Assembly (NCBI GenBank): GCA_030746435.1
Contig: JASLMV010000013.1
Coordinates: 1-64,000 of the forward strand
Length of the DNA: 64,000 nucleotides
DNA from: Gammaproteobacteria bacterium
Lineage (GTDB): Bacteria; Pseudomonadota; Gammaproteobacteria; Steroidobacterales; GCA-2729495
Direction of reading: 5' to 3'
Part shown: piece after piece, positions 1 to 64,000 of the stretch
How positions within the stretch are numbered: the first letter of the stretch is position 1
Layout of the letters: each line of letters begins with the position of its first letter
Translations under genes and position numbers: made by a program
Notes under the pieces: generated by a model
What the model was told of the DNA's origin: nothing
Database searches by the model: none
What the model saw: only the letters and a program-made list of their open reading frames with translations

Positions 1-117
1 TGCAGCGCATGCCTTTGACACCTCTGCATCATGAGGATGGCCTTTCCTAATTCTAAGGAAATTCTAAAGAAAGAGTTATTGCGATTCGTGCTGCTGTTGC
101 TATCTCTTTGAAAAGAT

Positions 118-192
118 TGGCGCTCCCTACGGGAATCGAACCCGTGTTTCAGCCTTGAGAGGGCCGCGTCCTTACCGCTAGACGAAGGGAGC
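118..192 (-). tRNA. tRNA-Glu (anticodon CTC)
   Basis: On the minus strand the segment folds as a complete tRNA with a 7-bp acceptor stem, G73 and an encoded CCA (118-120). The 5' part reads CTTCGTCTAG as in other tRNA-Glu genes. The anticodon arm is a 5-bp stem around the loop CTCTCAA, which gives anticodon CTC and decodes GAG. The T arm carries GGTTCGATTCC. The identity rests on the anticodon and the Glu-like D arm. Confidence 0.95.
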
Positions 193-218
193 GTGCTTGG
201 TTAACCCAGGGGCGGGGG

Positions 219-224
219 ATTCTA
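219..224 (-). promoter_or_regulatory. Probable -10 box of the tRNA-Glu promoter
   Basis: On the minus strand TAGAAT lies about 27 bases upstream of the tRNA 5' end. It is followed by a C-rich discriminator, as is usual for stringently controlled stable-RNA promoters. The -35 region is weak, so the call is tentative. Confidence 0.4.
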
Positions 225-312
225 GTTGATCGGTGAGCCCGGGTAAATTGCCGACGCCCGGGCCAAGTCGCCTGTTATCATATGCCGCCAGATTCGCCCC
301 TCAAGTGAGACA

Positions 313-1626
313 GTGGAAAGTCCCTCCGAAACAGCAGATGACCGGAATCAGGTCATCCCTCGTGACCAGCACAACATCAGCCGCGCGAACATCTCGAATT
401 CCGCGCTCAAGGTGCTGTATCGCCTGAAAGACGGGGGCTACCAGGCCTACCTGGTCGGCGGCAGCGTGCGCGACCTGCTGCTCGGAGGACACCCCAAGGA
501 CTTCGATATCGCAACTGACGCCACGCCGGAACAGGTGCGGGCGCTCTTCAATAACAGTCGCATGATCGGCCGGCGGTTTCGCCTGGTCCACGTGCGCTTC
601 GGCCGCGAGATCATCGAGGTGGCAACCTTCAGGGCGCCGGCAAACCATGATGACGACGACCACGAGGTTGCGGAGGAATCTGGCCGGGTCCTGCGCGACA
701 ACGTCTGGGGCACGTTCGAGGAAGACGTGTGGCGCCGCGATTTCACCTGTAACGCCCTCTACTACGATATCAAGGACTACTCGGTGCGCGATTATGTCGG
801 TGGCGTCGAAGATATACGCAACCGCCAGTTGCGGCTGATCGGCGACCCTGAGCAGCGGTACCGCGAAGACCCGGTGCGTATGCTGCGTGCCGTGCGCTTT
901 GCGGCCAAGCTGCGTTTCGAGGTGGAGCCGGGTACGGCCGAACCCATCGGCCGGCTCGCCGGATTGCTCGACAATATTCCGGCAGCCCGTTTGTTCGACG
1001 AGTTCGGCAAATTATTTCAGGCAGGCCATGCTTTAAATACCTGGCGCGCGCTACGCTATTTCGGGTTGTTGTCACACCTGCTGCCCCTCACGGCGGAATG
1101 GCTGGGTGATGATGTAGATGGTCCGCGCTCCAGGTTTATCGAGGCGGCGTTGGAGAACACCGACAAACGCGTTGCGGACGATCAGCCTGTAACGCCCATG
1201 TTTCTGCTGGCGGTGTACCTGTGGGGGCCGGTCCGTGAACGTGCCGACTATTTTAAAGAGCATGAAGAAATGTCCGAGGTCCAGTCACTGGTTGCTGCCG
1301 GGGCCGAACTCAGTGCTGCCCAGAACGCCCGCATCGCTGTGCCCAAGCGTTTCTCCTACCCGATGCGGGAAATAATGCAGATGCAACCGCGCTTCGAGCG
1401 CCGGCGTGGCAAGCGCGCGCATTCATTGCTTGAACATCGCAGGTTTCGTGCAGCCTACGACCTTTTTCTGTTGCGGGTACATTTGGGCGAAGTCGAGCAG
1501 GAAGCAGCAGACTGGTGGACAAATGTGCAGGAGTTGCCGGAGAACAAGAAGAAGCTGGAATTTGCTGCCGATAAAAGCCGGGCCAAACCTCGCCGCCGGC
1601 GCAGGCGCCCGCGCAAGCGCACGTAG
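313..1626 (+). CDS. pcnB: Poly(A) polymerase I
   Basis: This enzyme adds 3' poly(A) tails to RNA and so promotes RNA decay in the cytoplasm. The 437-residue protein has the class II nucleotidyltransferase signature GGSVRD at residues 49-54 and the metal-binding DFD at 63-65. The RRDFTCNALYYD and YREDPVRMLRAVRF blocks of the PcnB/CCA-adding superfamily follow. The N-terminal RDQHNISRANIS stretch and the basic tail (about 420-437, nearly all Arg/Lys) are typical of bacterial PcnB and argue against a CCA transferase. The start is a GTG; no better start lies before the conserved RDQH block. folK follows after 13 bases, as in other gammaproteobacteria. Confidence 0.95.
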   Translation: MESPSETADDRNQVIPRDQHNISRANISNSALKVLYRLKDGGYQAYLVGGSVRDLLLGGHPKDFDIATDATPEQVRALFNNSRMIGRRFRLVHVRFGREIIEVATFRAPANHDDDDHEVAEESGRVLRDNVWGTFEEDVWRRDFTCNALYYDIKDYSVRDYVGGVEDIRNRQLRLIGDPEQRYREDPVRMLRAVRFAAKLRFEVEPGTAEPIGRLAGLLDNIPAARLFDEFGKLFQAGHALNTWRALRYFGLLSHLLPLTAEWLGDDVDGPRSRFIEAALENTDKRVADDQPVTPMFLLAVYLWGPVRERADYFKEHEEMSEVQSLVAAGAELSAAQNARIAVPKRFSYPMREIMQMQPRFERRRGKRAHSLLEHRRFRAAYDLFLLRVHLGEVEQEAADWWTNVQELPENKKKLEFAADKSRAKPRRRRRRPRKRT

Positions 1627-1639
1627 CAGGAGCCTTTCC

Positions 1640-2167
1640 GTGACAGCTGAACCTGATTATTGGTCGCCCGCCTATGTAGGCATAGGCAGCAACCTCGAGG
1701 ATCCGGCCAGCCAGGTGCGGCAGGCAATAGAATGCCTCGATGACCTGCCGGACACGCGGCGGGTCGCGGTGTCGGATCTGTACCGGAATCCGCCGTTGGG
1801 GCCCCGGGATCAGCCGGACTACGTGAATGCTGTCGCCGGGCTGCTCACGATATTGTCGCCCGAGGAATTGCTGGCAGCACTGCACGGAATCGAGGAGCGG
1901 CAGGGGCGCACGCGTATCAAGGGTGACCGCTGGGGGCCGCGTATTATCGATCTTGACCTGCTCGTGTTCGGCCATCGGACCATCCACAAGCCGGGGCTGA
2001 ATTTACCGCATCCGGGCATTTCCGAGCGAAATTTTGTATTGTTCCCTCTGTGCGATATCGCACCCAGACTGACCGTGCCGGGGCAGGGGATCGTTTACAG
2101 GCTGGCACAGCAACTGGGTGATGAGAACTTGCAGGCAATAAACATTCAAACCCGTCAGCGGGCATAA
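1640..2167 (+). CDS. folK: 2-amino-4-hydroxy-6-hydroxymethyldihydropteridine pyrophosphokinase
   Basis: HPPK transfers pyrophosphate from ATP to 6-hydroxymethyl-dihydropterin in folate synthesis. The 175-residue protein has the family's YVGIGSNL start (about residue 12) and the diagnostic GPRIIDLDLLVFG block (about 98-110), whose aspartates bind Mg-ATP. The frame is open upstream into pcnB, but the GTG at 1640 is the sensible start: CAGGAG sits 7 bases before it and the product then has normal FolK length. It lies between pcnB and a deoxynucleoside kinase, on the same strand, in a probable operon. Confidence 0.93.
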   Translation: MTAEPDYWSPAYVGIGSNLEDPASQVRQAIECLDDLPDTRRVAVSDLYRNPPLGPRDQPDYVNAVAGLLTILSPEELLAALHGIEERQGRTRIKGDRWGPRIIDLDLLVFGHRTIHKPGLNLPHPGISERNFVLFPLCDIAPRLTVPGQGIVYRLAQQLGDENLQAINIQTRQRA

Positions 2168-2184
2168 ACAATAATAACCAGACT

Positions 2185-2832
2185 ATGGCGGCATCCCGCT
2201 ACATTGCGATTGAAGGACCGATCGGCGTGGGTAAGACAAGTCTTGCACGCAGACTTGCCGATCACCTGGACGGCGAGCTCGTGCTCGAGGAAGCGGCTGC
2301 CAATCCTTTTCTCGAGCGCTTCTACCAGGATCCCCGGGGTGCGGCATTACCGGCCCAGTTGTTTTTCATGTTTCAGCGTGTGCGGCAACTCGAGCAACTT
2401 TCACAGGCCGACATGTTCAGCGATATTCGTGTATCGGATTTCGTCATGGCCAAGGATCGCTTGTTTGCGCAGACGACGCTTGACCGAAATGAGCTGGCGC
2501 TTTACGAGCAGGTTTTTGCAACGCTGGGTTTTAACCCGCCTGTCCCGGACCTGGTGGTTTATTTGCAGGCACCTGTAGACACGTTATTGTTCCGCATAGC
2601 GCGTCGCGGCATTCACTATGAGGCTGATATCAGGCGGCGTTACCTGGAGCGCATTACCGATGCGTACTCGCAGTACTTTCATCAGTACAATGACTCTCCA
2701 CTCCTCATAGTGAATGCCGCGACCATTGATCCGGTTAATAATGACCAGCATTTTCATATGTTGATGGAAGAAATTGATATGGCCCGCAGCGGCCGGCAGT
2801 TCTTTAATCCCCTGGTTTCAGCGTTTGCCTGA
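2185..2832 (+). CDS. Deoxynucleoside kinase family protein
   Basis: This is a 215-residue P-loop kinase of the deoxyadenosine/deoxyguanosine kinase family, which phosphorylates deoxynucleosides for salvage. It shows the P-loop GPIGVGKTS at residues 11-19, an acidic EEAAANPFLERFY segment after it, an AKDRLFA motif in the place of the family DRS/ERS signature, and an Arg-rich lid (RIARRGIHYE). The gene lies between folK and panB, a placement common in gammaproteobacteria. Substrate specificity cannot be read from the sequence. No frameshift or truncation is apparent. Confidence 0.85.
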   Translation: MAASRYIAIEGPIGVGKTSLARRLADHLDGELVLEEAAANPFLERFYQDPRGAALPAQLFFMFQRVRQLEQLSQADMFSDIRVSDFVMAKDRLFAQTTLDRNELALYEQVFATLGFNPPVPDLVVYLQAPVDTLLFRIARRGIHYEADIRRRYLERITDAYSQYFHQYNDSPLLIVNAATIDPVNNDQHFHMLMEEIDMARSGRQFFNPLVSAFA

Positions 2833-2859
2833 GTTTCTTATCCTGTAGAAAACGACATC

Positions 2860-3690
2860 ATGTACACCCAACTCCAACAACGTGGCATGGAGCAGCCGCC
2901 GGTCAATATTTCGACCTTGCGGAAGATGAAGGCAGAAAAAGAGCCGATCGCATGCCTGACCGCTTATGACGCAAGCTTTGCATTGCTGGTCGATCGTGCA
3001 GGCACGGATATCGTGCTGGTCGGTGATTCGCTCGGCATGGTGGTGCAGGGCTACGACACCACGGTACCGGTAACCGTCGAAGACATGATCTACCATTCAA
3101 AAATTGTCGCACGCGGCGTAGCGCGTGCGTTTCTCGTGGTCGACATGCCATTCATGAGCTACACCAGTCCCGACCAGGCGCTGGAAAACTCGGTGCGGCT
3201 GATGCAGGAAGGCGCTGCCATGATGGTCAAGCTCGAAGGCGGCAGCGGCCAGGTAAAAGTCGTTGAATACCTGGCGCGCCACGATATACCGGTGTGTGCG
3301 CACATCGGCCTCAAACCCCAGTCGGTGCATAAGATCGGCGGGTTTAAAGTTCAGGGCCGGGAAGCGGATCAGGCCAAACAAATGATCGAAGACGCGCAGG
3401 CATTGCAGGCTGCGGGTGCCGACCTCGTATTAGCCGAGTGCGTACCCAATGAAATCGGCAAGGCGGTCACCGATAGCCTGGATGTCCCTGTTATCGGAAT
3501 CGGTGCGGGACCGGACGTGGATGGCCAGATACTTGTGCTGTATGACGTACTGGGCATCACTCAGGGGCGGCTACCCCGGTTTGTCCGTAACTTTATGAGC
3601 GATGCGGGCTCGGTCGACGAGGCCCTCGCAAGCTACGTGCAGGCGGTAAAAGACAAGAGTTATCCTGCGCCGGAGCACTGCTTCTCCTGA
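2860..3690 (+). CDS. panB: 3-methyl-2-oxobutanoate hydroxymethyltransferase
   Basis: PanB makes ketopantoate from 2-oxoisovalerate and 5,10-methylenetetrahydrofolate, the first committed step of pantothenate synthesis. The 276-residue protein shows the conserved ITAYD-like LTAYDASFA, VGDSLGMVVQGYDTT (Mg and substrate binding) and HIGLKPQSV blocks, in a TIM-barrel of usual length. A second ATG at 2887 (MEQPPVNISTL) would give the more usual N-terminus; neither start has a strong ribosome-binding site, so the start is uncertain by 9 residues. panC follows directly. Confidence 0.95.
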   Translation: MYTQLQQRGMEQPPVNISTLRKMKAEKEPIACLTAYDASFALLVDRAGTDIVLVGDSLGMVVQGYDTTVPVTVEDMIYHSKIVARGVARAFLVVDMPFMSYTSPDQALENSVRLMQEGAAMMVKLEGGSGQVKVVEYLARHDIPVCAHIGLKPQSVHKIGGFKVQGREADQAKQMIEDAQALQAAGADLVLAECVPNEIGKAVTDSLDVPVIGIGAGPDVDGQILVLYDVLGITQGRLPRFVRNFMSDAGSVDEALASYVQAVKDKSYPAPEHCFS

Positions 3691-3744
3691 GTGCTTCCGG
3701 TTTCACCCGTACTTTTTACAGGCCTTTTCGTTAGGGGGGCAGGC

Positions 3745-4593
3745 GTGAAGCGATTCGATAGCATCGATGAGGTGCGTGCACTGATTGCCGAATGGCATGA
3801 GGCAGGAGGCACTGTTGCGCTCGTGCCCACAATGGGCAACCTGCATAAAGGTCATATGAGCCTGGTGGCACGCGCTGCCGGGGAAGCCGATCATGTGGTC
3901 GTCAGCATATTCGTTAACCCAACCCAGTTCGGACCGAACGAAGATTACGAGGACTACCCGCGTTCGCTTGATGCCGACTCAAGGCGCCTCTCGCAGGCGG
4001 GCGTGGACCTGCTATTCGCGCCCTCCGTTGAAACGATGTATCCGGATGGCGCGGACGTCGCAACTACGGTAAACGTGCCCGGACTGTCGGATGTGCTGGA
4101 AGGCGAACATCGCCCCGGACATTTTGAAGGCGTGACTTCTGTCGTATGTCGACTGCTCAATATCTGCAATCCGGATGTGGCCGTGTTCGGCCAGAAGGAT
4201 TATCAGCAGTTTGCAATTCTCAAGCGCATGGCAGCTGACCTGCAGTTACCAGTCCGGCTGGTTGCCGAACCGACCGAGCGTGAACAGAACGGGCTGGCCA
4301 TGAGTTCCCGGAACGGCTACCTCGATGATGATCAGCAGCAGACCGCAACGGCGATCTACAAGTCGCTGCAGCAGGCGCAGACGGAACTGCTCGACGGTGC
4401 ACGCGACTATCCGGAACTGGAACGCGCGGCGGAAGCAAGCATAAAGGCAGCCGGCCTGAGTCCTGAGTATGTGGCTATCCGGGAAGTCGGTGACTTAAGC
4501 CAGCCGGGTCCGGACAGCACAGACCTGGTCGTATTGACCGCTGCGCGCCTCGGCAAGGTAAGGCTGATCGATAACCTGATCGTTACGCTTTAG
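3745..4593 (+). CDS. panC: Pantothenate synthetase
   Basis: PanC joins pantoate and beta-alanine through a pantoyl-adenylate. The 282-residue protein has the HIGH-type motif LHKGHMSLV, the VSIFVNPTQFGPNEDYEDYPR block, FGQKDYQQ and MSSRN(G)YL, all family hallmarks. I chose the GTG at 3745: an A/G-rich Shine-Dalgarno (AGGGGGGCAGG) precedes it and the length matches E. coli PanC. The reading frame is open back to the panB stop, but those extra 18 codons look non-coding. The 3' end overlaps the 3' end of queG on the other strand by 11 bases. Confidence 0.95.
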   Translation: MKRFDSIDEVRALIAEWHEAGGTVALVPTMGNLHKGHMSLVARAAGEADHVVVSIFVNPTQFGPNEDYEDYPRSLDADSRRLSQAGVDLLFAPSVETMYPDGADVATTVNVPGLSDVLEGEHRPGHFEGVTSVVCRLLNICNPDVAVFGQKDYQQFAILKRMAADLQLPVRLVAEPTEREQNGLAMSSRNGYLDDDQQQTATAIYKSLQQAQTELLDGARDYPELERAAEASIKAAGLSPEYVAIREVGDLSQPGPDSTDLVVLTAARLGKVRLIDNLIVTL

Positions 4594-5647
4594 AGTGCCG
4601 GCCCAGCGCCCGCGCTACGTGTTCCTGTACCAGTTCGGATGGATCGTTGGCTCTTGATCTCAACGCGTCTGTAACCTGCAGCGTCGTCGGCGCATTGCCG
4701 AGCGCGACCGCAATATTGCGCAACCAGCGCTCAAAGCCGATCCGGCGAATCGCGCTGCCTTCCGTACGTTCGAGCCACTCGTTTTCAGTCCAGGCGAACA
4801 GGTCGACCAGTTGTGCATCCGCAAGCCCGTGGCGCGGGGCGAAGTCACCTTCCGCCGTGGGTTCGGCGAACTTGTTCCACGGGCAGAATAACTGGCAATC
4901 ATCACAGCCGTAGATGCGGTTACCTATGTGTTCCCGAAGTTCTTCGGGGATACTGCCTTTCAGTTCGATGGTCAGGTACGAGATGCAGCGCCGTGCATCC
5001 AGTTCGAAGGGGCTGATAATCGCGCCGGTTGGGCACACCTCGATACATGCTGTGCAGGTGCCGCAATGTTCATCAACCGGGCTGTCGACGGGCAGCGGGA
5101 GGTCGGTGAGCAATTCGCCGAGGAAAAACCAGGAACCTGCATCCTTGTTAATCAGATTGGTGTGTTTGCCCATCCAGCCTAGGCCGGCATTCCGGGCCAG
5201 GGGTTTTTCCAGTACCGGGGCGCTGTCGACAAACGCACGGTAGCCGAACGGGCCGGCGGCTGCTTCGATACGGTCAGCCAGTTTCTGCAGCCGGTTGCGG
5301 ATGACCTTGTGGTAGTCGCGGCCGAGCGCGTAGCGCGACACATATGCACACTCCGGCTGCTCGAGCAGTTCTGCCGCGCCCCTGGTCTCGTCAGGCAGGT
5401 AGTCCATGCGCGCGGAAATAATGCGTACGGTGCCGGGCACCAGTTGCTCCGGATGGCTGCGTTTGCTGCCGTGTTTGTACATGTAATCCATCTCGCCATG
5501 GAAACCGGAGTCCAGCCAGCGATCCAGGCGCGCTTTATCCTCAGCGAGGCCGACGGACGCTATGCCTACCTGTTGAAAGCCGAGTTCCCGGCCCCAGCTC
5601 CGGATCTGTTCGGCAAGTTGTGAGTTGTTGATTGTCGGCATGGTCAT
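4583..5647 (-). CDS. queG: Epoxyqueuosine reductase
   Basis: QueG reduces epoxyqueuosine to queuosine in tRNA, using cobalamin and two [4Fe-4S] clusters. The 354-residue protein carries CGTCTACIEVCPTGAI (about 195-210) and CDDCQLFCPWNKF (about 249-261), the two ferredoxin-type cysteine sets, and an N-terminal cobalamin-binding domain with DYHKVIRNRL. A second in-frame ATG lies two codons in. The gene is transcribed away from nnr and converges on panC. In many bacteria queG lies next to nnr and tsaE, as here. Confidence 0.95.
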   Translation of the reverse strand: MTMPTINNSQLAEQIRSWGRELGFQQVGIASVGLAEDKARLDRWLDSGFHGEMDYMYKHGSKRSHPEQLVPGTVRIISARMDYLPDETRGAAELLEQPECAYVSRYALGRDYHKVIRNRLQKLADRIEAAAGPFGYRAFVDSAPVLEKPLARNAGLGWMGKHTNLINKDAGSWFFLGELLTDLPLPVDSPVDEHCGTCTACIEVCPTGAIISPFELDARRCISYLTIELKGSIPEELREHIGNRIYGCDDCQLFCPWNKFAEPTAEGDFAPRHGLADAQLVDLFAWTENEWLERTEGSAIRRIGFERWLRNIAVALGNAPTTLQVTDALRSRANDPSELVQEHVARALGRHSKA

Positions 5648-5675
5648 GACTGACGCGGTTAGCGGCCTCGCTCAG

Positions 5676-5681
5676 TATAAT
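5676..5681 (+). promoter_or_regulatory. Consensus -10 hexamer directly before nnr
   Basis: A perfect TATAAT lies 7 bases before the nnr ATG. If used, transcription would begin at or next to the start codon. I see no good -35 box at the usual distance, so activity is unproven. Confidence 0.35.
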
Positions 5682-5688
5682 CACCGTC

Positions 5689-7188
5689 ATGGCCGAAATG
5701 TCGCAGAGTGTGTTTACACCGGAACAGGTGCGTGAACTCGATCGCATTGCGATCGAAGAGCAGGGCATACCGGGGTATGAACTGATGAACCGTGCAGCGC
5801 GTGCTTTTTTTGCTGCTGCCACTGCGCGTTACCCGGATGCACGCCGCTGGCTTGTACTGTGCGGCGGCGGCAACAATGCCGGTGATGGCTATGTTATCGC
5901 GCGGCTGGCGCTCGACGCCGGCCTCGACGTGCAGTTAATCGCACTGGCGCACACGGCGAAACTGACGGGCGATGCGGCCACAGCATGGAAGGACTGCGAA
6001 TCCGCCGGTGGCGCTGTAAGTGACTGGCCGGGTTCCGTTGATAGCGGGGTAGCGGACCTCGCAGTCGATGCGTTACTCGGTACCGGGCTTACGCGTGAAC
6101 TGGACGGCAATTATCTCGACGCGGTCAATGCATTGAATGATTCGGGGCTGCCGGTGCTTGCGGTCGATATTCCGTCCGGCCTGAACGGTGCAAGCGGCGA
6201 AGTCATGGGCGCGGCGGTCAACGCCGTGCTTACGGTTACCTTCGTCGCATACAAACAGGGCCTGTTTCTAGGCAGGGCCCCTGACCTGACCGGTGAAACC
6301 CTGCTGGATGACCTGGGTATCGGTCCGGTCGACACGGAGCGTGTGCCGCCGACGCTGCGAATCTTTTCCGACGCACAGGCGCAGCAGCTTTTGCCGCAGC
6401 GTAGCCGCAGCGGACACAAAGGTGCATACGGGCATGTGTTGGTGCTGGGGGGTAATGAAGGCATGGGCGGCGCGGTTCACCTGGCCGGTGAAGCGGCACT
6501 GCGCAGCGGTGCGGGACTCGTCACCGTTGCGACCCGCCCGGGCAACGTACAGGCCATCATCGAAGCGCGCCCCGAACTGATGTGCCGCGGGATCGAGGTG
6601 GCTGATGACCTCGATGAACTGCTGGAAAAGGCAACGGTGCTCGCGCTCGGGCCCGGCCTTGGCCAGGACGACTGGGCCCGGAGTATGTACAAGAAGGCAC
6701 TGGCAGCGGGCAAACCGCTCGTTGTCGATGCCGACGCGCTGAACCTGCTTGCAGCCGAGCCAACCAGGCGTGAGGGCTGGGTGTTGACTCCGCACCCGGG
6801 TGAGGCGGGCCGATTGACGAATACCAGCAGCGCCGCGGTGCAGTCGGACCGGCTTGGCACACTCAGGACCATAACCGAAACCTATGGCGGCACAGCGCTC
6901 CTTAAAGGTTACGGCACGCTCGTCGGCAGCATCGGCGATGCGACGCCCTGGCTGATCCGCGGCGGTAACCCCGGCATGGCGACGGCCGGCATGGGCGATG
7001 TGTTAACGGGTGTTATGGCCGCACTCCTTGCGCAGTTCGGCGCGCAGGCAGCGGGCGGCGACAAGGATATTGCGGCACTGGCTGCATGGTTGCACGCGGC
7101 GGCCGGTGACCGGGCTTCGGTTAGCGGTGAGCGCGGACTTATTGCCTCGGATCTGTTCACGGAGTTGCGTGCGTGTCTCAACCCCTGA
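5689..7188 (+). CDS. nnr: Bifunctional NAD(P)H-hydrate epimerase / ADP-dependent NAD(P)H-hydrate dehydratase
   Basis: This enzyme repairs hydrated, inactive NAD(P)H. Residues about 1-215 form the YjeF_N epimerase domain (MNRAARAFF, CGGGNNAGDGYVIARL, the DALLGTGL block). The C-terminal half is the ribokinase-fold dehydratase (GHKGAYGHVLVLGG, LTPHPGEAGRL, GNPGMATAGMGDVLTG). The length of 499 residues is normal for the fused form. The end overlaps tsaE by 16 bases, so the two are probably translated together. A second ATG lies three codons in. Another reading of the start is discussed under the TATAAT box just upstream. Confidence 0.96.
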   Translation: MAEMSQSVFTPEQVRELDRIAIEEQGIPGYELMNRAARAFFAAATARYPDARRWLVLCGGGNNAGDGYVIARLALDAGLDVQLIALAHTAKLTGDAATAWKDCESAGGAVSDWPGSVDSGVADLAVDALLGTGLTRELDGNYLDAVNALNDSGLPVLAVDIPSGLNGASGEVMGAAVNAVLTVTFVAYKQGLFLGRAPDLTGETLLDDLGIGPVDTERVPPTLRIFSDAQAQQLLPQRSRSGHKGAYGHVLVLGGNEGMGGAVHLAGEAALRSGAGLVTVATRPGNVQAIIEARPELMCRGIEVADDLDELLEKATVLALGPGLGQDDWARSMYKKALAAGKPLVVDADALNLLAAEPTRREGWVLTPHPGEAGRLTNTSSAAVQSDRLGTLRTITETYGGTALLKGYGTLVGSIGDATPWLIRGGNPGMATAGMGDVLTGVMAALLAQFGAQAAGGDKDIAALAAWLHAAAGDRASVSGERGLIASDLFTELRACLNP

Positions 7189-7664
7189 CCCTGGAAACTG
7201 CCGATGCGACCGTCGCAGTGGGCGCGGCTTTAGCGGCGTCCATACTAAAAGCTGCGCCCGCATCTTTGTGTATCTACCTCGAAGGCGAACTGGGCGCCGG
7301 TAAAACGACTTTTGCGCGTGGTTTTATCCACGGCTTCGGGCATACGGGCCGGGTGCCGAGTCCGACCTACACACTGGTTGAGCCATACGACTGTGGTGAC
7401 TACCGTATTTATCACCTGGATCTCTATCGCCTGAATGACGGTGCGGAACTGGAATACTTAGGGATAAGTGAAATGACCGGACCGGGTAAGCTGCTGCTGG
7501 TCGAATGGCCCGGTCGCGCACCGGAAGCCCTGCCAGCTGCGGATGTCGGGATAGTTCTTAAGGTAAATCCTCCGGGGCGCACGCTTGAGCTTTCCGCACT
7601 AAGCCCCGCCGGCGAATCTGTGCTCGCCGGGCTGCCCGTCGAAAGCGCCGCGCCAGGCGCATGA
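7173..7664 (+). CDS. tsaE: tRNA threonylcarbamoyladenosine biosynthesis ATPase TsaE
   Basis: TsaE is the ATPase that works with TsaB and TsaD to place t6A at position 37 of ANN-decoding tRNAs. The 163-residue protein has a P-loop in YLEGELGAGKTTFARGF, the family motif SPTYTLVEPY, HLDLYRL and a late WPGR. The start is a GTG or ATG-like codon inside the end of nnr; the conserved region begins soon after, so the overlap is real. Length fits the family. Confidence 0.94.
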   Translation: MSQPLTLETADATVAVGAALAASILKAAPASLCIYLEGELGAGKTTFARGFIHGFGHTGRVPSPTYTLVEPYDCGDYRIYHLDLYRLNDGAELEYLGISEMTGPGKLLLVEWPGRAPEALPAADVGIVLKVNPPGRTLELSALSPAGESVLAGLPVESAAPGA

Positions 7665-7741
7665 ATTCAAGCGAATGCAGCTTATTTATCGCATAAATAT
7701 AAGAATAACTGCGTATCTTTATAATTTTGCAGGTAAATCAC

Positions 7742-7769
7742 TTGGAAATTTGTAGTTTTGTCGTATACT
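7742..7769 (+). promoter_or_regulatory. Probable sigma-70 promoter of the amidase-mutL-miaA genes
   Basis: TTGGAA (7742-7747) and TATACT (7764-7769) are 16 bases apart in an A+T-rich gap after tsaE. This predicts a short leader of about 20 bases before the amidase ATG. Confidence 0.55.
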
Positions 7770-7797
7770 CGCCACCACTGATACAGGGAACGTAACA

Positions 7798-9111
7798 ATG
7801 CGTGGCTTGAGACTTGTCACAGGGCTTTGCATGTTGACGCTGGCCTCCCAGCTGGCGGCGCAGACGGCGCACATCAAAAAGGTGCGCATTGCGCATACGG
7901 GTGACCGCACCCGCGTTGTCCTCGACCTGGATCGCGGGGCCGATCACAAACTGTTCACGCTTTCCAATCCTAACCGCGTAGTTGTCGATCTTGCCGGCGG
8001 CAGCTTTGCACTCGGCGGCGCCAAACTGCCCCAGGGCGACGGCATGGTCGCCAAAATGCGTGGCGCCGATCGCGATAACGGCACTGCACGACTCGTGCTC
8101 GACCTCGGCAATGCTGCCCGACCCAAGAGTTTTGCATTGGCGCCGAGCGGTAACTATGGCCACCGTATTGTTGTCGACCTGACACCGGTCGATGCTGCGC
8201 CCAAGGTCGTAAAGCGTGCGCCGCAGGCAGCGGGAAGCCGTGACCTGATCGTCGCGATCGACCCCGGGCATGGTGGCAAGGACCCGGGCGCACGCGGTCG
8301 TGGCGGGCTGGTCGAGAAAAAGGCGGTCCTGCAGATCAGTAAGCGGCTGGCAAACCTGATTAACGATGAACCCGGAATGCGCGCGATCCTGACCCGCAAC
8401 GGGGACCAGTTCCTGAAGCTGCGCCAGCGTCGCGAGCGAGCGGAGAAAGCCGGGGCGGACCTGTTTGTCTCCATACACGCAGATGCATTCAGCGACCGGC
8501 GGGTAAGCGGGGCTACCGTTTATGTACTGTCGCGGAAGGGCGCGTCCGACGAGGCGGCGGAACTCCTTGCGAAGCGCGAGAACGATGCGGACCTGATCGG
8601 CGGTGTGGACATCAAGGGCAAGGACCCGATGCTTGCCAGCGTGCTCGTGGATCTGAGCCAGAACGCGGCGCTCGAGGCTAGTGTCGAGGTTGCCAATGCG
8701 TTTATCACGGAAATGTCGCGAGTCGGCAAGATGCGCAAGCGGCGGGTGCAGAAAGCCGGTTTCCGCGTACTCAAATCCCCCGATATCCCCTCCATACTCG
8801 TGGAGACCGCATTCATCTCGAACCCACAGGAAGAAAGCAACCTGAAGAGCGTTCAGTACCAGCAGCGGCTTGCGCAGGCGATGCACAAGGGGGTTAAGGC
8901 CTATTTTTATGCAAACCCACCTACGGGCACCCGGATTGCGCAACTGGCCCGTGAGCGCAAGCTGGTTCGCCAGCATGTCATTCGCCGAGGCGACACCCTG
9001 AGCGAGATTGCGCAGCGCTACCAGGTAAGCGTCTCACGCATCCGGAGCAAGAATAAACTAAGCGGCAACCGCATCCGGATCGGCCAGGTACTGCTTATCC
9101 CGCCGGGCTGA
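7798..9111 (+). CDS. amiC: N-acetylmuramoyl-L-alanine amidase (AMIN, Amidase_3, LysM)
   Basis: This is a periplasmic zinc amidase that cleaves the stem peptide from peptidoglycan during daughter-cell separation. The 437 residues begin with a Sec signal (about 1-22, ending at ASQLAAQT), followed by an AMIN domain (about 25-125). The Amidase_3 domain follows (about 150-370) with DPGHGG, the glutamate in GLVEKKA, VSIHADAF and the late catalytic ETAFISN. A LysM domain closes the protein (HVIRRGDTLSEIAQRYQ). The LysM tail and the place before mutL match AmiB/AmiC-type enzymes of Pseudomonas and relatives; whether to call it AmiB or AmiC is a naming matter. Confidence 0.92.
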   Translation: MRGLRLVTGLCMLTLASQLAAQTAHIKKVRIAHTGDRTRVVLDLDRGADHKLFTLSNPNRVVVDLAGGSFALGGAKLPQGDGMVAKMRGADRDNGTARLVLDLGNAARPKSFALAPSGNYGHRIVVDLTPVDAAPKVVKRAPQAAGSRDLIVAIDPGHGGKDPGARGRGGLVEKKAVLQISKRLANLINDEPGMRAILTRNGDQFLKLRQRRERAEKAGADLFVSIHADAFSDRRVSGATVYVLSRKGASDEAAELLAKRENDADLIGGVDIKGKDPMLASVLVDLSQNAALEASVEVANAFITEMSRVGKMRKRRVQKAGFRVLKSPDIPSILVETAFISNPQEESNLKSVQYQQRLAQAMHKGVKAYFYANPPTGTRIAQLARERKLVRQHVIRRGDTLSEIAQRYQVSVSRIRSKNKLSGNRIRIGQVLLIPPG

Positions 9112-9192
9112 TTTCACACAACCTGCACCGCAAAACCGGACGCAGGTGCATTTCGTATTCATTTATCGGCGGATATCTGAAAAAATCCGGGC

Positions 9193-10956
9193 ATGCCTAT
9201 TGCCCATCTGCCGCCCCAGCTTATAAACCAGATTGCCGCCGGCGAAGTGGTCGAACGGCCTGCGTCGGTGCTCAAGGAGTTACTCGAAAACAGCCTCGAT
9301 GCTGGTGCGACCCGTATCGATATCGACCTGGAGCAGGGCGGGGTCAGGTTGTGCCGGGTGCGCGACAACGGTTTGGGAATCCCCGTGGCTGAGTTGCCGC
9401 TGGCGCTGTCGCGGCATGCGACAAGCAAGATCAGCCGCCTCGACGATCTCGAACACGTTGCATCACTCGGTTTCCGTGGTGAGGCTTTGCCGAGCATCGC
9501 GTCGGTTTCGCGCCTGACCCTGGTTTCCAGGCATGAGAAAGCGGACAGCGCGTGGTCGGTTCGGGGCGATGCGGATGAGCCCGGGCCCGCGGCAGGGACA
9601 CAGGGTACGTCCGTGGAAGTGCGTGATCTTTTTTACAACACGCCGGCCCGGCGGCGATTTCTGAGAACCGAGCGCACGGAATACGCGCATGCCGACAAGG
9701 TCGCCCGGCAAATAGCACTTAGCCGTTTCAGTGTGGCGTTTCACCTGAATCACAACGGCAAGGGCATATTGAATCTGCCCGCAGCGACAACGCACGAATT
9801 GCAGGAGCAACGCATCAAGGCGCTCTGTGGCAGCGAATTCATGCAGCACACTCTTTATATCGAGCATGCGGCGGGTGATATGCGTTTGCATGGCTGGATC
9901 GCGCGGCCAACTTTTTCCCGCAGTCAGCCTGACCTGCAACATTTTTTTCTCAATGGCCGTGCCGTGCGTGACAAGGTGATTGTCAGTGCCGTGCGTCAGG
10001 CCTATCGAGATGTCTTGTTCCATGGCCGGCATCCGGCCTACGTCCTGTACCTGGAAATGGACCCGGCGCTGGTCGATGTAAATGCCCACCCCGCCAAGCA
10101 TGAAGTACGCTTCCGCGATAGCCGTCCGGTGCATGACTTTGTCCGGCGGTCGGTGGAGGCAGTGCTGGCCGAAACACGCGCCGGCAATGAGAACAGTACA
10201 TTTACGCCGCCGGTATCGGTGCAGGTGGATGACGTCGGTCCGCAATCGGCGCTGCGTCTTTCCACCGGCGGGCGTCGGCATGCACACGGATCTGTGGCAG
10301 AGCAGGCTGCGGCATACAGAGCGCTTGCTGAAGCTGCTCATCCACCGGAGCAGGAAGGCGAAGGCCCGCCACTGGGATACGCGATCGCGCAGCTTCAGGG
10401 CGTGTACATACTCGCGCGTAATGCGGCCGGCCTCGTGATCGTCGATGCTCATGCCGCCCATGAACGCGTGACCTACGAGCGGCTAAAGTGTTCGCTTGCG
10501 GCCGGCGACTCGGGCGGACTGCAGCGTCAACCGCTCCTGATCCCCCTGCAGCTTGCGGTTTCAGAGCCGGAGGCGGAACTTGCGGACCAACGGCGCGAGC
10601 AGCTCGAGCGCTACGGTTTTGCCGTCGACCGCAGCGGACCGGACTCGCTGACCATCCGCGAAATACCCGTTCTGCTAAAGGATGCGGATGCCGGGGCCTT
10701 GTTGCGTGACGTGCTGAGTGACCTGGCGGAGCAGGGCAACAGTGAGCGTATCGAGGGCAAAATGCATGACCTGCTGGCCACGATGGCGTGCCACGGTTCG
10801 GTGCGCGCCAACCGGGCGCTGACCATCGATGAAATGAATGCACTGTTGCGCGACATGGAGCGCACCGAGCGCAGCGACCAATGCAACCATGGCCGGCCCA
10901 CCTGGACACAGTTGAGCATGCAGGACCTGGATCGGCTGTTTCAGCGCGGCCGCTGA
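9193..10956 (+). CDS. mutL: DNA mismatch repair protein MutL
   Basis: MutL couples mismatch recognition by MutS to strand incision. The 587-residue protein has the GHKL ATPase motifs LINQIAAGEVVERP, ENSLDAGA, DNGLGI, TSKI and GFRGEALPSI in its first 110 residues. The C-terminal part holds DAHAAHERVTYE, ACHGSVRANRAL and CNHGRPTW. These resemble the metal-site motifs of endonuclease-type MutL (DQHA..E..E, AC.xA.., C.HGRP), with Gln replaced by Ala in the first. It is followed after one base by miaA, as in E. coli. Confidence 0.96.
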   Translation: MPIAHLPPQLINQIAAGEVVERPASVLKELLENSLDAGATRIDIDLEQGGVRLCRVRDNGLGIPVAELPLALSRHATSKISRLDDLEHVASLGFRGEALPSIASVSRLTLVSRHEKADSAWSVRGDADEPGPAAGTQGTSVEVRDLFYNTPARRRFLRTERTEYAHADKVARQIALSRFSVAFHLNHNGKGILNLPAATTHELQEQRIKALCGSEFMQHTLYIEHAAGDMRLHGWIARPTFSRSQPDLQHFFLNGRAVRDKVIVSAVRQAYRDVLFHGRHPAYVLYLEMDPALVDVNAHPAKHEVRFRDSRPVHDFVRRSVEAVLAETRAGNENSTFTPPVSVQVDDVGPQSALRLSTGGRRHAHGSVAEQAAAYRALAEAAHPPEQEGEGPPLGYAIAQLQGVYILARNAAGLVIVDAHAAHERVTYERLKCSLAAGDSGGLQRQPLLIPLQLAVSEPEAELADQRREQLERYGFAVDRSGPDSLTIREIPVLLKDADAGALLRDVLSDLAEQGNSERIEGKMHDLLATMACHGSVRANRALTIDEMNALLRDMERTERSDQCNHGRPTWTQLSMQDLDRLFQRGR

Positions 10957-10957
10957 A

Positions 10958-11914
10958 ATGAATTCTGCCGACACTATCCGCGCCGTCTGCATCATGGGGC
11001 CGACGGCAGCCGGCAAGACGGAAATTGCACTCGACCTTTATAAGACCGGGAAATTTGAACTGATCAGTGTCGATTCTGCGCAGGTCTACCGCGAAATGGA
11101 TATCGGTACAGCGAAGCCATCGCCCGAGATACTCGATGCCGTCCCGCACCGCCTCATCAGCATTCGGGAACCCTGGGAACACTATTCGGCCGGGCTTTTC
11201 TGCCGTGATGCGATTGAAGCGATCGGGGAGATCGTTGCCAACGGTAAACTTCCGCTGCTTGTCGGGGGCACGATGCTCTACTTTCAGGCCCTGCAAAACG
11301 GCCTGGCCGATTTGCCGGAAGCTGACCCTGAACTGCGGGCCCAACTTGACGAACAGGCGGGCAGGGAAGGCTGGTCGGCTATGCACAAGCAGCTCGAAAA
11401 ACTGGACCCGGCCACGGCCGCGCGGCTGCGGCCTACCGATGCGCAGCGTATACAGCGAGCGCTCGAGGTCAGCCTGATCACCGGCGAGCCGATGTCGGAC
11501 CTCCGGCGGAATACGGCCCCGTCCCTGGAGGCAAGTTACCTGAATATCGCGTTGCTGCCATCCGACCGCCGTGAGTTACACGCCCGTATCGAGAAGCGGC
11601 TACAGGCGATGCTGGATGACGGTTTTATAAATGAATTACGTGCGTTGAGTGAGTTGCCCGGCATCTCGGCAGACACGCCGTCTTTACGGGCAGTTGGCTA
11701 TCGCCAGTTCTGGCCTTATATCGTGGGCGAGACCAGCCTGCCCGATGCTACCGAAAAGGCGGTCGTTGCAACCCGCAGACTGGCGAAACGGCAACTCACG
11801 TGGCTGAGATCGTGGCCCGATCTGCACGTGGTCGACTGCCTTTCGGACAATGCCTCACAGGATGTCCGGCAAATCGTGGATTCATGGCTGGGATTGGTGC
11901 AACTGCCGGAATAA
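10958..11914 (+). CDS. miaA: tRNA dimethylallyltransferase
   Basis: MiaA adds the dimethylallyl group to A37 of tRNAs that read U-starting codons. The 318-residue protein has the P-loop MGPTAAGKTEIAL, the substrate block SVDSAQVYREMDIGTAKPS, the LVGGTMLYFQAL motif and late RQLTWLR. Length is normal. It starts one base after the mutL stop and precedes hfq, the standard gammaproteobacterial order. Confidence 0.97.
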   Translation: MNSADTIRAVCIMGPTAAGKTEIALDLYKTGKFELISVDSAQVYREMDIGTAKPSPEILDAVPHRLISIREPWEHYSAGLFCRDAIEAIGEIVANGKLPLLVGGTMLYFQALQNGLADLPEADPELRAQLDEQAGREGWSAMHKQLEKLDPATAARLRPTDAQRIQRALEVSLITGEPMSDLRRNTAPSLEASYLNIALLPSDRRELHARIEKRLQAMLDDGFINELRALSELPGISADTPSLRAVGYRQFWPYIVGETSLPDATEKAVVATRRLAKRQLTWLRSWPDLHVVDCLSDNASQDVRQIVDSWLGLVQLPE

Positions 11915-12024
11915 GTCGCTAGAATCCGTCAAGTGTGGTGTGTCGTTGACCGCTGGACTGAATAAGCTCAATAAAAAGTCAATAACAATAATAAAGACCT
12001 GTAAAAAACCTTAGGGAGTCTACA

Positions 12025-12279
12025 ATGGCCAAAGGGCAGACCCTTCAGGACCCTTTCCTGAATACCCTGCGTAAAGAAAAAGTCCCGGTATCGATTTATC
12101 TGGTGAACGGTATCAAGTTACAGGGGACGATCGATTCGTTTGACCAGTTTGTCGTACTGTTGAATAACAGTGTCAGTCAAATGGTGTACAAGCATGCCAT
12201 TTCCACGGTTGTGCCTTCCCGTGCCGTGCGCCTGTCTACAGACGAAGACGAGGAGACTGACCAGGCGGCAGAGCAATAA
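12025..12279 (+). CDS. hfq: RNA-binding protein Hfq
   Basis: Hfq is the hexameric Sm-like chaperone that pairs small RNAs with messages. The 84-residue protein has the Sm1 region ([20 protein letters not shown] to VVLLNNS) and the Sm2 signature [12 protein letters not shown]. The C-terminal tail is short and acidic ([14 protein letters not shown]), shorter than in E. coli. An AGGGAG sits just before the ATG. The 110-base gap before it is A-rich and may hold its own promoter (TTGACC near 11946, no clear -10). Confidence 0.97.
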
Positions 12280-12313
12280 CGCGCTGACGGCAGCAGCGTG
12301 TTGGAGAACCTGA

Positions 12314-13615
12314 TTGTTTGAGCGCCCGCAGCGTGGCGAACGGACCATTTTGCTCCACTTTGGGATCGGGCAACCGGTTGCAGACGAAGACCAGCGGGAG
12401 TTCCGGGCGTTAGCCGAGTCCGCCGGTGCGGAAATTGTCGGCATTCTGAAGGCCACGCGCGCCAAACCCAGCTCCCGTTACCTGATCGGCAAGGGCAAAC
12501 TCGAAGAACTGGGCACAATTGTCGGCGATACTGACGCCGAGTTGGTGTTGGTGGATTTCGAACTCAGCCCGCGCCAGCAAAAAAACCTAGAGACCTCCCT
12601 TAACAGGCGCGTGGTCGACAGGGCCGGTCTTATACTCGATATCTTCGCACTGCGCGCGCGCACCTTCGAAGGCAAGCTGCAGGTAGAGCTCGCGCAGCTC
12701 GAGCACCTCTCCACCCGGCTGGTCCGGGGCTGGACCCACCTGGAGCGGCAGAAGGGTGGCATAGGGTTGCGCGGACCGGGTGAGACACAGTTGGAAAGTG
12801 ACCGGCGCATGATCGGGCAGGCCATTAAAAGACTGCACCGGCGCCTGGACAGGGTTGCCAAACGCCGGCAGCAGGGCCGCCAGCAGCGCCACAAACAGGA
12901 AATCCCGACGATCTCCCTGGTCGGCTACACAAATGCGGGCAAGTCCACGCTCTTTAACCGGCTGTGCAATGCCGGAGTGGAGGTTGCTGATCAGTTGTTC
13001 GCCACCCTCGATCCGACCCTCCGCCGCCTGGAACTGCCCGACCGCGGTGACGTCATACTTGCCGATACGGTTGGTTTTGTCCGTGATCTGCCCCATGAGC
13101 TCGTAGCGGCGTTTAAATCGACCCTCGAGGAAACCCGTGACGCTCGCCTGTTGTTGCACGTGGTTGACTGTGCTGACCCTGCTCACGAGGAGCGTATCCG
13201 GCAAGTCAACGCGGTGCTTGAAACGATTGAAGCGGATGCGTTGCCGGTCATTCACGTATACAACAAGACTGATATACTTGGCGTCCCGCCGAGAATGGAC
13301 AAAGCGGAGACCGGCATGCCATGGCGTGTCTGGTTATCGGCCGAGACCGGGAAGGGCGTCGACCTGCTGCTGGGCGCCATCTCCGAGTATCTCTTCAGGG
13401 ATCGGGTGCGGGGAGCACTCAGGCTTGGTGTTGAGCAGTCGAGACTGCGTGCACTTATATATAGTGTGGCGCAGGTTTTTGACGAGAAAGAACTGGAAGA
13501 GGGCGGCTGGTTACTCGAAGTTGAGTTGGACAGACGAGATTACGAGCAACTCGCGCATAAGGAAGGCCTGCGGTTTAGCGAGAAGGAAGTGGAGCGCTCC
13601 GCAGCATCACATTGA
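12314..13615 (+). CDS. hflX: Ribosome-associated GTPase HflX
   Basis: HflX is a ribosome-splitting GTPase used under stress. The 433-residue protein shows an N-terminal HflX domain and a helical region with GGIGLRGPGETQLE. The GTPase domain has G1 GYTNAGKSTLFNRL, G3 DTVGFVRDLPHELV and G4 NKTD. I chose a TTG start at 12314, with GGAG placed 7 bases upstream; the next ATG is far inside conserved sequence. It lies between hfq and hflK as in E. coli. Confidence 0.94.
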   Translation: MFERPQRGERTILLHFGIGQPVADEDQREFRALAESAGAEIVGILKATRAKPSSRYLIGKGKLEELGTIVGDTDAELVLVDFELSPRQQKNLETSLNRRVVDRAGLILDIFALRARTFEGKLQVELAQLEHLSTRLVRGWTHLERQKGGIGLRGPGETQLESDRRMIGQAIKRLHRRLDRVAKRRQQGRQQRHKQEIPTISLVGYTNAGKSTLFNRLCNAGVEVADQLFATLDPTLRRLELPDRGDVILADTVGFVRDLPHELVAAFKSTLEETRDARLLLHVVDCADPAHEERIRQVNAVLETIEADALPVIHVYNKTDILGVPPRMDKAETGMPWRVWLSAETGKGVDLLLGAISEYLFRDRVRGALRLGVEQSRLRALIYSVAQVFDEKELEEGGWLLEVELDRRDYEQLAHKEGLRFSEKEVERSAASH

Positions 13616-13653
13616 ACCCGGCATAAGCCCAAGGTTTTAAGGAACAGAAGAAA

Positions 13654-14781
13654 ATGGCCTGGAACGACTCTGGAAATGGCAAGAATCCATGGGATCGTGG
13701 CGGACAGGACGGTCCCCCCGATCTCGACAAAATAATCCGCGACTGGCAGAGGAAACTCTCATCCCTGTTCGGTGGTGGCAAACGCAGTGGTGGCGGCAGG
13801 TCTGGGGACAGCGGCGCGCCGCTGGTCGGTATCCTCATACTTGTTGTGCTCGGTTGGGGTGCCACCGGTTTTTACACGATCGACGATGCCGAGCGCGGTG
13901 TTGTGCAGCGTTTCGGTGCTTACACGGAAACCACGAACCCCGGTCTGCGCTGGCACATTCCCTGGCCGATTGAAATAGTCGATAAAGTCAATATTTCCGC
14001 GATCGAGCGCTTCAGCCAGACGACCAGCATGCTGACCTCCGATGAAAACATCATACTGGTCGATATGGTGGTGCAGTTCCGCCACGCCGATCCCATGGCA
14101 TTCCTGTTTAACGTGGAAGACCCGGTAGGTACCCTTGCCGATGCAAGCGAAAGCGCGATTCGCGAGGTTATCGGTAAAGGCGAGATGGATTACATCCTGG
14201 GTGAGGGCCGCGCACCGATCGCCGAGAGCACCCAGGAAGTCATCCAGGCTGCTGTGGATGAGTACGGTACCGGCATTACGGTGACCAAGGTCAACCTGCA
14301 GGATGTGAACTTCCCGTCGCAGGTCGAGGCAGCGGTACAGGACGCCATCAAAGCCCGCGAGGACAAGGAACGCCTCAAATTCGAGGCCGACTCCTATTCC
14401 AACGACATACTGCCGAAAGCCCGCGGTGACGCGGTGCGCCAGGTGCAGGACGCTGAGGCCTACAAAGACCGGGTGATTGCCGACTCGCAGGGCGAGGCCG
14501 GTCGCTTTACGGCCCTGTTGAAAGAGTATGAAAAAGCACCGGCGGTCACGCGGGACCGCCTGTACATAGACGCCATCGAATCCGTTTACCGCAATTCCAG
14601 CAAAGTCCTGCTCGATGCCGAGGGTGGTGGAAACCTGCTTTATCTGCCGGTCGATAAACTGATACAGCAGGGTAAATCAGGCAGGCGCTCGGCTGCACCC
14701 GCTGAGCCACCTCGCGACAACCCTCCCCAGCCGGACAGGCGTCGTTCGTCCGACGAGTCGCGTACACGGGGGATCCGCTAA
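13654..14781 (+). CDS. hflK: Membrane protease modulator HflK
   Basis: HflK forms, with HflC, the SPFH-domain ring around the FtsH protease in the inner membrane. The 375-residue protein has a Gly-rich cytosolic N-terminus (GNGKNPWDRGGQDGPPDL), one membrane segment (about 49-68), and then the SPFH domain (DDAERGVVQRFGAY onwards) with a long helical region. The tail is Pro/Arg rich and probably disordered. The stop and the hflC start share one base, which suggests coupled translation and balanced amounts. Confidence 0.95.
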   Translation: MAWNDSGNGKNPWDRGGQDGPPDLDKIIRDWQRKLSSLFGGGKRSGGGRSGDSGAPLVGILILVVLGWGATGFYTIDDAERGVVQRFGAYTETTNPGLRWHIPWPIEIVDKVNISAIERFSQTTSMLTSDENIILVDMVVQFRHADPMAFLFNVEDPVGTLADASESAIREVIGKGEMDYILGEGRAPIAESTQEVIQAAVDEYGTGITVTKVNLQDVNFPSQVEAAVQDAIKAREDKERLKFEADSYSNDILPKARGDAVRQVQDAEAYKDRVIADSQGEAGRFTALLKEYEKAPAVTRDRLYIDAIESVYRNSSKVLLDAEGGGNLLYLPVDKLIQQGKSGRRSAAPAEPPRDNPPQPDRRRSSDESRTRGIR

Positions 14782-15653
14782 TGAAACTACCAAGTAACGT
14801 GCTGCTGGCACTCATCGCGCTGTTGGCGTTACTCGCCTACGGCAGCCTCTTCACCGTGGGTGAACGGGAACTGGCCATTAAATTCAGGTTCAGCGAAATC
14901 GTCGCTGCCGACTATGAGCCCGGTATCCACGTAAAGCTGCCGTTCATAAACAGTGTGTCCAAGTATCCGAAACGGCTGCTGACCATTAACAACCCACAGG
15001 AACTGTTCCTTACCGAGGAAAAGAAAAACCTCTTCGTCGATTTCTTCGTGAAGTGGCGAATTATCGATGTCGGCCAGTACTATCGCGCCAGCGGCGGTGA
15101 AGCGGCGATTGCGGCTCAGCGACTGCTCGAAATCGTCAAGGACGGTATCCGCGCCGAGTTCGCGAAGCGCACGGTCCCGGAAGTGGTCTCGGCCGAGCGC
15201 CGTGAAATCATGGCAGACATGCTTACCCGGGCACGTGCCAACGCTGTTCAGCTTGGCGTAGAGGTCGTCGACGTCAGGGTGAAGCGTATCGAGTTTTCGG
15301 ACACGGTCAGCGAATCCGTATTCCGGCGTATGCGCGAGGAGCGTTCGCGCGTCGCCGCGGAACTGCGTGCGGAAGGGTACGAAACAGCTGAACGTATCCG
15401 TGCCGAGGCAGATCGTGAGCGTACGGTAATTCTGGCCGAGGCCTACCGCGAGTCTGAAATCATTCGCGGTGACGGGGATGCGCAGGCGGCAGATATTTAT
15501 GCGAAGGCGTATACAAAAAACCCCGAGTTTTATTCCTTCCACCGCAGTATTCAGGCTTACCGGAACTCACTGGGCAGCGAAGGCGACCTCCTGGTGCTGG
15601 GGCCCGAGAGCGAGTTTCTGCGTTACCTGAATCAGTCCAAAGGCAATAAATAA
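14781..15653 (+). CDS. hflC: Membrane protease modulator HflC
   Basis: HflC is the partner of HflK in the FtsH-associated complex. The 290-residue protein has an N-terminal membrane anchor (about 4-23), the SPFH core (VGERELAIKFRFSEIV) and the coiled region ending in YRNSLGSEGDLLVLGPESEFLRYL, a typical HflC C-terminus. It is slightly shorter than E. coli HflC. The start overlaps the hflK stop. Confidence 0.95.
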   Translation: MKLPSNVLLALIALLALLAYGSLFTVGERELAIKFRFSEIVAADYEPGIHVKLPFINSVSKYPKRLLTINNPQELFLTEEKKNLFVDFFVKWRIIDVGQYYRASGGEAAIAAQRLLEIVKDGIRAEFAKRTVPEVVSAERREIMADMLTRARANAVQLGVEVVDVRVKRIEFSDTVSESVFRRMREERSRVAAELRAEGYETAERIRAEADRERTVILAEAYRESEIIRGDGDAQAADIYAKAYTKNPEFYSFHRSIQAYRNSLGSEGDLLVLGPESEFLRYLNQSKGNK

Positions 15654-15678
15654 GACAGCTCCCGGTTAAGCTGCGAGT

Positions 15679-15879
15679 ATGTCCGGTATGGAATGGACCG
15701 ACCTGTTTGCTGCCCTCGCGATTTACCTGATAATCGAAGGATTGTTGCCATTTGCGAGTCCTCGCGGCTGGAAACAGAGTATTGAATTGATTGCCCAGCT
15801 AAGCGACCGCCAACTACGTGTATTCGGCCTGATCAGTATGCTGGTGGGCGCAGTGCTGCTTGCGTTGGTAAGAGGCTGA
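15679..15879 (+). CDS. yjeT: DUF2065 (YjeT-type) small membrane protein
   Basis: A 66-residue protein with two hydrophobic segments (about 7-24 and 47-64) around a short basic loop with FASPRGW. This is the YjeT/DUF2065 family, always found between hflC and purA in this operon. Its function is unknown; the position suggests a link to the HflKC-FtsH complex, which is inference. Confidence 0.88.
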   Translation: MSGMEWTDLFAALAIYLIIEGLLPFASPRGWKQSIELIAQLSDRQLRVFGLISMLVGAVLLALVRG

Positions 15880-17184
<1,305 letters not shown>

Positions 17185-17192
17185 GGTGCCAC

Positions 17193-18071
17193 ATGCAAAA
17201 CGGCCGCTCGAACCGAAGGAGGGTTAGTACGCGGGTTGTTGCAGTGCTTGTGGGCATCGTGTTCGTTTCTGCCTGTAGTACCAACTACCTGTATGAACGC
17301 CTCGACTGGTTCGTCGTCTGGCGGGTTGGGTCGATAGTCACGCTGACCGATGTGCAGGAAGAAACACTGCAGGAAGATGTGCAGGCCTATCTGGACAAAA
17401 TTCGTGTCGATGAAATGCCGCGTGCTGCGGATAACATTCGAAGTATGATGCTGCAGATCGAAGCAGGGGATATAACACCCGATGACATAGACCGACGTTA
17501 CCAGGAGGGCATGGAGTTTTTTGAAGAAATCATACTCGGGATCGTCCCCATCTCGAGAGATTTTCTCCTGAGCCTCAGTGACGAACAGGTTGAAGAGCTC
17601 GTCGAAAGTTTCTACGAGATGAATGATGAGATGTACGACGAGTATTCCGGCAGGACAGCGGAAGAACGCGAGAAGAACCGCGACCGGTCAGCCGTTCGAG
17701 GGGTTCAGGGGTTCACAGGCCGGCTTAGTGATGAACAGAAAGAGTTGATTAAAAGCCGCATAGCCAGCATGGAGGACTCGAGTGAGCGCTGGATCGATTA
17801 TCAGCGGGTGTGGCAGGACCAGTTCAAGGCATTGCTTCTTGAACGGCCGGCCGAGCCTCAAATTACGGAGGAACTCACCGCGTTGTTAGTGTATCCGCGG
17901 AAATTTCATAGCCCGGAGTACAAGGCGATTGTCGAGAAGAATCGCCAGATTCTTAATGTGATGATAGCGGATCTGTTTGCCACCCTCACCCCTAAACAGC
18001 GCGATCATATGCTGGGAGAGCTGGACGAGTATGTGCAGCTCCTGATGAAGTTGTCACAGATGCCAACCTGA
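17193..18071 (+). CDS. DUF6279-type lipoprotein
   Basis: This is a 292-residue putative outer-membrane or periplasmic lipoprotein. It has a basic N-terminus, a hydrophobic signal and a lipobox-like FVSAC at about residue 26-30. The mature part begins with STNYLYERLDWFVVWRV, the pattern I associate with the DUF6279 family, followed by a mostly alpha-helical, acidic body. No enzyme motif is visible. It starts 8 bases after purA and could be read through from it. The function is unknown. Confidence 0.7.
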   Translation: MQNGRSNRRRVSTRVVAVLVGIVFVSACSTNYLYERLDWFVVWRVGSIVTLTDVQEETLQEDVQAYLDKIRVDEMPRAADNIRSMMLQIEAGDITPDDIDRRYQEGMEFFEEIILGIVPISRDFLLSLSDEQVEELVESFYEMNDEMYDEYSGRTAEEREKNRDRSAVRGVQGFTGRLSDEQKELIKSRIASMEDSSERWIDYQRVWQDQFKALLLERPAEPQITEELTALLVYPRKFHSPEYKAIVEKNRQILNVMIADLFATLTPKQRDHMLGELDEYVQLLMKLSQMPT

Positions 18072-18253
18072 GCGTTACGGGAACCGACGTCGTACCGATC
18101 AGCGCAGTGGCGCTTATGTGACATTAATGTATAGCTGATGGCGGCTTTGGCCTATACTCTCGCGTTATCCCATTAAACAGGCTGACCCTGGCTTCCGCCC
18201 AGTGCAGGTATAGTGCGGTTCCGGTAAAACAAGACGCGTACCAGGTTGCATTT

Positions 18254-19609
18254 GTGAGTAACTCCGACGAAGGGCTTCTTAGTCACATCCGGTTCCGTTC
18301 TGCGACCGCACTGGTGATTGCGAACGTCATCGGAGCCGGCGTTTTTACGACGACCGGTTTTCAGGCCGCGGATCTCGGCAACCCGACACTGATACTGGTG
18401 CTGTGGTTTATTGGCGGATTGCTGGCCTACTGTGGCGCCCTGTGTTTCGCGGAACTCGGTGCCGCGATGCCGGCGGCGGGCGCGGAGTATGTTTATCTAC
18501 GCGAAACCTACGGTCGCGCATTCGGTTTTATGAGCGCATTCGTGTCGCTGCTCGCCGGTTTTTCCGCACCGATAGCCGCTGCGCTGAAAAGTCTCGTTCG
18601 TTACGTTACGGCCTACTTCCCATCGCTGAACGGCGACATGGAGGTACTGGGACGCTTAACCGTCAATGATCTTTCCGGCATCGCCCTGGTGTGGATGCTG
18701 GTCGCGATTCACATGCGCGGGAATCGGGGCGCCATCGGCTTCAACGACCTTGTCACGCTGCTTAAGGTCGGCGGTATTGTCGCAATTATCCTGGCAGCCG
18801 CCGCTTTCGGTGACGGCAATATTGCAAATTTTAGCTACGTTTCGGATGTCTATACGGGGTTAAGCTCAGCCACGACCTACACTGCACTTGCAACCAGCTT
18901 GATTTTTGTAATGTTTTGCTATTCCGGCTGGAATGCAGCCGCCTATGTCGCCAGCGAAATCGTCGAGCCGCAGAAAACTTTGCCCAAAGCCTTGCTGGTT
19001 GGGGCCGGGATCGTCACCGTCCTCTACCTGTTGTTGAACAGCGTTTACTTCTATGGCGCCAACGTCGAAGAACTGGCCGGCAAGGTCGAGGTTGGACTGG
19101 TCGCATCACGGCAGCTTTTTGGCGAGTGGGGCGCTGGTCTTGTCACCCTGGTGCTGGTGGTGTCACTGATCGCATCGGCATCGGCGATGACCATTGCAGG
19201 TCCGCGTGTTTACTTTGCTCTCGGCCAGGATATCAAGCGTTTTCGCAGGCTGACGCTCACCAATGATTCCGGCGCGCCGTCCAATGCACTGCTGTTGCAG
19301 GGTATCGTGGCGTCGCTGATCATCGTGTCCGGCAGCGTAGACCAAATACTTTCCTATGCCGGCTTTACGCTTGCATTAATGTCGGCGCTTGCGGTGTCGT
19401 GCGTGATAGTCCTGCGTTTTCGCAGGCCGGACATGCAGCGGCCTTTCCGTGTCTGGGCTTATCCCTTACCGCCGCTTTTCTTTTTGGCGGTAAGTTTCTG
19501 GACTATGTACTGGGCATTCCAGGGCCGGCCGGTCGAGTCTACTCTCGCGTTGCTGACAGTCGCTGCTGGCGGCGGCATCTTTCTGTCGGCCGCATTGCTG
19601 CGCCGCTGA
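18254..19609 (+). CDS. APC superfamily amino acid permease
   Basis: This is a 451-residue inner-membrane transporter with about twelve hydrophobic segments. The first carries the APC signature VIANVIGAGVFTTTGFQA, which forms the substrate site, and GALCFAELGAAMPAAGAEYVY is the conserved stretch of helices 2-3. The CYSGWNAAAYVASEI block near the middle is typical of LAT-like exchangers and of the APA family. The substrate cannot be read. The start is GTG. It stands alone between a lipoprotein and a methyltransferase. Confidence 0.85.
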   Translation: MSNSDEGLLSHIRFRSATALVIANVIGAGVFTTTGFQAADLGNPTLILVLWFIGGLLAYCGALCFAELGAAMPAAGAEYVYLRETYGRAFGFMSAFVSLLAGFSAPIAAALKSLVRYVTAYFPSLNGDMEVLGRLTVNDLSGIALVWMLVAIHMRGNRGAIGFNDLVTLLKVGGIVAIILAAAAFGDGNIANFSYVSDVYTGLSSATTYTALATSLIFVMFCYSGWNAAAYVASEIVEPQKTLPKALLVGAGIVTVLYLLLNSVYFYGANVEELAGKVEVGLVASRQLFGEWGAGLVTLVLVVSLIASASAMTIAGPRVYFALGQDIKRFRRLTLTNDSGAPSNALLLQGIVASLIIVSGSVDQILSYAGFTLALMSALAVSCVIVLRFRRPDMQRPFRVWAYPLPPLFFLAVSFWTMYWAFQGRPVESTLALLTVAAGGGIFLSAALLRR

Positions 19610-19786
19610 ACATAAGCCCGGGGTCCGGAAACGTACCTTGCCGTTCCCGGTGCGTCACGGCTGAAAGCGGGTGCTGTTGCCGCGTGTAAAAGGAATCGGT
19701 ATAAGGGCACCTTAGAAAGGGGGCACAGTGCTCGCTGTCGCCTATGTATATTCCGGGTTACCCGAGAAAAAGCAGGTTGCTAAATC

Positions 19787-20812
19787 ATGAATATCAGAAA
19801 CATCTTACTGGTTTGTGCTGGTCTGGTTATCGGCGCCGTAATGGTGCAGTTCAACATCTTTCCGGTCAGTGCACTGAAGAGCGCCCTCAAGCCGTCCGCG
19901 CCGCCCGTCCAGGCTAACAATGCGCCACGCTTTACCGGTGAAACCGTTGCGCCGCAGGTAGATCAGAGTATCCCGGGTGACACCAGTCAGCAAGGACTCA
20001 TAACGGAGCCACTGCTCTGGAAATCCAAGCATTTGCAGGCTGCTATTAATGTGCCGGTAGGTGTGTTTCATCCGCATGAGGGTGAATGGACCATGGGGCC
20101 GATCATGGAAAACAATGCGGAGCTCTTTAAGGGTAAGCGAGTTATGGAGATCGGCACAGGTTCCGGGTTAATCAGCCTGATCGCGGCCAAACACGGTGCC
20201 GTGAAGGTGGTGGCTACCGATATAAACCCGGCCGCGATCGAAAGCGTTACGATGAATGCGGAAGCGCTTGGGTACGGCGATATCGTCGAGGGCCGCCTGG
20301 TTGGGCCGGAGGACATGTCTGCCTATGCCGTCATCAATGACGATGAGCAGTTCGATGTGATCCTGTCGAACCCGCCATTCGCCCTAGACCTGGATGCGCC
20401 CGGTAACGATGCAGTGACCGACACGGGCGAGCTTGGCTTTTCTATCGTGCGCGGCCTCAAAAAGCATCTGGCATCGAACGGCACCGTGATACTTCTATAT
20501 GACTCATTGTTTTATCACCAGGTCATGGTGAAGTATGCGGAGTACATGGGTTACGACGTCAGGAATAATAACCCAAACGGCATGTACGGGTGGGCAGCGG
20601 AAGCATTGTTTAACAGTTACCTGCAGCGATTGCTTGAAAGTGAGAAGGTACCCCAGGATGCCTTTTCGTTTAACTACCATACGGATGAGGCGCTGGAGAT
20701 ACGCTACCTGAGGAACTTTGCGCTGAATCCCAAACAGATTAACTATCAGCCGCTGTTTGACCCACCGTCCAGGCAGCGCTACTACGCCGGCTTTATCGTT
20801 ATCCGTAATTAG
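19787..20812 (+). CDS. Membrane-anchored class I SAM-dependent methyltransferase
   Basis: The 341-residue protein begins with one hydrophobic segment (about 5-29) after a basic MNIRN start, then a Pro/Gln-rich linker, then a Rossmann-fold methyltransferase. Motif I is VMEIGTGSG (119-127), the acidic end of strand 2 is ATDINPAA, and motif IV is NPPF (195-198). NPPF is the signature of enzymes that methylate amide or exocyclic amine nitrogens, such as PrmC or RlmG-like proteins. The target is unknown. The anchor is unusual for this fold; an alternative is that translation starts later and the anchor is not made. A strong terminator follows. Confidence 0.75.
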   Translation: MNIRNILLVCAGLVIGAVMVQFNIFPVSALKSALKPSAPPVQANNAPRFTGETVAPQVDQSIPGDTSQQGLITEPLLWKSKHLQAAINVPVGVFHPHEGEWTMGPIMENNAELFKGKRVMEIGTGSGLISLIAAKHGAVKVVATDINPAAIESVTMNAEALGYGDIVEGRLVGPEDMSAYAVINDDEQFDVILSNPPFALDLDAPGNDAVTDTGELGFSIVRGLKKHLASNGTVILLYDSLFYHQVMVKYAEYMGYDVRNNNPNGMYGWAAEALFNSYLQRLLESEKVPQDAFSFNYHTDEALEIRYLRNFALNPKQINYQPLFDPPSRQRYYAGFIVIRN

Positions 20813-20831
20813 ATGCCGGTAGAAGACAGGG

Positions 20832-20863
20832 CGGCCGCTGACGATTCAGCGGCCGTTTCTTTT
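20832..20863 (+). terminator. Rho-independent terminator after the methyltransferase gene
   Basis: A perfect 10-bp stem (20832-20841 with 20846-20855) encloses a 4-base loop and is followed by TTTCTTTT. It separates the methyltransferase gene from prfC. Confidence 0.8.
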
Positions 20864-20948
20864 GGCTCCGGCCCCGGGACAGCAGTGCAGTGGTATGATG
20901 CCGCGCGCCCGGGGCACCGAAAGAAGCCATCGAACCGTATTTTGAAAC

Positions 20949-22565
20949 ATGAACAATTCTGCATACAACCCGGAACTGGCAAAGGATATTTCCCGGCGCC
21001 GCACTTTCGCGATTATTTCTCACCCCGATGCGGGTAAAACAACACTGACCGAAAAGCTGCTTATGTACGGTGGCGCCATTCAGGAAGCGGGGGCGGTAAA
21101 AGCGCGGCGAGCGGCCCGGCATGCGACATCCGACTGGCTGGAGATCGAGAAGCAGCGCGGAATCTCGGTCAGCAGTTCGGTAATGCAGTTCGAGTACGAC
21201 GGCCACACTATAAATCTGCTCGATACCCCCGGCCACGAAGACTTTTCAGAGGATACCTACCGGGTTCTAACTGCGGTGGATGCAGCTGTTATGGTCATTG
21301 ATGCAGCCAAGGGTGTTGAAGCGCAAACTATTAAGTTGCTCGAAGTGTGCCGCCTGCGTGATACGCCGATCATTACGTTCGTGAACAAGTTCGACCGCGA
21401 GGTCCGTGGACCGCTTGAAATACTGGAGGAGATCGAAGATACGCTGAAGATCGATTGTGCGCCGGTAAGCTGGCCCATCGGCATGGGCAAAAGTTTCCGG
21501 GGCGTATTCGATCTGCTGAGCGACAGGTTGCTGCGCTTCCGTGCCGGGGAGGAGCGCCAGAGCAAAGATACCGAGGTTCTGGAAGGGCTCGATAATCCGC
21601 GTCTGGATGAGCTCTTTCCCGAGGAAGCCGAGGTCCTGCGTGAGGAAGTCAACCTGATCCGCGGCGCAAGTTCCCCGTTTGATAAAGAGTTGTTCCTTGC
21701 GGGCATGCAAACACCCGTATTTTTCGGATCGGGTATTAATAATTTTGGTGTACAGGAGGTGCTGCACGCATTGATAGAGTGGGCCCCTGAACCGCAATCG
21801 CGAGAGGCGGCTGAGCGGTCGGTCGCGCCGGCCGAGGATCCGCTGACCGGTTTTGTGTTCAAGATCCAGGCCAATATGGACCCGAAACACCGGGACCGAA
21901 TCGCATTCTTCCGAATCTGTTCAGGCAGGTACAAGCCCGGGGTAAAAATGAATCACCTGCGGCTTGGCAGGGAAATGCGTATCGCTAATGCGCAGACTTT
22001 TCTGGCGAACTCCCGGAAAGCAAGCGACGAATCGGTAGCGGGTGACATCATCGGTATACACAACCACGGTCAGCTCCAGATCGGCGATACCCTGACTGAG
22101 GGGGAAGAACTGAGTTTTCGCGGGATTCCCTATTTTGCGCCGGAGCTGTTCGTGTCGGCCCGGCCTGCTGACCCGCTCAGGTCCAAGCAGCTGCATAAGG
22201 GCTTAAAGGAGCTTGGCGAAGAAGGCGCAGTGCAGGTGTTCAGCAACGAGCTCGGCAGGAAACTTCTGGGCGCGGTCGGCCGCCTGCAGTTCGATATCGT
22301 TGCTCACCGCCTGAAGGGTGAATACAACGTTGACGCGGCTTATGACCCGGTCGATATTTATACTGCCCGCTGGTTGAGCTTTCCGGATGAGGAAACACGC
22401 AAGACATTCCGGCAGCGGGAAGCTGCGTCACTGGCAGAAGATGTCGATGGCAATCTCGTTTATCTGGCACCCAGCCGTTACAAGCTACAGATCACACAGG
22501 AGCGTTTCCCTGGCGTAGGTTTCCATGCGACCCGCGAGCACGGCGAAGTCATAAGCCAGGGCTGA
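20949..22565 (+). CDS. prfC: Peptide chain release factor 3
   Basis: RF3 is the GTPase that removes RF1/RF2 from the ribosome after termination. The 538-residue protein has P-loop [15 protein letters not shown], switch region [30 protein letters not shown] and the RF3-specific C-terminal half (FQLQ-like domain with [18 protein letters not shown]). Length is that of the family. It appears to be monocistronic, following a terminator. Confidence 0.96.
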
Positions 22566-22588
22566 CGCCAGAAAAGCGACCCGGTTCC

Positions 22589-22616
22589 TTTGCCGGGTTC
22601 ATGGTTTTGCTATGAT
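22589..22616 (+). promoter_or_regulatory. Possible promoter before the glycosyltransferase gene
   Basis: TTTGCC and TATGAT are 16 bases apart, 40 bases before the ATG. The -35 box is weak. It overlaps a small ACCCGG/CCGGGT hairpin that may end prfC transcription. Confidence 0.3.
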
Positions 22617-22655
22617 TCCGGCGTGCCCAAATATTGGCACAAGCGCCTGATACTT

Positions 22656-23894
22656 ATGAAAATACTATTTTTCAGCGATAACTTTCCGCCCGAATCCAAT
22701 GCGCCCGCCATACGCACACTGGAGCATGCGCGGGAATGGGTGAATGCCGGACACGAGGTAACGGTCGTCACCTGCGCGCCGAATTTTCCAACCGGCAAGG
22801 TGTTCGAGGGTTACAGCAACAACCTGTATCAGACCGAAGAGGTTGACGCCATCCGGGTGGTGCGCGTCTGGAGCTTCATTGCGGCGAACGAGGGGTCGGT
22901 GAAGCGCATTATCGATTACGTCAGTTACATGATCAGCGCGACGATCGCAGCGGTGTTCCTGCCCCGGCCGGACGTCATAGTCGGGACCTCGCCCCAGCTT
23001 TTTGCAGCTGTGGCGGCATGGCTAACTTCGAAGTTCAAACGTCGGCCTTTTGTGTTCGAACTCCGTGACCTCTGGCCGGAATCGATCCTGGCCGTGGGTG
23101 CTATGGAAAAGGGTTTGATGGTCGGATGGCTGGAGCGCTTCGTGAGTTTTCTATACCGGCAGGCCGACCTGATGGTGCCGGTCACGCAGGCATTCGCGGA
23201 TATCCTGGAACAAGAGGGCGTAGTGCCGGAAAAAATACTCATTATCACCAACGGCATCGAACCAGGCAGCCACCAGTTAACCGAGTCCCGCGAAGAAGTG
23301 CGCGCCAAGTGGAACATACCGGCCGACGCATTTGTCGGGGGCTTTATCGGCACGTTGGGCATGGCCCACGGCATCAGCACGATTCTCGACGCCGCCGAGC
23401 TGGCGCGTGAAGACGCAACCCTGCATTTCGTAGTCATGGGGGACGGCGCCGACAAGGAACAAATTCATTTGCTCGCGCAGCGTAAGGGATTGCAAAACGT
23501 TTCGGTCATCGACGGGCAGCCCCGCCAGGATGCACTGAATATGCTTGGCGCTCTCGACGTATCCCTGGTGTTGTTGCGGAATGAGCCGCTGTTCGAGACC
23601 GTGATTCCATCCAAAATTTTTGAAGCGATGGAATTCAGGAAACCAATATTGCTGGGGGTGCGTGGCGAGAGCGCCGACATCGTCGTGAACCAGACCAGGA
23701 GCGGCATTGCCTTTACACCCGAAGACGCACCGGCACTGCTTGGGCATCTCGAAGCATTACGTGATGATCCGGACCGCTGTGCGGAGCTGGGCCGGAACGG
23801 GCGCAGCGCCGTCGAAACCAGCTTCAGGCGGTCTGAGCTCGCCGCCCGGATGCTGGCGGCAATCGAAGCGCTGGATCCCGCGTTACCAGACTGA
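22656..23894 (+). CDS. Glycosyltransferase family 4, WbuB-like
   Basis: This is a GT-B fold glycosyltransferase of 412 residues, likely acting at the inner membrane on a lipid-linked sugar. The N-terminal half opens with MKILFFSDNFPPESNAPAIR and VVTCAPNFPTGKVF, typical of the WbuB group that transfers N-acetylfucosamine or similar sugars. The C-terminal half holds GFIGTLGMAHG and the EX7E-type segment VIPSKIFEAMEFRKPILLG. An open frame runs 22 codons further upstream, but the ATG at 22656 fits the family start. It is alone, without other polysaccharide genes nearby. Confidence 0.85.
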   Translation: MKILFFSDNFPPESNAPAIRTLEHAREWVNAGHEVTVVTCAPNFPTGKVFEGYSNNLYQTEEVDAIRVVRVWSFIAANEGSVKRIIDYVSYMISATIAAVFLPRPDVIVGTSPQLFAAVAAWLTSKFKRRPFVFELRDLWPESILAVGAMEKGLMVGWLERFVSFLYRQADLMVPVTQAFADILEQEGVVPEKILIITNGIEPGSHQLTESREEVRAKWNIPADAFVGGFIGTLGMAHGISTILDAAELAREDATLHFVVMGDGADKEQIHLLAQRKGLQNVSVIDGQPRQDALNMLGALDVSLVLLRNEPLFETVIPSKIFEAMEFRKPILLGVRGESADIVVNQTRSGIAFTPEDAPALLGHLEALRDDPDRCAELGRNGRSAVETSFRRSELAARMLAAIEALDPALPD

Positions 23895-24031
23895 TTGCCG
23901 CAAAGCGCCGCCGGCCTGGCGCGCAGCGATGCTGCACTGTAAAAAGGCTGGTTTCGGTCCATACTTCCCTGACTAGACCTAGCAGCATCAGTGAGTTATG
24001 GTGCTTACTTCTTGGTTTACGTGACCGGGAA

Positions 24032-26419
24032 ATGGAACTGGACGTTGCACTACGGAAGGGATTTCGTCTGGGCGATTGGGAAATCAGACCAATCGAGGGC
24101 TTGGTTACCGGCCCGCAGGGAGCGCGGCATCTACAGCCCAAGACCATAGACGTACTCGTGTGCCTGGCCGCATCCAATGGCCAGGTAGTAACCCGCGATG
24201 AGCTTATCGCCCGGGTATGGGGCGGCAATGCCGTCGCCGATGAACCGCTGACCCGCTGCATTCATGAAATTCGCCGCGGGCTTAATGACCAGCGCGAGCA
24301 GCCCACCTATATACAGACCATCCCGAAACGTGGCTATCGCTTGCTGGTTCCGGTCGAGGAACTCGATGCCACGCGCAATCCGGCGACCATTCCACCCGAA
24401 CCACCCGTCAACCTTTTCTGGCAGGTTACCCGCCAGCGAGTCCTGTGGGTCGGGGCGGTGTATGCGGTGCTTGCATGGGTTTTCGTGCAATTGGCCCGCT
24501 ATGCAGAAGAGATCGCAAGTGTCGACCAGTTGCCGCCCGCCTGGTTGATGCCTGCACTGGTCATCACGTTGTTGCTTGGTTTCCCGGTTGCGGTTTTCTT
24601 CGCGTGGGTCAAACAACTCAAGTTCGATGCAGACGGACCGGTTGGTCGTAGTATCCCGGGCATGTTTTCATTACTGTGGTCGCGACGCGGAGTCGACCTG
24701 GTGCTGGTAACGCTGGTTATCTCGGTTCTGGCGGGGATGGCCTTCGATATCGTGCCACCGAGTGTAGGCCGGGCGAACGGATTCGCGACATACAGTATTG
24801 CCGTGGTCCCCTTCGACAGCGGTCAGGAACCGGCCGAGGATAACTGGCTCGGCGAGGGTTTCGCCGATGACCTGCGCAGCCGTCTGGATTCCTACGAATA
24901 CCTTGATGTGAGCAGCCGCACCGCTTCATTTCGGGATTCGCTGCAGCAACTCGATGCGCAGCAAATAGGCAAGGAACTCGGTGTCCAGTACCTGCTGCAG
25001 GGGTGGGTAATCGGGACTCTGGATGGCCCCGGTTTTGGCGACCACAACACTATTCGCGTTAATGCCCGTTTGCTGGATACGGTGACCGGTTTTGAAATCT
25101 GGTCGGAATCATTTAACCGCGACGCATCCCGTTTGTTCGACCTCCAGCAGGAAATAAGCCGGCGCGTTGTGGTGTCACTCGGTCTTAGCGATTCACCGCG
25201 ACAGGCCTCGGATGCGATGGGCAATCCGCGTATCGATGTTGCGGCTTACGACAGCTACCTTCGCGGCCTCAATCAATTGCGCAAAGCAGACAGTGTTGCG
25301 CGTGCCTCCCTGGCCGCCCAGTTTTTCCGGCACGCACTCGCAGCAGATGCCCGCATGCCGATGGCACGGAATGGCCTTTGCCGGGCGTACGTAAGGGAAC
25401 TGGAGCTGGGCGGATCCGATCAGGTTTATGGCGCGGCGAACAGTGCCTGTGCAGAAGCCCTGTTGCAAAGTCCGGTCTCACCTGCATCGCACCTTGCGCT
25501 GGGTGATTTCTACTTTGTTACGGGCCACCCCAAGCAGGCCGTTAAGGAATACGAGTGGGTTACCGACAAGAGTCCGGATAACGTCGATGCGTGGCTGGGC
25601 ATGGCCAGGGTGTTCGAATCTCTGGCGCTGCCCGTAGATGCAGAGCGCGCCTATCAGACCGGTCTCGGGGTTCAGCCCGATAACACGGATATACAGGAAG
25701 CGTATGTTGCGTTCCTGCTGGCCGAGGGTCACTACGCGGATGCAGTGAACGTGGCCCGCAAGCTCGTCATGCTCGACCGGGAGAGGGTGCAGGCTTACGA
25801 TTATCTTGCGACCGCGCTCTTTATGACGGGTAAATTCGAGGCCTCGATTCAGGCAAGCCGTCAGGTTATCAGCCGCGATCCCACCCGTGCGATTGCGGTA
25901 AAGAATATCGCGCAGAGCTACTACTATCTTGAGCGTTTCGACAGGGCGGTCGCTATTTACAGGCAGGCCGCGAGGTTTCTGCCGGACGATCACTACGTAA
26001 TGGGCCTGCTGGCTACCGCCTATGCTCAACTCGACGGCGACGAGTCGACTACCGAGGCCCTTAAGGCTTTCCTCCGGGCTCGCCGGCTCGCTGAGCGAGA
26101 GCTGCAGTCGAACCCGGATGAGGCGGTTACCATAGTCAACCTTGCCTACTATTGTGCCGCGCTGGACGATAAATTCTGCGCCGGCAGATACCTGGCCGAT
26201 GCGCTGCAGATGGCCCCGGATGATGTCCGGGTCCATTACGGTGCAGCACTGGTCCACATGCAGATGGGCGACACAGCAGCCGCATCTGCTGCAACGGCGC
26301 GGGCATTGCGGATGGGCTATCCGCAGGTCCTGATACTGACAGACCCGCTGCTGGCCACAGTCTGGTCCGAACGACGCTTCGTCACAGCCCGGCTCTCGGA
26401 GCTGTTTACCGTCCAATAG
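24032..26419 (+). CDS. CadC-like membrane transcriptional regulator with TPR domain
   Basis: A 795-residue one-component regulator. Residues about 10-108 form an OmpR/CadC-type winged helix (RHLQPKTIDVLVCLAASNGQVVTRDELIARVW, a partial block, ending in TIPKRGYRLL). Three hydrophobic segments follow (about 130-150, 168-190, 215-238). Next comes a domain with IAVVPFDSG and LGEGFADDLRSRL, like the TolB-N or FlgO-type domain found in many such proteins. The last 350 residues are tetratricopeptide repeats. The protein probably senses something at the envelope and binds DNA from the membrane. Target genes are unknown; it is monocistronic. Confidence 0.85.
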   Translation: MELDVALRKGFRLGDWEIRPIEGLVTGPQGARHLQPKTIDVLVCLAASNGQVVTRDELIARVWGGNAVADEPLTRCIHEIRRGLNDQREQPTYIQTIPKRGYRLLVPVEELDATRNPATIPPEPPVNLFWQVTRQRVLWVGAVYAVLAWVFVQLARYAEEIASVDQLPPAWLMPALVITLLLGFPVAVFFAWVKQLKFDADGPVGRSIPGMFSLLWSRRGVDLVLVTLVISVLAGMAFDIVPPSVGRANGFATYSIAVVPFDSGQEPAEDNWLGEGFADDLRSRLDSYEYLDVSSRTASFRDSLQQLDAQQIGKELGVQYLLQGWVIGTLDGPGFGDHNTIRVNARLLDTVTGFEIWSESFNRDASRLFDLQQEISRRVVVSLGLSDSPRQASDAMGNPRIDVAAYDSYLRGLNQLRKADSVARASLAAQFFRHALAADARMPMARNGLCRAYVRELELGGSDQVYGAANSACAEALLQSPVSPASHLALGDFYFVTGHPKQAVKEYEWVTDKSPDNVDAWLGMARVFESLALPVDAERAYQTGLGVQPDNTDIQEAYVAFLLAEGHYADAVNVARKLVMLDRERVQAYDYLATALFMTGKFEASIQASRQVISRDPTRAIAVKNIAQSYYYLERFDRAVAIYRQAARFLPDDHYVMGLLATAYAQLDGDESTTEALKAFLRARRLAERELQSNPDEAVTIVNLAYYCAALDDKFCAGRYLADALQMAPDDVRVHYGAALVHMQMGDTAAASAATARALRMGYPQVLILTDPLLATVWSERRFVTARLSELFTVQ

Positions 26420-26635
26420 TTACCATATCTGGGCAGCCAGACCCATAAAGGGTTCTATAAATAAAAAAATAAGGGAAAAGCAAGCTCTCCATCAGCCAAA
26501 TCCACCCTGATTTCTCCACTGTGGCGGTGCCTGACGGGCGTTCGATAAGTTCGTCAGGCCGGCAGACCCCGGTAAGCAGAAACAACTTTAAGCCGGTACG
26601 CCTGACCGAGAACAAGAATCACGAGGAGCAGGAAA

Positions 26636-26755
26636 ATGACAACGGCAATATTCAAGAAGGAACCTGTCCGTGGTCTCATCTACTACATAGTGATGATTAG
26701 TAACTCTGCGGGTATTACATATCTCATATACCTCTACATGAACGGCTTGATATGA
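26636..26755 (+). CDS. Possible 39-residue membrane peptide
   Basis: A short ORF begins with ATG at 26636, preceded at good distance by the strong Shine-Dalgarno GAGGAGCAGG. It encodes 39 residues: a basic start (IFKKEPVRG) and one long hydrophobic segment (about 14-35). The TGA overlaps the ATG of the next short ORF as ATGA. No family is recognised. The ribosome-binding site and the membrane-peptide composition support it; its small size keeps confidence low. Confidence 0.4.
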   Translation: MTTAIFKKEPVRGLIYYIVMISNSAGITYLIYLYMNGLI

Positions 26756-26910
26756 GAGCGCTGGCCGACCGGGCCGGCAGGTTGTTTACCAGCGTGCCGG
26801 TCCGGCTTGCCTGTTTCAGCTTCTTATGCTCCCGGGGTATTCCACACTATGCACAGGCAGCGGTTGCGACTAGAACGCACAAAACAACTATAAAGTTGCA
26901 GCCTGAATGA
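26752..26910 (+). CDS. Possible 52-residue ORF linking the small peptide to the MBL-fold gene
   Basis: This ORF starts in the ATGA that ends the 39-residue ORF and ends in the ATGA that starts the MBL-fold gene, so all three could be translationally coupled. The product is basic, with a short hydrophobic stretch (VRLACFSFL). An 11-bp hairpin (26769-26779 with 26795-26805, one G-U pair) lies within it, so the segment may instead be a structured leader. No family is recognised. Confidence 0.25.
   Translation: MRALADRAGRLFTSVPVRLACFSFLCSRGIPHYAQAAVATRTHKTTIKLQPE
26769..26805 (+). promoter_or_regulatory. Strong stem-loop before the MBL-fold gene
   Basis: An 11-bp G+C-rich stem with a 15-base loop, without a T run, so not a simple terminator. 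It could be an mRNA stability or translation element for the downstream gene. Confidence 0.4.
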
Positions 26911-28319
26911 ATTTTCAAATCCTGTCACATGCGTCGCTCGTGGTCCGGGCAGCCGGCACCACGTTGCTAATCGACCCCTGGATACTGGGCAGTTGCTACT
27001 GGCGTTCATGGTGGAACTATCCGCCGGTGGACCCGGCGCTAATGGATGGCCTGCAGCCGGACGCCATCTATCTGAGCCATGTGCACTGGGATTATTTTCA
27101 CGGTCCCACCCTGAAAAAGTTCCCGCGCGATACACATATTTATATTCCTTACGAACGGTCGCCCCGCGTGCGGCGCGACCTGTTACGGCTGGGTTTCAAA
27201 AATATCCGGGAGCTCGACCACGGAGCAGGAGTTAAACTTGCCGACGATTTCCGCATCACTTCATATCAGTTTGCCTCGCCGTGGGGCGACAGTGCGCTGA
27301 TAATTGAGGCGGAGGGCGTCACGCTTTTTGATGCCAACGATAGCAAGCTTATGGGTGCGCCGTTGAGGCAGATCCTCAAACGCCATGGCGCTATTGATTT
27401 TGCGTTCCGCAACCACAGCTCTGCCAACGACCGGATTTGCACACAGTACACGGACGACGATGAGGAATATACGGAAGATCCGACGCAATACATAGATTCC
27501 TTCATGTGGTTCATGAACAAGGTGCAGCCTAAATACGCGATTCCTTTCGCGAGTAGCTGCTGTCACCTGCATCGTGATGTGTACAACCTGAACAGTTTTG
27601 TCATGACGCCCTCGCTGGTAAAGGAGCGTATAGACGAACAGGGCGGGCTCGTCGCTTCAGAGCTGAAGATTATGCTGAGTGGCGATTCGTGGGATTCCGG
27701 GGACGGGTTCAGTATCGCCGAACACACCTGGTTCAGCGACCGGGAAGCGCACCTGGAGCAATACCGGGAACAGGTTGCAGATAAGCTCGAGCAGACCTAT
27801 GCCAAAGAAGACAGCATCGATATCCAGCTTAAGGACTTCGAGCACTTCTTCCGTAAGTTTTTTGCAGCGGTGCCCGGGTTCCGCAAGCGGGCGCTTCGCG
27901 ATAAGCCGCTGGCTTTCTGCGCAACCACGAGCAGCAGCCGAAAATGGTTTCTCGTAGACATGGCAGAAGAATGCGTCAGCGAGATTGATGCAGACAGCTT
28001 GCCGGAGCACGTAATCGTTTACGAAGCGCCGGCGGCGATCCTGAAGCATGTGCTGGCGGCCAACATGTTTAGCCACGCGGGCATCAGCAAGCGGGTTATT
28101 TATCGCTGCCGCAAGGCTGATGCGCCTTACCTGGCACAGTGGAAAGTTTTGCTGGCGGCGTCTGAATATGACGCGATACCGTTGTCGCAGCTGTTTTCCT
28201 GGCGGACTTTCAAGAGTTACTGGCCGCGCTGGCGCGAGATACTTGTATACCTGTATGTCATATGGAAGCGGCGATCAGGGCTGACCTTGCGGGAAATCGA
28301 GGCTGAGTTGCAACGCTGA
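26907..28319 (+). CDS. MBL-fold metallohydrolase-like protein with altered metal motif
   Basis: A 470-residue protein of the metallo-beta-lactamase superfamily, of the UlaG or CMP-sialate-hydroxylase-like type. The start MNFQILSHASLVV and the LLIDPWILG strand are typical. The metal motif reads H58-V-H60-W-D62-Y63, where the usual sixth residue is His; H65 follows. A later FRNHSSAND, and SSCCHLHRD, could supply other ligands. The C-terminal 200 residues are helical and not recognised. The next gene, an esterase, follows after 12 bases, so the two probably form one unit. The substrate is unknown. Confidence 0.75.
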   Translation: MNFQILSHASLVVRAAGTTLLIDPWILGSCYWRSWWNYPPVDPALMDGLQPDAIYLSHVHWDYFHGPTLKKFPRDTHIYIPYERSPRVRRDLLRLGFKNIRELDHGAGVKLADDFRITSYQFASPWGDSALIIEAEGVTLFDANDSKLMGAPLRQILKRHGAIDFAFRNHSSANDRICTQYTDDDEEYTEDPTQYIDSFMWFMNKVQPKYAIPFASSCCHLHRDVYNLNSFVMTPSLVKERIDEQGGLVASELKIMLSGDSWDSGDGFSIAEHTWFSDREAHLEQYREQVADKLEQTYAKEDSIDIQLKDFEHFFRKFFAAVPGFRKRALRDKPLAFCATTSSSRKWFLVDMAEECVSEIDADSLPEHVIVYEAPAAILKHVLAANMFSHAGISKRVIYRCRKADAPYLAQWKVLLAASEYDAIPLSQLFSWRTFKSYWPRWREILVYLYVIWKRRSGLTLREIEAELQR

Positions 28320-28331
28320 TGCATTAAATCA

Positions 28332-29234
28332 ATGCAAGGGTTGTCTCTCAAACAGAAGATCGGAGTCCGGCTTATCCGGATTGTTTCTGCTTCGGTGTTT
28401 GGTTACCTGGCATTTAAGAAGCGCGGCATACAGGTCGACCGCCAGGAATTTCATTACGGTGAGCACCGCGACGAGCGGCTGGATTTACAGCGACCGCGTG
28501 AAGGTACCCCGGCCAGGGACACCGCGATCATTTATATGCATGGCGGTGGCTGGATAGCTTGTGGCAAGAAGTACTATCCGGCCGACCTGCAGTTTCTGTG
28601 CGATGCAGGGTTTACGGTATTCAATGTCGAGTATCCACTGGCGCCGGAGCATCCGAATCCACTGCTGCTGCAGTCAATATTGCGCGCTGCCGCATGGATA
28701 AAGCAGGAATACCCGGAATTCAAAAGTGTGCACATGATGGGCGATTCTGCGGGCGCGAACCTGTCCGCGATGTATGCGGTGCTGTGGGCCAACCCGGAGC
28801 TGATGCCGCCCCTGGCCGGTGAGTTCGGGAAAGACGAATTGCCGGAGCCCGCGAGCGTCGTTTCCATGTACGGGCTGCTGGACCGCGAAACGCTGCTGGG
28901 CGACAACCCTGACGAGATCGGCGCCGTGCCCAGGCTGTTTATGCAAGGTTACGGTGGCGTCGAGACCTTAAAGCCCGGCCCGATTGTGCCTTCGGGCGCC
29001 ATCACGCCGATGGATCTCAAGTGGGCGAATCATCCGCCGTGTTTTCTTGGTGTCGGCGATATCGATTTCCTGGTTGAGTCGTCGGCACGTTATGCGACGG
29101 AACTCGGGCAGAGAAATATTGCCTTTACGCACAAAATCTATCCCGGCGCACCGCACGGCTTTTTCAACTATAACCATGAGCAAACGCCGCAGCTCAAGCA
29201 GGACGTGCTTGAGTTTTTGGAAGGCGTCGGCTGA
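28332..29234 (+). CDS. Alpha/beta hydrolase, hormone-sensitive-lipase type
   Basis: A 300-residue esterase or lipase. The oxyanion-hole motif HGGGW is at residues 70-74, and the nucleophile elbow GDSAG has its serine at 139. The acid is probably in VGDIDFLVESS and the histidine in PHGFFNY. This is the HSL (family IV) arrangement. A weakly hydrophobic N-terminus (about 12-28) may bind membrane. It follows the MBL-fold gene by 12 bases. The natural ester is unknown. Confidence 0.87.
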   Translation: MQGLSLKQKIGVRLIRIVSASVFGYLAFKKRGIQVDRQEFHYGEHRDERLDLQRPREGTPARDTAIIYMHGGGWIACGKKYYPADLQFLCDAGFTVFNVEYPLAPEHPNPLLLQSILRAAAWIKQEYPEFKSVHMMGDSAGANLSAMYAVLWANPELMPPLAGEFGKDELPEPASVVSMYGLLDRETLLGDNPDEIGAVPRLFMQGYGGVETLKPGPIVPSGAITPMDLKWANHPPCFLGVGDIDFLVESSARYATELGQRNIAFTHKIYPGAPHGFFNYNHEQTPQLKQDVLEFLEGVG

Positions 29235-29272
29235 AATTAAGTCTTGCCAGCCATTACCGGATAACAGGCCTG

Positions 29273-30571
29273 CTAGGCCCTGTACCCATATTTAGCGAAG
29301 ATCTTCTCGTCGTAGACGTAACCGTAACCCGGGCCCTCCGGTAGTTCGTACACACCGTCTTTCACCTTGTTCTGGTTTTCGATCATCTGCCAGAAGAACG
29401 GGTCCATGTCGGGTATGTAAACTTCCACGCCGTGTTTAACCCCGTCGGGCGTTGCCGCCATCAGGTGCGCGGCCATCTGCGGCTGCTGGTGCACCGACAT
29501 CTCCACCCCGAAGGCCTGCGCCAGCCCGTAGACTTTGCGCCATGCAGTTGGGCCGCAGGCATAACCCGGGTCGTAGTTGCAAACGTCGATTGCGTTGTCA
29601 GTCATCAGGTAACGCGCGCCGTCGATAGTGAGTTCTGACTGGCCGGCACAAATGGGCAGACCCGTGGCCGAGCGCACCCGGGCCATATCCAAACGTCGGC
29701 GGCAGGGCTCTTCGAACCAGCGCAGGTCCAGGTCCTGTACGCGCCGACCGAAATCGATGGCCTGGTCTACGTCCCAGCGCTGGTTTGCGTCGGCCTGGAG
29801 CAGAAAATCGGGGCCGACGGCCTCACGAACGATGCGCACCCACTCCGCATCCTCGGCCGGCGTGAACGGCGGACGGGCAGGTTTGAGTTTCACGCCGCCG
29901 AAGCCCATATCGATGAGTTCGGCCATGTGCGCGCCGAATTTTTTGGCATCGTAATTGGCGCCGGGATGACGGTAACGCTGATCGAAGGAGATCGCCGGCA
30001 ATACATTCGTGTGAGCACCCCACATCTTGTAACAGGGTGCACCGTATGCCTTGCCGACTGTATCCCAGAGCGCATTATCAACTGCGGCGAGTGCGCGCGT
30101 GAACTGCGGGAGGACCGAATTACCGGTCCCGCGACCGAACTCGCGATCGAGCACGTACCAGGCGCGTTGCCAGCAGGCTTCGATCTGCAGCGCGTCCATG
30201 CCGATCAGCAGGGGTTCGATGCCGTCGCGAATAATCTCAATAACTTTGTCCCAGCTATGCCAGAAGAAAGTGTAGGCCTCGCCAACGACGCCTTCTTTCG
30301 TGTAGATGCGCACGAACAAACGGGGGAAGGCAGCACCCATTTTCGTTCCGTCGTGCAACCAGAAGAGCTCGATCGATTCGATAACGAGAGCATCCGCCCC
30401 GGGCCTGGGAATCGGGGGTGCAACGATGGGCATCGTTGCACTGTGCGCGCCTGCGTGCGTCATTAAAGGCATCGCTGCGCCGACCAGGCCCAGGCTACCG
30501 GCAAGCAGCTGCCTGCGGTTGATTGTTGTTGTAGGGTTGGCAACCGCGTCTTTTGGGTATGCTCGTTTCAA
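29273..30571 (-). CDS. Mandelate racemase / muconate lactonizing enzyme family protein, Tat-exported
   Basis: This is an enolase-superfamily protein of 432 residues that abstracts a proton next to a carboxylate. The KxK motif is in GGVKLKPARPP, and the metal ligands are in LLQADANQRWD, RWFEEP and GQSELTIDGARYL. A late His (MSVHQQPQ) fits the mandelate-racemase group. The N-terminus is an apparent twin-arginine signal (NRRQLLAGSLGLVGAAM), so it probably acts in the periplasm, which is uncommon for this family. The substrate is unknown. Confidence 0.82.
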   Translation of the reverse strand: MKRAYPKDAVANPTTTINRRQLLAGSLGLVGAAMPLMTHAGAHSATMPIVAPPIPRPGADALVIESIELFWLHDGTKMGAAFPRLFVRIYTKEGVVGEAYTFFWHSWDKVIEIIRDGIEPLLIGMDALQIEACWQRAWYVLDREFGRGTGNSVLPQFTRALAAVDNALWDTVGKAYGAPCYKMWGAHTNVLPAISFDQRYRHPGANYDAKKFGAHMAELIDMGFGGVKLKPARPPFTPAEDAEWVRIVREAVGPDFLLQADANQRWDVDQAIDFGRRVQDLDLRWFEEPCRRRLDMARVRSATGLPICAGQSELTIDGARYLMTDNAIDVCNYDPGYACGPTAWRKVYGLAQAFGVEMSVHQQPQMAAHLMAATPDGVKHGVEVYIPDMDPFFWQMIENQNKVKDGVYELPEGPGYGYVYDEKIFAKYGYRA

Positions 30572-30767
30572 CGATCTGTCCCCCGGTGTACGTTGGTTTC
30601 TTTACACATTTAGCGACACATGCTGGTTAACAGCTTTGCATAGTGCAACCGGTCATGCCGTTGCTAGTGGGGCTGTCTACCGGCACTCGGATAGCGATAA
30701 ATGCTCAATTAAAACAGTCACTTGTATGATACCGGGAGGTTGCCGGAACACGGCCGGCCAAGTTCGC

Positions 30768-31649
30768 TTACTCGTCTGCGGGAACCAGGTTCTGTTTGAC
30801 CTCGTTGAAGTAATTTTTATACAGATCGATGTTGTTCAGCATGAGGACATCCAGCCCCAGCGCGGCCATGCGTGCATAGGATTCCGGCCCGTCCGCCTTG
30901 TTCGTCGTAGAGGAAAAAACAAGCAGACCGTAAGCGTGCGCTTCATCAATCAATTCTTCCGAAAGCAGCCAGCGCATTACGTGAACGCCCCGGACGTTAG
31001 GGTAATCCTCCAGAACTTTCGCTATATCTTCGGGTTTCCGTGCGAGAGGTAAGAGGGGCGCTGTCGGCCAGTGCTCGACCAACCATTCCGGAATCTCGAG
31101 CCGTTCCCTGTAGCCCCCCAGGCCACCGAAACTGATAAATATGCAGTCGCGTTCGAAACCATATTTCTCAAACAGGCGCAGGGTTTGTTCATCCGGGAGG
31201 TCCTTGGTATCCCAGTAAACGCATACCTTTCCCTGCATTATTGCCAGGGCTTCTTCGAGCAACGGCACCCGGGTCCCGGCATATTCTTTGCCGAACCAGC
31301 TGCCGGCATCGAGCTGTCTGACTTCGTCGAAGGACAACTCTGACAATGATCCTGTGCCATCGGTGGTGCGATCAACTACGGCGTCATGCATAAGAACGGG
31401 CACGCGGTCACTTGTATAACGCACGTCCAGTTCCACGTAGTCGAAACCGAATTCGATGGCTTTCTCAATGCCGGGCAGAGTGTTTTCGGGGGCGAACTTC
31501 TCGGCCCCGCGATGTGCAACCGTCAGTATGTCGAGATTCGGTCGCCTGGTTTCAATCGGGGACCGCTCTAACTGCGGCGTGTTGTCGCATCCCGCTACAA
31601 GCAGAACAGCGACTAGAACGATGAAATATCTTGGGGAAAATACGCGCAC
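30768..31649 (-). CDS. Glycerophosphodiester phosphodiesterase, lipoprotein
   Basis: This enzyme hydrolyses glycerophosphodiesters to glycerol-3-phosphate and an alcohol. The 293-residue protein begins with a lipoprotein signal ending LLVAGC (Cys 21). The catalytic set is complete: HRG...PENTLPG, the acidic pair in YVELDVR, and MHDAVVDRTTDGTG. It is transcribed divergently from the PQQ dehydrogenase gene across an 87-base gap, which probably holds both promoters. Confidence 0.88.
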   Translation of the reverse strand: MRVFSPRYFIVLVAVLLVAGCDNTPQLERSPIETRRPNLDILTVAHRGAEKFAPENTLPGIEKAIEFGFDYVELDVRYTSDRVPVLMHDAVVDRTTDGTGSLSELSFDEVRQLDAGSWFGKEYAGTRVPLLEEALAIMQGKVCVYWDTKDLPDEQTLRLFEKYGFERDCIFISFGGLGGYRERLEIPEWLVEHWPTAPLLPLARKPEDIAKVLEDYPNVRGVHVMRWLLSEELIDEAHAYGLLVFSSTTNKADGPESYARMAALGLDVLMLNNIDLYKNYFNEVKQNLVPADE

Positions 31650-31736
31650 AGTGCCCGGAATTCTAATTCAAAGCAGCCCCACATGCGAGAAAGCCTTATG
31701 ATCGGGAAATAGAAAAACTATAAACGAGGAAAACGC

Positions 31737-33713
31737 ATGATCAGGTTGCTCTTGTTGCTCTTATTATTCCCTTGCGCATTACATGCGCAGGAATGGCCGG
31801 TGTGGGGCGGAAACCCGGAGGGCACAAGATACAGCGCGCTGGACCAAGTCAATGCGGACAACGTCGACGACCTTGAAATCGCCTGGCAGATCAGAACGGG
31901 CTCGTTAGATAAGTATGGCGTCGAGCTCAGCAAGACCGTCGGCTTCCAGGCTAATCCAATCCTCACACCGCCGGCAGCCGGCCGGTCGCTGGTCCTGTGC
32001 ACGCCGTTTAACGAGGTGTTGGCACTCGACCCGGCGACCGGAGAAGTGCGCTGGAGTTTTGATCCGCATATCGATCTTGGAGGCAACGGCAGCGACGCCG
32101 ATCCCGACGGAGAGAATGCAACCGCTTTCCTGAAGTGTCGTGGCGTCGCGTTCTGGCAGGACGATCAGTCGACAGACAATGCCGCCGCGTGTACCAGCCG
32201 TATTTTGCTCGCCACAAATGACCTCAGACTGTTCGCGCTGGATGCGCGGACGGGTGAGTTGTGCAAAGGCTTCGGTAAAGATGGCGAAGTCGACGCCGAA
32301 CCGTTCTACATGGATAAGAAACCTGTCTGGAAGCACGAGGTTCGTTTCTACAATCCGCCGGTGGTTGCCGGTGACCTGATGATTCTGACAACAAAGGTAC
32401 GTGACAACCACCGCTGGAATGCACCGGCGGGGACGCTCCGGGCCTTTTCGGTTCGCACGGGTGCGCTGGTGTGGCAATGGGATCCGGTGCCGCGCGATGC
32501 GAACGACCCGATGCACAAGATCTGGGATAAGGATGCTGCACGCGAAACCGGTGGCGGGCAGGCCTGGGGCATGCTCAGTGTGGACGAGGAACGTGACCTG
32601 CTGTTCCTGCCGACCTCCAGCCCGTCGCCCGATTTCTACGGCGGTACACGACCCGGCAACAACGAATACGCCGACTCGATCGTGGCGCTGAGGGCATCGA
32701 CCGGCGAATACGTCTGGCATTTCCAGACGGTACATCACAATGTCTGGGACTACGACAATGCGGCGCAGCCGGTGCTCATCGATCTCGTCAAAAACAACAA
32801 GCCGTTTCCCGCCGTCATCCAGGCGACCAAGACCGGCATGCTCTATATTTTCCATCGCGAAACGGGCGAGCCCTTTTTCGCAATCGAGGAACGGCCGGTA
32901 CCGACTAACGGCGTCGCGGGTGAACAACTGTCGCCGACGCAGCCCTTCCCGGTAGCGCCACCGCCACTCGTGCCGCATGATTTTGACTGGGACGACGAAT
33001 GGTGGCTGACCTTCGGAGCCTGTAAAGAGTTTTTTGCCGATGCCCGCATCGGGCCGATCTTCACGCCGCCGAGCCTGGAGGGTACGGTTGTGGTGCCGTC
33101 AACCGCGGGGGGCGTCAACTGGGGTTCGGTTGCGATCCACGAGCCGTCAAACACGCTCGTGACCAACGTACTCAACATGCCGCACTTCGCACAGCTCGTT
33201 CCCAACAGCGAGGTAACCGAGCCCCGACCGGATGCGGGGCCCAACGACATGAACTCGCTTAATCCCATGCACGGAACACCGTATCACCTCAGGCAGGGGC
33301 CTTTTATGTCGCCACGCTTCCTGCCGTGTAGTAAGCCGCCGTGGGCCATGGTCGTGGCGGTCGATCTCCAGAAAGGCACTATTAAATGGGAAGCGCCGTT
33401 GGGCACTGCCGACAAACTGTCACCCATACCCATTCCGTTTAAGTGGGGCACGCCGACTTTTTCGGGGGGCATCGTTACGGCAGGCGGGCTCTTCTTTATA
33501 GGGGCTACCGTAGACAACCGCTTCCGCGCGTTCGACATCAAAGACGGTGACGAGTTGTGGACCGTGAAACTGCCGACCAGCAGCTTCGCGCACCCGATGA
33601 CCTATTCAATAGACGGCAAACAATACGTCGTGATCGTTACGGGCGGCCATCCCTTCATCGACCAGGATCCGGGCGACTGGGTAACCGCGTTCGCGTTGCC
33701 TGAGGGACAGTGA
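31737..33713 (+). CDS. PQQ-dependent dehydrogenase (quinoprotein glucose/alcohol dehydrogenase type)
   Basis: A periplasmic quinoprotein of 658 residues that oxidises an alcohol or sugar using pyrroloquinoline quinone. A Sec signal (about 1-18) is followed by WPVWGGNPEGTRYSALDQVN, the usual start of the eight-bladed propeller. Several tryptophan-docking repeats are seen (DPATGEVRWSFD, VRTGALVWQWD, KDGDELWTVKLPTSS). The membrane-type five-helix anchor is absent, so it is soluble. No cytochrome CxxCH motif is present. Its last codons and its stop lie inside a palindromic repeat arm (33704-33719). Confidence 0.87.
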   Translation: MIRLLLLLLLFPCALHAQEWPVWGGNPEGTRYSALDQVNADNVDDLEIAWQIRTGSLDKYGVELSKTVGFQANPILTPPAAGRSLVLCTPFNEVLALDPATGEVRWSFDPHIDLGGNGSDADPDGENATAFLKCRGVAFWQDDQSTDNAAACTSRILLATNDLRLFALDARTGELCKGFGKDGEVDAEPFYMDKKPVWKHEVRFYNPPVVAGDLMILTTKVRDNHRWNAPAGTLRAFSVRTGALVWQWDPVPRDANDPMHKIWDKDAARETGGGQAWGMLSVDEERDLLFLPTSSPSPDFYGGTRPGNNEYADSIVALRASTGEYVWHFQTVHHNVWDYDNAAQPVLIDLVKNNKPFPAVIQATKTGMLYIFHRETGEPFFAIEERPVPTNGVAGEQLSPTQPFPVAPPPLVPHDFDWDDEWWLTFGACKEFFADARIGPIFTPPSLEGTVVVPSTAGGVNWGSVAIHEPSNTLVTNVLNMPHFAQLVPNSEVTEPRPDAGPNDMNSLNPMHGTPYHLRQGPFMSPRFLPCSKPPWAMVVAVDLQKGTIKWEAPLGTADKLSPIPIPFKWGTPTFSGGIVTAGGLFFIGATVDNRFRAFDIKDGDELWTVKLPTSSFAHPMTYSIDGKQYVVIVTGGHPFIDQDPGDWVTAFALPEGQ

Positions 33714-33783
33714 CCATATTCTTCACGGAAATATAAAACTTTTCCTCTTCCGCATGAAATATGGTCACTGTCCCCTTATTATT
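33704..33783. repeat. Palindromic repeat, copy 1 (16-bp arms, structured loop)
   Basis: Perfect inverted arms lie at 33704-33719 and 33759-33774, around a loop that can pair further (TTCA/TGAA, CGGAA/TTCCG). The right arm continues as CCTTATTATT to 33783. The same arm sequence forms the 62-bp palindrome at 35976-36037. The left arm contains the TGA stop of the PQQ dehydrogenase and the right end touches the stop codon of the glycosyltransferase on the minus strand. The structure resembles REP-type elements mobilised by Y1 transposases, but no such transposase is in the window. Confidence 0.85.
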
Positions 33784-34742
33784 TATGGATGAAGAGCTAT
33801 TCCCCTCGACCTGTATTTTCTCTGCCAAAGCTTCTTGCGAAAGTTTTTCTTAAGCACCTTAATTATTGTATATTCTTGTGGAATTCCTACCTCTTTTACT
33901 GGCGTATCGCTATATACACTCAAGTCCAGATAACGTCTGTATTCGCCTTCTAAGGGATGAAAGCATGGCTTGACCCAAGGCTTTGACCAACCTACATAGT
34001 GAATGATCGATGGTTCCCAGACGGCTTTTTCGAAAAACCCTTCTTGCTTGATGCGATTTACCTGGCGCGTATTCCTGTACAGCCCTGATTGCATATTCCA
34101 GTGGACAGGCAGCCGTAACCATTCGCCCTTGAAAACCCCATTGAATGCACACTGATCATTAGTTGAAATCAGTTCTGGATATTCAATCTTAAAAGTACGA
34201 ACTTTTTCAGGTATTTTCTGCTCACGCCATTTAACCAGATCTATAATCATTACGCCCGAGTTGAAATAGTCGCTTTGTGCTAATCCTGACTTTAAATAGG
34301 TGCTGCCAGCGATATTTTCTACTGCAGCAATAGAGTAAGGTCCGAGATTCTGGTTCCATAATTTTTCCAGATCAGCCTTAATGATCAGGTCGCAGTCCAG
34401 ATAGATCGCTCGTTTGACAGAAGCGTCAAATAATTCTGGTATAGATATTCTGTAGTAAGCGGGCGCAGATATATGTTTGCGAGTAGGGAAGTTTGCATAG
34501 ATCCTGTCATCTACTTCCAGAAATGTAACATTACCACCACGTACAGTTACATCGTTTTTCAGACTATTCTTTTGTTTCTCCGGGATTCCGCCATCTATTG
34601 CAAACAGTTCAAACCGATCTGGTCGAGCAGCATTTTCCAGCAGAGAGACAAACATTACATGCATTGGAATTACATAGTTGGCATCACTGCTAGCGACAAC
34701 CACAATCTTATCCTGACCTGCAGTAGCAATTGAGTTGTTCAT
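33783..34742 (-). CDS. Glycosyltransferase family 8 (LPS-type)
   Basis: A 319-residue retaining GT-A enzyme that adds a hexose from a UDP-sugar, most likely to lipopolysaccharide core or a surface glycan. The metal-binding DXD is YLDCDLII, NSGVMIIDLVKWR is the nucleotide-sugar block, and HYVGWSKPW is the hallmark of the family. It is visibly A+T richer than flanking genes, which suggests transfer. Its stop codon abuts the palindromic repeat. It is the downstream gene of a pair with a 36-base gap. Confidence 0.9.
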   Translation of the reverse strand: MNNSIATAGQDKIVVVASSDANYVIPMHVMFVSLLENAARPDRFELFAIDGGIPEKQKNSLKNDVTVRGGNVTFLEVDDRIYANFPTRKHISAPAYYRISIPELFDASVKRAIYLDCDLIIKADLEKLWNQNLGPYSIAAVENIAGSTYLKSGLAQSDYFNSGVMIIDLVKWREQKIPEKVRTFKIEYPELISTNDQCAFNGVFKGEWLRLPVHWNMQSGLYRNTRQVNRIKQEGFFEKAVWEPSIIHYVGWSKPWVKPCFHPLEGEYRRYLDLSVYSDTPVKEVGIPQEYTIIKVLKKNFRKKLWQRKYRSRGIALHP

Positions 34743-34778
34743 ACGGAAATTTTATTTGCCTGGAAATACAGGATCTGA

Positions 34779-35738
34779 TCAACCAATGTTGTTGGGGTGA
34801 ATATTAAGGTTTCGATAGCGACTCCATTGCCTGTATCTTTTTCGTAAGGCCAGACTGCTTTTTAAAGTGTTTCCTAACGATGAATCTTGTCTGGGGCAGT
34901 CTTTCCATGGTGACAAACTTTTATAGTGATCATAAAACACTTTATATTCGGAATGGCACTTCCATAACCAGGGTTTTTTAGGGCCAATGAAATGAATGAT
35001 TGCTGGGGAGGCTATAGCTTCTGTTAGTTCCTGTTTCGAGTATCCGCAGTTATTGTCATAGTATTTCTTCAGGACGCCAAAGGCATCAGCTTGCAGGTTC
35101 CAGCGCTGTGGAATTCTAGCCCACTTGTCCTCGAAAACCCCGTTCAAAGCACATTGGTCTATATATCCGATCGTATCCTTGTTATCGTGTAAATAGCTTA
35201 AAAGCTTTGACTGAATGGAATGGGTGCGCCAGTAATCCAAATTAGCGACGAGAACACCCGAATTAAAATATGAGTTTCTTCTCAAACCTATACTCAGGCA
35301 CGCTTTTGGGGAGAGGTTTTCAATAGCGGCTAGCGGAGCATCTCCTGCCATAACTGCCAATTTATAGATATCGTCAATTACGATTAAGTCAGAATCCAGA
35401 TATACAACCTGTCCAATATTAGCTGGCAAGATTTCAGCCATGATCAAACGCTGAGATGCCGCTGCACCGTATCGGCCCGTCTCGATATGCTCGAAAGGTT
35501 TTTCCTGGGCCTCGATTATGGTGATTTTGGCACCAAATGATTCCACTAGATTTTTGATCTCCGTTATGCTGACGTGGGATATTCCATTATCTATTAGGAA
35601 AAACTGAAGTAATCTTGTGTTATGCGAATTACGAAGTACCGATAAAAACATTATGCCCAGGTGCTGGGCATAATTTTCATCACAACTTGCACTAATATTT
35701 ATACATGTAAGGCTCGAACTATGTGATGTGCTATACAT
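34779..35738 (-). CDS. Glycosyltransferase family 8 (LPS-type), second copy
   Basis: This is also 319 residues long and of the same family as its neighbour: DXD in YLDSDLIVI, NSGVLVANLDYWR, DQCALNGVF and HFIGPKKPW. The two proteins are clearly related but diverged, as expected of an old duplication or of two enzymes acting in sequence. It is A+T rich like its partner. The start is supported by IHFSL-like family pattern TCINISASCDENYAQHLGIMF beginning near residue 11. Confidence 0.9.
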   Translation of the reverse strand: MYSTSHSSSLTCINISASCDENYAQHLGIMFLSVLRNSHNTRLLQFFLIDNGISHVSITEIKNLVESFGAKITIIEAQEKPFEHIETGRYGAAASQRLIMAEILPANIGQVVYLDSDLIVIDDIYKLAVMAGDAPLAAIENLSPKACLSIGLRRNSYFNSGVLVANLDYWRTHSIQSKLLSYLHDNKDTIGYIDQCALNGVFEDKWARIPQRWNLQADAFGVLKKYYDNNCGYSKQELTEAIASPAIIHFIGPKKPWLWKCHSEYKVFYDHYKSLSPWKDCPRQDSSLGNTLKSSLALRKRYRQWSRYRNLNIHPNNIG

Positions 35739-35975
35739 AACCTATAATATTGTCAGTTTACTTTGGTTGAGGCTAAGGCCTAACTATTAGTAAAGCAGAA
35801 GTATATACAAGTACGCACTTCCAAAACTGACTATAAGGATATAGCTAGTCGAGTTGGATTAGCGGGGAACCTGATACGGGATACGGGGGCTGGCATGTTG
35901 GTGACCAGTAACTGTGGTTGATCATGTAATACCCACCGTCCAACCAAGTACCCAAAGATTTAAAGTCAGGTAATG
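35739..35975. other. A+T-rich intergenic stretch before the glycosyltransferase pair
   Basis: I see no gene here. It should hold the promoter of the glycosyltransferases (minus strand), but I cannot place it. The repeat unit at 35854-35928 lies within it. Confidence 0.6.
35854..35928. repeat. Diverged repeat unit, copy 1 (partner at 45365-45433)
   Basis: The shared core is TTAGCRGGG..CTGATAC..GGGGCTGGCWTGTT followed by a common TCATGTA and ACCCACC. The match is by eye, with several short gaps. Both copies lie just over 100 bases to the left of a copy of the tRNA-Leu 3' end, in the same orientation. Confidence 0.7.
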
Positions 35976-36037
35976 CAATAATAAGGGGACAGTGACCATA
36001 TCTCCGCGGAGATATGGTCACTGTCCCCTTATTATTG
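35976..36037. repeat. Perfect 62-bp palindrome, copy 2 of the palindromic repeat
   Basis: Every base pairs between 35976-36006 and 36007-36037, with no loop. The arm from 35980 shares AATAAGGGGACAGTGACC with the copy at 33704-33783. With that copy it encloses the two glycosyltransferase genes. Confidence 0.95.
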
Positions 36038-36052
36038 GTGCCCAGGAGAGGA
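36036..36052. repeat. Direct repeat of the tRNA-Leu 3' end (att-like site, distal copy)
   Basis: Seventeen bases are identical, in the same orientation, to 45534-45550, the CCA end and acceptor/T-arm part of tRNA-Leu. This is the pattern left when an element integrates at a tRNA 3' end and leaves a fragment at its far side. Confidence 0.75.
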
Positions 36053-36182
36053 TTGGGACCACAATTCCAACACTTGCGCAGCCTGCGCCTAAGTTGTTGA
36101 AAAATAAAATATAAAAAATCCTTTACGGTTTAAGAACTTGGCAAAGTGTACCACTCTGGTGACGTTGCCTCGAATCTTGACA

Positions 36183-37104
36183 TCATGCCAGAGAGTACCA
36201 TGTTCCCCGTCCGGCGCCATGCCGCTCAAGGTGCCCGTTTTTATGCAGGTTCTTAATGTGATCCTTAATGGTGTTCCTGCTGCTGCCGGTCGTTATTGCG
36301 GCATCATTAACGGTCACTCGGCCGTGTTCGCGGGCAATCTCCAGAATTTTCACGGATAGTTCCGGCAGGTCACCGGGAATTAGCCGCTCACGTTTGATTT
36401 TGCTTTCCAGTCATTTTCTTTTGTTTGCTCAGCGCTTCCAGGAAGAACGTTTACCAGGGTTGCCAGTCAGGGGTTTCTGTCCTGATGGTGCCTTGTGTTC
36501 GGCGCAACGCGAGGCAGTTCTTCTTGTTTGCTTCGATCACGCTTTCCAACGAGCTGCATGGAACATAGGCATATCCCGACTGCAACAGCAGCAACGTGTT
36601 CAGTATCTGTGAGAGTCTGCCGTTGCCATCCTGAAAAGGGTAAATTTCCAGGAAAACCACTGTAAATTTTGCGATGACGAGTAGGGAATGGAGAATCTTT
36701 TCGCTCAAAGTGATGTTGGTCTAGGCTATAAGTTCGTCCATCAGGCGAGGGGTGTCAAAGGGGCTGGCTGTCTGAAATATAGTTCCGATGCTTTCACCTT
36801 CGGGAGTAAAGGCCTCAATGCTGTCGGACAAGGTTTTGTATTCCCCAAGATGCTGTGCATCTTTTTCTGAATATTGAAGGAGCTGGGTGTGAAGCTGTTT
36901 GATGTAATTAACTGTCAGCGGAATATCGTTCGCTTGCTCAAATACTGTTTCCATGACTGCGGCATAGTCGGCAACTTCCTGCTCATATCCACTTCTCCTG
37001 GCCATTTTGTATGGCTGAAATACGTCTAGTAAAGGGGGACTATTCAGTTTTATAGTCAGGAACAAATGGATAGATGGATTGCAGGCGCCTTCCATCCGCT
37101 CCAC
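36183..37104 (-). pseudogene. Fic family protein (AMP transferase), inactivated
   Basis: The minus strand encodes most of a Fic protein in broken form. Segment one (about 37020-36724) reads EQEVADYAAVMETVFEQAND to FDTPRLMDELIA, then a TAG (36721-36723) replaces an expected Trp. The same frame continues through LLVIAKFTVVFLEI, YPFQDGNGR (the catalytic motif, with His changed to Tyr) and SLESVIEANK to a TAA at 36451-36453. After a frameshift near 36410-36420 comes the winged-helix tail (LPELSVKILEIAREHGRVTV to GRGTWYSLA, stop 36183-36185). The N-terminal part is also missing. Confidence 0.88.
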
Positions 37105-37112
37105 TCATCGCA

Positions 37113-39530
37113 CTAGTTTCTATACGAAATCTGTATTCCACAAAGGCGTTCATTGCGATTGACTACCGCATAATGCGGCACGCCCATAATATCGCGCGGC
37201 GGTAGCGCGAATAACGGCGTGTCGTCATCCGTCAGGTTGTTGCAAAAGCCCTCGACAATCCAGTTGTCGTTGCGAATGCCCAGGCGCAGGTTGACCGTTT
37301 CGCGGGAGGGCACGTAACCCTGGTTCGCCATGTCAATGTAGACTTTGTCATTCCAGGAATAGTCGAGGCGGCCCATAAAATCCCACTGAGTTTCGAATAG
37401 CGGCCAGTTGACTTGGATACCTGCGTTAAACATTTTCTCAGGGGTGCCGACGATATTCTGGCCATCCAGCGAGCCACTGGTAAGCGAAAGTGGCCCAAAT
37501 ATTGCGTCACAGGGAATGACCAGGTTCTCGCAATCCTTCATAGCACTAATGGTTGCGCTTTCACCGTCTTTGTATTCGGCATCGATGATTGCGGCACCGA
37601 TATTCAGATCCAGCCATTCTGTGGGCGCATAGAAGCCCTCCAGTTCGGCTCCCCAGATTTCTGACTCTGCCACGTTTACCGTGATCGGTAATTGAGCATT
37701 GTCAGGATCAATCGTTGTAACCTGCTGATCCTCCCAGTCTATGTAGTAGACCGCACCGTTCACACGCGCTTTCCCGTCGAGAAAGGTCCACTTCGAACCC
37801 AGTTCATAGGTCCAGTTCTTTTCCTCATCGAAGACAGGCTCGGCCATTGAGCCCGGATTAAAGCCGCCCGATTTCACGCCCTTTGCGACAGACCCGTAGA
37901 CCAACAGGTCGTCTGTCGGGGTGTAATTCAGAATAAAGCGGGGGGTCAAAAAATCAAAATCTTCTTCCTGCTTACCGGTTGGCGGTACGCCGGTAGGAAA
38001 GTTGTTTTCAAATTGATCTGCTTCCTTTTCTTCACGCGTGTAGCGAGTTTCGGCCACCACATTCCAGGTGTCACTGATGTCGTAACCCAGCGAACCATAA
38101 ACCGAGAAAAAATCATTCCGGAAATCGATCGTGGAATCGACCTGAACATTATATGGGTCAGCGAGCGCATAGAACTTGGTTCCATCCCTATTTGATAGTG
38201 TAATGTCGCTGAGCCGTTGTCTCTGATCCTCGAAGTCCTCTGTGCTGTAGTAAATGCCCGTAGACCACTGCAGGCGACCATCGCCGGTGGATTGCAACCG
38301 GAGATCCTGGCTGAACTCATCCCGATCCTCGGCCGCTCCTGTAAGTATTGTGCCAATAATCGGGGCCTGGGCCAGAGGGCCGCCAAAAAATGTACCGTAT
38401 GCAGTCGGGCTGACGGTATCGCACACAGCGGCCCGCACGTCTCGCCTGCAGGTGCTGAAATCCCGGAGATAGTCGAACTCACGATCCTGATAACCGGTCA
38501 AGCCAATCAGCTGAAAGTTTTCGAAATCGAGCTCAAACTTGAGGCTAACGCGCCAGATTTCTCTATCGCCTGCATAAGATCGGGGGTCGACCCAATATCG
38601 ATCGCTGGTGTTACGAATAGCTCCGTCCATCAACTGCGGAATCGTACCACCACCGCCTGCTGCAAATTCAAACGGACTTGCCAGAAACCACTGGCCTACC
38701 CTTTGGGGGTCGTCATCGGCAACCATGGTTACGGCCGCAGGATTGGAGTCGTCTTCCTGGTAAGACAGCGCCAGGTTGAAGCGCAGCCGATCATTGGCAT
38801 CCCATAAAGTCCCCCAGCGTACAAACCTGGTCTCTGTGCTGTTCAGCTGATCGCCGTTGGCCGTGTTTTCGTGGGTTCCGCCGGTCTGGTTGTAGCCTGT
38901 ATCAATACGCATCGCCAGCGTATCGTCAATAAGAGGCCCGGAGACAAATGCCGACAGGCCTTCGCGATCATCCTGGCCCAGCGTAACCCGCCCGCCGTAT
39001 TCAAACTCGTATGTCGGTTTCTTCGTGACATAGTTGATGGCACCGGCAAAACTGTTGCGTCCGTACAATGCACTCTGCGGGCCTTTCAAGACCTCAATGC
39101 GTTCGAGCGACTCGAAGCCAAAAAACTCGGATCCGCTAAATCCTGGCGTGTAGACCCCGTCAATGAAATTCGCCACGTTGGGTTCATCACCGACGCGGGT
39201 CTGCTGCGCCAGACCACGGATAATAACTCGGGTACCTGAAACTGAACCCGTCGTCCCGAAGCTTACCCCGGGTGTCTGTTGTGCCAAACGTTCGAGGTTG
39301 TAGACATCCCGAATCCTCAGGTCTTCAAAAGTGAGGGCGGTGATCGAGATAGGTACCGATTGCAAGTCTTCTTCCCGCCGGCGGGCGGTAACGGTTAGTT
39401 CTTCTACACCTGATAAAGTGGTGCTGCTGGGCGGTTCTGCAGCATCTTCCTCCGCCAGCGCAAATGATGAAATTGCCAGGCAGGTTGCTGCAAACAGGGC
39501 ATGTTGCCCGAAACTAATGAAATGTCGCAT
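37113..39530 (-). CDS. TonB-dependent outer-membrane receptor
   Basis: An 805-residue receptor that takes up a ligand with energy from TonB-ExbBD. A Sec signal (about 1-26) is followed by a TonB-box-like EELTVTARRREEDL. The plug domain follows (about 50-170, with VPISITAL, RGLAQQTRVGDEPNVANFID and VLKGPQSALYGRNSFAGAIN) and then the 22-strand barrel. The style is that of receptors for sugars, siderophores or plant-type compounds in marine proteobacteria. The ligand is unknown. The next gene upstream is an LLM oxidoreductase on the same strand. Confidence 0.92.
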   Translation of the reverse strand: MRHFISFGQHALFAATCLAISSFALAEEDAAEPPSSTTLSGVEELTVTARRREEDLQSVPISITALTFEDLRIRDVYNLERLAQQTPGVSFGTTGSVSGTRVIIRGLAQQTRVGDEPNVANFIDGVYTPGFSGSEFFGFESLERIEVLKGPQSALYGRNSFAGAINYVTKKPTYEFEYGGRVTLGQDDREGLSAFVSGPLIDDTLAMRIDTGYNQTGGTHENTANGDQLNSTETRFVRWGTLWDANDRLRFNLALSYQEDDSNPAAVTMVADDDPQRVGQWFLASPFEFAAGGGGTIPQLMDGAIRNTSDRYWVDPRSYAGDREIWRVSLKFELDFENFQLIGLTGYQDREFDYLRDFSTCRRDVRAAVCDTVSPTAYGTFFGGPLAQAPIIGTILTGAAEDRDEFSQDLRLQSTGDGRLQWSTGIYYSTEDFEDQRQRLSDITLSNRDGTKFYALADPYNVQVDSTIDFRNDFFSVYGSLGYDISDTWNVVAETRYTREEKEADQFENNFPTGVPPTGKQEEDFDFLTPRFILNYTPTDDLLVYGSVAKGVKSGGFNPGSMAEPVFDEEKNWTYELGSKWTFLDGKARVNGAVYYIDWEDQQVTTIDPDNAQLPITVNVAESEIWGAELEGFYAPTEWLDLNIGAAIIDAEYKDGESATISAMKDCENLVIPCDAIFGPLSLTSGSLDGQNIVGTPEKMFNAGIQVNWPLFETQWDFMGRLDYSWNDKVYIDMANQGYVPSRETVNLRLGIRNDNWIVEGFCNNLTDDDTPLFALPPRDIMGVPHYAVVNRNERLCGIQISYRN

Positions 39531-39645
39531 AATCTCCCCCGATCAAATATCCTTTGAGGCTTGCAATAAGCCCGCTCATCACCTCATTTTTTTAGACCTA
39601 TATGCATCCAGCCTTAACTTTTTCCTTCAATATAGGATTTGAAAT

Positions 39646-40677
39646 TTATAGCTTTGCCAGCACTGGCACTACTTTTTCGCCAATCAGCCGGATCGACTTG
39701 TCCGGTTCGTTGTAGATGCGTAGTGCAATATTGGTAAGTCCCGCGTCGCGAAATTGCCGCAGGCGATCGATTTCATAATCTATTTCCGTCGCCGGCGATG
39801 CGGATGTACATCGTCGTGCGATCTTATCGACGATATCGTCCGGAACGCCATCGATATCCGGGGACTTTTTCTGATAGGCGCGAATAAACGCATTGATATT
39901 CTCCTTGACGAGTTGCTTCTCCTCACCTTCGAGAATATCGTCGAGGTAGTGATCGTAAATCGTACCGCGCAAGGCAAGCCACGTACGCGCCTCGCGCAAT
40001 GCTTCTTCAGCGCTGTCCTTGACATGCCAGGCCCAGAAATTATTTATCCGAAAATCGGTCGGATCGCGCCCGCATGCTTTCTGTGATTCATCGATGATCT
40101 CCCGCGCCCAGCGTACACGGTTAATGACGAAATCGCTGACCATGATACCGTCGGCGTAACGTGCCGCCGCGCGCAGCATTTGCGGACCGTTCGCACCGAT
40201 ATAGACGATTGGAGGCGGGCTCTTCGCCCAGGTAGCGTTGTACCAGCCTACCTTGAAGAGTTCGCCCTCGTATTGCACCGGCTTACCCGTCGCTCCGGCC
40301 TTGATAATCTCGAAACATTCGCGTACTGCGCGGACGACGCGGTGCGGCTTGACACCTATTGCCTGAGCCGTACCGTCACCCGCGCCGACCACGATCTGCG
40401 CGCGGCCATGGGTCAGTTCGTTTAACGTCAGCAGCGAACTGGTCATCTTGAGAGGATGCAGTTCAAACGGACTTACGGCAATCGGCCCGACCCGAATACG
40501 CTGCGTAGCAAGACCGAGCTGTGCGAAGTTCATGAACGGGTCGCGTGCGTCACTCATGTTCGATACCCAGACGCCACCGAGGCCGCATTCCTCGGCAAGT
40601 TTGCCGAGTCGTCGTACGGTTGCAGGCGAATTGTTCGATTCTAGTATGACGTCGATTTTCATCGAGGGGCGCCCCAC
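39646..40677 (-). CDS. LLM-class flavin-dependent (luciferase-like) oxidoreductase
   Basis: A TIM-barrel oxidoreductase of 343 residues of the bacterial-luciferase/F420 family. It shows LGGVWVSNMSDARDPF, LATQRIRVGPIAVSPFELHP, GRAQIVVGAGDG and YADGIMVSDFV. The family binds FMN or F420; which one is used here is not visible. A start at MKIDVIL (five codons later) is also possible. It lies between the TonB receptor and the multicopper oxidase, all on the minus strand, so it may act on the same compound; this is inference. Confidence 0.85.
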   Translation of the reverse strand: MGRPSMKIDVILESNNSPATVRRLGKLAEECGLGGVWVSNMSDARDPFMNFAQLGLATQRIRVGPIAVSPFELHPLKMTSSLLTLNELTHGRAQIVVGAGDGTAQAIGVKPHRVVRAVRECFEIIKAGATGKPVQYEGELFKVGWYNATWAKSPPPIVYIGANGPQMLRAAARYADGIMVSDFVINRVRWAREIIDESQKACGRDPTDFRINNFWAWHVKDSAEEALREARTWLALRGTIYDHYLDDILEGEEKQLVKENINAFIRAYQKKSPDIDGVPDDIVDKIARRCTSASPATEIDYEIDRLRQFRDAGLTNIALRIYNEPDKSIRLIGEKVVPVLAKL

Positions 40678-40759
40678 CGTGACAAGATGTTCGCGTGTCG
40701 AAGTGCATGGTTAGTGGGTATGTCCATGAGCAGATATCTAGACAGCCTGGCTTTATAGA

Positions 40760-42733
40760 TTATTTGCTCAAGGCAACCGCATCGTCGTCAGTTTGTGTCG
40801 AAGCCAGCGGTTCTTCGGAAGGTCCATCAACCACGACGATTTCCGTCAGCATGCCGACAGCGGCATGGTGGAAGATATGACAATGGAATAGCCAGCGTCC
40901 CAGCGCGCCACCAGGCGAGCCATCAGACTTCGGCCGGTCCTCCAGCGGCACTCGCACCACGGCCGTATGAAATGGCGGTATGTCGATGGTATCCACAAAT
41001 TCGTTGTATGAGTGCTCGTAAACCGTTTCCGTCTCCCCCTGGAAGGAATTGTTGAACACGATACGCACCGGCTGAAATGAAAATCCGTGCAGGTGCATCG
41101 GATGATGCGCTTGTGAGAGGTTGGCAATCTCGATTTCCAGCATGCCACCGACCTCTGCGAAACGACTGGAGTTCAGGTAAGGAATATCGCGATGGTCCCG
41201 GTCGCCTGTTTCGTCGGGAGGGATGGTGGCGTGATAGCCATCCATGGCTTCGCGCATCTGAATGACGTTGAGTTGAAAGACATTACTCGACATGCCGGGT
41301 CGTGGCGGCTCCATTTCTGCCGGATCCAGAAATGTAGCCAGCGCACTGTGGTCCTTGATGCTGGCTACCGGTGAGCCGACCTTACGGTGAATGCGCAAAG
41401 GGTCACCCTCAGCGAGCGTGCGCGTTTCCCGACCGGCGGCACCCCTGACGCGAAAATGCGCAACGGGAACCGTGGGCAGGCCGCCGTAACCGTACGGATA
41501 AGTCTGTGTGCCATAGCGCTGGTAATCCTGCGTCCAGAGGGTCAACACTTCGCCGGGCTCGAGGTCCGGCACGTTGAACACAATGTCTGCACGATTTGCA
41601 TTGGCGAGCAGAATTTCACCTTGCCGATACTTGGTGTCGAGTTTGCCCATCATGCCGCCCTCGATCCTCACGCGATCGAGCAAACCGCCCTCGCCACCAA
41701 TGCGCAGCAACGGAATATCATTACCGGCACTGTCGGTAAGGCGCAACCAGAAATATCGATTCACCGCGGCATTGATGAGTTGCAGGCGCACCGGCCCGCC
41801 GCTCTCGATATCGACCACTTCCGCCGTCTCGTCAATCAGCGCGCCGGGTTTCTCGGGTGTGCCAAGGCGACCCGCGGCCATGCGGCCGTTCGTCAGCACC
41901 AGCTGCCCTTCGTTGACTCGGCAGTGATCACCGAATGCACATTTCAGGGAAGGTTTTATATTCGGAATATCACCTTTCGCGAGGGCGCCGTCGAGGGGGT
42001 TTCCCATATCATCGCGAGGTGTTTCACACAGATCGCGCGGCGATGGCCATGCCACCAGGCCCGGAAAATCCCCCAGTTCGGCTTGATGCACCCACGACAC
42101 ATCCGCGCCCGGTTTATAGGTCACTTCGTCGTTCTGGCCCGGTTCTTTGCATACCGTCGTATCGGCGAGCACGAGAACATGCGCATCGCTTGCCGGCGGC
42201 ACGATGCCTATCTCACCGAGCTTCTCGTCTGCGGTACTGGTGACGATTATCGGACCATACAAACCCTTGAATTCGTCATTGGAAGGCATCGAATGCGGGT
42301 GGTAGAAAAACACACCGGGGCGAGGCACGACGAAATCGTAGGTGAACGTCTCACCCGGTGGCACAGGGTTCTGAGTCACCTCGGTACCATCGTTTGCATT
42401 GTCCAGTTCGATACCGTGCCAGTGCACAACATTCGGTTTGGGCAGTTCGTTACGAAAGTGCACGATAAGACGCTGTCCAACACGCAACCGGATCAGCGGA
42501 CCGGGTGTGCCGCCGTTGAACGTCCATGCATTCGCCATCAGGCCGTCGCCGGACAGGTCCACCGATTTGACAGCCGCCACGAGATCGATTTCGACGACAT
42601 CGGGATCGGGATTCAGGTCGACGGCCTCGAACAGCTGGTTGTATCCGGTGCGAGGACCCCGGTCACCGGCGCTCGCCACGGCTGCGGCCAGCAGCAAAAG
42701 CCCTGCAATAGGTAGGCGTATGGAAATTTTCAT
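40760..42733 (-). CDS. Multicopper oxidase, secreted
   Basis: This oxidase uses four copper ions to oxidise a substrate (phenols, metal ions or similar) and reduce O2 to water. All copper motifs are present: HWHG, FFYHPHSM, HPMHLHGFSF and HCHIFHHAAVGM. A Sec signal (IRLPIAGLLLLAAAVASAG) shows export. The start I use (42733) gives 657 residues, has GGGAG upstream, and overlaps the stop of the preceding gene as ATGA. An upstream in-frame ATG at 42772 is unlikely. The coupling to the unknown secreted protein suggests they work together. Confidence 0.92.
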   Translation of the reverse strand: MKISIRLPIAGLLLLAAAVASAGDRGPRTGYNQLFEAVDLNPDPDVVEIDLVAAVKSVDLSGDGLMANAWTFNGGTPGPLIRLRVGQRLIVHFRNELPKPNVVHWHGIELDNANDGTEVTQNPVPPGETFTYDFVVPRPGVFFYHPHSMPSNDEFKGLYGPIIVTSTADEKLGEIGIVPPASDAHVLVLADTTVCKEPGQNDEVTYKPGADVSWVHQAELGDFPGLVAWPSPRDLCETPRDDMGNPLDGALAKGDIPNIKPSLKCAFGDHCRVNEGQLVLTNGRMAAGRLGTPEKPGALIDETAEVVDIESGGPVRLQLINAAVNRYFWLRLTDSAGNDIPLLRIGGEGGLLDRVRIEGGMMGKLDTKYRQGEILLANANRADIVFNVPDLEPGEVLTLWTQDYQRYGTQTYPYGYGGLPTVPVAHFRVRGAAGRETRTLAEGDPLRIHRKVGSPVASIKDHSALATFLDPAEMEPPRPGMSSNVFQLNVIQMREAMDGYHATIPPDETGDRDHRDIPYLNSSRFAEVGGMLEIEIANLSQAHHPMHLHGFSFQPVRIVFNNSFQGETETVYEHSYNEFVDTIDIPPFHTAVVRVPLEDRPKSDGSPGGALGRWLFHCHIFHHAAVGMLTEIVVVDGPSEEPLASTQTDDDAVALSK

Positions 42734-43779
42734 TTCGCCACTCCCTTGACGGTCAGGTAACCTCCCTGCCACGAGTTATTGTGTTCCTGCTCTGAAAGTT
42801 CGAAGTTGGCTGGGACTCCCGGGATGTAATACTCATTGGTCCAAAAGCCTGCAGCCTCGACTACCTTTGCCTCGCTATCTGTTGATACTTTTAACAACAG
42901 GTTGTCCCAGCTGGAATCCTCACCCTTACCCTCGGTGTCCCAGACAACAATCCCGTCCTTGCACGCCGCGCCGCCACGGTTATCCTCGCAGGTCATCCCT
43001 TTGAACTCGCCGATGCTGACTGTGCCGGGGTTCCCGCCGTGTATGCCGCCCAGCGCTTCGTTCCGCACATTCGGCAGCGACCCGGGCTCCTTCCATCGCC
43101 CCGCGTGGCCCATGCCGCCAACGGTGGTTGGTGCGTTTTCACTGGTAAAGCAATCTTCAGGGTCGTTTTTCATACAGATTAAGGTTGGAAATCCCTGCTC
43201 TCCGACCACATAGTCGAATCCGCCGTGCTCATTTGGCTCGGCGAAGTTCACCGTGACCGGCGCGACCGTATGCGTGAGGCTGTCCCACTTCTGAACCGCA
43301 CGAGGCGGCGCACCCGCGACACCGCCACGCAACTCGTTCACATTGGTAACAACGGAACGTGCCGCCGGCCCGACAACCAGCCTGGCGCTCAATTGATCAT
43401 CAAGAGGATCCGGTGTGCCACGGTCATCTACGGCAATCACTCCATCGAGTGTGGGTGCGATTCGATCATCGCCCGGCTTTGGAATGTAGTCCGGGTTGGC
43501 ATGTTTGCTGTCCCTGGCGAAATAAACCGGATTCACCGTAGGGCCGACCCAGGGCAGCTCCACACCAGCAAGTTCCGGCAACGAGCGTGCGTAGGTACAA
43601 TCAGCGCCGAACACGAATGGCGTCATATGAATGCATGCGTTCTCCTGTGTACCGTTGAGATGACCACTCACAGTGGTCTGTTGTCCGGGCAGCGGGCCGG
43701 CCGCAAGGGCGTAGCTGCCGAAGGCCTGCATAGCCAGAATCAATAATATGAGAGCCGAGGTTCGGGGTGATGTACGCAT
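42730..43779 (-). CDS. Unknown secreted protein coupled to the multicopper oxidase
   Basis: I do not recognise this protein of 349 residues. A Sec signal (about 1-27, ALILLILAMQAFGSYALAA) precedes a Gly/Pro/Asp-rich mature part with six cysteines, an even number that could form three disulphides. No catalytic motif or membrane segment is visible; it looks like a beta-rich extracellular domain. The start at 43779 has a strong AAGGAG site; an earlier GTG/ATG at 43800 is less likely. Its TGA overlaps the oxidase ATG, so the two are made together. Confidence 0.75.
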   Translation of the reverse strand: MRTSPRTSALILLILAMQAFGSYALAAGPLPGQQTTVSGHLNGTQENACIHMTPFVFGADCTYARSLPELAGVELPWVGPTVNPVYFARDSKHANPDYIPKPGDDRIAPTLDGVIAVDDRGTPDPLDDQLSARLVVGPAARSVVTNVNELRGGVAGAPPRAVQKWDSLTHTVAPVTVNFAEPNEHGGFDYVVGEQGFPTLICMKNDPEDCFTSENAPTTVGGMGHAGRWKEPGSLPNVRNEALGGIHGGNPGTVSIGEFKGMTCEDNRGGAACKDGIVVWDTEGKGEDSSWDNLLLKVSTDSEAKVVEAAGFWTNEYYIPGVPANFELSEQEHNNSWQGGYLTVKGVAK

Positions 43780-43903
43780 CAGTCTGCTCCTTAAAACCAT
43801 CTTGGATTTCCTTACTGATTAAGCGGCGGTTGCAATCGCGGCCTGGTTTACGTTCTGTCAGGCAGATGTAATCCGGACAGTGCGATAGCCGGACGATGAA
43901 GCT

Positions 43904-43923
43904 TTAACATGGTTCAATGTCAA
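43904..43923 (-). promoter_or_regulatory. Possible MerR-type operator
   Basis: TTGACAT and ATGTTAA are arranged as a dyad around a 6-base centre on the minus strand, with TTGACA as a -35 box. This is the layout of MerR-family promoters. The -10 at the expected 19-base distance is weak. It lies upstream of the unknown secreted protein and next to a MerR gene. Confidence 0.4.
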
Positions 43924-44037
43924 GGAACCCTGAATTGACGGGTTTTGCGCCGATTTAGCGGGCAGCAATAGTCATGTGTGCGTGGGTGGCGTTGAGCGGC
44001 ATTGGCAGCGGCCCCGCCAATGCCGCGGCAGACAGGA

Positions 44038-44799
44038 TCAGGTCTTTACAAATTCGAGCAACAGAAAGATTTGACCGAAAATAAACGCGTTTGGCCCGCC
44101 GACGTGAAGCAGCAGGCCTCCCTTATCGGACGACACCTTGAGTACAGGGTGGGCTTTGCAATCGGCTTCGAATTGCACAAGCCGTTTAAGTGCCTGTTCC
44201 AGTTTCGCATCGGGTTCAGCGAACAGAATTGAATAGCCGTCGTCATCCCACCATATATGAACATGCCGGCCACGGAACTCGGACAGGAGGCTGCGGGAAT
44301 CGTCATCGGCCAGCTTGCAGCCAACGCACTCAAACAGTTTGGTAAATGATGGGCGGCCTAACGACTGGCTGTGCCCGCACGCACGCTCGATCAGGTCGCG
44401 GAACTGCTCACCGGTAGGTTCGCCTGCCGGGCGGTTAAGATGCTTGATCAGGTCATCCCGGAACAGCTCCAGCTCGTGTCGCAATACGAGCATTTCGGTT
44501 GTCCGTTGCTCGATATCCAGGAACCGTTGTTCGGTTAGCTTGCGAAGATCTGCGTATTCTCTGGACATTTCTCCGGTTGCGCTAAGAATCAGTTTAATAT
44601 CTTTAAGGGAGAACCCACACCGCTGGGCGCTACGAACAAAGCGAAGTGTGTGCTCAGCTTCCGGGCGATACAGCCGGTATCCGGAGTCCGTGCGCCCGAC
44701 GGGCAGGAGAATCTTTTCTCTTTCATAGAATCTCAGCAACGATGTAGCTACGTTGACTCGCTTGGCCAGTTCGCCAATGGTTATAGCTTCGGTCATCAT
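44038..44799 (-). CDS. MerR family transcriptional regulator
   Basis: The N-terminal winged helix (ITIGELAKRVNVATSLLRFYEREKILLP, a partial block, then SGYRLYRPEAEHTLRFV) is that of MerR proteins, followed by the dimerising coiled coil (about 80-125). The C-terminal part is longer than in classic metal sensors and carries an ERACGH...FECVGC cysteine pair of unknown role, then an unfamiliar helical and beta domain. The start is at one of two ATGs at 44796/44799; an upstream start at 44835 is possible. It is near, and may control, the oxidase pair, which is inference. Confidence 0.8.
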   Translation of the reverse strand: MMTEAITIGELAKRVNVATSLLRFYEREKILLPVGRTDSGYRLYRPEAEHTLRFVRSAQRCGFSLKDIKLILSATGEMSREYADLRKLTEQRFLDIEQRTTEMLVLRHELELFRDDLIKHLNRPAGEPTGEQFRDLIERACGHSQSLGRPSFTKLFECVGCKLADDDSRSLLSEFRGRHVHIWWDDDGYSILFAEPDAKLEQALKRLVQFEADCKAHPVLKVSSDKGGLLLHVGGPNAFIFGQIFLLLEFVKT

Positions 44800-44884
44800 T
44801 ACTTTATACGGGCTAACAGTTTGTTGAGGTAGCACTCATGACACCCGCATCGCATGTGCATGAGATTTTGAATAATAATATACC

Positions 44885-44985
44885 CGGTATTTGACGGATA
44901 GTTCTGGCAGCTCACCGAGAATAAGCTGCTCGCGCTTAATTTTATGTTCCAGAATTATCTAGTGTTTGCTAAGCGGTTTCAGCAA
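44885..44985 (-). pseudogene. Second Fic gene fragment
   Basis: The minus strand encodes LEHKIKREQLILGELPELSVK, which matches the LESKIKRERLIPGDLPELSVK part of the Fic pseudogene at 36183-37104. A TAG precedes it, and the homology ends abruptly after SVK. It is a short remnant of a second, related gene. Confidence 0.75.
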
Positions 44986-45120
44986 GGCGACGCCGTCGCC
45001 TTCTTGTTATTGGGTGCTTTCCTGCCGATTTGTGAACCTCCAGTCGGTTAAAGCCCTGCTCCAGGACATGCCAAATAAAAAAAACCTCAGCCGCTTTGAG
45101 ATGGGCTTTATTTGTAGTGT

Positions 45121-45280
45121 CCCGAGGCGAGAGGCGCCAGCCGGGGCGCCTCTTTTTTAATAGGGAAGACACGGTCCTTTCCCGGGGGGTAAACAGATAA
45201 GCCGCGCAAAGCGCGCCGTATCTGTTTGGCCCTTGGGCGATTAATAACGCGACGACCCGGCTGGCGCCTCTCGTCGCGAA
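45121..45280. repeat. Hairpin-rich segment with 18-bp perfect inverted arms (MITE-like)
   Basis: Arms at 45128-45145 and 45256-45273 match perfectly as inverted repeats. Inside lies a second hairpin (45191-45199 with 45219-45227). The left arm can also fold locally (45131-45138 with 45145-45152) and is then followed by T6, like a terminator. No ORF is present. It may be a small non-autonomous element or a structured RNA. Confidence 0.6.
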
Positions 45281-45364
45281 CATTCATAACCAGTGAACTC
45301 CGGTCGCTTCGCGACCGGTAAGATAATCGAGGACTTGAACCCATTAAAGAGCATAACCGGCCGG

Positions 45365-45433
45365 ATCGGTTTAGCAGGGGATCTGATACAGGGGCTGGCT
45401 TGTTAGATACCGGTAACCGATTCCTGTCATGTA
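45365..45433. repeat. Diverged repeat unit, copy 2 (partner at 35854-35928)
   Basis: It shares the TTAGC, CTGATAC, GGGGCTGGC, TCATGTA and later ACCCACC blocks with copy 1, and also lies about 100 bases before a copy of the tRNA 3' end. Confidence 0.7.
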
Positions 45434-45487
45434 GAGGCTACTTTCCTGACCGACACCCACCATGGAGGCCGTCCTCCCCAAGTCACC

Positions 45488-45533
45488 AGGACAACAAAAA
45501 AGCCGCCCATGCGGGCGGCCTTTTTTGTTGTCC

Positions 45534-45534
<1 letters not shown>
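45488..45534. terminator. Bidirectional terminator after tRNA-Leu
   Basis: A long near-perfect inverted repeat has a GCCGCCC/GGGCGGC core flanked by A6 and T6 runs. It lies directly beyond the CCA end of tRNA-Leu, which is read leftwards. Confidence 0.85.
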
Positions 45535-45620
<86 letters not shown>

Positions 45621-45646
45621 AGGTGTCGTGATCGAAGGAGGCCGAG

Positions 45647-45675
45647 AATCTACAGACAGGCTTTATGCTTGTCAA
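45647..45675 (-). promoter_or_regulatory. Sigma-70 promoter of tRNA-Leu
   Basis: On the minus strand, TTGACA (45675-45670) and TAGATT (45652-45647) are 17 bases apart, about 27 bases before the tRNA 5' end. The match is very good. Confidence 0.75.
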
Positions 45676-45726
45676 CGCGCTATGCTTGCAGTTCAATGAC
45701 TTACTTAAATACCACGGTGCCTGCCT

Positions 45727-47976
45727 GTGGCTAAACGAGCGCGGGGCAAGTCTGGCGCCCGCAAGCCCTCTTCCGGCGCCAGCCGAAAGAAGAAACAGCC
45801 CTACAAACACCCGGTTCCTGACGCTAACGGCATACTCGAAGTGCTGCAGGACAGGGGCGTGCCGTTGAGCCTGGCGGCGCTGGCCAAGACCTTCGAACTG
45901 CGTGACGAGCAGGATCGCAAAGCTCTGCAGCGCCAGCTTAAAAAAATGCTGGCCGCAGGCCAATTGCTGAAAAACCGCCGTGACGAATACTGCCTGCTGG
46001 CCAAACTGGATGCGCTGACCGGCAAAGTGTCCGGCCATCCCGATGGTTTCGGTTTCCTGGTGCCGGATGACGGCGGCGAAGACATCTACCTGCCGTTCCA
46101 CGAGATGCGGGCTTTGCTGGATGGCGACCGGGTCGCGGTACGTCTTTCGGGCAGGGGGCGGAACGGTCGGCGCAAGGGCGCGGTTGTCGAAATCCTCGAG
46201 CGCGGCAAAACAACGGTGGTGGGTCAATTCCGTCGTGAGCACGGGGTCGCCTATGTTGTCGAGGCAGCCGCACGTTCGCCGCATCATTTCATGGTAGCGC
46301 GCGGCGAGGCCGGTGGTGCCGAGAATGGCCAGATGGTGAAACTCGAAATCATCGAGTACCCGAGTGAGCGGCGCGAGGCACAGGGAAAAGTTATCAGTGT
46401 GCTCGGCGCTCCTGACGATCCCGGCATGCTCACAACCCTGGCGATCGAGAGTTTCGGCCTGCGCACCGGTTGGTCGCGTGCCGTAAACAAGGCCGCAGAC
46501 CAACTCGGCACGTCGGTGCGTGAGTCGCACATCAAAGGCCGTGTCGATCTGCGCGACACACCGCTTGTCACGATCGACGGCGCGGATGCGCGCGATTTCG
46601 ATGATGCGGTCTTTGCCGAACCTTCAGGCGACGGCTGGCGGCTGGTAGTAGCAATCGCCGATGTCTCGCACTACGTGCAGTCCGCTGACGCAATCGATAA
46701 CGAAGCACACAAACGCGGCACCTCGACTTATTTCCCGGACCAGGTGGTACCGATGTTGCCAGAGGCTTTGTCGAACGGCCTTTGCTCGCTGAACCCCAGG
46801 GTCGACCGCCTGTGCCTGGTCTGCGACATGCAACTGACTTCCGGCTGCAAGGTCAGCAAGTCAAAATTCTACAAAGCGGTCATGCGTTCGCACGAGCGCC
46901 TGACTTACTCGGAAGTTGCTGCCGTCATGGAGCAGCGCGATGCGAAAGAGCGCAAACGGCTTGCGCATGTGCTGCCGCAACTCGAAAACCTGTACGAGGT
47001 TTACCGGGGGTTCGCCCGCGCCCGCAAGCGACGTGGCGCACTCGACCTCGAATTACCTGAGGTGCGGATCACCCTGGATGCAGACCATCACATCGAAAGC
47101 GTTGCGCCCCGGCATCGTAATGACGCGCAACGGGTTATAGAAGAATGCATGATTACCGCCAACGTGCAGGCGGCCAAGTTTTTACGCCGCCACCGGCTGG
47201 CAACGCTCTACCGGGTGCACCCGGGCCCGGAAGAAGACCGTTTTGAGGAGCTGCGGCTGATGTTGCAGGAACTAGGATTCAAGGTTGCTGCCGAAGCCCG
47301 GAAGCAGCCGCGTGCGCTTAACAAGATTCTTGCAGCGCTCAGTAACCGGCCGGACTTCCCGATGCTCGCTACGGCAGTGCTCCGGAGCATGTCACAGGCG
47401 GTATATCAACCGGCGAACGAGGGGCACTTCGGGCTGGCGCTCGACGCTTATACACATTTTACCTCGCCGATCCGGCGTTACCCGGACCTGCTGGTGCACC
47501 GGGGGATCACGCACATACTCGATGGCGGCAAGCCGGGCGCATTCGGATACAAACTGCCGGCGATGGAGTTGCTGGGCAAGAATTGCTCGGAACTCGAGCG
47601 GCAGGCGGAGGCAGCCAGCCGGCATGTCGAGTCGCGCTACAAATGCATCTATATAAAAGAGCATGTCGGCAGCGAATTCGATGGCGTCGTCACCGGCGTT
47701 ACGCATTTCGGGCTGTTCATCATGCTCGAGGACCTGTTCGTCGAAGGCCTGGTGCACGTGACCAACCTGTCGAATGACTATTACCATGCCGAGCACGGTG
47801 GCCTGCGCCTGACCGGCGAGCGCAGCGGGGCCAGTTACGGACTGGGCGACCAGCTACGTGTGCGTGTAACACGGGTTGACGTGGAGGAAGCACGCATCGA
47901 CCTGCAACTGGTCGACGCTGAGCCCCCCGCAACGGGCGGTGGCCGTAAGCGTGGTAAAAAATCCCGCCGTCGATAA
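45727..47976 (+). CDS. rnr: Ribonuclease R
   Basis: RNase R is a 3'-5' exoribonuclease that degrades structured RNA and takes part in quality control. The 749-residue protein has a basic N-terminus (AKRARGKSGARKPSSGASRK), cold-shock-type domains, the catalytic RNB domain with the acidic cluster DGADARDFDDAV, and an S1 domain (EFDGVVTGVTHFGLFIML). The basic tail GRKRGKKSRRR is also typical. The start is GTG. It is shorter than E. coli RNase R but complete. Confidence 0.96.
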   Translation: MAKRARGKSGARKPSSGASRKKKQPYKHPVPDANGILEVLQDRGVPLSLAALAKTFELRDEQDRKALQRQLKKMLAAGQLLKNRRDEYCLLAKLDALTGKVSGHPDGFGFLVPDDGGEDIYLPFHEMRALLDGDRVAVRLSGRGRNGRRKGAVVEILERGKTTVVGQFRREHGVAYVVEAAARSPHHFMVARGEAGGAENGQMVKLEIIEYPSERREAQGKVISVLGAPDDPGMLTTLAIESFGLRTGWSRAVNKAADQLGTSVRESHIKGRVDLRDTPLVTIDGADARDFDDAVFAEPSGDGWRLVVAIADVSHYVQSADAIDNEAHKRGTSTYFPDQVVPMLPEALSNGLCSLNPRVDRLCLVCDMQLTSGCKVSKSKFYKAVMRSHERLTYSEVAAVMEQRDAKERKRLAHVLPQLENLYEVYRGFARARKRRGALDLELPEVRITLDADHHIESVAPRHRNDAQRVIEECMITANVQAAKFLRRHRLATLYRVHPGPEEDRFEELRLMLQELGFKVAAEARKQPRALNKILAALSNRPDFPMLATAVLRSMSQAVYQPANEGHFGLALDAYTHFTSPIRRYPDLLVHRGITHILDGGKPGAFGYKLPAMELLGKNCSELERQAEAASRHVESRYKCIYIKEHVGSEFDGVVTGVTHFGLFIMLEDLFVEGLVHVTNLSNDYYHAEHGGLRLTGERSGASYGLGDQLRVRVTRVDVEEARIDLQLVDAEPPATGGGRKRGKKSRRR

Positions 47977-47991
47977 GTGCGTATAAACTTT

Positions 47992-48726
47992 ATGACTGAA
48001 AGAATAATATACGGCATCAATACGGTGCGACAGGCGCTTGGTAAATCGAGTGCGCAGTTGCTGCGAATTTATTTGCAGAACGACTTGGGCCAGAAACGCC
48101 TCGCACGCCTGGCGGATGAAATACGCAGCCAGACAGTCGTCGTCGAAAACAAAAGTGCCGACGAACTCGAACAATTGACCGGTACCGATAAGCACCAGGG
48201 TGTCGCCGCCGCGCTGGTAGCTGACGGACCGCTCGATGACCACGCGGCGCTGGACTTCCTGCGTGACTTAACGGATCCCCTCATACTGGTGCTGGACGGT
48301 GTTGAAGACCCGCGGAATTACGGCGCCTGCCTGCGTACCGCCGACGCAGCCGGCGTGGACCTGGTTGTGGTCGGCCGCAGTCGCGGGGTTGCGATGACGC
48401 CGGTGGTCAGTAAGGTCGCATCGGGTGCGGCCGAGACCCAGGCGGTGGCCCGCGTCGCCAATATCGCTCGCTTTCTGAAGGCGCTGTGTGACCTCAACAT
48501 CTGGATTGTGGGTGCAGACGAGCGGGGCGGTACCGGTCTCTTCGAGGCCAACCTGACCGGCCCGCTGGCCCTCGTTTTGGGCGCTGAAGGCAAAGGGTTA
48601 CGCCGCCTGACCCGCGAGCACTGCGATACCTTAGTTAGTCTGCCTATGCGTGGGGCGGTGGAATCCCTGAATTTGTCAGTCGCTGCGGGTGTTTGCCTGT
48701 ACGAGGCGTTACGCCAACGAATGTGA
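47992..48726 (+). CDS. rlmB: 23S rRNA 2'-O-methyltransferase RlmB (Gm2251)
   Basis: RlmB is a SPOUT-fold enzyme that methylates G2251 of 23S rRNA. The 244-residue protein has an N-terminal substrate domain (IIYGINTVRQAL) and the SpoU motifs LVLDGVEDPRNYGACLRTA, VLGAEGKGLRRL and ESLNLSVAAG, which form the knot and SAM site. A GTG directly after the rnr stop (47977) is in frame, but the ATG at 47992 fits the family. It follows rnr as in E. coli. Confidence 0.95.
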   Translation: MTERIIYGINTVRQALGKSSAQLLRIYLQNDLGQKRLARLADEIRSQTVVVENKSADELEQLTGTDKHQGVAAALVADGPLDDHAALDFLRDLTDPLILVLDGVEDPRNYGACLRTADAAGVDLVVVGRSRGVAMTPVVSKVASGAAETQAVARVANIARFLKALCDLNIWIVGADERGGTGLFEANLTGPLALVLGAEGKGLRRLTREHCDTLVSLPMRGAVESLNLSVAAGVCLYEALRQRM

Positions 48727-48768
48727 AAACCGGTGGCGTTCTTTACCCTGCAGGAGAGCGAAACCGGT

Positions 48769-48822
48769 GGTGTCAGACACCAAATGATCGCTGCGCTAGT
48801 GGTGTCTGATACCAAATAATCG
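48769..48822. repeat. Two REP-like direct repeats
   Basis: Two 22-base copies (48769-48790 and 48801-48822) of GGTGTCWGAYACCAAATRATCG, each with an internal palindrome. The unit resembles REP sequences of gammaproteobacteria. Confidence 0.75.
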
Positions 48823-48837
48823 TGAACCCACCGCACC

Positions 48838-48872
48838 CTGTAGGAGCGGCTTTAGCCGCGAAGCGACTTCCG
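48838..48872. repeat. REP-like palindrome of the Pseudomonas type
   Basis: GTAGGAGCGGCTTTAGCCGC has a GCGGCT/AGCCGC stem and the GTAGGAGCG lead common to REP elements of Pseudomonas and relatives. Confidence 0.65.
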
Positions 48873-49111
48873 TCGAAGACAGAAGTCGGTAAAGTCATGC
48901 TTTACCGACATAAGTTCCTCCTTTTGGCATTCGAGTACTTGCTGCGCGCGTCCTCGAATCCCGGCGTCACTTAAAGCCACTCCTGCAGCAGTTAATTCCT
49001 TGAACCCCTTCATTTTCATAGACATCCAGAGGACCAAGACCTTGCACCGCAGGGCTCCCTCCGGTAGCATTCCCAGCCCTTTTGCGGCCAGCGGGCCGCG
49101 AGGGACTCCTT

Positions 49112-49134
49112 GCCGCACCGGACAGCCGGGTGGC
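49112..49134 (+). promoter_or_regulatory. Hairpin in the rpsF leader, possible S6:S18 site
   Basis: CACCGG pairs with CCGGGTG with one bulged G, 22 bases before the rpsF ATG. In many bacteria the S6:S18 complex binds a hairpin with a CACCG element in this leader and represses the operon. The match is only suggestive. Confidence 0.35.
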
Positions 49135-49155
49135 AGTAACCCGTAAGGAGCGACA

Positions 49156-49656
49156 ATGAGACATTATGAAGTGGTATTCCTGGTCCACCCGGACCAGAGT
49201 GAGCAGGTGCCTGCCATGGTCGAACGTTACCAGGGCATGATCACCTCAAGCGGTGGCCAGGTCCACCGTTTCGAAGACTGGGGCCGCCGTCAGCTGTCCC
49301 ATATCATTAACAAGGTTCACAAGGCCCATTACGTACTCTTAAATATAGAGTGCGATCAGTCGGTGCTCGATGAAATCCTGAACGCATTCAAATTCAACGA
49401 TGCCATCCTGCGTCACCTTGTCATTCGCCGTGATGAAGCGATTACGGAAGCGTCGGCGCTGGCCAAATCCGGTGAATCGGAACCTGATGATCAGGAGCGC
49501 AAGCCCGAACCCGACATCGATGAGCTCGGTACGGATATGCCGGTCGATGAACAGCCTGCCGATGAAATGCCGATTGAAGATAGTGCGAACGATATTCCGG
49601 CAGAAACGGATCCGGCAGAGGGTGAAATCGATCCCGCGCGCGAAGCAACCGGTTAG
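49156..49656 (+). CDS. rpsF: 30S ribosomal protein S6, long acidic tail
   Basis: S6 binds the central domain of 16S rRNA with S18. The first 95 residues are a standard S6 ([24 protein letters not shown]-like [20 protein letters not shown]). Residues about 107-166 form a tail dominated by Asp, Glu and Pro, longer than in E. coli S6. A perfect TAAGGAG lies before the ATG. It heads the rpsF-rpsR-DUF2232-rplI-dnaB-alr group. Confidence 0.95.
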
Positions 49657-49696
49657 GTTGTATTCACCCCTATATAAAGAATTCAGAGAGTAAAAG

Positions 49697-49921
49697 ATGA
49701 GCAGATTTTTCAGACGTCGCCGGTACTGCCGGTTCACCGCAGAGGGTGTCAAGGAGATCGACTACAAGGACCTCGACACTTTACGCAACTACATAACCGA
49801 AACCGGCAAGATTGTCCCCAGCCGCATTACGGGGACGAAATCGCACTACCAGCGGCAGCTTGCAACCGCGGTAAAGCGCGCCCGGTTCCTCGCGTTGCTG
49901 CCCTACACCGACAAGCACTAG
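49697..49921 (+). CDS. rpsR: 30S ribosomal protein S18
   Basis: S18 is the partner of S6 on the small subunit. The 74 residues include [29 protein letters not shown] and the conserved [11 protein letters not shown] and [12 protein letters not shown], all diagnostic. The single Cys in RRRRYC is usual. It follows rpsF after 40 bases. Confidence 0.97.
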
Positions 49922-49953
49922 ATGTCGGTACGTCTGGTCTTGTTGCCAGATTA

Positions 49954-50847
49954 ATGGATCAGTTGGGAATCGTGGCCAGGTTTGCAACATGGTTGGCCGC
50001 TAATCGTCTCCGCAGGGTTGTCTTCATCGCTGCATTCTTCCCGATTATCGGCCTGGGGCTGCTGAGCGCGGCGACCGTGGTTATGGATGCCCAACTGCGG
50101 GGGCCTCGCGATACCGCGCAGGATTGCCTGATGGCCCTGGCGATACTGGCGGGGATTGCCCTGCTGACAGGTTCGGATGTGATGTTACTGGGGGTCAGTG
50201 CGGCGCTGAGCTGGTTGCTTTGGTTGCTGCTTGGTAGCCTCGCGGGCCGCGCCGGCTCGCTGACGCTTGCCGTACAGGCGGCAGTGCTGCTGGCGCTCGT
50301 GGGGATGGCCGTGTTTATAGGACTGGTCGATGACCCGGTCGCTTACTGGTCGGAAATGCTGGAGACTGCGTACGCGAACTTTGCCGAGCAGGGTTTCGAC
50401 GTGTCGGGTGAAGTAGACGTTGCTGCCCAGGCGGCGCTGATGAGCGGGGTAGTCGTTGCCGGGAGCCTGACCAGCTCGATTGTTGCCCTGTTGCTGGGCA
50501 GCTCGTGGGCCAGCGCCGTGCAGGGTGGAAGCTACGGCGAGCAGTTTCGATCGCTGCGGCTGGGCTACTTTATTGGCGGACTGGCGGCGCTCGCAGGTCT
50601 GGCCAGCATATTTGGTCTGCAACTGTCGGGGCTGCTGTTGGTATTTGGTGCAGCCTTCATGTTTCAGGGTATGGCGGTTACGGCCTGGTGGAGTCACAGG
50701 CGTAATTGGCCGCGGGGCTGGTGGGTTGGTCTGTGTATACTGCCGGCCCTGCTGGTGGATTTGGCTGTAGTGATAGGCGTCTTGTTTGCCGCCATTGGTT
50801 TTATCGATAACTGGTATGGCCTGCGCCGGTCCTTTGACCGAACTTAG
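49954..50847 (+). CDS. DUF2232-type multi-spanning membrane protein
   Basis: A 297-residue inner-membrane protein with about eight hydrophobic segments and no catalytic motif. In many gammaproteobacteria a protein of the DUF2232 / YybS-like group sits between rpsR and rplI, as here. Its role is unknown; its constant place in a ribosomal-protein operon suggests a housekeeping function. Confidence 0.75.
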   Translation: MDQLGIVARFATWLAANRLRRVVFIAAFFPIIGLGLLSAATVVMDAQLRGPRDTAQDCLMALAILAGIALLTGSDVMLLGVSAALSWLLWLLLGSLAGRAGSLTLAVQAAVLLALVGMAVFIGLVDDPVAYWSEMLETAYANFAEQGFDVSGEVDVAAQAALMSGVVVAGSLTSSIVALLLGSSWASAVQGGSYGEQFRSLRLGYFIGGLAALAGLASIFGLQLSGLLLVFGAAFMFQGMAVTAWWSHRRNWPRGWWVGLCILPALLVDLAVVIGVLFAAIGFIDNWYGLRRSFDRT

Positions 50848-50917
50848 ACCAAGTCTGCATATGGCCATTGTGGTTTAATTGAAGACGCCGGTACCGGCCG
50901 GCAGAAGGAGAACAAGA

Positions 50918-51469
50918 ATGGAAGTGATACTGCTCGAAAAGGTGGAAAACCTGGGCAATATCGGCGATCAGGTTCGCGTGAAATCAGGCTACGGTCGCAA
51001 TTTTTTATTGCCCCAGGGCAAGGCGACGCTTGCCACACCTGAGAACGTCGCTATTTTTGAGGCACGGCGTGCCGAGTTGGAAGCCAAGGAAGCCGGGGAA
51101 ATGGCTGCGGCCCAGGCGCGTGCCGACAAGCTCGAAAACATGGAACTGTCCATCACGGCGAAAGTCGGCGTGGAGGGCAAATTGTTCGGTTCGCTCGGTA
51201 CGATCGATATCGCGGAAGCCTGTAGCGAGGCGGGTGTTGAGGTTCAGCGTAGCGAAGTGCGACTGCCCGATGGCCCGTTAAAATTGGTTGGTCGGCATGA
51301 AGTTGAGATCCATCTCCACAGCGAACTCAATGTCACGATCAAGGTCAATGTAGTAGGTGACGATGCGGATGCCGAACTGATCCAGGAACTGGTTGGCGAA
51401 GAGCAGGAAGAGCAGGCAGACGAAACAACTGACGCCGCTGCGGACAAGCCGTCGGAAGATACTGAATAA
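50918..51469 (+). CDS. rplI: 50S ribosomal protein L9
   Basis: L9 binds 23S rRNA and reaches over the neighbouring ribosome. The 183-residue protein opens with [19 protein letters not shown] and [16 protein letters not shown], then the long connecting helix and the C-terminal domain. About 30 residues of Glu/Asp/Gln-rich tail ([18 protein letters not shown]) follow the usual end. I chose the ATG at 50918 with AGAAGGAG upstream; the frame is open further back. dnaB follows after 10 bases. Confidence 0.96.
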
Positions 51470-51479
51470 GGACATTTTT

Positions 51480-52886
51480 ATGGCGCAACCGGTCAGGCAT
51501 TCGGACCATGGCATGTCTTTAACCGAACAGGTCAACACACCGCCTGCTTCGGTTGAAGCCGAGCAGGCCCTGCTGGGTGGCCTGATGCTCGATAACCATT
51601 CGTGGGACAAGATCGCCGGCCGCGTTTCCGAAAGTGACTTTTACCGTTCCGACCACCGGCTGATTTTCCTTGCCATCAAAAAACTCGCAGAACGCGACAG
51701 TCCGCGTGATGCTGTAACCCTGTCCGAATTTCTCGAAGGCCGTGATGAACTGGCCGATGCTGGTGGCCTCGGTTACCTCGGGGCGCTCGTCAAGGACACG
51801 CCCAGTGCCGCAAATATTGCCGCGTATGCAGATATCGTCAGGGAGCGGGCGCTGTTGCGCGAATTAATCGAGGCAGGCAACGATATTGCGGCCAGTGCAT
51901 TCCGGCCCGAGGGACGCCCCGCCAAGGAAGTGGTGGATGCAGCCGAGCGGCGGGTATTCGAAATTGCCGAGAAGGGCACGCGTGGCAAGCAGGATTTCAA
52001 ATCCCTGAAAGAATTCTGTAAGGACCTCGTAGACGAACTGGACCGTCGCCACAGCGAGGGTAAGGAAATTACCGGGCTTTCGACGGGCTACAAGCGCTTC
52101 GACGAGCTCACCCAGGGGCTGCAGAAGGGCGACCTTGTCATACTCGCCGGCCGGCCATCCATGGGTAAGACTACACTCGCATTGAATATCGCGGAGTATG
52201 CCGCCTTCAATCCCACCGAGCCCGTGCCCGTTGCCGTTTTCAGTATGGAAATGGGCGCGGAACAACTCGCGCTCAGGTTCGTGTCGTCGCTGGGTCAGGT
52301 CAGCCAAGGCCACCTGCGTAATGGTCGCTTTACCGATGCCGACTGGCCGAAGATAACCAGTGCCATTCAGCAGATGTCGGAAGCGCCTCTGTATATTGAC
52401 GATACACCGGCGCTCACTCCCGGTGACGTACGCGCCCGTGCCCGGCGCCTGAAACGCCAGCATGACATCGGGCTGATCGTAATTGACTACCTGCAGCTCA
52501 TGAATTCCGGCGGTGGTACCGAAAATCGAGCGACCGAGATATCGGAAATATCGCGGAACCTTAAAGCGCTGGCCCGAGAGCTGGAAATCCCCGTTATCGT
52601 ACTGTCGCAGTTGAACCGGAGTGTCGAGCAACGCCCGGATAAGCGTCCCGTCATGTCCGATTTGCGCGAGTCGGGCGCAATCGAGCAGGACGCCGACCTC
52701 ATCACCTTCATATACCGCGACGAGGTCTATCATGACGACTCTTCGAAAAAAGGTCAGGCCGATATCATTGTTGCCAAACACCGTAATGGTGAAATCGGCG
52801 ATTTCTCACTGACTTTCCGTGGGCGCTTTTCGCGTTTCGAAAACTATGTGCCCGAATTTGAGTTGCCCCCCGAAGGTGGGTTTTAG
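51480..52886 (+). CDS. dnaB: Replicative DNA helicase DnaB
   Basis: DnaB is the hexameric helicase of the replication fork. The 468-residue protein has the N-terminal collar domain (PPASVEAEQALLGGLMLD), the linker helix, and the RecA-like domain with Walker A GRPSMGKTTLALNIAEY, VFSMEMGAEQL, Walker B LIVIDYLQLM and the DLRESGAIEQDAD arginine-finger block. The frame is open 29 codons upstream, into rplI, but the ATG at 51480 fits. No intein is present. Confidence 0.97.
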   Translation: MAQPVRHSDHGMSLTEQVNTPPASVEAEQALLGGLMLDNHSWDKIAGRVSESDFYRSDHRLIFLAIKKLAERDSPRDAVTLSEFLEGRDELADAGGLGYLGALVKDTPSAANIAAYADIVRERALLRELIEAGNDIAASAFRPEGRPAKEVVDAAERRVFEIAEKGTRGKQDFKSLKEFCKDLVDELDRRHSEGKEITGLSTGYKRFDELTQGLQKGDLVILAGRPSMGKTTLALNIAEYAAFNPTEPVPVAVFSMEMGAEQLALRFVSSLGQVSQGHLRNGRFTDADWPKITSAIQQMSEAPLYIDDTPALTPGDVRARARRLKRQHDIGLIVIDYLQLMNSGGGTENRATEISEISRNLKALARELEIPVIVLSQLNRSVEQRPDKRPVMSDLRESGAIEQDADLITFIYRDEVYHDDSSKKGQADIIVAKHRNGEIGDFSLTFRGRFSRFENYVPEFELPPEGGF

Positions 52887-54037
52887 TGACCGAAACAGCG
52901 GTCGCGATCATCAGGCCGGAGGCCTTAGCCCACAACCTGCAGCGCTTGCGTAGCGCTACAGCGGGCTGCCGCATCATGGCCGTGATCAAGGCAAACGGCT
53001 ATGGCCACGGGCTGGAACGCACAGCAAGGCTGCTCGATGACGTGGATGCACTGGCCGTTGCTCGGGTGTGCGAAGGCATACGCCTGCGCGAAGCGGGGAT
53101 CCGCAAACGTATCGTTGTGCTGGAGGGGTGCAGCGAGGCAGAAGAATTAAGTGCTGCTATTGCGCATCAGTTCGAGATTGTGGTTCACGATCAGTCACAT
53201 TTTGCGCTTCTGGATGCAGCTATCGAGCAGAACATGCTCGACATCTGGATAAAAATCGATACTGGTATGGGGCGCCTGGGTTTTGATCCCGCCGACCTGG
53301 CTGATGTGCGCAAGCGTATCGAAGGTATTTCCTGCGTGCGGCCCTTGCCGCGCGTGATGACCCACCTGGCTTCAGCCGATGATCCGGATAACCCGCTAAC
53401 GCTTGAGCAGGTGCGCCGTTTCGGCGAAGCAATCGGGCGCTTTACCGGCGATATCAGTATCGCGAATTCGGCGGGGGCACTGCTCTGGCCACAGACACTG
53501 GAGCCCTCGTTGTCACTGGACTACAAAGGTGAAAACTGGGTGCGGCCGGGGCTTGCCCTGTTCGGTGCGTCACCGGTAACCGGTAAGAGTGCGCGCGAGA
53601 TGGGGCTTGAGTCCGTCATGAGTTTTGAGTCACGGTTGATTGCAGTAAAAACGGTTAAGCGCGGTACCGGTGTGGGTTACGGTAGTGTGTGGCGCGCGCG
53701 ACGCGACACGGTGGTTGGGGTTGCGGCGGTCGGTTACGGGGATGGTTATCCGCGGCACCTGCAGTCCGGCACACCCGTGCTGGTCAACGACCGCAGGGTC
53801 GCGCTGATCGGCCGCGTATCCATGGATATGATCAATGTCGACCTGACCGATGTCCCCGTTGCCTCGGTCGGTGACCCGGTCGTGCTCTGGGGCCACCATT
53901 TACCGATCGAGGAGATTGCGGCTCGGGCCGGTACAATCCCTTATGAACTCATGTGCGGGCTGAGCCAGCGCGTGGCGCACCGGTTGGAATCTGTCGATTC
54001 AGCAGGTTCGGAAGAACAGTCGCTGGACGTCAGGTAG
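52886..54037 (+). CDS. alr: Alanine racemase
   Basis: Alr makes D-alanine for peptidoglycan, using PLP. The catalytic Lys is in MAVIKANGYGHG (about residue 35), and the catalytic Tyr is in GVGYGSVWRA. The RVSMDMINVDL block and the final CGLSQRV are conserved. The protein has 383 residues, slightly longer than E. coli Alr because of a short tail. Its GTG start overlaps the dnaB stop by one base. The 3' end overlaps the convergent FHA gene by 8 bases. Confidence 0.96.
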   Translation: MTETAVAIIRPEALAHNLQRLRSATAGCRIMAVIKANGYGHGLERTARLLDDVDALAVARVCEGIRLREAGIRKRIVVLEGCSEAEELSAAIAHQFEIVVHDQSHFALLDAAIEQNMLDIWIKIDTGMGRLGFDPADLADVRKRIEGISCVRPLPRVMTHLASADDPDNPLTLEQVRRFGEAIGRFTGDISIANSAGALLWPQTLEPSLSLDYKGENWVRPGLALFGASPVTGKSAREMGLESVMSFESRLIAVKTVKRGTGVGYGSVWRARRDTVVGVAAVGYGDGYPRHLQSGTPVLVNDRRVALIGRVSMDMINVDLTDVPVASVGDPVVLWGHHLPIEEIAARAGTIPYELMCGLSQRVAHRLESVDSAGSEEQSLDVR

Positions 54038-54803
54038 CGAAGAACCCCATTTTGATGCCGATCAGCTCGATGACATCGTTGTCACTGAGCTTCACCGCCT
54101 GTTCGCCGAGTCCGGTGCCATTGACCTTCGGCGGGTCCTCTGGTTTTTTGTTCTCGACGAGGACGATGTAATAGCCTTCGCTGCGCTTGGTGATCGCGAT
54201 GACCTGTACGCCGGGGCTGCCGAGCGTGGTCAGCGCTTTGTTGAGTTCGACCTCACGCCCGGCAAACTTGCCGTTCAGTACCTGCACCTTCGCATTTGGC
54301 ACCGGCCGGTAACCGACCTGGGTGCGGTTGTTCGAGGATGGTGCACGGCTGGTAATGGACGGCGCCTGCGTCGTCTCGCCGGTGTGGACAGCAGCCCCCG
54401 CAGCGGGCGCTTCGGCCGCGGCGGCAGACTCCATCGCAGCCTGCTGCACGGCTTCCTGTGAGCTGTCGATGATCATCGTGCGGGCGAATTCGTCGTCCTG
54501 TTCCTCTTCTTCGGCGACAGTTTCCACAAAGCGGAGCTGGTGGTGCCCGATCGTGACTACGTCACCGTGTTGCAGGGCATGCTTCTTGATCAGCTTGCCG
54601 TTCACGTACGTCCCGTTGGTGCTGCTTAAATCCTCGAGGAAAGAATCGTTGAGAATGTTGATGATCAGTGAGTGGTGACCGCTGACCGCGGGATTATCTA
54701 TACGCACATCGTTATCGGGCAGGCGTCCGATCGTGTAGCGTTCCTTGGTCATGTTGAATTCGGCCAGAACCTGACCCCCAAGGCTTAGTATCAATCGTGC
54801 CAT
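54030..54803 (-). CDS. Double FHA-domain protein
   Basis: A 257-residue cytosolic protein that should bind phosphothreonine. The first FHA domain (about 22-92) has YTIGRLPDNDVRI, SGHHSLI and DLSSTNGTYVNGK. A low-complexity Ala/Glu/Thr linker follows. The C-terminal 85 residues (GREVELNKALTTLGSPGVQV to DNDVIELIGIKMGFF) look like a second, degenerate FHA domain lacking the usual SxxH. It lies 7 bases after the phosphatase gene, in one unit with it and the kinase. Confidence 0.88.
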   Translation of the reverse strand: MARLILSLGGQVLAEFNMTKERYTIGRLPDNDVRIDNPAVSGHHSLIINILNDSFLEDLSSTNGTYVNGKLIKKHALQHGDVVTIGHHQLRFVETVAEEEEQDDEFARTMIIDSSQEAVQQAAMESAAAAEAPAAGAAVHTGETTQAPSITSRAPSSNNRTQVGYRPVPNAKVQVLNGKFAGREVELNKALTTLGSPGVQVIAITKRSEGYYIVLVENKKPEDPPKVNGTGLGEQAVKLSDNDVIELIGIKMGFFAT

Positions 54804-54810
54804 GCGCGAC

Positions 54811-55647
54811 CTACCTCATACCTAAAAGCTTCTTGAGTTTGCTCAGCAGGCTGACTTTGGCCGGAAAGGCTTCCAGCGCCCGCGCGAGTATTACCGACAC
54901 GTTATCCTTTCCACCGTGGTCATTGCTGAGCTGAATGAGTTGCTGACCTACCGTTTCAAGGTTAGCACTAAAAGTGCTGATAGTTAAGTGAATGTCTTCA
55001 TCGTCGACCATGTCCTGAAGACCGTCCGAACACAGCAGGAATACGTCCTCCGGCTCCACCGGGATCTCCTGAAGCTCAACCTGTACAGCTGCTTCGACGC
55101 CAAGAGCCCGGGTCACGTAGTTACGGTTAGTGGAGCGTTCAGCCTCCTCGCGGGAGTAAAAGCCCCTGTCTACCAGTTCCTGGAGCAGGGAATGGTCCAT
55201 CGTAATTTGCTCCAGCCGGTTTTTGCGCATGCGGTACAGGCGTGAATCCCCGACGTGCGCAATCGACATGCGGTTGTCGTAGAAAAGACACGCTACGATA
55301 GTGGTGCCCATGCCTTCGCAGCTGGCCTGGCTCTGTGCGGTCTGATGGATGATTTTGTTGGCACGTGAAATCGCATCCCGTAAAACAATAGTTTGCCTCA
55401 TCATGCCGGTGTCTGCCTCGAGCGACGCCCGGTCTTCACGCAGGCAGGCTTCGGTGGCCAGCTCGATGACTGTTTTTACGGCGATGCTGCTTGCAACTTC
55501 ACCCGCGTTGTAACCGCCCATGCCGTCGGCGAGCACGTACAGGCCCGCATCAAGGTTACTCCCGATAGCGTCTTCGTTGTGGTCCCGCACCTTGCCGGTG
55601 TCGGAAAGTTCCACAGAGTAAAATTTTGATTTCAGACTCGTCGGCAT
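54811..55647 (-). CDS. PP2C-type Ser/Thr protein phosphatase
   Basis: A metal-dependent phosphatase of 278 residues. The PP2C motifs are present: VRDHNEDAIG, VLADGMGGYNAGEVAS, VGDSRLYRMR, LCSDGLQDMV and GGKDNVSVI, with all metal-binding aspartates. It should reverse the action of the kinase encoded just upstream. I use the ATG at 55647 (MPTSLKSKFYSVELSD), two bases after the kinase stop; a start nine codons earlier is possible. Confidence 0.92.
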   Translation of the reverse strand: MPTSLKSKFYSVELSDTGKVRDHNEDAIGSNLDAGLYVLADGMGGYNAGEVASSIAVKTVIELATEACLREDRASLEADTGMMRQTIVLRDAISRANKIIHQTAQSQASCEGMGTTIVACLFYDNRMSIAHVGDSRLYRMRKNRLEQITMDHSLLQELVDRGFYSREEAERSTNRNYVTRALGVEAAVQVELQEIPVEPEDVFLLCSDGLQDMVDDEDIHLTISTFSANLETVGQQLIQLSNDHGGKDNVSVILARALEAFPAKVSLLSKLKKLLGMR

Positions 55648-55649
55648 AA

Positions 55650-58130
55650 CTAGTCCAAAAAGTTTTTGGCGCACTCGCGCAACGCGACCGCCATCTCATG
55701 TCCCGTTGCGAACCGGTCTTCGGGGGCCTTGGCCAGGGCTTTGTTGAGAATGGTGTCCACACATTCCGGCACGTCCTTGCGTACCTGGCAGACTGGAATG
55801 TGGTCCTCATTAACAATTTTGTCCATCAGTTTCGGGATGGAATCGGCTCTGAACGGCGCGTTGCCGGTCAGCAACTGGTAAATGGTTACACCCAGTGAGT
55901 ACAGGTCAGTCTGGCCGGTTATAGCAGCTGCCGAAAGCTGCTCGGGCGACATAAATGACGGCGTTCCCAGGATTACGCCTGTCTTGGTGCGGCTGTTATC
56001 GGTTAATCGTGCGATTCCGAAGTCTGTCAGTTTCAGGGTGTCGGTCCCCGCATGATAAAGCACGTTGGCCGGTTTAATATCGCGGTGTACGACCTTCTGG
56101 TTGTGTGCATAGTGCAGTGCGTCTGCGGCACGGGCGCCAAGTTCAAGCACCCGTTTGGCGGGCAGGAGGTTGTCAGGCTGAGCGCGCTCTAAAAGGGATT
56201 CGCCTTCAAAAAACTCCATTGCAAGGTAAGACATGTCGTCATCTTCGCCGGCATCGTAAATTGTGATGATATTGGGATGGTTCAGCCGACCTGCGGATTC
56301 CGCTTCGCGCCGGAACTGCAGGCGGGCATTCTCCAGAGCGTCCTCGTCGAATTCACGAGCCAGTGCTACGGCCTTAATGGCTACCTTGCGATTGATTGCC
56401 GGATCCTGGCCAAGATAAACGGTGGCCATCGCGCCACGACCTATAACCCGGTCGATTTCGTAACGGCCCAGCTTGCGCCGGTCAAGTGTCCCGGACGTGG
56501 CCGGGGTCTTGCGACGTTTCGGCTTCCGCTGACGGGCTCCCGACAGTTTCTCGAGGAGCTGTTGCACGTCTTTGTAGTTAGAGTCCAGCCTGTTGATATG
56601 CATGAGGACCTGTTCGGCACGGGCAAATTCCCTGGCCCGACCATGCATCTGTGCGATCTTGTAAAGCCTTCCCTTGGTTTGATCCGTTGGCGCCTGCTGG
56701 CGAAGTACGGAGAACTCCAGGTCAAGCTGGCTTTCCTTTTTCGTAGTGACAGCCCTGACCGGACGTAAGGGTTGTTTTACCGCCCGCTGTTGGCGGATTG
56801 TCGCCATATTCCAGATATGCATGGTCCAGACCGCGACCGCTGCAAAGACACCGGCCGAAGCAAATTGCACCCAGATACCCTCGGATACCAGGAACCATGC
56901 TTCGATCATGAGCAGCAGCGTTGCAAGTACCAGGCCGGTTAATGCTGCGCCGATGGTCGGCATATTGGGCATCCATAACAGGATCAGGAACCAGATAGCC
57001 AGCAAGGTACCGATTTCGAAATTGGACAGCCATTCAGGCCGAAGCAGGAAGTCGGACTCGATCAGGTTTGAAAGGCTGGTTGCCGTGACCTCGAGCGGGG
57101 ACATATTTGCATTGACAGGTGTTGCCAGCCCCGGCATCGACGCCACATCCGATTCGCCGATAAGCACGATACGGTCGCGAAAAATTGCTTGGTCGACCTG
57201 ACCCGAATGAACCGAGCTAAGCGTTACTTTCTGAAACGCAGGATCTTCCAGAGTGCCATTATAGTAACGGTTCAGCAGCCGAAATCCGTTATCAGTGTAA
57301 GTAATTGTGTCTTGAAGGTAGACAGCGTTGGGGGCTGCAATAATGATGCCATTATTATCACTGCTCATAGCTGATTTTGCGGCGAGGGCGAGTGACGGCA
57401 AATAAATGCCATCCGCATTAACGACCAGTTCCGCCCATCTCGTTATTCCGTCCGGATCGGGCCAGTAGTTGGTAAACCCTATTGCTCGAACTGCTTTACA
57501 GACATCCTCAGGGGGCACAGAAATGTGGCGTATACGACGACTTTTGCGCATCGATTCTGGTTCGGTCCCTTTGAGGTTTACAGCGTGGTTTGCACAGTTT
57601 GCCGAGGAACTACCTTCGATGTTGATATTGGTAACATACCCGGATAACAGAATATTGTCCGACTTCGCCATTTGTCCTATAAAATCATTGCGCGCGTCGT
57701 AGTTACGCTGTAACTCTTCAATTTGCCCGGCGAGTGGCACAAACTCCCCGGACACCGATTCAACACTATTGGCTAATTTCTGCAGTTTCGCTAGCGCAAG
57801 AATCTGGCTTTCGGCTTGAGCGTCCAAAATGGTCAAGGGCTGGGTGGCAACTACGAGCTTTGCGCCATAGTCGTTAAACAGTGATGTGAGTTGGCTGAAG
57901 CGGGACCCGCTCCAGACGTCTTTGTATTGTTCCGCGCGGGAATCTAACGTAACCAGCACGATTTCATCGCTGGCCGTCTTATACTGGTAGCGCTGGAAAA
58001 AGTCGTAAACCCAGGTTTCAAGGCCGTTAATTCGGCTGATTGTGCTAACCAATAATGCGATTAATATAAGGGCGGCAGCCGGCCACAGTCGGCTGTGCCG
58101 GAAAGAGGATTTTGAGGCTCGGGCTTTCAT
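55650..58130 (-). CDS. CHASE2-domain Ser/Thr protein kinase
   Basis: A receptor-type Hanks kinase of 826 residues. The N-terminal membrane segment (about 13-33) is followed by a periplasmic CHASE2 domain (about 40-370, with VLVTLDSRAEQYKD-like start and DRIVLIGESDVASMPGLATPV). Three more membrane segments follow (about 375-450) and a linker with TPR-like helices. The kinase domain is C-terminal (about 555-820: GRGAMATVYLG, VAIKAV, HRDIKPANVLYH, LTDFGIARL, GTPSFMSPEQ). It is complete in catalytic residues. An in-frame start 22 codons earlier (58196) is less likely. Confidence 0.9.
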   Translation of the reverse strand: MKARASKSSFRHSRLWPAAALILIALLVSTISRINGLETWVYDFFQRYQYKTASDEIVLVTLDSRAEQYKDVWSGSRFSQLTSLFNDYGAKLVVATQPLTILDAQAESQILALAKLQKLANSVESVSGEFVPLAGQIEELQRNYDARNDFIGQMAKSDNILLSGYVTNINIEGSSSANCANHAVNLKGTEPESMRKSRRIRHISVPPEDVCKAVRAIGFTNYWPDPDGITRWAELVVNADGIYLPSLALAAKSAMSSDNNGIIIAAPNAVYLQDTITYTDNGFRLLNRYYNGTLEDPAFQKVTLSSVHSGQVDQAIFRDRIVLIGESDVASMPGLATPVNANMSPLEVTATSLSNLIESDFLLRPEWLSNFEIGTLLAIWFLILLWMPNMPTIGAALTGLVLATLLLMIEAWFLVSEGIWVQFASAGVFAAVAVWTMHIWNMATIRQQRAVKQPLRPVRAVTTKKESQLDLEFSVLRQQAPTDQTKGRLYKIAQMHGRAREFARAEQVLMHINRLDSNYKDVQQLLEKLSGARQRKPKRRKTPATSGTLDRRKLGRYEIDRVIGRGAMATVYLGQDPAINRKVAIKAVALAREFDEDALENARLQFRREAESAGRLNHPNIITIYDAGEDDDMSYLAMEFFEGESLLERAQPDNLLPAKRVLELGARAADALHYAHNQKVVHRDIKPANVLYHAGTDTLKLTDFGIARLTDNSRTKTGVILGTPSFMSPEQLSAAAITGQTDLYSLGVTIYQLLTGNAPFRADSIPKLMDKIVNEDHIPVCQVRKDVPECVDTILNKALAKAPEDRFATGHEMAVALRECAKNFLD

Positions 58131-58254
58131 TTCGACATAGTATCGGGATTGGCCGGTGTCAGGATGAGAACCAAGTGGCGTTTTTCCAGTGCCCATGCGG
58201 GCTACAGCAATTTTTTGGCCACCGGGTTGAGACCGTGATCACATTTTTAAATCG

Positions 58255-59601
58255 ATGAGTAAAGCGACCCTTTCTTACGTCTGTAATGAGTGCGGCGGAC
58301 ATACCCTGAAATGGCAGGGTCAGTGCCCTGCCTGCGGTGCCTGGAATACGCTCGAAACGGCGGCACCAAGGCCGGCAAAACGGTCCGGATATGCCGGCGA
58401 AATCAAGGGCCTGAAACTTGCCGAGGTTCAGCAACCGGAAACGGAACGCATACCCACCGGGATTACTGAATTGGATCGTGTCCTGGGGGGTGGTCTCGTC
58501 AGTGGATCCGTCGTGCTTATCGGCGGTGATCCGGGCATCGGCAAATCGACCTTGCTGCTCCAGGCTGCCGGCAGGCTGCCGGCAGGCTGCCCGGTGCTGT
58601 ACGTTACCGGTGAAGAATCCCTGCAACAAATTGCCATGCGCGCTCACCGGCTGGAAGTAGATACCGACAACCTGGCAGTGCTGGCGGAGACCTGCGTCGA
58701 ACACCTTGTACAGGCCGCAAGTGAATCGCCTGCGAGTTGCATTGTTATCGATTCTATTCAGACCATGTACAGCGAAGACATTGCATCAGCACCGGGTTCT
58801 GTAACGCAACTGCGCGAATCAGCCGCGCAACTAGTGCGGCTGGCTAAAACCACGGGGACAACTGTTTTGCTCGTGGGCCATGTAACCAAGGAGGGCGTAA
58901 TTGCAGGTCCCCGGGTTCTCGAACATATGGTCGATGCAGTTTTATATTTTGAAAGCGAATCAGACAGCCGTTTCCGGATTTTGCGGGCGGTAAAAAACCG
59001 GTTTGGCGCAGCTAACGAATTGGGTATCTTCGCGATGACAGAAGCGGGTATGAGAGAAGTCCGTAACCCGTCGGCCATTTTTCTCTCACAGCATCCGGAG
59101 CCGGTAGCGGGCTGCGTGGTTACAGTCTCGCGCGAGGGTAGCCGGCCGTTGCTGATAGAGGTGCAGGCGTTGGCTGATCAGTCGGGAGGCGCCATGCCGC
59201 GGAGACTGGCGCTCGGCATGGACCAGAACCGGTTGTCCATGTTGCTCGCAACACTGAACCGGCATGCAAATGTATCAGCCTATGACCACGATATTTTTGT
59301 CAACGTCGTCGGTGGTGTGCGGATTTCTGAAACGTCAGCAGACCTGGCTGCGCTCGTCGCGACGGTATCGAGTTTACGGGACCGGCCTGTTCCGGAAGGG
59401 ACTGTCGTGTTTGGCGAAGTCGGCCTTGCGGGGGAAATCCGGCCGGTCGCCTACGGCGAAGAACGGCTTCGGGAGGCGGTAAAACGCGGCTTCACCCATG
59501 CAGTCGTGCCACGGTCCAACCTGCCCAAGAAACCTGTCAAGGGCATTCAGTTGACGGGGGTGGACTATCTTCGTGGCGCGCTGGAAGCGCTCGGTTTCTG
59601 A
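58255..59601 (+). CDS. radA: DNA repair protein RadA
   Basis: RadA is a RecA-like ATPase that promotes branch migration in recombination. The 448 residues include the zinc finger CNECGGH...CPACGAWN, Walker A GGDPGIGKSTLLLQ, the KNRFGAANELGIF signature and a Lon-like C-terminal domain (EGTVVFGEVGLAGEIRPV). Length is normal. A small 11-base tandem repeat near 58563-58590 encodes QAAGRLPAGC. It is divergent from the kinase gene. Confidence 0.96.
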   Translation: MSKATLSYVCNECGGHTLKWQGQCPACGAWNTLETAAPRPAKRSGYAGEIKGLKLAEVQQPETERIPTGITELDRVLGGGLVSGSVVLIGGDPGIGKSTLLLQAAGRLPAGCPVLYVTGEESLQQIAMRAHRLEVDTDNLAVLAETCVEHLVQAASESPASCIVIDSIQTMYSEDIASAPGSVTQLRESAAQLVRLAKTTGTTVLLVGHVTKEGVIAGPRVLEHMVDAVLYFESESDSRFRILRAVKNRFGAANELGIFAMTEAGMREVRNPSAIFLSQHPEPVAGCVVTVSREGSRPLLIEVQALADQSGGAMPRRLALGMDQNRLSMLLATLNRHANVSAYDHDIFVNVVGGVRISETSADLAALVATVSSLRDRPVPEGTVVFGEVGLAGEIRPVAYGEERLREAVKRGFTHAVVPRSNLPKKPVKGIQLTGVDYLRGALEALGF

Positions 59602-59606
59602 CCGGG

Positions 59607-60899
59607 TCAGGCGGCTTTGGGTGGACTCGTCGGATTGGGGTTTCCGATTCGAACCAAGTTGATGATATTTTCGCTCGTTTGCAGGATCTCAACAGGGTAA
59701 TCGCCCAGTTTTAGTCCGGTCCCCTGTGCAGGGATTGTTTCGAGTTGTTCCAGGATCAGACCGTTGAGTGTTTTCGCGCCGTCGGTCGGCAGATGCCAGT
59801 TCATCATCCGGTTCAGGGAACGGATGTTCGCGCCTGCATCGACCAGGAAACTGCTGGAGTCTGTGTCTGGTTTGACGTCGGCGTGCGATGGCATACCGTC
59901 ACTCGCAAACTCGCCGACAATTTCTTCCAGTATGTCTTCCAGTGTCACCAGTCCCTGGATATCACCGTACTCGTCGACGACCAGTGCAGTGCGCCGCCGG
60001 TTGTGTTGAAACTGGACCAGTTGCCTGTGCAATGCCGTGCCTTCCGGAATGAAATACGGGTCTGCCATGATCTGCCGCAGCTTGCGGGCATCGAGGCTGT
60101 CCAGGTGGTCAGTGCCGATCAGGCGCCGCAGGTCCAGGATTCCAAGAATGTTGTCGATACTGTCCTGGTATATCGGCAGCCGGGAATACATGCTGTCGCG
60201 GATCTGGCCGATGATATCGTTCCAGTCGTCGTCGAGATCGAGCCCTATAATTTCGTTATGCGGCACCATCACGTCATCGACTGTCATTTCCTCAAGTTCC
60301 AGGATGCCCTGTAGCATGCGGTGTCGTTTCCGCGGTAACAGCGCGCCGGCCTCGTTAACGATGACCCTGAGTTCGTCAATGGTCAGGTTCTGCTGGTCCA
60401 CGTCGTCAGGGCTGACGCCTATCAGTTTCAAAAGTGTGTTTGAGACCAGGTTGATAGCCCAAATCAATGGGAACGCAAGTTTCTGCAGCGGGTAATAGAT
60501 ATAACTCGCCGGCAGCGCCAGACGTTCCGGTTGCAGGGCGGCCAGCGTTTTCGGCATAACTTCTGCGAACACCAGGACCACAAGCGTGAACACGACGGTC
60601 GCGGCCGCAGATACCCATGCCGAGGGTCCGAACAACTTCAGGGCAATGGCACCGGCAATCATTGCCGCTGTGAAGTTGACAAGGTTATTGCCAAACAGGA
60701 TAAGCGTAATAAGGCGGTCAGGGCGTTTAAGGAGCTGCTCGGCGAAGCGCGCGCCGCGGTGACCCGACCGCGCTTTGTGCCTTAGGCGGTAGCGGTTGAG
60801 GGCGACCAGGGCTGTTTCTGTGCCCGAGAAAAAAGCCGATAAAGTTAGAAGTAAAAACAGGGTTCCGATTAAAAACCCTAGGGGGACATCGTCACTCAA
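59607..60899 (-). CDS. CNNM/CorB-CorC family membrane transporter (YfjD-like)
   Basis: A 430-residue inner-membrane protein with an N-terminal DUF21 membrane domain (FLIGTLFLLLTLSAFFSGTETAL), two CBS domains (DVMVPHNEIIGLD, ALVVDEYGDIQGLVTLEDILEE) and the CorC/HlyC transporter domain at the end. Proteins of this type are linked to Mg2+/Co2+ export or tolerance. It lies next to ffh and is divergently transcribed from it; the ypjD gene common at this place is missing. Confidence 0.9.
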   Translation of the reverse strand: MSDDVPLGFLIGTLFLLLTLSAFFSGTETALVALNRYRLRHKARSGHRGARFAEQLLKRPDRLITLILFGNNLVNFTAAMIAGAIALKLFGPSAWVSAAATVVFTLVVLVFAEVMPKTLAALQPERLALPASYIYYPLQKLAFPLIWAINLVSNTLLKLIGVSPDDVDQQNLTIDELRVIVNEAGALLPRKRHRMLQGILELEEMTVDDVMVPHNEIIGLDLDDDWNDIIGQIRDSMYSRLPIYQDSIDNILGILDLRRLIGTDHLDSLDARKLRQIMADPYFIPEGTALHRQLVQFQHNRRRTALVVDEYGDIQGLVTLEDILEEIVGEFASDGMPSHADVKPDTDSSSFLVDAGANIRSLNRMMNWHLPTDGAKTLNGLILEQLETIPAQGTGLKLGDYPVEILQTSENIINLVRIGNPNPTSPPKAA

Positions 60900-61080
60900 G
60901 AGAGCGCCGCTCCTCTATGACCTTACACATGCCCAATTTGCCTAACCTTGCCCCGGTCTGTCAAGGATGCAGTTCGCGGGTTGCAAGGCTTTGTCGGCGG
61001 GGCTTTCGCAGACCGGGACAGCGGTTACAATGCGGTGGCCCCGGCCTGTTTGACAGGCCATTGTTGCACGGGAGTTATTG

Positions 61081-62433
61081 ATGTTTTCGGGTTTAAGCTC
61101 ACGATTAAGGCAGGTTTCGGGAAAGCTCCGCGGGCGCGGTCGCCTCACCGAAGACAACGTCAAGGATGCGGTACGCGACGTGCGTATGGCGCTCCTGGAG
61201 GCTGACGTCGCCTTGCCTGTCGTAAAAAGTTTTGTCACCCGGGTGCAGGAACGCGCCGTTGGCGCCGAGGTCACCCGTAGCCTGAGCCCCGGCCAGGTCT
61301 TTATAAAAATTCTAAACCAGGAATTAACCCAAACGCTGGGTGGCGACATGGCTGCGCTCGAGTTACGCCAGCAGCCCCCCGCTATTATTTTACTGGCCGG
61401 CCTGCAGGGCGCCGGCAAAACCACGACCGCCGCCAAACTTGCTGCGTACCTCGGGGGCACGCTGAACAAACGGGCGATGCTCGCCAGCCTCGACACAAGA
61501 CGCCCGGCAGCGATGCTGCAGTTACAGCAACTGGCCGAGCGCATAGATGCGCCGTTTGTGCCCTTCGTGCAGGGGGACCAACCTGTAGACATCGCGCTTG
61601 CGGCCCTCGACGCGGCACGTAAGGGCATGATCGATGTGCTTATCCTGGATACCGCGGGACGTACCCAGCTCGAGACCGATTTGCTGGATGAATTGCGGGA
61701 TATCCATGCGGCGACCCGGCCTGTGGAAACGTTGTTCGTCGTCGACAGCATGGCAGGCCAGGACGCCGTGAACGCTGCGCAGGCATTCGGCGAAGCGCTC
61801 GACCTGACCGGCGTCATTTTGACCAAAACGGATGGCGATGCCCGCGGCGGAGCGGCGCTGTCGGTCAAGACCGTTACCGGCAAACCGATCAAGTTCATGG
61901 GCACGGGTGAGGATATCGATGCACTCGAAGTGTTCCACCCGGAGCGGATGGCGGGACGCATCCTCGGGATGGGTGATGTACTGGGGCTGGTCGAGGAAGT
62001 CGAGCAGAAGGTCGACCGTGAAAAAGCGGAAAAACTTGCAGGCAAGCTCAGGAAGGGCAAAGGCTTTGATCTGAGCGATATGCGTGACCAGCTTACCCAG
62101 ATGCTTGAGATGGGCGATATGCAGGGCGTGCTCGAGAAACTGCCCCTGCCGGGCAACGTCGATGCCGCTGCTTTGGCGAAAGGCATCGATACCCGTATGC
62201 TCCGCCGCCAGATTGCCATCATCAACTCCATGACCCCGGGCGAGCGCCGTTTCCCGAAGATTATCAACGGTTCGCGGAAGAAACGGATCGCGAACGGCGC
62301 AGGCTTGCAGATCCAGGACGTGAATCGGCTGATCAAGCAGCACACTCAGATGCAGAAAACCATGAAGAAGATGGGCAAGGGCGGCATGCAGAAAATGCTC
62401 CGCGGCGGCGGCGGACTGCCCCCGCCCCGCTGA
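61081..62433 (+). CDS. ffh: Signal recognition particle protein Ffh
   Basis: Ffh binds 4.5S RNA and signal sequences and delivers nascent membrane proteins to FtsY. The 450-residue protein has an N domain, the GTPase domain (LAGLQGAGKTTTAAKLA, DTAGRTQLETDL, TKTDGDARGGAALS), and a Met-rich M domain ending in GGMQKMLRGGG. I use the ATG at 61081; a TTG one codon earlier is also open. Length is that of the family. Confidence 0.97.
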   Translation: MFSGLSSRLRQVSGKLRGRGRLTEDNVKDAVRDVRMALLEADVALPVVKSFVTRVQERAVGAEVTRSLSPGQVFIKILNQELTQTLGGDMAALELRQQPPAIILLAGLQGAGKTTTAAKLAAYLGGTLNKRAMLASLDTRRPAAMLQLQQLAERIDAPFVPFVQGDQPVDIALAALDAARKGMIDVLILDTAGRTQLETDLLDELRDIHAATRPVETLFVVDSMAGQDAVNAAQAFGEALDLTGVILTKTDGDARGGAALSVKTVTGKPIKFMGTGEDIDALEVFHPERMAGRILGMGDVLGLVEEVEQKVDREKAEKLAGKLRKGKGFDLSDMRDQLTQMLEMGDMQGVLEKLPLPGNVDAAALAKGIDTRMLRRQIAIINSMTPGERRFPKIINGSRKKRIANGAGLQIQDVNRLIKQHTQMQKTMKKMGKGGMQKMLRGGGGLPPPR

Positions 62434-62538
62434 TCGAAATAGGGGGGGTGCTGCAGGGCGGGAGCCCCGGATTCGGCCCGGGGCCCGAAAAAGGCCCGAA
62501 AAGGCCAAAGAATCAGGCACAGAAAAGCCTCTGGCGGG

Positions 62539-62566
62539 TTCACATCCGGCAAATTTCCAGTAGAAT
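62539..62566 (+). promoter_or_regulatory. Probable promoter of the rpsP-rimM-trmD operon
   Basis: TTCACA (62539-62544) and TAGAAT (62561-62566) are 16 bases apart, with a G+C-rich stretch at the expected start. It lies directly before the hairpin with a T run. Confidence 0.5.
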
Positions 62567-62580
62567 TGCGCGGTTACAGA

Positions 62581-62612
62581 TCGGCGGAGCAGGCGTTCCG
62601 CCGAGTTTTTTT
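62581..62612 (+). terminator. Hairpin with T run between ffh and rpsP
   Basis: An 8-bp stem (TCGGCGGA/TCCGCCGA) with an 8-base loop is followed by G and seven T. It may end ffh transcription, or, because it lies just beyond the probable rpsP promoter, attenuate the ribosomal-protein operon. Confidence 0.7.
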
Positions 62613-62654
62613 AGTGTCTCGTATTTATCAGGACAGGTTTAGGAGCAGGAACAG

Positions 62655-62939
62655 ATGGTTACCATCCGTTTATCACGGGGCGGAGCCAAGAAGCGGCCGT
62701 TCTATCACATCGTTGTGACGGATCAGAGAAACCGCCGCGACGGCCGTTACATCGAGCGACTCGGGTATTTCAACCCGATTGCTGTCGATGGCAAGGATCA
62801 GATTCGTATTGATATTCCGCGTGTTGATTACTGGATCGGGCAGGGTGCGCAGCCTTCTGATCGTGTCAGCACGTTACTCAAGGGTTACAGAAAAGGGCAG
62901 GGCATGGATGCAGCCCCGGACGCCGCGACGGACGCCTGA
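62655..62939 (+). CDS. rpsP: 30S ribosomal protein S16
   Basis: S16 stabilises the 5' domain of 16S rRNA. The 94-residue protein begins [20 protein letters not shown], followed by [14 protein letters not shown] and [16 protein letters not shown], all diagnostic. The last dozen residues (Ala/Asp rich) are an extra tail. It is the first gene of rpsP-rimM-trmD. Confidence 0.97.
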
Positions 62940-62965
62940 CACTAAGACCAGGCAGGACCCTGCCC

Positions 62966-63484
62966 ATGGAGCAGAACAAGTCTGCAGTGCTGGTTGGCAA
63001 AATTACCGGAGCGTATGGCGTTAAAGGCTGGCTAAAAGTCAGTTCTTTTACGGAGCCGCCCGAAAATATTTTTGGCTACAAGCCATGGCAACTGCGGAGT
63101 CGGGATTCGACACGCAAGGTGGAGTTGCTGGCCGGTAAGACGCACAGCAAAGGATTGGTCGTCCAGCTCGACGGCGTCGATGACCGAGACAAAGCGGAAC
63201 GGCTTAAAGGCATGGAGATTGTGGTGGAACGCAGTCAGTTGCCAACGCCCGCAGAAGGCCATTACTACTGGACTGACCTTGAAGGTCTGCAGGTGGAGAC
63301 GGGTGACGGCAGGCAACTGGGTTATGTAGATCACCTTATGGAAGCGGGCGCGGCAGATGTGATGGTGGTAACGGGCGACGAACGGCACCTCATCCCGTTT
63401 GTGCTAGACGATACCGTATTAAGCGTTGACCTTGCGACCGGCTGTATCCGGGTAAATTGGGACGCTGACAGGCAGGACGACTGA
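62966..63484 (+). CDS. rimM: 16S rRNA maturation factor RimM
   Basis: RimM helps assemble the head of the 30S subunit. The 172-residue protein shows [18 protein letters not shown] at the start, the [14 protein letters not shown]-barrel block, ADVMVV and the ending LIPFV...[12 protein letters not shown], as usual. It lies between rpsP and trmD, the invariant order. Confidence 0.96.
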
Positions 63485-63500
63485 GCACAGGACAGGCTGG

Positions 63501-64000
63501 ATGAAAATACACGTCATCAGCCTGTTCCCGGAATTGATCCGGGACGCCTCACGTTACGGCGTGGGTGGCAGGGCGCTCGATAAAGCTTTGGTGAGCCTGG
63601 AATGCACATCGCCGCGAGACTACGCGACGGATGCTTACCAGACGGTAGATGACCGCCCTTATGGCGGGGGGCCGGGCATGGTGCTCAAAGTGGAGCCTAT
63701 GACGGCGGCCATAGAGGATGCAAAAAAAGGTCTGCCTGCGGGCAGCCGGGTTGTTTTTCTGAGCCCGCAGGGCAGGGTCTTCAACCAGGAAGTGGCCCGT
63801 GAAATGGCCGAATTGCCCGGCTTTATGCTGGTTGCCGGGCGCTATGAAGGCTTTGACGAACGATTGATCGAGCGTCAGGCCGATGATGAATTATCGCTGG
63901 GTGATTTTATAGTCAGCGGCGGTGAAACGGCGGCGCTGGTCATTATGGATGCGGTAGTTCGGTTATTACCCGGCGTGTTGGGTGATGACGAATCGGCGGC
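63501..64000 (+). CDS. trmD: tRNA (guanine-N1-)-methyltransferase, cut by the window end
   Basis: TrmD methylates G37 of tRNAs, preventing frameshifts. The first 166 residues are visible, from [13 protein letters not shown] through [41 protein letters not shown] and [14 protein letters not shown], the trefoil-knot SAM site. The gene runs past base 64000. It starts 16 bases after rimM. Confidence 0.97.

What the first reader, a model, noticed from the sequence alone, without database searches (positions are those of the whole stretch)
40760..43779. Unknown six-cysteine secreted protein translationally coupled to a multicopper oxidase
The unknown gene ends in the ATGA that starts the oxidase. 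Both have export signals, and a MerR gene with a nearby dyad lies upstream. Such tight coupling suggests a complex or a substrate-delivery partner. I know no described pair of this kind.
Basis: partly seen in the sequence, partly recalled or inferred. Interest (0 to 1): 0.55.

Follow-up and report, generated by a model that had tools for sequence, protein, structure and literature searches.

The report
Secreted partner of a copper oxidase
Some little-known bacteria make a copper-using oxidase together with a second exported protein of an unnamed family, so the two probably work as a unit on large organic molecules at the cell surface, although nothing has yet been tested in a laboratory.

Summary
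Both genes are real. The unknown (P1, 42730-43779 minus, 349 aa, six Cys) overlaps the multicopper oxidase (MCO, 40760-42733 minus, 657 aa) by ATGA. The link is not chance: this MCO subfamily occurs in 12 of 396 genomes of the order, and all 12 carry a close P1 next to it. A thirteenth close P1 is cut by a contig end. A 4-nt overlap is possible in 8 of 12 pairs. The MerR link fails: MerR homologues lie elsewhere in the relatives, and the dyad follows the MerR stop codon. P1 has no Pfam, NCBIfam, PHROGs or PDB sequence match; two moderate AlphaFold models suggest a beta-barrel, with no confident Foldseek hit. P1 belongs to a wider, lineage-restricted family, mostly without MCO: surface proteins with Ig-like repeats, often beside or fused to TonB receptors (17 of 59 places). 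Pair neighbourhoods often hold TonB receptor, LLM monooxygenase, Rieske/VanA, TauD, esterase or VOC genes. Best reading: P1 is a dedicated, non-catalytic, ligand-presenting partner of a laccase-like MCO in uptake and oxidation of organic, perhaps aromatic, compounds. Partnership is well supported; chemistry is inferred.

The parts
42730..43779 (-). P1: secreted six-cysteine protein of an unnamed family, predicted beta-barrel
   Evidence: ORF and translation; six Cys invariant in 10 rows; no Pfam/NCBIfam/PDB/PHROGs match; models
40760..42733 (-). Multicopper oxidase, laccase-like, with its own signal peptide
   Evidence: Pfam Cu-oxidase_3 and Cu-oxidase_2; copper-ligand motifs HWHG, YHPHS, HHPMHLHG, HCHIFHHAAVGM
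42730..42733 (-). ATGA overlap of the P1 stop and MCO start
   Evidence: a 4-nt stop/start overlap is possible in 8 of 12 pairs
39646..40662 (-). LLM-class (luciferase-like) monooxygenase downstream; also beside the pair in G004, G007, G025 and G032
   Evidence: Pfam Bac_luciferase E 1e-45
37113..39530 (-). TonB-dependent receptor at the end of the same-strand run
   Evidence: Pfam Plug and TonB_dep_Rec_b-barrel; homologue directly upstream of P1 in G001 and G004 and divergent in G030
44038..44796 (-). MerR-family regulator: considered, judged not part of the unit
   Evidence: homologues in 30 of 40 family genomes, none beside P1-MCO outside the window
43996..44026 (.). Perfect 11-nt inverted repeat just past the MerR stop; not evidence for an operator of P1
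   Evidence: no terminator hit there

Best explanation
P1 is a dedicated, exported, non-catalytic partner of this MCO. It folds as a disulfide-stapled beta-barrel and probably binds or presents a bulky hydrophobic or aromatic molecule. The MCO oxidises that molecule at the outer membrane, and in many genomes a TonB receptor imports it for breakdown by LLM, Rieske, TauD or esterase enzymes. Shown here: the genes, the overlap, the exclusive pairing, the catabolic neighbourhood in most pairs, and the repeated link of P1-domain proteins to TonB receptors. Inferred: physical contact, ligand binding, substrate class and order of steps.
For: MCO subfamily (profile A3, E<=1e-60) in 12 of 396 genomes of the order; all 12 have close P1, adjacent and same strand. 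In 99 relatives: 11 and 11, the same genomes. 4-nt overlap possible in 8 of 12. P1 and MCO identity matrices of 9 pairs correlate, r 0.81, 0 of 5000 permutations (host relatedness not removed). In G095 the esterase, MCO, P1, VOC, TauD and TetR genes share low GC3 (0.60-0.66) against flanks of 0.75-0.88, as if imported together. Neighbours: VanA-type Rieske, TauD, COesterase, Glyoxalase/VOC, ALDH, MFS. P1-domain proteins and TonB receptors: 4 fused, 9 codirectional and 4 divergent within 1 kb, 17 of 59 places, with 12-27 receptors per genome in 11 genomes of the family. Two models give barrel-like folds; middling VIA matches include BcnB, YceI, LbpB/TbpB, DynF and PsbO.
Against: Models have mean pLDDT 65.5 and 69.8; no Foldseek match at E<=0.001; VIA Z is mostly under 8, which the tool says may be only a common arrangement, and membrane barrels (PagL, OmpA) score as high as soluble ones. 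At 46 of 59 places P1-domain proteins have no MCO. In G014, G020 and G036 no receptor or LLM lies within 1 kb. G859 has a P1 fragment at a contig end and no MCO match. No contact, ligand or activity data.
Confidence: 0.5

Rival explanations
1. P1 works with the TonB receptor as a surface ligand-binding protein; the MCO is co-expressed from the same operon but does not touch P1.
For: P1-domain proteins lie beside or are fused to TonB receptors without any MCO; some carry sorting-signal-like tails.
Against: Close P1s are found with the MCO in every complete case, but with a receptor within 1 kb only in G001, G004 and G030, so P1 follows the MCO more tightly than the receptor.
Confidence: 0.22
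2. P1 is an assembly factor or copper-delivery chaperone for the MCO, like the tyrosinase caddie protein MelC1 (recalled).
For: Stop/start overlap and exclusive pairing.
Against: No His- or Met-rich copper motif in the conserved columns. The cysteines behave as pairs across the family, consistent with disulfides. Most family members have no MCO nearby.
Confidence: 0.15
3. A MerR-controlled copper-resistance operon of the CopA/CueO kind.
For: MerR gene upstream; MCO profile scores to copper_res_A and CueO.
Against: Scores are far below cut-off (copper_res_A 100 vs 479 bits; CueO 74 vs 525). MerR is not beside the pair in other genomes. Neighbours are catabolic.
Confidence: 0.05

Closest known systems
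Mnx manganese oxidase (MnxE, MnxF, MnxG); PMC5622069, passages read
   Same: An MCO encoded contiguously with accessory proteins that have no known relatives and are needed for an active complex
   Different: MnxE and MnxF are about 12 kDa and bind copper; P1 is a 349-aa precursor with likely disulfides; MnxG (139 kDa in the paper) is far larger than this 657-aa MCO and acts on spores
Iodide oxidase IoxA/IoxC; PMC9415286, passages read
   Same: Extracellular MCO found with a second protein of unclear function from the same cluster
   Different: IoxC is given as 71 kDa and the cluster holds SCO1-family genes; no IoxC sequence was available to compare
Laccase plus dirigent protein (plants; proposed for VdtB/VdtD in fungi; PMC6600887, passages read)
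   Same: A laccase-type enzyme working with a non-catalytic partner that steers the product
   Different: No sequence match; dirigent AtDIR6 appears only once among weak fold matches (Z 4.0, 104 aligned, rmsd 4.2); the context here is catabolic
TbpB/LbpB surface co-receptors of TonB receptors (function recalled)
   Same: Barrel-containing surface proteins partnered with a TonB receptor; LbpB/TbpB rows at Z about 4-7
   Different: No sequence relation found; P1 here is with an oxidase and shows no lipobox by eye

Membership tests
Multicopper oxidase superfamily (MCO gene) | Cu-oxidase domains at the N- and C-terminal ends | tested here: met
   PF07732 E 4.4e-29 and PF07731 E 1.1e-21
Multicopper oxidase superfamily (MCO gene) | Four copper-ligand motifs with T1 Cys, His and Met | tested here: met
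   Window protein has all four; all four found in 9 of 10 homologues, in G020 the regular expression missed the second motif; ligand columns invariant in A3, 7 rows
CopA/PcoA copper-resistance oxidase (TIGR01480) | Curated model score | tested here: not met
   100.2 vs 478.95 bits
CueO (NF008205) | Curated model score | tested here: not met
   74 vs 525 bits
Any named Pfam family (P1) | Sequence profile match | tested here: not met
   0 families at E<=1 for P0001; one chance-level family, Sema4F_C, best E 0.029, in 2 of 10 homologues
Calycin-like ligand-binding barrels (YceI, BcnA/B, TbpB/LbpB, dirigent) | Fold | tested here: inconclusive
   VIA: LbpB Z 7.2 (133 aligned, 4.3 A), BcnB 7.1 (142, 4.7), YceI 6.0 (142, 4.5); DIR6 4.0 (104, 4.2); no Foldseek match at E<=0.001
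Mnx accessory subunits | About 12-kDa copper-binding proteins forming a hexamer with the MCO | tested here: not met
   Size only: P1 is 349 aa against about 12 kDa; copper binding and oligomers not testable here
IoxC | Sequence relation | not testable with these tools
   No Iox sequence was at hand; P0001 has no plasmid match
GlyGly-CTERM/rhombosortase system (long P1-domain relatives, not P1 itself) | Processing protease present in the genomes | tested here: met
   TIGR03902 over cut-off in 31 of 40 family genomes, over cut-off in 0 of 14 control genomes
GlyGly-CTERM/rhombosortase system (long P1-domain relatives, not P1 itself) | Tail matches a curated model | tested here: inconclusive
   No GlyGly-CTERM model hit in 10 proteins; tails fit by eye only; VPLPA-CTERM just under cut-off in two of the 10

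The most novel reading that the evidence does not exclude
P1 founds a new class of extracellular ligand-presenting barrel that bacteria plug into different machines. With an MCO it forms a bacterial counterpart of the laccase-dirigent pair, controlling what the oxidase attacks or makes. With TonB receptors it is a co-receptor, in four genomes encoded as one in-frame chain (P1 domain, Ig repeats, sorting-signal-like segment, internal signal-peptide-like segment, TonB receptor) that would have to be cut into two proteins.
Probability: 0.15. Interest if true: 0.8.

Novelty: new variant of a known kind. Interest (0 to 1): 0.5.

Why it matters
Few MCOs are known to need a partner protein, and in the known cases the partner is tied to what the enzyme can do. 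A new obligate partner, tied by neighbourhood to receptors and ring-attacking enzymes, would give a testable handle on how uncultured bacteria attack resistant organic matter. The P1 domain is also a new family to annotate, with a strong link to TonB receptors.

Tried and rejected
Rejected: MerR/copper-resistance operon. Rejected: dyad as P1 operator (position past the MerR stop; no promoter or terminator excess in the region). Led nowhere: sequence relatives of P1 in Pfam, NCBIfam, PHROGs, PDB and plasmids (the profile search of PDB gave only chance-level hits to viral envelope proteins, E 0.07, not followed). The P0002 plasmid search gave only partial MCO matches (0 of 29 records covering 80% of the query). 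Literature searches for a similar pair found Mnx, Iox and dirigent analogues but no P1-like protein; only listings were seen except for the passages read. Absence from print is therefore claimed only for these searches in an open-licence library.

Weak points: the class (2 of 369) and phylum (1 of 398) scans are even samples of larger groups, and so is the order scan (396). TonB adjacency was scored by similarity to two receptors, so it may be undercounted. Gene calls in GC-rich loci are by ORF length and codon-position GC, not by a gene finder. The first identity correlation was wrong because two MCO frames were mis-set; it was corrected. Fold families not listed by VIA are not excluded.

Full report
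What is there. The minus strand carries, in order, MerR (44796..44038), P1 (43779..42730), MCO (42733..40760), an LLM monooxygenase (40662..39646) and a TonB receptor (39530..37113). P1 and MCO share the ATGA at 42733-42730. P1 has six Cys and an N-terminal signal peptide by eye. MCO has Cu-oxidase_3 and Cu-oxidase_2 domains and all copper-ligand motifs, plus its own signal. By eye the MCO homologues of G001, G004 and G030 show lipoprotein-like Cys boxes, which would place the enzyme at a membrane in those genomes (sequences).

Is the pairing real? In 99 relatives, P1 at E<=8e-83 and the MCO at E<=1e-60 occur in the same 11 genomes. In 396 genomes of the order the MCO profile (A3, E<=1e-60) hits 12 genomes; the P1 profile (A1, E<=1e-5) hits 34, of which 12 are close (E<=1e-150) and are the same 12. 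A thirteenth, G859, has a close P1 fragment at a contig end and no MCO match. In the loci examined, MCO follows P1 on the same strand in 12 of 12 (L053 is the G001 pair, L057 the G864 pair and L060 the G859 fragment, matched by contig position). A 4-nt overlap of stop and start is possible in 8 of 12; G030 has a 9-nt gap, G864 a 67-nt gap, and G004 and G001 use other starts. Outside the order P1 is rare: in samples of the class 2 of 369 and of the phylum 1 of 398 genomes, all of the window's own genus. Of the 34 genomes, 31 are in the window's family (40 held) and 3 in one genus of another family. Pairwise identities of P1 and MCO correlate over nine pairs (r 0.81; 0 of 5000 permutations; one near-twin, G036, dropped; G001 and G025 left out as incomplete), which shows shared inheritance but does not separate it from host descent.

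Neighbourhood. Twelve pairs plus G859 were looked at. TonB receptor: window (two genes past the MCO), G001 and G004 (directly upstream), G030 (divergent), G095 and G859 (a few genes away). LLM: window, G004, G007, G025, G032. TauD: G004, G095, G864, G859. VOC: G095, G864, G859. VanA-type Rieske: G004 (two), G030. COesterase: G095, G030 (one copy of each kind was Pfam-scanned, others assigned by similarity or by eye). G014 and G036 have an ApbE gene after the MCO (Pfam-tested in G014), and G020 has nothing recognised. So 9 of 12 pairs, or 10 of 13 with G859, sit by at least one such gene. LLM genes are common (1-9 per genome in 38 of 40 genomes), so a single adjacency means little; three of the five are in one genus. 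In G095 the cassette has lower GC3 than its flanks, which suggests import as a block. MerR homologues exist in 30 of 40 family genomes but not beside the pair elsewhere.

The wider P1 family. Profile hits in the loci gave 60 rows; one (L103) is the other end of a gene split between contigs (L039), leaving 59 places. The MCO is adjacent in 12 of the 59; one more (G859) is cut by a contig end; 46 have none. Long members carry Big_9 repeats. Many end in a Gly-Gly/Ser, hydrophobic, Arg-rich tail. Rhombosortase, the protease of GlyGly-CTERM proteins (PMC3237569 and PMC6219818, listing and abstract starts only), is over cut-off in 31 of 40 genomes. The curated tail models did not fire, so this label is by eye. 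TonB receptors: fused in 4, codirectional and near in 9, divergent within 1 kb in 4, so 17 of 59. With 12-27 receptors per genome in the 11 family genomes counted (67 in G095) and some 2,500 genes (my estimate), about one would be expected. The rows are related, so this is not a formal test. The four fusions keep the tail-like segment and a second signal-peptide-like segment in frame before the plug.

Cysteines. Across the family Cys 1 and 2 are both present in 52 of 52 rows aligned at both; Cys 3 and 4 are both present in 26 and both absent in 24 of 55; Cys 5 and 6 are both present in 43 of 56. This favours disulfides 1-2 and 3-4, with 5-6 likely, rather than metal sites.

Fold. Models from 10 and 12 sequences reached pLDDT 65.5/pTM 0.72 and 69.8/0.76. 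Foldseek gave nothing at E<=0.001. VIA gave barrel proteins for both: PagL Z 10.1 (138 aligned, 3.9 A), 3rwx 9.6 (111, 3.3), OmpA 8.9 (155, 4.3), LbpB 7.2 (133, 4.3), BcnB 7.1 (142, 4.7), DynF 6.2 (140, 3.7), YceI 6.0 (142, 4.5). I read this as a barrel of unassigned kind; a soluble calycin-like barrel is my inference from the family's fusion to Ig repeats. Long low-confidence stretches remain.

Mechanism. Most likely P1 and MCO are made together, exported and act as a unit, P1 giving the oxidase its ligand. Shown: genetic unit and context. Inferred: contact, ligand, aromatic substrate. The main rival is that P1 serves the receptor and the MCO is only co-expressed, but P1 tracks the MCO better than the receptor.

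Known systems. MCO with partners: Mnx, Iox, laccase with dirigent. P1 matches none of them by sequence profile or size where that could be tested. Verdict: new variant of a known kind, with a new domain family.

Noticed in passing
L044:6202-11226, L045:3325-8241, L108:9222-13628, L112:2712-7493: Single open frames joining a P1-domain surface protein, Ig-like repeats, a sorting-signal-like segment, a second signal-peptide-like segment and a full TonB receptor, in four genomes: a possible bacterial polyprotein. In L100, L090 and L120 the two genes are separate with gaps of 63, 0 and -4 nt.
   Followed up: partly
L040:7295-10076, L041:5333-8134, L042:6490-9286: Standalone P1 paralogues without MCO lie beside GH3-family (two) or AMP-binding (one) adenylating-enzyme genes, hinting at carboxylic-acid ligands.
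   Followed up: partly
L038:3539-10506: Esterase-MCO-P1-VOC-TauD-TetR block with GC3 0.60-0.66 between flanks of 0.75-0.88: likely horizontally acquired.
   Followed up: no
window 40760-42733 (residues about 185-285 of the MCO): Subfamily-specific stretch with four invariant Cys (C195, C236, C265, C271) outside the Pfam copper domains; a candidate P1 contact.
   Followed up: no
window 44038-44796: The MerR regulator has a C-terminal part of about 140 aa beyond the Pfam MerR domains; full-length homologues are common in the family (30 of 40 genomes with a match).
   Followed up: no
L046:4692-15461: Three P1-domain genes in tandem, two with dockerin-like ends and one of 1982 aa.
   Followed up: no
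window 31737-33713 and 29273-30571: A PQQ-type dehydrogenase and a mandelate-racemase/enolase-superfamily protein near the cluster, in keeping with organic-compound oxidation.
   Followed up: no
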